Below, in pieces: positions 1-20,465 of a stretch of 20,465 bases of DNA. Source of the DNA: Chrysochromulina tobinii (lineage: Eukaryota; Haptophyta; Prymnesiales; Chrysochromulinaceae); assembly GCA_001275005.1 (NCBI GenBank), contig JWZX01001446.1:1-20465 (forward strand). Direction: 5' to 3'. The notes beneath the pieces were generated by a model. It was not told the origin of the DNA. It saw nothing but the letters and a program-made list of their open reading frames with translations, and ran no database searches. Numbering within the stretch: position 1 is the first letter of the stretch; every line of letters begins with the position of its first letter. Both the position numbers and the translations under genes were made by a program.

Positions 1-379
1 GTTCCGAGATCTGTCGATTGGCACCCTGCATTATGGTGCATTATCTCGCTAATAATGCGTAATAACGATGGTAATCAAGTTGCCCCGCCGACGCGAGAGC
101 ACCCCCGTCGCCGTTACACCCCCGTCGACTACCCTTGTTCCTTTCTTTATTCCATATTCGCGAATTCGTATTCCGGAGTTTCCCGTGCCGGCGTGGTCTG
201 GCGTCTGCGGCCAGTGCGCGGGTCGCCGTGCGATGTGGATCAAGAATCAACTATCATGTTACAGCTTACACATGATGATCACAATTCACATATAAATTGT
301 AATGTCAAATGTGATATTTTTGTTCAGAAACGAAAGCTTCTTCTTTATACAGTTTCCTCACTCGCCCTGCCGACTTAAC
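1..379. other. Intergenic left edge, no gene recognised
   Basis: I see no protein family, RNA gene or clear repeat here. Open frames on both strands are short, overlap one another and resemble nothing I know. The right half (about 240-360) is richer in A and T than the flanking coding DNA. It lies just beyond the stop codon of the minus-strand coiled-coil gene, so part of it is probably that gene's 3' UTR. No AATAAA-type signal is evident. Confidence 0.5.
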
Positions 380-1519
380 CTAATTCAGGGTAGCAGGCGT
401 CTTCGTCAAGCCGCCGTTGACGCTGGTCGCGGACGCCCCCGCTGAGCTGCTGATGTTGAGGGTCAGAGTGCCTGAGCCCTTCGGCTTGCCGCCTGTACTC
501 TGCGTGGGGCTCGAAGCGCCCGCATTGGCCGTCGTCTTGGCGGCGGCGGGATCGTCGGCCGAGCCGGCCGCCCCCTCTCGCAACCTCTGGGGTAGCGCGT
601 ACGAGCCGTTGATATTCGACTGGGATGCCTGGAAGCCCGCGGCCCCAACCTCCTTGACGATGCACTGCAGATCGCACACGCGCTCGCAGATGGCTTCTAG
701 ATAGCTCATGTGGTCATGCAGCTGCCCGGGACGGCGCGCCTTGGCGCAGCGGCCGTAGATGTTCTCGATGGCCATCTTGACCTCGCCCAGCCCGCGCGTG
801 CTCTCCTTGGTTTTGTTGAACTGGGCGGAGAGGGATGCGTCCCGCCCTTGAATCTCAAAGCGCATCTTATCAACTTCGGTCTGCTTGCTCGCGATCTCCG
901 AATTGTAGACGAGCATGTCGTTGGTGCGCTGCTTGATGTAGCTGTGCACCTCGGCATTCTCGGTCTCGAAATTCTTCTGGCCGTGCAAGACGCGCCCGCT
1001 CAAGTCAGCATGCGCAGCCGAGAGCGTCTCGTACCGCATCGTGATGTTCTCGATGCCCTCAAAGTACTCGGCCATCGCCGGATCTTCGACGACGGAGTCG
1101 AGGAAGCGCTGATACTTGCTGTTTTTCTCCACCTCGGCCTTGAGCGCCAGCCGCTTCTGGTCCTCGCGCTGCAAAAACTGGATGAGCTCCTGCTTCTCGC
1201 GCTCCTTCTGCTCCGCCGCCTTGCGCTCCTCCTGGACCTTGCGGTCCGCGCGCACGCGTTTCGCGTCGTTATCCTTGAGGAACTTGTCAAACTTTTGCAC
1301 CTGCTCCTTGATGTCCTCCTGCCGCGACGCAAGGGCGACCTCCTTCTCCTGACACCGCTGCATGCGTGAGCGGAATTCCTCCTTCTTGCGGTCGAGCTGC
1401 TGCTGAACTTCGGCCATCTCCTTGAGTTTTTGCAGCAGCAGCGTCGATTGCGACGCTTGTGGCAGGTCGTCCAAAGGCGGCTGCGTCACGAAGCCGCTGC
1501 CGGTGATCATCGGGTTCAT
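380..1519 (-). CDS. CCDC42/CFAP73-family coiled-coil ciliary protein (DUF4200-like)
   Basis: A single-exon frame encodes 379 aa, from ATG at 1519 to TAG at 380-382. Residues about 25-290 are almost entirely charged alpha-helical coiled coil. They include KFDKFLKDNDAKR at 76-88 and KYQRFLDSV at 135-143, which match the hallmark FDKFLKEN and YQ.FL segments of the CCDC42/CFAP73 group. Proteins of this family act in motile cilia: Chlamydomonas and animal members sit in the MIA complex of the axoneme near inner-arm dynein f, and vertebrate CCDC42 works in sperm tail formation. Family members are usually near 300-320 aa. The extra length here is a low-complexity Ala/Ser/Thr/Gly tail from about residue 315 onward. 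No intron is needed. The next gene diverges from it with under 300 bp between them. Which paralogue (CCDC42 or CFAP73) it represents cannot be told by eye. Confidence 0.85.
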   Translation of the reverse strand: MNPMITGSGFVTQPPLDDLPQASQSTLLLQKLKEMAEVQQQLDRKKEEFRSRMQRCQEKEVALASRQEDIKEQVQKFDKFLKDNDAKRVRADRKVQEERKAAEQKEREKQELIQFLQREDQKRLALKAEVEKNSKYQRFLDSVVEDPAMAEYFEGIENITMRYETLSAAHADLSGRVLHGQKNFETENAEVHSYIKQRTNDMLVYNSEIASKQTEVDKMRFEIQGRDASLSAQFNKTKESTRGLGEVKMAIENIYGRCAKARRPGQLHDHMSYLEAICERVCDLQCIVKEVGAAGFQASQSNINGSYALPQRLREGAAGSADDPAAAKTTANAGASSPTQSTGGKPKGSGTLTLNISSSAGASATSVNGGLTKTPATLN

Positions 1520-1811
1520 GGTGAAGAGGCCACCGCAGCCCAGGCCAGCACCACCCTAACGACGGAAAACACGTTTTCCCCACAGGCCGCGCAGACTCGG
1601 TTGGAATCCTTTCTTCCCTCACTCCATGCGTCGTCGCCTCTTCGGAGTGAATAGAATATATTTGACAGACTCATCCTGATAACTTGACAAGAGACGGTTT
1701 TCGTCAAGCCAACTCTGATTTTGGAAAATCGCAATTCAGGGGAGCGCTGGCTGCGCTCGGAGGCGGCACACGCACGAACGCTCAGGCGTGATTCGGTTCA
1801 CCAAGCAAGCC
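1520..1811. promoter_or_regulatory. Divergent intergenic region, likely shared promoter
   Basis: These 292 bp separate the start codons of the minus-strand ciliary gene and the plus-strand dehydrogenase-like gene, so both promoters must lie here. The middle (about 1640-1740) is AT-richer than its surroundings. The 12-mer GGTTTTCGTCAA occurs here (about 1696) and again upstream of the transposase-like gene (about 17225). I see no unambiguous TATA box or named factor site. Confidence 0.4.
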
Positions 1812-3943
1812 ATGTTTGGCCGGATGAAGAAGGGCCACTTCGGTGGTTTGACTCCGCCACTGCCGGTGGACGAGAGCAGCAATGCGCCGGAGGCGGGCTC
1901 CTCTTCCGATGACGCCGTTGGAACTGAAGATGTAGTGGGATCGAAGAGGCCCCATCATCCGCCGGAAGTTCCAAAAGGCGAAGCAGCACCAGCAGCACCA
2001 GCAACGCTGAAGCTCAGCATGCCACCGCAGCACCAGCACCAATCAACACAGAGTCCTTTCGGTGCAGGGCTGCCCCCACCGTCGGCCGCAACGATGGTGC
2101 CCTTGGCGGCGGCGCCGCCGCCGAAGCTGCAGGCCTCCAAGAGCGCGCTCTCAAACTTGAAGCTCCAAATCCCCGATGCGGTGATGAAGGCGAGCGGGAC
2201 AAGATTGACCTGCTGCACAGAGTGCGGGATGCGGGCTCAGCGCACGTTTGGCGAGTGCTCGCGCTGCTTCGGCATAAGCGTGTCGGCCGCATACTTGGGC
2301 CTTCGGCTGCTGCTGGCGGTGCCGCTCGGGCTGGCCGTCGGCGCGGCGGTGCTAGCGCTGCAGCTGCTCCTGTTCCTCGCGCTGCTGCTGCTGCTGCCGC
2401 TCGCGGCGCTCTTCGGCCTTCTGATGCCCGCCGAGAATGAGACACGCGCCAGCCCGATGGCGCTGCCCTCGAGACACGTGGTCATACTCGGAGGCGGGGA
2501 AGGGCTCACGCGCGAGATCGCGCTCGAGTGCGTGCGGCGCGGCGCCGACGTCACCGTCCTCGCCGCCGAGTCGGACGCCCTCACTGCGACCTACGAGCTC
2601 ATGAAAACGATTTCCCTCGAGCGACCGACGCAGGTGAGCGGTGCAAGGGCAGCAGCTGTGCTGCCTGCAAGTGCTCACCACGGCGTCCTCACCTCTCCCC
2701 GCAGGCGAGCGAGCAACGCCAGCAGCTGCGCTGCTCGCCGCTCGAGCTCTCAGATGGGCCGATGGCCTGCTTCGTCGGGATGCAGAACGTGCTCGAGATC
2801 GTCGGCCGAATCGACTGCTTCGTGTGCCACCCGTCGGAGCTCTTTCTCGAGGTGCCCGGTGGTGTGAATGTGAAGAGAGGGACGTCGAACACTGGCAGCG
2901 ACGGCGCTCAAGACGCCCACGACGGCGCTTCAGGCGCCCACGACGGCGCTTCAGGCGCCCCTGCAAGTGCGAACGCCCCTCTCGCCGATGCGCTCTGATG
3001 ACGCCTCTGATGACCTCTCTGATGACGCCTCTGATGACATCCCTCATCAGGTGCAAGTGCGATCGCTCCTCTCGCCGATGCGCGCATTGCCGAGGCGGTT
3101 CTGTGCTGCGTGTGGGCTGTACGCGCCATCGTATTCCCCATGCAACGGCAGGCGCACGGGCGCGTGATGGTGCTCGGCACGGCGCCTCCAGCTGCCTCGG
3201 CCGTGACTCGCCTCTCGTACAAGCTCGCTATGCAACGGCTCGCGCGCTCGCTCCGCGCCGAGTTGGGCGAGTTTGCCATCCCCGTCTCGCTCGCATCGCC
3301 CCTCGGTGCCGATGAACCCTCGCCCAGGCGCGCCGACGCCAGCAGCGGCAGTGGCAGCAGCGGTGGCAGCGGCGGCAGCGGCGGCGGTTACGGCGGCGGC
3401 GGCGGCGGCTACGGCGGCGGCGGCGGCAGCTGCGCCGGGTGCTGGGCCGGCGCGTCGTCTCGGGCACCTCACCCCCTTGAGTACGCGGGCCACGTGGTGA
3501 GCAGCATGCTCGAAGGGGGTGCCCTCCATCTTCCCCAGCATGCAAGCGCTCACCACGGCGCCCTCTCCTCTCCCCACAGGTGAGCAGCATGCTCGAGGGG
3601 GTGCCCTACATCTTCCCCCCCGGTGGCAGTCGACCGACGATGCGTTCCGGGTTGGGCGCCGTACTGGGCGCCCCGCTCGGCTACAATCGGCTCTGGCTGA
3701 CGCTGCTGCTGCTGCACGCCTTCTCGCTGCCCATCGCCTCGCTCTACGAGGTAGGCCTACCGACCGCGTGGCTGCCCAGCAAGCAAGTGCTCACCACGGC
3801 GCCCTCTCCTCTCCCCACAGGTGGGCCTACCGACCGCGTGGCGCGAGGCCTGCACTCGCGCCCGCCTGCGCCTCGAGACTTTCAGAACACAAAAGGAAGC
3901 TGCTAGACAGGGCTTCGCTCCCCTGCAAGAGCTCGAGGCGTAG
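1812..3943 (+). CDS. Membrane-anchored short-chain dehydrogenase-like protein, KDSR-like, catalytically degenerate (5 exons)
   Basis: Proposed CDS: join(1812-2633, 2705-2861, 3051-3496, 3580-3750, 3821-3943), 572 aa, stop TAG. The N-terminus is Pro/Ala-rich. A Cys cluster follows (C134, C135, C138, C149, C152), like a small zinc ribbon. A hydrophobic stretch spans about 160-205. A Rossmann-like segment starts at H222, with GGGEGLTREIA at 227-237. A GRVMVLG strand starts at 363, and Lys384 sits where the SDR catalytic lysine belongs. A second hydrophobic segment lies at about 510-531. Order and spacing recall 3-ketodihydrosphingosine reductase, an ER-membrane SDR of sphingolipid synthesis. However, the third glycine of the nucleotide motif is Thr, the catalytic Ser position is Gly/Thr, and the Tyr four residues before Lys384 is Arg. 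Activity is therefore doubtful. A Ser/Gly run lies in exon 3. All four introns carry exon-derived duplications. The donor of intron 2 is uncertain (2862 or 2967, both in frame). Start: first in-frame ATG, with ATG 1824 as an alternative. Confidence 0.6.
2634..2704 (+). repeat. Family-A duplication intron, SDR-like gene intron 1
   Basis: A 71-nt phase-0 GT-AG intron (CAG|GTGAGC ... CCGCAG|GCGAGC). Its first ~35 nt imperfectly duplicate the start of the next exon (2705 on): both contain CAGCAGCTG and GCTGC at corresponding places, with one gap. The exon copy begins GCGAGC and the intron copy GTGAGC, so one C/T difference distinguishes the working GT donor. Positions 2666-2704 are the shared 3' module, with core GCTCACCACGGCG, a CTCAC branch-point-like site and a pyrimidine tract. 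Confidence 0.8.
2862..3050 (+). repeat. Family-B intron with nested copies, SDR-like gene intron 2
   Basis: A phase-1 intron with acceptor CCCTCATCAG|GTGCAAG at 3050/3051. Two donors keep the frame: 2862 (GTGTGA, 189 nt) and 2967 (GTGCGA, 84 nt). The bases from 2963 on (GCAAGTGCGA...) duplicate exon start 3053 on, through GCCGATGCGC. The outer donor region GTGTGAATGTGA also looks like an older, transition-decayed copy of GTGCAAGTGCGA. Between the donors are three 21-bp units (2900-2920, 2921-2941, 2942-2962) beginning GACGGCGCT. The 3' part is TCTGATGAC-type repeats (about 2993-3039). I prefer the outer donor because it gives a more compact SDR-like alignment. Confidence 0.65.
3497..3579 (+). 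repeat. Family-A duplication intron, SDR-like gene intron 3
   Basis: An 83-nt phase-0 GT-AG intron. Its first ~40 nt (3497 on) copy the following exon (3580 on), with one 1-nt indel and one substitution. Both begin GTGAGCAGCATGCTCGA. Positions 3541-3579 are the 39-nt shared module ending TCCCCACAG. Retention would shift the frame and terminate soon after. Because the exon copy follows CAG, the sequence CAG|GTGAGC at 3577-3585 resembles a donor even better than the real one (GTG|GTGAGC). Confidence 0.88.
3751..3820 (+). repeat. Family-A duplication intron, SDR-like gene intron 4
   Basis: A 70-nt phase-0 GT-AG intron. Its first 22 nt (GTAGGCCTACCGACCGCGTG...) duplicate the start of the last exon (3821 on), with one A/G difference: GTAGGC in the intron, GTGGGC in the exon. 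Positions 3782-3820 are the shared 39-nt module, almost identical to that of intron 3. Removing it joins Glu-Val in frame and leads to the TAG at 3941-3943. Confidence 0.88.
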
Positions 3944-4321
3944 CGCCGTCCCGGGCAGATGTGCGTGTGGCTCATATCATTCTCACATCTGGTCAGTATC
4001 TGCGGCGTACCCTCACGCTCGCAGGCGACGGCGGCAGCAGTCGACGAAAGTCTGCGGGATGCGAGATGCAGATAGTTTTGATCCCTTTACGCCATACGGT
4101 GAGTGCAGGGATGTGAGTCTGTGTCATTTTGGGGCCTGGCTCGTTACCCGGTACGTGTGTGGGTGAATTTAAAACAGGACCACACAGTACAGCGGCGCTC
4201 ATGCAGGCGCGTCCCCGGGGGGGCGCGCTTACATGTGTGGGAAACACAGACTACAAACTCCGTCCTCACACCAATCCCTCACGGTGGAGACTTGTGTGCG
4301 CGGCCCAAGGGTGCGCGCGCG
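3944..4321. other. Intergenic region between SDR-like gene and MON2
   Basis: No gene is recognised in these 378 bp. The region must contain the 3' end of the upstream gene and the promoter and 5' UTR of MON2. An open frame extends upstream of the chosen MON2 start to an ATG at 4103, but the sequence it would add is unlike any MON2 N-terminus. I see no TATA box or repeat that stands out. Confidence 0.5.
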
Positions 4322-7300
4322 ATGTTGCACCTCATCGAGCAGGATTTGCGTGCGTTATCCGAGGTGCGCGATGCCCGCAAGTTTCCCGAGGTCAAGGAGG
4401 CGGCGGAACGGGCCCTTCTGCGTCTCCGCAGCATTGCGAAGGCCACTTCACCCTCTGCGCCAGCTGCGGAGCAGGCCCAGCAGGTGGCAGCCTCGGAGGA
4501 AATCCTCGTGCCCTTCATGCTTGCGCTTGCGAGCAAGAGCGAAGGGCTGCCGCTGGCAGCACTTGGTTCCGTCCAGCGCATGATCTCACACAATGCGGTC
4601 GCACCGCAACGGTTGCCGACAATCACGTCCCAGCTGATAGCACGGGCGCAGCTGCCCTCTGCGGACGAGCCCTCGCTCCTCAAGGTGTTGCAGACTGTGT
4701 TGACAATTGCCAGCTCTCCTGCACTCTTGCAATCGGACACGATCGTCGCACAACTTCTGCTACTGTGCCTGACGTTGCAGCAGTCCCGGGCGCCCACTGT
4801 CAAGGGTACGGCCTCGGCGATCGTTCAGCAATTCGTGGCGCTCCTGCTCGATCATGTGGCTGCCGAGGGCTTGCCAGCGGCGCCTGCTAAAGAGGGCGCT
4901 CTCGCGGCACCGACGGAGGAAGCGCTCAAATCTCTGAGTGTCGCGACGCGCTGTTCCTACCTCGCCATACGAGACCTGTGCTACTTGGCCAACGGCGAGC
5001 CCGCTCTCTGGCTACCGGGCTCTGGGCCCGTGGGCGTGCCATTCGCGCTCGAGGTCATTCAGCGCACGCTCCAGAGCCATAAGGCATTGTTCATCTCGCT
5101 CACGCCCTTCCGCTACTTGCTCCGTGAGCGCGTGTGTTCGCTGGTGCTCAAGACCATGCAGGCTCCGCAGCAAGAGTGGCCGGCGGCGCTGCGGCTGGCG
5201 CATCTCACCTCGACGCTCCTCTCGGGCTACGCCGCCGTGCTGCGCACGGAGTGCGAGATCCTCCTCTCGATGCTCGTCAAGACGGCCGCGGCCGAGGCCT
5301 CGCCCCTATGGCATCGGGCGCTCGCTCTCGAGGCTTGCCGGGTAGTTTCAGCGGACCCTCCGGGGCTCTACTCCCTCTTCGCGGCGTACGACATGGCCGC
5401 CAAGTCGGCGCCCCCCCCCAGCCTCACCAGCAGCCTCCGTGCTGAGCCCGCTGGCGTCTTCGCCTCCTTCGTCGCCTCCTTGTGCGGCCTGCTCAAGTCG
5501 CCGACGGTCAACTTTGCGATGCATGCCGAGTACATCGAGGCGCACTTTTTGCGCCAGCATCGCCAGATGCCCTCCGTCGAGCGGACCGCCACCTTCAACG
5601 TTGGGTTGTACTCCGAGGCCGATGGCACGCACCTCACCAATGATTACGCCGCATCGCTCGCCGTCGAGTGCCAAGTCTTCCTGGCGCGAGCAATCGGCTC
5701 CCTCGGCGAGACGCTGCGTGCCCGCGACGAGGCGGCGGCGGCGGACGATGCAGCCGGCGGACCGGCTACGAAGCCGTCGGCGTTGGAGAGCAAGTCGTCG
5801 GTGGCGCTCTCCGAGCCGATGGATCCGGCGGTGATGCGCGAGATGGTCGGCGTTTGTTGGCAGCCGCTCCTGTCCGCGCTCTCAGTCCTGATGGCACGCT
5901 TCAGCTCGGAAGAAGCGATCCAACTGATCCTTAAGTGCTATCAGGCCTTCACACAAGCCTGCGCGGCGCTGGAGCTCACCGCGCCCAAAGAGGCCTTTCT
6001 GGCCTCCCTGTGCCATTCCTCTCTGCCGCAGGACCGGGCGTCGCGGGCGGGCGACACCACCTCCTTTTCTAGCCTCCAGGCCATGATCGACACCGCGTAC
6101 GAGCCGCTGCCCCAGACGCGCCTCTCGGCGAAGAATGTGCAGGTGCGATCTCCTGGATGGTCCTTGATTTCGTTTGATTGCGTGTGAATGCCCTCAACGC
6201 CGCGAAGAACGTGCAGGTGCGATCTCCCTTGATGGTCCTTGATTGCGTTTGATTGCGTTTGAATGCCCTCAACGCCGCGAAGAACGTGCAGGTGCGATCT
6301 CCCTTGATGGTCCTTGATTGCGTTTGATTGCGTTTGAATGCCCTCAACGCCGCGAAGAACGTGCAGGTGCAATCTCCCTGGATTGCGTCTGATTGCGTCT
6401 GATTGCGTCTGATTGCGTCTGATTGCGTCTGATTGCATCTGATTGCGTCTGATTGCGTCTGATTGCGTCTCACTGCCCTGTGTGCCGCGGAGCAGGCTCT
6501 CAAAGCGGTCTTCAACGTCGCGCACTGCATGGGAGACATGCTCGGCACCTCGTGGAATCTCGTGCTGAACGTGCTCGAGCACCTCGACAGGATCATTGCA
6601 AACTCGAAGACGACCACGGCCGGCGGGCAGACTACCATTGAGCGCGCCATCGCGACGGTCCACGGCGCGACTCCCGAGGCCACCTCGAACGAGCTCGCCA
6701 TCCTGTCCGCGGCGCTCAACAACCTCTTTTCGGCGTCGACGAAGCTGAGCGACGTGGCGATCTCCCACTTCCTCACGGCGCTCTCGACGCAGAGCTTCTC
6801 CTCCCTCGCCCATGAGGCGACCTCCAAGGAGAAGCTCGCCACGCCTGGCTCGGCGGCGGCCCAGCCCACGCGCCTGTTTGCGCTCAACAAGTTTGTCGAG
6901 ACCACGCTGATCAACCTGGAGCGTATCGCGGTGCTCTGGCCGATTGCGACGCAATTCTTGCTGCCCGTGGCCAACCACCAAACGCAGCGGATCCGCGTCC
7001 TCGGTGTCGAGTCGCTCTCCAAGGTCGTCATCGCGGCGATGCGCCTCTACCTGAGCGACTCGCAGGCGATCGAGACGGGCTCGGGCGCGGAGGCGGCGCT
7101 CGGGACGGCGCGATGGCCACCGCACAAGGAGGGCAGCGCACGCGGCCTCGTGGGCACCTTTCCGAGCTCCTGGGACCGCGTGCTCCTCGCCCCCTTGGAG
7201 GAGTTGCAGCGTCGCTGCGCCTATCGTGAGACGCATGAGCGCATCTTGAGCTCCACTCACCAGGTACTGCAGGCATGCGGCGTCGGCCTGCGCGATGGCT

Positions 7301-10300
7301 GGCTGATGCTGCTCTCGATCCTTCATTGGGCGGCGACGAAGCAGAAGAATTTGGTGTCACTCGCCTTTCGTTCGGTCGAGTTGATCGCGTCTGACTTTTT
7401 GACCTTCCTTCCGTTGGCCTGCCTGCCCGCGTATGTCGAGGTCGCTGCCGCGTATGCGACTCAGACGGATCACCTCAACGTGGCCCTGACGGCCATCGGC
7501 TTGCAGTGGACGATTTGTGACCACCTCTTCAAGGTCCAGTCGTTCGATGCCTCGGACGCGAGCAGCGACGCGGACGCGGCGTCCGACGCCCGCGACGGCG
7601 CCTCGGACGGCCTCGGGCCTGCTGCGCCCGGGACGGCGCCCGGGACGGCGCCCGGGACGGCGCCCGACGGCTCCGCCGTTGAGGAGGAAGGGGTCGCGTC
7701 CACGCCGCGCTACGCGCACCTCAACGTGCGCGATGACGTGCGCACTCCCGACGTGTGGCGTGCGAGTGTCACGTCCGTCCGCCGCCTGTGCGTCGACGTG
7801 CGCCCCGAAGTGCGCACGTGCGCGATGCACTCGTTCGTGTCCATCATCTCGTCGCATGGCAAGAACCTGCCCGGTCCCTTTTTGGACCATCTGCTCACCC
7901 GCACGCTGCATCCCATGCTGGACGAGATCGTGACCAAGACGGCGTCCGCCTCGACGATCTCGTCGGCGAGCGCCGCGAGCGCCAAGCTGGGCACCGAGGG
8001 CGGGCGGGATGTGATGATGATGGTCCATCACTCGCGTGACACGGAGGCTAAGCAGTGGGACGAGACATGGGTGCTCGCGCTCGATGCGGCCGTGCGGCTG
8101 TACCGCGGCTTCCTGCCTCAGCTGCTCAGCTGTGCTTCCTTTGAGCGAGCCTGGTCGACGCTGCTCGGGTTCGTCAAAAAGTCGCTCCTCTCGATGCCGC
8201 GCTCCTCGGAAGTGGCGCTCGCAAGTATCACCGCGGTGCACTCGCTCATGCTCTCCTCCGTGCAGCTCTCGACCCAGGGTGGCTCCTCTCCGCGCACCTC
8301 GTCCGACGATCCGGCCGCCACCGCGCCGGCGTCGCCCAAGTCGCCCCCGAGCTTGCAACGCGCCAACACAGTGCCCGCCAAGGCGCTGGTGCCCGTCGCG
8401 TCGCCAGCCGACGGGCCGGGGTCCGCCGTACAACTGGCCAGTGGTCTGATGAGCATCGCCGCCAGCACGGCCCCCGTCGAGCGCGAGCGCCTGCCGCCGA
8501 AGCTGTGGGCTTCTGTCTGGTCGATGCTCGAAACGGCCATCGAGCAGGCGACCTCGGACGCCAGCACCTTCGCCACGCATGAGAAGATGCTCTGCGCCCT
8601 CGCGAACCGCACCGCCGATCTGTACGAGGGCGGCCGCGGCTATTTCGAAGAGGCGGACGTGCTCCGGCTGCTCCAGCTCGCCGAGCGTCTCGTGCGCTCT
8701 CCGGAGCGCCCCCTTGGCTGGGAGCCAACGGAGCCTACGTGTGCCCCGAGCGCGCTCCAGAACGCGGTGCTCAACCTGCTCTCGAAGCTGCCTCCGTTTC
8801 TGATTGCATGCTGATTGCATCGCTGAGTGCATGCTGATTGCCTCCTCCCTCATCAGGTGCTCAACCTGCTCTCGAAGCTGCCTCCGTTTGGGTCGCCGGG
8901 CGTGAGGGAGGACGAGATGTGGCCGCTGCTGCTCTGGCTGCTCCTCAAGCTGCTCGAGCCGCCGTCCGCCCCGACGCCCGTCGCGCTCACCAGCCCAGCG
9001 GCGACGGCCAAGGCGCCCGCCGTGGCGGGCGGCCGAGGCGCCGTGGCGGGCGGCCCGACCGGATTCGGCGAGAAGTGCTACCAGCTGCTGCACCGGCTGC
9101 TGACCGAGGAGGCGAGCCCCGCTGCCAAGATGGCCTCTAATGAACGCTAATGAGCGCTGATGACCTCTGATTGCTGACCGAGGAGGCGAGCCCCGCTGCC
9201 ACGATGGCCTCTAATGAACGCTAATGAGCGCTCATGACCTCTGATTGCTCCCCTCATCAGGCGAGCCCCGCTGCCAAGATGGCCGTCGCCGAGGATGTCC
9301 TCAACGTGACGCGTCGAATTATGGCCTGGCGCCTCAACGAGGCCTGCCAGTCTCCCGGGCTGCCACGCGCCGTCGCGGCCGGGTTCGTCACTCTCCTCGA
9401 GGCGATCTTGGCGCATCTCCCGTCGCCCGCCGCCGACCCCATGCTCGCCGAGCGAGCGCACCACGAGCTCGTCGAGGCGCTCTGGACGCGCCTCTCGCCA
9501 CAGGCGCTTGTGGCGTCCTCGGGCTTCGCCGAAGCCTCAATCGGGCCGCCCGTGGCGGCGCCTCTCGGACCGGTCACCGCCGAGGTGGACCTGCTTCCTT
9601 TTCTGCTCTCGGTCTGCTCGGACTTGGAGGAGACGAAACTCATGGAGAGCACGCTGACGGGCGCTCGTTCGGTACTCCGCGCGGCGTCCATGAAGTCGGA
9701 GCATCGCTCGCATGCAAGTGCTCACCACGGCGCCCCGTCCCCTTCCCCACAGGTACTCCACGCGGCGTCCATGAAGTCGGAGCATCGCACGCGGCTGCTG
9801 CTGATGCTGTGTGCCGTTCTCCGTCTCCCGATGCATGCAGCCGTCGCGTGCGATGCATGCTGGCGCGAGGCCGTCACAGCGCTCTGCATGCTGAGCTCCT
9901 CCACGGGTGGTGCTCAGGACGGCGCGTGCGCGAGCTTGACCGTGCCTAATGGTGCTCAGGACGGCGCTCGAGGAGCTCAGGACGGCGCGTGTGCGAGCTT
10001 GGCCGCGCCTAAGCTGCTGCAGGTAGCACGCGTCGTCCTCAACGGCTGGGCCGACGTGGAGGGCGTCAAGGAGGAGGGCGCGCCCGTTACGGCGCGTGGC
10101 GGTGTTGCGGGCGTGGAGGACGTCAAGGAGGAGAGCATGCTCGCGCTGAGGGCGGCCCAGATCGCGCATTTGCTTTCACACCTGAGCAGCATGCGGCTCG
10201 CTGAAGGCGCCCTGCCGGCTCCCAACTCGCAAGGTCGTTCGATCCCCGCGCGGATCGCACCTGCGATGATCCAGTGTATCGGCGAGCCCAGAGCCCTCTT

Positions 10301-10433
10301 CGCGCGGGGCAAGGTCCCAGTGCAGGTGCTCGAGCTCCAATCTGCGATCCGGACTGCTATGCAAGGGGTGGCCGCCGAGCTGGGCCTTGGGACGGAGTCT
10401 TCGGTCTCGTCCGTTTCGTCAGAGGTGCACTGA
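4322..10433 (+). CDS. MON2: MON2 homologue, large trafficking scaffold related to BIG/GBF ARF-GEFs (5 exons)
   Basis: Proposed CDS: join(4322-6142, 6496-8766, 8857-9111, 9261-9671, 9753-10433), 1812 aa (animal MON2 is about 1700). MON2 is a peripheral trans-Golgi/endosome protein built like large ARF-GEFs but without a Sec7 domain. It works with DOPEY proteins in endosome-to-Golgi traffic. The N-terminal DCB region opens with a dimerisation-type helix (DLRALS, then PEVKEAAERALLRLRSI). A later RERVCSLVLK and RTECEILLSMLVK fit the HUS region. KNVQ, AHCMG..LGTSWNLVL and HHSRDTEAKQWDETWVL are strongly conserved MON2 landmarks. Every exon join keeps the frame in phase 0 and restores conserved sequence across the junction (for example KNVQ|ALKAVFNVAHC). 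The start at 4322 is chosen because the family N-terminus begins there. All four introns are of the duplication type, one with a GC donor. The C-terminal exon also contains in-frame tandem duplications (see findings). Confidence 0.95.
6143..6495 (+). repeat. MON2 intron 1, array of donor-bearing 75-bp repeats plus 10-bp minisatellite
   Basis: A 353-nt phase-0 intron from GTGCGATCTC at 6143 to GCGGAGCAG at 6495. Units 6143-6216 (74 nt), 6217-6291 (75) and 6292-6366 (75) each begin GTGCGATCTCC and end GAAGAACGTGCAG, which copies the end of the upstream exon (GAAGAATGTGCAG). Each unit is therefore itself GT...AG. A fourth donor copy (GTGCAATCTCC) starts at 6367. Positions 6381-6470 are nine copies of GATTGCGTCT, one with G to A. 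The intron end TGCCCTGTGTGCCGCGGAG resembles the unit end TGCCCTCAACGCCGCGAAG. Confidence 0.9.
6381..6470 (+). repeat. 10-bp minisatellite GATTGCGTCT x9
   Basis: Nine head-to-tail 10-bp copies, eight exact and one GATTGCATCT. The array lies wholly inside MON2 intron 1. The same CTGATTGC word recurs in MON2 intron 2 (about 8800-8845) and near 9174 and 9241 in intron 3, linking these introns as a family. Each copy supplies a TCTGATT string that could serve as a branch point. Confidence 0.95.
8767..8856 (+). repeat. Family-B duplication intron with perfect exon copy, MON2 intron 2
   Basis: A 90-nt phase-0 GT-AG intron. Its first 33 nt (8767-8799, starting GTGCTCAACCTGCTCTCGAA) are identical to the start of the next exon (8857-8889), and the preceding G also matches. 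The remaining 57 nt contain three copies of CTGATTGC and end CCTCCCTCATCAG. Unspliced reading hits a TGA soon after the first copy. The spliced product reads QNA|VLNLLSKLPPFGSPG. Confidence 0.93.
9112..9260 (+). repeat. Family-B GC-AG intron with duplicated donor unit, MON2 intron 3
   Basis: A 149-nt phase-0 intron, GAG|GCGAGC ... CCCCTCATCAG|GCGAGC. No GT gives an in-frame product here, so a GC donor is inferred. GCGAGCCCCGCTGCCAAGAT plus GGCC occurs at the donor (9112) and at the next exon (9261). A one-mismatch copy lies at 9186. Copies are 74 and 75 nt apart. The first unit (9112-9185) ends CTGACCGAGGAG, a copy of the upstream exon end, so AG|GCGAGC recurs at 9185/9186. Both units contain TCTAATGAACGCTAATGAGC and CTCTGATTGCT. 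Confidence 0.85.
9672..9752 (+). repeat. Family-A duplication intron, in frame if retained, MON2 intron 4
   Basis: An 81-nt phase-0 GT-AG intron. Positions 9672-9707 copy exon bases 9753-9788 with one mismatch (GTACTCCGCGC against GTACTCCACGC). The module at 9713-9752 has the GCTCACCACGGCG core and ends TTCCCCACAG. The length is 27 codons with no stop, so retention would give a protein with VLRAASMKSEHR repeated as VLHAASMKSEHR. I treat it as an intron because the module and acceptor match those of unavoidable introns. Confidence 0.82.
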
Positions 10434-10692
10434 GGGACGTGCGGCGCTGAGGGACGCGCGGTGCTGAGCGTGCAGTCGGCGCCCGCCATGGCGTGACTGC
10501 GTCCGACCGGTGCACTGTGCAAGAGCTCGGAACAGGGAACATGCGTCCGGGGTCTTCGGTGAGAAACTGGAAAGTATGTGTGTGTGTGGGCGTAGGCGGT
10601 GAACGCAGTGTGATTGTATAAAGAGAGGGTGCGCGTAATGTTCACAGCCTATACACCTGTATTCACACGGCGCTTCGCGGGTGCCAACGACT

Positions 10693-12738
10693 ATGCCGCC
10701 GAGAGGCAGCCGGCTGCTCTCCTCCGTGCTGGCCGCACGTGCCGGCGGTGGCGCAGAGGTGCTGGCCTTCAAGGCATCGGTCGATGAGCTCTCGCGCCTC
10801 AGCACCGCGCGAGCTCAGGACGAGGCGCTGCTCCAGCAGATCTCGGCGCAGCTGCACAGCCTTGAGCCGGCCGTCTGCGCGCGGCTGCTCACCGAGTGCC
10901 GCTTCCGCGACGAGTGGCGTCAGGAGAAGTGCGAGCGTGCACTGCAGCAGCTGCCCAGCAGCGAGCAGGATCCGGAGACCGTCGACCGCATGCGCGAGTA
11001 CATCGCGATGCTGGCGCCTGACGAGGACCTCGGCCCACTCGAGCCCGGCTGGCAATCGGAGCTGCTGCGGCAGCAGCGCACGCTCGCGAGCCTTCTGACG
11101 CTGTGCGCGGGCGGCTCGTCGGACCGCGTGCAGACCGTGCTCAGCGACTTTATGGAGAACTCGCGCAGCCGGCTGCACGCGGCGCTCACCTCGGTGCACG
11201 AGGAGCTCCTCGAGGCGGCGGCGAGCGGCCACTGCGCACGCGCGCCGGCGCGCGTGTCGGGGTGCGGAGGAGGGCTGTCGCCGAGCTCGTCGCCGCTCAA
11301 GCAGCAGCCGCAGCCGCAGCCGCCGCCGTTCCGGTCCGCACCGGGCGCGCCCCACCCCATTTATGCTGAGGCGGCGTGGGGGGGGGCTCCGCCGCAGCTC
11401 TCGCCCAGGCACGTGTGGGGTTCCGAAACGGAGGCGGCCGCGCGCCCCGGTACAGCTGAGGTGCGCGGCGCGCCGGTCAAGCCCGGCGGTCCCGGCGGTT
11501 CAACGGGCGGCGTGCGCGGCCTCTCTGCGGAGGGCTTCGTCGCGCAGCTGCGAGGGCAGCACCGCGCCGTATGCACCATTCAGGCAGCCGTCCGAGGTCG
11601 GAGGATGCGGGCGGCGTACCGACGGCGGGTGAACCGTCGGATCGGGGCGGCGGTGCGGCTCCAGTGCTGCGCACGCCGGTGGGTCGCGAGGCGCGCTCTC
11701 CGGGTGCAGCGCGAGCGACGCGTACTGGCCGCCCGACGAGCGCTGCGAGAATGGCACGCAGCTCGGCGGGTGCAGCGCGCGTGGCGCTGGGCGCGGCGCA
11801 AGCGGCGCTGGACGGCGGCGTGGCGCGCGCAGATGGCGCACGCGGCCGGTGCCGACGACAAGGCGTGGCGCGCCATGCTCAAGCGTTCGCTGCTCCCCAA
11901 GACGCAGGTAACCTCGAGGAGAGCTGGGAAGCGGTTCAAGCATGCATGTGCTCACCACGGCGCCGTGCCCCTTTGTTCACAGGAGGCGACTGGATTCTCG
12001 CAGTACGCCCTGTACACCGAGTCCAAGGTGCTCGCGACGCGACGGGCGAAGGAGGAGGGGAGCGCGCAGCGGCTGCAGGCGGCGGTACGCGCCTTGAAGG
12101 TTCGGGTGCTCTGGCGCAAGCTGCACCGCGCCGCGAGCGTGCTACAGGCCGGTGTGCGCCGCTGGCGTGTCTGCAATCGAGAGTGCCCATGGCGGCGCGC
12201 GCTGCGACGGCACCACGCAACAAGGCGCTCGCGACGGCGCTGGCGCTCGCAGCGCGCGGCGGCGCTCGCGCTCCAGCCGCTCCAGACGCGCGCTGTGCTG
12301 GTGCAGCTGCACGTGAGCAAGGAGCTGGAGCATGTGTACGAGGAGGTGCTGCGCGAGAAGCGCGACTTTGAGAGCGCCTTCCGCAAGTGGGCGGCCAAGA
12401 TGGAGAAACTCACGCTGGCGAAGAAGCTGCATGCGGACTGGATCCCGCAGATGAACGTGGAGCGGGGCGAGTCTTACTTTTTCAACGTGCGTACCGGGGA
12501 GTCGTCCGAGGAGCACCCGAACATGAAGGAGGTGCGTAAGACGGAGAAGAAGCAACGCAAGCTCGCCGAAGAGGCGATGGAGGAGAGGCTCGCGCGCCTG
12601 CAAGGCTACGAGGAGCAGCTGCGCGACGCGCTGCGCACGGAGCTCGAGGCCTACGCCGAGCAGGCCGCCAAGGTGGCCGCCGAGGCGGCCGTGCTCGCGC
12701 AGGTGGCGCAGCAAGGCATTCGATATGTAGTTCGGTAG
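10693..12738 (+). CDS. IQ-motif protein with degenerate WW domain and C-terminal coiled coil (2 exons)
   Basis: Proposed CDS: join(10693-11907, 11983-12738), 656 aa, starting at the first in-frame ATG (MPPRGSR). Residues about 1-190 are mostly helical. A Pro/Gly/Ala-rich linker runs to about 275. At least five IQ-like calmodulin-binding motifs follow, centred on I296-Q297, L323-Q324, V360-Q361, L436-Q437 and LQ near 458, in a strongly basic Arg/Trp-rich region. Residues 558-584 look like a WW domain: W558, a YFFN at 570-573, TGES at 576-579 and HP at 583-584. The second Trp position is Glu. The remaining C-terminus is charged coiled coil (KKQRKLAEEAMEERLARL). IQ repeats normally bind calmodulin or EF-hand light chains. 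The IQ plus WW-like plus coiled-coil arrangement suggests a cytoskeletal, centrosomal or flagellar scaffold, but I recognise no specific orthologue. Confidence 0.8.
   Translation: MPPRGSRLLSSVLAARAGGGAEVLAFKASVDELSRLSTARAQDEALLQQISAQLHSLEPAVCARLLTECRFRDEWRQEKCERALQQLPSSEQDPETVDRMREYIAMLAPDEDLGPLEPGWQSELLRQQRTLASLLTLCAGGSSDRVQTVLSDFMENSRSRLHAALTSVHEELLEAAASGHCARAPARVSGCGGGLSPSSSPLKQQPQPQPPPFRSAPGAPHPIYAEAAWGGAPPQLSPRHVWGSETEAAARPGTAEVRGAPVKPGGPGGSTGGVRGLSAEGFVAQLRGQHRAVCTIQAAVRGRRMRAAYRRRVNRRIGAAVRLQCCARRWVARRALRVQRERRVLAARRALREWHAARRVQRAWRWARRKRRWTAAWRAQMAHAAGADDKAWRAMLKRSLLPKTQVTSRRAGKRFKHACAHHGAVPLCSQEATGFSQYALYTESKVLATRRAKEEGSAQRLQAAVRALKVRVLWRKLHRAASVLQAGVRRWRVCNRECPWRRALRRHHATRRSRRRWRSQRAAALALQPLQTRAVLVQLHVSKELEHVYEEVLREKRDFESAFRKWAAKMEKLTLAKKLHADWIPQMNVERGESYFFNVRTGESSEEHPNMKEVRKTEKKQRKLAEEAMEERLARLQGYEEQLRDALRTELEAYAEQAAKVAAEAAVLAQVAQQGIRYVVR
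11908..11982 (+). repeat. Family-A intron, in frame if retained, IQ/WW gene
   Basis: A 75-nt phase-0 GT-AG intron (ACGCAG|GTAACC ... GTTCACAG|GAGGCG). The module at 11943-11982 has the invariant GCTCACCACGGCG core but a decayed pyrimidine tract. The exon-copy relation is weak: GAGGAGAGCTGGGA in the intron against GAGGCGACTGGAT at the exon start. This looks like an older member. It is 25 codons without a stop, so retention keeps the frame. Confidence 0.75.
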
Positions 12739-12929
12739 TACATCATGATCTCAAGGGGGCGGCGACATTTAGTTTATTTTGAGAGGTTGACACACGTGTC
12801 AAATGTGAAAGAGGATCGCGTGAAAGACTCGTGAAAGTGTGCCCAGTGTTCAAGTTTTCACACGTGTCAATGTGAAAAGAGCACTGCACGCAGGCCTCGT
12901 GTCTATCTGTGCGGTCGTCTGAAAGGACC
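12739..12929 (+). promoter_or_regulatory. RPL11 upstream region with duplicated CACACGTGTC box
   Basis: The palindromic core ACACGTGT occurs twice. CACACGTGTCAAATGTGAAAGA starts at 12791, and CACACGTGTCAATGTGAAAAGA starts at 12859, about 60-70 bp before the RPL11 ATG. Each contains a CACGTG E-box followed by a TCAA(A)TGTGAAA half. Repeated, palindromic sites close to a ribosomal protein start suggest a promoter element. No TATA box is obvious. Confidence 0.5.
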
Positions 12930-14012
12930 ATGGGTGACGAGGTGCGCTGACGCTGTCCCACGGCTGGCTGAGATGGCGCACGCCTGCGATGATCTTGTCT
13001 GAGGGGCGTGCCTGTAGCCGCTGCGACCGCTGGCGCGCACGACCGCCGAGCAACTTCGGTGAGCTGTCGCTCGCCAAACGACCACGCTGACCAGGCCTCG
13101 CTTCTGTCGTTTTCAGGATGAGAACGTCATGCGCAAGCTGAAGGTCGAGAAGCTGATCCTCAACATCTCCGTCGGCGAGAGTGGCGATCGTCTCACCCGC
13201 GCCGCCAAGGTGCTCGAGCAGCTCAGCGGACAGCAGCCCGTCTTCAAGAAGGCGCGCTACACTGTTCGCCAATTCGGCATTCGTAGGAACGAGAAGATCG
13301 CGTGCCACGTTTGCATGCGCGGCGAGAAGGCGGAGGAGATCCTCGAGCGTGGCCTGAAGGTGAAGGAGTACGAGCTGCGGAAGAAGAACTTCTCCGCGAC
13401 GGGCAACTTCGGCTTTGGCATCAGCGAGCACATCGATCTCGGTGCGCGCCCGCTACGCCCGAACGCTCGCCGCCGCGCGGACGATGAGGCGGCAGCGGCG
13501 GCGCAAGCAGTCGGGGCGAAGCCGGCCGGGATGTTCAAGGGACGGCGGCGGCGGAAACGGCGACGGATGGGGGCCACAGCAAGGACAGCAGCGGTTCCGA
13601 TGGGGCTGTGGGGTGGCAGCACACACCGCCTCCAGTGGCGACATTTCTTGATGGGACAGGCCTGCGACGCGGCGAAGCGGGCGGATGCTCGGCGGTGGCC
13701 GCCTGCGGGTTGCCGGCGATGGATGGACAATCCGAGTGGCTCTTGGTTCACACGTGCCGCCCGTTCACACGTGCCGCCCGCAACTGCTCTGACGTGCCCC
13801 TCGTGCGCGTGTCGCGTGTCGCAGGCCTCAAGTACGACCCGTCCACTGGCATCTACGGCATGGACTTTTACGTCGTGATGAAGCGCACGGGCGGCATGCG
13901 TGTGGCGAAGCGGCGCGCCAAGCAGACGCCCATGGGCATTAGCCACCGCATTAACAAGAAGGAGACGCAGCAGTGGTTCAAGAACAAGTACGAGGGCGTC
14001 CTGATGAACTGA
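12930..14012 (+). CDS. RPL11: 60S ribosomal protein L11 (uL5), 3 exons
   Basis: Proposed CDS: join(12930-12941, 13117-13441, 13825-14012), 174 aa, stop TGA (animal and yeast proteins are about 174-178 aa). uL5 binds 5S rRNA together with uL18 and sits in the central protuberance of the large subunit. Near-universal motifs are present: [71 protein letters not shown] and [17 protein letters not shown]. The first exon is only four codons (MGDE). It is inferred because the conserved core needs a short N-terminal leader and 12941|12942 (GAG|GTGCGC) joins in phase 0 to TTTTCAG|GAT at 13117. The second intron (GTGCGC ... GTCGCAG, 383 nt, phase 1) interrupts DLG and restores GLKYDP. Neither intron shows the exon-copy architecture of its neighbours. 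Confidence 0.97.
13746..13779 (+). repeat. 17-bp tandem duplication in RPL11 intron 2
   Basis: The unit GTTCACACGTGCCGCCC is present twice exactly (13746-13762 and 13763-13779), 45 bp before the acceptor. It again contains TTCACACGTG, the same core as the duplicated box upstream of the gene. It lies in the intron, so coding is not affected. Confidence 0.9.
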
Positions 14013-14356
14013 TGCAATGAGAGGCGACGGGAGGCGCGCGAGTCGCCCGACGCGCGGAGTGTACTGCGCCAGCTCCACTCGTACCCCCGGCAGCTGAACT
14101 AGGGGAGCGCGTGTGGTCACTGCGGCGTGCCGGGCCCGGGTAGTCGCTGTCCTGTGCGTCTGCGCTTGAACATGGTCATGTGAAGCAGGATCCGTGTATC
14201 GAATCGTTGTGCTCAAAGTCACACACTACGCTGAAGAAATCGAATTTCCCGAGATATCCTGCTTACAAGCATGCAAGCGGTGATCATGAACGTCACGAAA
14301 CGCCGTCTTGGGCACATCGCGCCGCACGGCGCTCGGTCGAAGTTGTTGCGCTCCGC
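14013..14356. other. Intergenic region between RPL11 and small gene
   Basis: In these 344 bp I recognise no gene. The region should contain the RPL11 3' UTR and the promoter and leader of the next gene. It grades from GC-rich (14013-14160) to more balanced composition (14180-14280). There is no convincing repeat or RNA gene. Confidence 0.5.
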
Positions 14357-14706
14357 ATGGCCACCAAAAAGTACACGGCTGCCGAGGAGAAGGCGCTAGC
14401 GCTGGAGCTCCAGAAGCAGCTCGCCAAGAACACCGAGCTGGTGCGCGTCCTGTACACGCTGCGAGGAGAGGCGCCGCCCAACAACAACTCGGATGACCAC
14501 TCGGTGATGGGCGAGCCGCACGAGGAGGAGCGTCCACGCTCGTGGGAGGTGTATTCAGCGATGCCGGGCGTCGACAGCTTGCATACGGGCCTGTCGAAGC
14601 GGACACCTAACGGTATGCACGCCACCATTTTGTGACATGCGTCGATCCCTGCTGCTCACCTCAGCATGCGTTTGCCATCTCCGCAGGCGGCTTCTTCACT
14701 TCGTGA
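14357..14706 (+). CDS. Small hypothetical protein, 91 aa, two exons
   Basis: Proposed CDS: join(14357-14612, 14687-14706), 91 aa. The N-terminal third is a charged helix (TAAEEKALALELQKQLAKN), followed by a hydrophilic stretch (NNNSDDH, EEERPRSWE) and a GGFFTS C-terminus supplied by the 20-nt second exon. The intron is 74 nt, phase 1, CG|GTATGC ... CTCCGCAG|GCGGC, with CTCAC near its middle. Without splicing the frame ends after ATIL at 14635. Splicing is preferred because both sites are good, the length fits neighbouring introns and the joined PNGGFFTS tail looks deliberate. I do not recognise the family. It could be a small cytoskeletal or trafficking adaptor, but nothing in the sequence proves that. 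Confidence 0.55.
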
Positions 14707-15074
14707 GACAGCTTCTATGTGCTTGAGTCATGGTCGCGCCGTAAGTCTGCATGCGAGCAGACTTCTGTATTCCCGGTGAGATAATGGTAGCCGCTGCGTG
14801 TAGCCTCCTCAACCTCGTAGTCGCTAGCATGGTCGTTACGCGCTTCGTAAGACCGCTTCCACGGTCATCCGAGCGGATACGTCGGACGTCGCTCGTCGGT
14901 CGTCGCTCGTACCATACCTCTATCCTCTTACGTGCGCGTCGCGCCTTCCTCAGCGGGGTCTAAGCGTGCGTGCCGGATGGTTTTCGTACTTGTCGTCACG
15001 ATGAGCTTGAACGACCACTAGTCACTACAGTCTACACGATGTTCACCCGCGCCGCGGCTGCCCATTATTTTATT
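14707..15074. other. Intergenic region between convergent genes
   Basis: These 368 bp lie between the ends of a plus-strand and a minus-strand gene, so two 3' UTRs are expected. I see no tRNA-like cloverleaf, family match or clear terminator. Short direct repeats (GTCGCTCGT, twice near 14890-14910) are minor. Confidence 0.5.
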
Positions 15075-15788
15075 CTATCCTCCGCGATCCAGCTGAACCG
15101 CTCCACTCGAGCCGCTCTTGGTAATCACCTTCCGACTCCTAGGAACATACGGCTCGAGTGATCCGAGCTGCTTGAGTCCACGCTGTCCGGTGTTAATGTG
15201 CCACCCTCGCGAGAGCGCAGTGCCCACGTCGACGCCAACGGTCGCGGGCTGTGTCGATTTGATCACCTTGGAAGGTTGAAAGAGTGAGGAAGGCCGAGGC
15301 GATAGGCTGCCGCTCCCGCCGCTCGTGGCAGTAGCACTGTGGCGTGCTGGTATCGTGGTCGGGCTGGGCACCAGCATCGCCGCCTTGTCCAGCGCTTGAC
15401 CGAGGATATGCTCCCAGGCTTTGTTTGTGTACGCGTCGTGCGCCTCAAAGCGGAGAGGTGGTGCGCCGGCACAGCGAATCTGGAAGGTGTGGTCATTGAT
15501 GTGCTCGAGACCACGGAGCATCGAGGTCGGGTACCGCGTGCACTGGTCCATTGGCGCGCCCTTGACCCTCGAAAGAAGCAGCTCGTTGTTCTCCAGTCGT
15601 AGGAACCGCAGCTGAAGTGTTGAGGGCTGCGCGGAAGAGCCGACAACGAGCGCGCCCTCGGGTGGTATTGCAGCGAGAGATCCCGCAGCGGCGCTCGAGG
15701 CAGGTGAAAGACGGCTGTCGCCAACGTCAATCGCTGGAAGCCGCGCCGCCATGCGCGCCTTCGGATTGATGGACATGCCGCGCCGCAT
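15075..15788 (-). CDS. Putative PH-domain-like protein
   Basis: An uninterrupted frame of 237 aa runs from ATG at 15788 to the stop at 15075. Residues about 57-136 have a PH-like pattern: a strand TLQLRFLRLENNELLL, later strands HTFQIRC and PLRFEAHD, and a closing helix with Trp125 (NKAWEHILGQAL) where PH domains keep their invariant Trp. PH folds bind phosphoinositides or proteins at membranes. The basic-residue pattern that would show lipid binding is not clear. The C-terminal ~100 residues are Ser/Thr/Pro-rich and look disordered. In-frame ATGs at codons 5 and 13 are alternative starts. The domain assignment rests on pattern, not on a strong motif. Confidence 0.55.
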   Translation of the reverse strand: MRRGMSINPKARMAARLPAIDVGDSRLSPASSAAAGSLAAIPPEGALVVGSSAQPSTLQLRFLRLENNELLLSRVKGAPMDQCTRYPTSMLRGLEHINDHTFQIRCAGAPPLRFEAHDAYTNKAWEHILGQALDKAAMLVPSPTTIPARHSATATSGGSGSLSPRPSSLFQPSKVIKSTQPATVGVDVGTALSRGWHINTGQRGLKQLGSLEPYVPRSRKVITKSGSSGAVQLDRGG

Positions 15789-16228
15789 TATGACAGTCCT
15801 TTTCCGCGACGTTGAGAAAAAACGTCGTTCTCACTCACGTGAAGTCGTGAAAGAACCTTTTGAACAAACAAGCAAGCAAACAACCTTTTCGACAACACTT
15901 TGGGTCGCAGATGTGTGGAAAGCAAAGTGCGCGAAAGCAGAGCACATTTCCATCTCAGAATTAAGATTTCGTCACGTATTTCGACAGTCACGACACCCGT
16001 ACCAATTGACCCGTACCCGGAGACCCGGACGTGTTACATTGTACTGTCACCTTACGTGTAGCCGAGGTTTTTTATTTCATGATTTACTACATATCGAGAT
16101 GAATTACTAATTCTCCGCCCGGACCGGAATCAGACTTGGCCACCGCACTAATAGGCCGATATTTAGCCGATATCCTAGAGATAGAGCTGCACAGGCCCAC
16201 TGCCGCCGCCTCCCAGCAGCTATGGGCC
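15789..16228. other. Intergenic region between two minus-strand genes
   Basis: These 440 bp are clearly AT-richer than the coding DNA (about 15800-16110). They should hold the promoter of the PH-like gene and the 3' UTR of the DUF218 gene. Short CAAA/CAAG runs near 15865-15885 and a CACGTGAAGTCGTGAAAG stretch near 15836 stand out slightly. No gene or RNA is recognised. Confidence 0.5.
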
Positions 16229-17161
16229 CTAATACGACTTGAGGAGCGCGGGATCCAGAGGCGCTCGCTCCTTGAGCAATCGCCTCGACGCGTACGCCAT
16301 GTTCTCCCGGTGGACCCAATCGTGAAGGTCGCGCAGCGTGGGTGTAGAGGACTGCCACGGGCCACCCGGTGCGAACTTGGGAAGGGCTGCCTCCTCCTTC
16401 TGCAGCCGCACCTCGAGCACATCGCGTGGCAAGCGGTCGTCCACCTCTACGAAGTCCAGCTCGTATGCCGCGTCGGGCGCTCCCTCGCGCGGTGGAATAC
16501 GGAATACGTGTCCAAAGACGGCGCGCGTGCGAGGCATGTGGAAGTGGTTGTTGATGACGACGAGTCGGCGCAGCGCGCGCACGTCGGTGTGCATTACGCG
16601 CGCAAAGTACGCATTGCCCACCGTCTCGAGCGACACCGACTCCTCGAGAATACGCGACGGGTCCACGCCGTGCGATAGCAAGTACTTGGCATTGTCCTGC
16701 GCCTCATGGCGCTCAAAGCCGCTGGCGTCCTGCGGGCACGGCTTATGTGGCGTGCCCCATGCTGTGGTGATCACGTACGGCTTCGGGTCGGGCGACATCT
16801 CGTACAGGTGTACCGCCCGCTCCAGCCGGGCAAGCACGTGCGGCGGCGGGCCATCGGCCGTTTGCCCACCGGCGGGGATGAGGATGGCATGGTAGCCGCC
16901 CGCAAGCGGCGGATCCGCAGGCGTCGTCCCAGACGCACGCGATCGGTGTGCGTCCTCGTCGCTCAAGAGGACCAATTGTACCTGGTTGAAGCACCAAGAG
17001 AAGCCGATCCCAACGCTGGCGCCGAGCAAAAACGACTGGCTTGTGACAATGCGCTGCCAGCGCGAGGCGCCGTCCTTGCGGCGCTGCGTCTTGGAGGGCT
17101 CGGGTAGAACTGGGCTCGCCGCGTAGCCGCGCGCCCGAGACCAAGAATCCATGTCCTGCAT
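16229..17161 (-). CDS. DUF218 (YdcF/SanA-like) domain protein with N-terminal membrane anchor
   Basis: An uninterrupted frame encodes 310 aa. A basic stretch is followed by one hydrophobic segment at about 44-66, suggesting a type II signal-anchor protein. The DUF218 fold follows: HAILIPAGG at 91-99, RLERAVHLYE at 112-121, then E153..NAKYLLSHGVDPSRILEE at 153-174, SVSLETVGNA at 175-184, and VVINNHFHMPRTRAVF at 201-216. The last is the DUF218 strand with a conserved His and an RA.x.F pattern. YdcF binds S-adenosylmethionine in vitro, and SanA affects envelope permeability in bacteria. Eukaryotic members are common in algae and plants, with no settled function. The start could be Met1 or Met4. 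No intron is needed. The gene is divergent from the transposase-like ORF, 162 bp away. Confidence 0.85.
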   Translation of the reverse strand: MQDMDSWSRARGYAASPVLPEPSKTQRRKDGASRWQRIVTSQSFLLGASVGIGFSWCFNQVQLVLLSDEDAHRSRASGTTPADPPLAGGYHAILIPAGGQTADGPPPHVLARLERAVHLYEMSPDPKPYVITTAWGTPHKPCPQDASGFERHEAQDNAKYLLSHGVDPSRILEESVSLETVGNAYFARVMHTDVRALRRLVVINNHFHMPRTRAVFGHVFRIPPREGAPDAAYELDFVEVDDRLPRDVLEVRLQKEEAALPKFAPGGPWQSSTPTLRDLHDWVHRENMAYASRRLLKERAPLDPALLKSY

Positions 17162-17323
17162 GAATGGGACCCGTCGGGCCTACCAGAGAGTCAGAGAGAG
17201 GTGTTCATTATGAAGGGTTCATTTGGTTTTCGTCAATTTCTGGTTTCCGACAAAACGTCTTCGTCTCGCGCTCGGCTGCTCGCGGGAGCCTCTCCTCTCG
17301 TCGGCGTCGTCGAGCCGCGCTGA

Positions 17324-20053
17324 ATGGTGAAAACGGGGCGAACGGGGGCGCAGAATGGACGCGCTGGTGGGCGCCTCAGCGCTGGCGTGAGAACTGCCAA
17401 GGCTCTGGCTGCGGCCCCCCGAGTGCGCGTCGTGGCCGAAGGGTCACGACCCTCGAAGCGTGCAAAGCGAGATGAGCCGATGGCGACGCCGACTCCGGTG
17501 ATGCTCGATGAGCTCACGGCGGCCAAGGGGCGTGCGCAGGCGATGGCCGAATCGCTGGGCCTCTCGCCAGGCTCGATCAAGATCATGGTGGCCTCAGCCC
17601 TGGGCACATTTGCAGGCTCAGCGATGGCGGCCCAGGCGCCAGCAGCAGCAGCTGTCACCAGCACCCGTGTGGGCAAGCAGCCCGTGCGGCCAGAGCCACA
17701 AGCCATGGCCGGTGCATCGTCCTCAGCATCAGAGCCCCTCGGCCTCAAGGGGCGGCCGCGCGGCTCGCAGGTCCTCGTGCAGGTGGCGGCCGAGTATGGT
17801 GCGCGCAAGGTGTACACCTTCAGCGACGTCTGCGCCCTCGCCACTCGCATCATGGCCGGCACACTGATGGTCGCCGACTTGCAGCAGAAGAATAGCGACG
17901 GCGCGTGGACGTTCGGCATCCCGCGCTCGACCATGCTCGACAAGTGGCTCAAGGATGACCACAGCGTCATGCAGTCGCAGAACCCGCCGCGGCTCGGTCT
18001 CGCGGGCTCGCCGCACTGGCTCGTCGAGCGCGACGTGCGCGGCCGCACGGAGCTGTCAAAGCCCGGTCCCGGCACGGTGATGGGCGCAGCCGAGACGCAG
18101 CTGATGCATACCCTCGCCACTGCCGCCAAGAAGGGGTGGGCCTACATGGAGGAGGAGATCGACGACCTCGTGCGCAACACGTGCATCGAGCTCGAGGTTC
18201 TCGACCCACGCACGAAGACGCTGTACTCGGAGACGTCGAATGTGAACACGCTTGTGAAGAACTTCCTCAACCGCTGCGAGGAGAAGGGAATCGTGTTCAT
18301 CTATTCCAACGGCCGCAAGCTCGGGCTGCAGCGCGCGATCAAGAGCAACTGGGAGGCTCTCGATCATTATGGCCGGATAGTCGCCACGCCGGCGCTGGTG
18401 GCCTTCCAGCGCCGGCACGATGTGAAACTCACGCTCCTCGACGTGGGCAACTTCGACGAGGCGCAGGTCGACCTTTGCGACTTCGCCGAGAAGGGCATGT
18501 TCCTCATACTGCCTAGCCACGGCAAGAACATCGTGGTCCCCTTCGAGCAGTGCCCACACTTTACCATCAAGTGGGGCTTCATAGGCAAGCAGCTCATGGT
18601 GAGCATGCTGATCAAGATAGGCAGCGACGAGACCGCGCCACACCCCCACCACTGCCAGCTGCTGCAGAGCTCGCGGGTGATCGTGCTCGCACAGTCGGTG
18701 AATGGGTGGACGAACACCACTCTGACGACCGCCTTCCTGCAGCTGCAGTATGACGACCCGATCATCGAGCTAGGCCCAACTTCTGCCCCAGCACCCGCCG
18801 CAGCCGCGACTGCCACTGCGATGCCTGTCGATGATGAGCCTGATGGCGCTGCGGGTGATGCACTACGTGCAGCCATCCGCGCTCGTGGCGAGGCACAACT
18901 TGCCGCCGAAGCGGCGGCCGGAGGCGATGGCGGTGCAGCGGCTGCAGCGGCGGCAGGAGGCTGCGGTGCAGCGGCGCCAGCGGCGGGTGCTGGGGCTCGC
19001 CTGCCTGCACGGCCGAAGGTCCTCAACTTCGACGGGCACTCGGCACACCTCTACAACGAGGCGCTCAAAGATGGCTTCACCGCCAACAAGATCCTCGGCC
19101 TTTGTCCGTGCTCGCACACATCGGCGCCGACGCAGCAGCTGCCCGGCACGCAGCAGGCCGACTATGGCACCAAGCATGGCGGGGGCATCGCGAGCTTGAA
19201 GGGCAAGCTGCGCCCCATGTTATGCAAGCAGTTCCGGGCGTCGCTCATGCGAGCGCCAGGCGACCCGAAGCGCGGCAAGATCGATGTCGCCGAGCTGCTG
19301 GCGATGTGTGAGAAGGCACTGCTGGTCTCGTGGGATGGCTCGATGGCAGAGCACCTGAACGAGCAGGTGGGCTACTACGTCGACCCGACGGACGGCTTCC
19401 TGAAGCTCGACGTGCTCCGCATGCATCGAGCGGAGGTCCCGGTCGACGGCACGGTGCGTAAGCGCACCTCGGCGGACGTGCTCAAGGAGATGAAGGATAA
19501 AGAGGCCAAGGCGATCGAAAAGGCGCGCCTCGAGATGAATGCGGCCGGCGCGGCGGTCGCCATGCAGAACAAGGCTGTGGTGGACCGCCCCGACAAGGAA
19601 GTTCGCAAGGTGCGCAAGGATGCACCGAACAAATTTGGTTGCGTCGTGAGCCGCGAGGAGTCGATCATGCAGACGGCCCTCGACGTGGCCGCCGCCGCAA
19701 CCGCAGCAGCCAAGGACGCCGATAAGGAGAATAAGGCCTGGCCCGCCGATCGGCGCAAGGCCATCCGCGGCCTCGAGGAGATCCTCGAGCAGAAAGGCAC
19801 GCCATCAAAGCTTGCCGTGGGTCAGCTCAAGCAGCTCATCTTCTCTCGAACGGGCCATCACCCGCACGCCAAGAACAACAAGACGGAGGAGGGCGAGGAG
19901 GAGGGCGCTATGCTGCGTGAGGCGCGTGCTGCAATGGCGAAGCAGCCAACGAGCCTCTGCCCACCCTCCCCCGCCGCCGCCCCAGCCACCGCCATGGAGG
20001 AGGATGAGGAGGACAACAGCGAGGATGAAGACGAGGACGGAATGGGTGAGTAA
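17324..20053 (+). CDS. Pogo/DDE_1-type transposase-like protein, 909 aa, intact
   Basis: A single uninterrupted frame. Residues 42-50 (SRPSKRAKR) look like a nuclear signal. A psq/CENP-B-like helix-turn-helix region lies at about 150-210 and includes FGIPRSTMLDKWLK near 197-210, typical of the DNA-recognition helix of pogo-group transposases. A second helical region (about 245-290) is compatible with their second DNA-binding half. The RNase-H catalytic core shows D378 in NFDEAQ, D570 in NFDGHSAHL and D613 in TQQADYG. These match the three acidic positions of DDE_1 (nvDEtg, DGHSSHL, QPLD). An Ala-rich insert (about 486-563) separates the first and second acids. The C-terminus is charged helix ending in an acidic Glu/Asp tail. 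Terminal inverted repeats and a TA duplication were not found by eye, so it may be a host-adopted or immobile copy. It is intronless, unlike its neighbours. Confidence 0.8.
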   Translation: MVKTGRTGAQNGRAGGRLSAGVRTAKALAAAPRVRVVAEGSRPSKRAKRDEPMATPTPVMLDELTAAKGRAQAMAESLGLSPGSIKIMVASALGTFAGSAMAAQAPAAAAVTSTRVGKQPVRPEPQAMAGASSSASEPLGLKGRPRGSQVLVQVAAEYGARKVYTFSDVCALATRIMAGTLMVADLQQKNSDGAWTFGIPRSTMLDKWLKDDHSVMQSQNPPRLGLAGSPHWLVERDVRGRTELSKPGPGTVMGAAETQLMHTLATAAKKGWAYMEEEIDDLVRNTCIELEVLDPRTKTLYSETSNVNTLVKNFLNRCEEKGIVFIYSNGRKLGLQRAIKSNWEALDHYGRIVATPALVAFQRRHDVKLTLLDVGNFDEAQVDLCDFAEKGMFLILPSHGKNIVVPFEQCPHFTIKWGFIGKQLMVSMLIKIGSDETAPHPHHCQLLQSSRVIVLAQSVNGWTNTTLTTAFLQLQYDDPIIELGPTSAPAPAAAATATAMPVDDEPDGAAGDALRAAIRARGEAQLAAEAAAGGDGGAAAAAAAGGCGAAAPAAGAGARLPARPKVLNFDGHSAHLYNEALKDGFTANKILGLCPCSHTSAPTQQLPGTQQADYGTKHGGGIASLKGKLRPMLCKQFRASLMRAPGDPKRGKIDVAELLAMCEKALLVSWDGSMAEHLNEQVGYYVDPTDGFLKLDVLRMHRAEVPVDGTVRKRTSADVLKEMKDKEAKAIEKARLEMNAAGAAVAMQNKAVVDRPDKEVRKVRKDAPNKFGCVVSREESIMQTALDVAAAATAAAKDADKENKAWPADRRKAIRGLEEILEQKGTPSKLAVGQLKQLIFSRTGHHPHAKNNKTEEGEEEGAMLREARAAMAKQPTSLCPPSPAAAPATAMEEDEEDNSEDEDEDGMGE

Positions 20054-20171
20054 GAGTAGAGATTTTTGGTTTCGAGACGTACATACAGTAGACAGTATAC
20101 TGAGTAGAGCAGTACAAGACGCCCCGGTATATAATGTACAGCAGAAGCAATCATCAAAAAGACAAAACCGC

Positions 20172-20270
20172 CGAGAACGGTCGCATACGAGCATGGCCTT
20201 TTTCATGCTCGTCACGGCCGACGACCCAAAGAGCACCAAGACGGCCATGCGCCGCATGCGACCGTTCTCG
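20172..20270. repeat. Nested perfect inverted repeats (15-bp outer, 9-bp inner)
   Basis: CGAGAACGGTCGCAT (20172-20186) and ATGCGACCGTTCTCG (20256-20270) are perfect reverse complements. Directly inside the left arm, ACGAGCATG (20187-20195) pairs with CATGCTCGT (20204-20212) across an 8-nt T-rich loop. The RNA or single-stranded DNA could fold as a branched structure. Confidence 0.9.
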
Positions 20271-20389
20271 ATGGGTCCGTCGAATTGGGACGATTCCTTT
20301 TGCAGGAAGCATCTCATGAGTGATATCTAGGCGCTCGCAGCGACGATGAGGGGCGCTGACGCGGTCCGTTCACACCCTATTCTCTCTTC

Positions 20390-20425
20390 GTTCACAGTTC
20401 GTCGATCTGTGAACTGAACTGTGAA
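20390..20425. repeat. Alternative-pairing hairpin cluster
   Basis: GTTCACAG (20390-20397) is complementary to CTGTGAAC (20407-20414), and the overlapping TTCACAGTTC (20391-20400) is complementary to GAACTGTGAA (20416-20425). One left arm can thus pair with either of two right arms. Its role is unknown. Confidence 0.8.
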
Positions 20426-20465
20426 TGGTTGGGTACTGACCCCAGGCCGAGGCTACATTGAGCTG

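Follow-up and report, generated by a model that had tools for sequence, protein, structure and literature searches.

Many introns in a 20,465-nucleotide stretch of Chrysochromulina tobinii DNA (contig C578, referred to as the window), and module-bearing introns elsewhere in the same genome, open with a copy of the exon sequence that follows them and close with a dispersed module that carries the acceptor AG. In our reading, such introns probably arise when an exon receives a copy of the 3' part of a pre-existing intron and a stretch of that exon is duplicated at the same time, by template switching during error-prone repair or replication. The observations behind this reading are documented at the level of the sequence: the layout itself and its occurrence with two unrelated modules, paralogs that lack the intron, three introns that contain fragments of a donor exon, and insertions that have no acceptor.

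Most of the introns in the window sit in two adjacent genes, one of them SDR-like (a single weak Pfam match, under the cut-off of that family) and the other MON2-like (Pfam Mon2_C, E 2e-37), and the predicted spliced products are open frames of 608 and 1812 aa, respectively. Eight introns were aligned to the following exon, and the score was compared with the best of 1000 shuffles (Table 1). A copy of the next exon was found at the intron start in seven of the eight, clearly so in six cases and at the borderline in one. The preliminary description had named seven introns opening with the sequence of the next exon, and six of these (3497/3580, 3751/3821, 8767/8857, 9112/9261, 9672/9753 and 2963/3053) all lie above the shuffles. 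For the remaining one, an imperfect copy at 2634/2705, an alignment does exist, but taken alone it is borderline, since its score merely equals that of the best shuffle. The copy at 2963/3053 is borne out; as the donor of this intron, the GT at 2967 is more likely than the GC at 2963 on a hand reading; the frame is then kept and 6 nt seem to be added, while in the cases compared the message is otherwise left unchanged. Four MON2-like homologs (51–53% identity) align without gaps directly at three tested junctions, and they have one copy only of the repeated stretch.

Table 1. Introns of the window, with the alignment of each intron start to the following exon and its score (best of 1000 shuffles in brackets).
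Feature	Position	Strand	Structure	Alignment	Score
SDR-like intron 1	2634..2704	+	diverged target copy, then M1	2634/2705: 29 columns, 1 gap, several mismatches	18 (18)
SDR-like intron 2	2967..3050	+	copy 2962-2993 / 3052-3083, then M2 repeats ending CCCTCATCAG	2963/3053: 31 nt, 2 mismatches	27 (15)
SDR-like intron 3	3497..3579	+	3497-3536 copies exon 3580-3618, then M1 up to 3579	3497/3580: 40 columns, 1 indel and 1 mismatch	35 (16)
SDR-like intron 4	3751..3820	+	3751-3772 copies exon 3821-3842, then spacer TGCCCA and M1	3751/3821: first 22 nt, 1 mismatch	22 (17)
MON2-like intron, repeat-built	6143..6495	+	75-nt tandem units repeating the exon end, and a 10-mer array	outside the eight-intron alignment	
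MON2-like intron	8767..8856	+	exact 33-nt copy of exon 8857-8889, then M2; homolog alignment	8767/8857: 33/33 identical	33 (15)
MON2-like GC-AG intron	9112..9260	+	exact 24-nt copy of exon 9261-9284, then M2; additional 74-nt tandem unit, exon sequence included; homolog alignment	9112/9261: 24/24 identical	24 (18)
MON2-like intron	9672..9752	+	40-nt copy of exon 9753-9792, then M1; homolog alignment	9672/9753: first 40 nt, 2 mismatches	37 (20)
M1-bearing intron, counter-example	11908..11982	+	target copy undetected		10 (15)

Two modules are seen. M1 consists of GCATGCAAGTGCTCACCACGGCG, a pyrimidine tract and CCCCACAG, while M2 is made of CTGATTGC/CTGATGAC-type repeats ending in CCCTCATCAG, and no likeness between them was seen apart from a GCATGC in some of the M2 repeats. 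In the whole genome (53 Mb, 2253 contigs), the 15-nt core of M1 has 971 exact matches and its reversed control has 0; an M1 24-mer has 461 matches, and the M2 pattern has 1313, with overlapping matches in arrays counted. At C8 and C40, 18-nt tandem repeats similar to the module core (GCTCACCACGGCGC) were observed.

The layout was examined in a sample of 189,289 bases (107 segments from 88 contigs), which is not random because the segments were picked for holding modules. Self-comparison of the loci was dominated by short repeats. With a strict test, in which the copy has to start at most 4 nt from the AG, a copy was found at 91 of 145 M1 acceptors, tandem-array copies and two overlapping contig pairs included, compared with 8 of 146 acceptor-like sites that have no module. 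Of these eight positive controls, four are in a single repeat array of C40 and two are antisense to modules; the last two, at C311 and C36, resemble introns that are laid out in the same way around a different filler. A looser test gave a copy at 105 of 156 acceptor-bearing cores, with the start exactly after the AG in 72. The sample holds 244 cores with at most 2 mismatches, 188 of them with GCATGC in front, and for the cores having both GCATGC and an acceptor a target copy (score at least 12) is present in 104 of 147. As background, 95% of mismatched pairs score at most 10, and the 99% level is 20, a value inflated by modules in the compared stretches. For M2, a score of at least 13, which is reached by chance in about 5%, was found in 39 of 71 cases, 29 of which start at the acceptor. 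A detectable copy is absent at the other 54 of the 145 M1 acceptors, which counts against the reading.

The preliminary description had proposed that a sequence with one target copy and no module would establish intron gain. Such sequences do exist in the genome, as paralogs. The joined flanks of 44 introns (37 M1 and 7 M2) were searched across the whole genome in two runs, in one of which 40 of the 41 candidates were scored, and for two of the introns a junction-spanning intron-free match was found on another contig. In the case of C124:4175, all 90 nt are matched on C2002 with 99% identity; C2002 has one GTACGAGACGCGTGGCCAGC, whereas on C124 a pair of identical 20-nt copies encloses 59 nt, which makes an intron of 79 nt. 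A neighbouring intron is present in both, and C2002 is therefore not a fully processed copy. This shared intron of C2002 ends in CCCTTTCCCCACAG, as does the gained intron of C124. The other case is C1931, which matches C45 over 79 of 90 nt at 92% and is without three of the C45 insertions; in two of these a target copy is present (23 nt in one, about 12 nt in the other), and the absence of the third was read from BLAST pieces. At C2002, a precise cDNA-mediated loss of the 3'-most intron may be envisaged, but a loss leaves the second target copy inside the C124 intron unexplained. The earlier proposal that only the AG-bearing module is new is supported. That the events are recent, which had been concluded from low divergence, is likewise supported, by the identical copies and by the 14 of 671 exon sites that differ between C124 and C2002; these give a relative age only, no absolute date.

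Overlapping contigs were also considered as sources of intron-free alleles, and these candidates were rejected. C101 and C235 are 99.9% alike over most of their overlap, and the main difference is 72 nt, made of six copies of a 12-nt M2-type repeat. In the pairs C760/C692 and C65/C498 both contigs match the tested intron as present, while C357 and C405 merely have a coordinate in common, with no sequence match.

It is important to point out that some insertions lack an acceptor altogether. A usable acceptor within 130 nt is absent in 29 of 185 cores, and 21 of these 29 have a target copy. Among these 21 rows, 17 have a total length divisible by three. The rows were collapsed to events by merging those with a shared copy, after the removal of one array row and of four rows taken to be spliced (two divisible, two not). 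This leaves 12 events, of which 10 are divisible by three (ca 5e-4 by simple arithmetic; the exceptions are C206 and C54), while the intron-type insertions, with 23 of 72, display no excess. Since the AG-less insertions lie in open frames and keep this divisibility, the insertion does not depend on splicing. In six of the 12 events, by a hand count, the insert begins precisely with the palindrome GCATGC, which counts against a free choice of template, because a free choice predicts no such preference. Seven rows (four events) are from C343, and all are antisense to its longest open frame (1398/1401 nt), which we infer to be the gene. At C343:1900-3300, we observed in-frame insertions of a 23–25-nt GCATGC...GGCG(CC) unit, mostly antisense to the longest frame and each with a target copy; these may represent a separate, very small exonic insertion unit.

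For the class predicted to be spliced, we analysed the 75 M1 introns that have a copy and are not in tandem. Their donor is GT in 64, GC in 4 and something else in 7, in agreement with the suggestion that a GT or GC (68 of 75) is taken from coding sequence. The introns are 63–170 nt long (median 80). When their flanks are joined, only 51 of the 75 stay open within 120 nt, with nearby introns and non-coding sites pooled in the remainder, and in-frame retention is possible for 12. The distribution of duplication lengths, proposed at the outset as a check, has now been measured, and in 60 clean M1 introns it spans 13–53 nt (median 29), which is not the fixed short target duplication of a MITE. 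The total length of the M1 introns is narrow (SD 7.9 vs 13.7 after shuffling of the parts), and the copy length correlates with the length of the module part at −0.71, a value that is partly an artefact of the alignment ends. M1 introns are never below 63 nt in this set, and a short module therefore needs a long copy. The ten in-frame AG-less events measure 45–63 nt, that is, up to the length at which the M1 introns begin. This suggests that a shortest spliceable length sorts the products, and the long duplications may in part be due to selection on intron length. Three M2 rows of 50–61 nt, below the M1 minimum, fit neither of these two proposals.

The sequence between the target copy and GCATGC provides information about what is copied. 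This spacer is 0–24 nt in 72 high-identity introns, except for four longer ones. Among 42 introns with spacers of 8–30 nt, a match of at least 8 letters, with at most 1 mismatch, to the 5' side of another module is seen in 30 (shuffled spacers: 11%), a share that is inflated by loci fetched for matching, with seven of the 30 coming from one array. In 13 cases the match enters the exon-derived part of the donor; five of these are in arrays, five are short (1–7 nt, which could be chance), and three are strong. In C124:4175, 17 nt come from the exon-derived part of an intron on C1665; in C88:9177, 13 nt come from that of the intron C88:11531, located 2.35 kb away; and in C65:9033, 7 nt and a G run come from C913, all with at most 1 mismatch. 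In at least these three introns, the copied segment therefore runs from a point inside a pre-existing intron to its AG. Judging from these traces, what is copied from a donor intron is a 3' piece of variable extent, with no fixed 5' end.

Similar tails are found on the same contig in 23 pairs, about three of which repeat one event, compared to a permutation mean of 7.5 and a maximum of 19 (2000 permutations). Similar 5' extensions occur on the same contig in 4 pairs vs 0.45 expected (permutation maximum 5). Part of this likeness within contigs could come from later gene conversion. At C65:9742 and C1969:23517, one module lies between the same 14 exon letters, in surroundings that are otherwise different, a pattern that suggests homology-assisted copying at the DNA level. 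At both of these loci the acceptor AG apparently comes from the exon copy. Long junction microhomology was considered as a driver of the process, and is a weak candidate, as junction matches beyond the splice consensus reach runs of at least 4 in only 4 of 75 introns.

The mechanism that we favour would start with a stretch of the target exon becoming duplicated (13–53 nt in the clean set), as offset nicks, a staggered break or a stalled fork are filled in. A putative polymerase would then switch to another, often nearby, intron as template, and the resulting insert would comprise a branch-point-like stretch, a pyrimidine tract and an AG. The upstream duplicate would become the 5' end of the intron, with its GT or GC acting as donor, while the downstream duplicate would stay exon, and the message would thus be unchanged. 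Most events would be expected to damage the gene, and the survivors would either end at an AG and be spliceable or keep the frame. As copies would breed copies, one or two intron lineages could come to dominate without encoding any machinery. Precedents are reported for mammalian cells, where breaks with 3' overhangs of ca 43–50 nt give tandem duplications (PMC8355091), and for nearby DNA being captured during repair (PMC2671141). Of the two mechanisms offered in the preliminary description, template switching is favoured, because the 5' end is not fixed, bits of donor genes can be carried along, and one layout is common to both of the unrelated modules and to two other fillers; the insertion of a fixed element at long staggered cuts is disfavoured. 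We regard as evenly balanced the broader proposal that spliceosomal introns here replicate without a transposon, as a lineage fed by repair only, in which the host exon supplies the 5' part, scraps of earlier hosts are carried along, and spliceability and frame act as the filter.

A further point against template switching is that the copied part ends exactly at the AG in the introns, as the 3' end of an RNA also would. A LINE- or Penelope-like enzyme could then have performed target-primed reverse transcription of an excised intron RNA, starting from the AG end and stopping early, with variable long duplications. This possibility, the main rival, which we consider unlikely but worth keeping in mind, would account for the exact AG end, the variable 5' start and the variable duplications directly after the AG, and the three strong donor traces all lie inside introns. 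The typical LINE/SINE pattern of a constant 3' end with variable 5' truncation would fit the introns, but not the AG-less insertions, some of which are moreover antisense to the longest open frame. The likeness to neighbours on the same contig also speaks against an RNA intermediate, as do the identical 14-letter flanks at C65:9742 and C1969:23517, which look like DNA-level homology.

A usual introner, in the sense of a non-autonomous DNA transposon that a transposase mobilises, would produce dispersed similar introns with a target duplication, where the element brings the 3' splice site and the duplication the 5' site, as described for Symbiodinium (PMC9860276). The target duplications would have to be unusually long, however, and they are also variable here; terminal inverted repeats were found in 0 of 82 cases tested, there is no fixed 5' end, and the behaviour is the same for both unrelated modules and for two other fillers, which makes this option improbable. 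The notion that slippage or gene conversion later replaced the 5' ends of old introns with sequence of the neighbouring exon draws on the tandem X-M-X-M arrays, which show that slippage acts on module introns. It is nevertheless very hard to maintain, considering that C2002 is without the whole unit although the neighbouring intron is shared (for C124:4175 the notion is effectively refuted), that homologs align through the junctions, and that donor exon fragments are present. Equally remote is a plain tandem duplication of an AGGT-bearing exon stretch with short repeats growing between the copies, which might apply to some M2-like introns at most; by eye, C36:13763 and C45:4262 seem to have both splice sites in the target copies and a short repeat between them, but local DNA cannot supply a dispersed M1 core that is found 971 times.

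The origin of new introns is an old question, for which introner transposons are the leading answer when gain comes in bursts. A related system is reportedly the subject of the introner study by Huff and co-workers from 2016. The present introns resemble introners in the broad sense, in that many similar introns occur at unrelated positions by insertion into exons. The similarity does not extend to both intron ends, as the first part is a gene-specific target copy. The introners of Gozashti et al. (2022, PMC9860276) are likewise of recent origin, alike, and dispersed over unrelated genes, and in some families the 5' site comes from the target duplication and the 3' site is carried; the introns described here differ by longer duplications, no inverted repeats and no fixed 5' end. 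Duplications of 3–9 bp are quoted there for earlier families, and 4 bp for the Symbiodinium example. The survey required similarity near both intron ends, and the present class would therefore probably escape it. Amoebophrya introners also have direct repeats at the intron boundaries, but these are 3–5 nt and accompanied by inverted repeats of 8–20 nt (PMC7789003), and a broad survey gives direct repeats of 4–30 bp with a mean of 11.4 (PMC11782384).

A direct target repeat around a filler, as expected from staggered-break repair, is what we find. For Daphnia introns, a direct repeat common to the intron end and the adjacent exon is described in PMC4202315, and a staggered break is invoked there too; those repeats are 4–12 bp, while in C. 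tobinii they are longer, the filler derives from the 3' part of other introns, and some donors are traced. In introns from tandem genomic duplication, as outlined in PMC3443670, the splice site also comes from duplicated exon and the message is unchanged, but in the present introns a dispersed module between the copies supplies the acceptor. The inserts at breaks in repair-mediated duplication are similarly copied from nearby sequence, although the abstract of that paper does not present this as a route for intron multiplication (PMC2671141). In the titles and abstract openings of a largely open-access literature, no account was found of introns multiplying by their 3' halves.

On this reading, many recent intron births are available for study in a single genome, and, with intron-free paralogs, traced donors and insertions that did not turn into introns side by side, the raw event becomes separable from later selection. 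The observations also suggest that one class of intron gain may escape surveys in which both ends of an intron have to be similar.

Finally, a viral source of the modules was considered and rejected. The 23-nt module had one exact match in viral_contigs; it lies near the terminus of a phage-like contig that becomes algal-looking in its last part and was judged by eye to be a chimera. The region at about 4240-4554 of this contig holds an M1 module and eukaryote-like sequence, and looks like an assembly chimera. For an RPL11 stretch, no match to phage was found. A 909-aa open frame at 17324-20053 of the window has no Pfam match at E 0.001. For the RPL11-like protein of the window, the best E-value among the matches listed belongs to a Blastocystis record (70% identity), and the highest identities among the named matches listed are in haptophytes, with 86% for Haptolina ericina (taxid 156174), 84% for Chrysotila and 82% for Emiliania.
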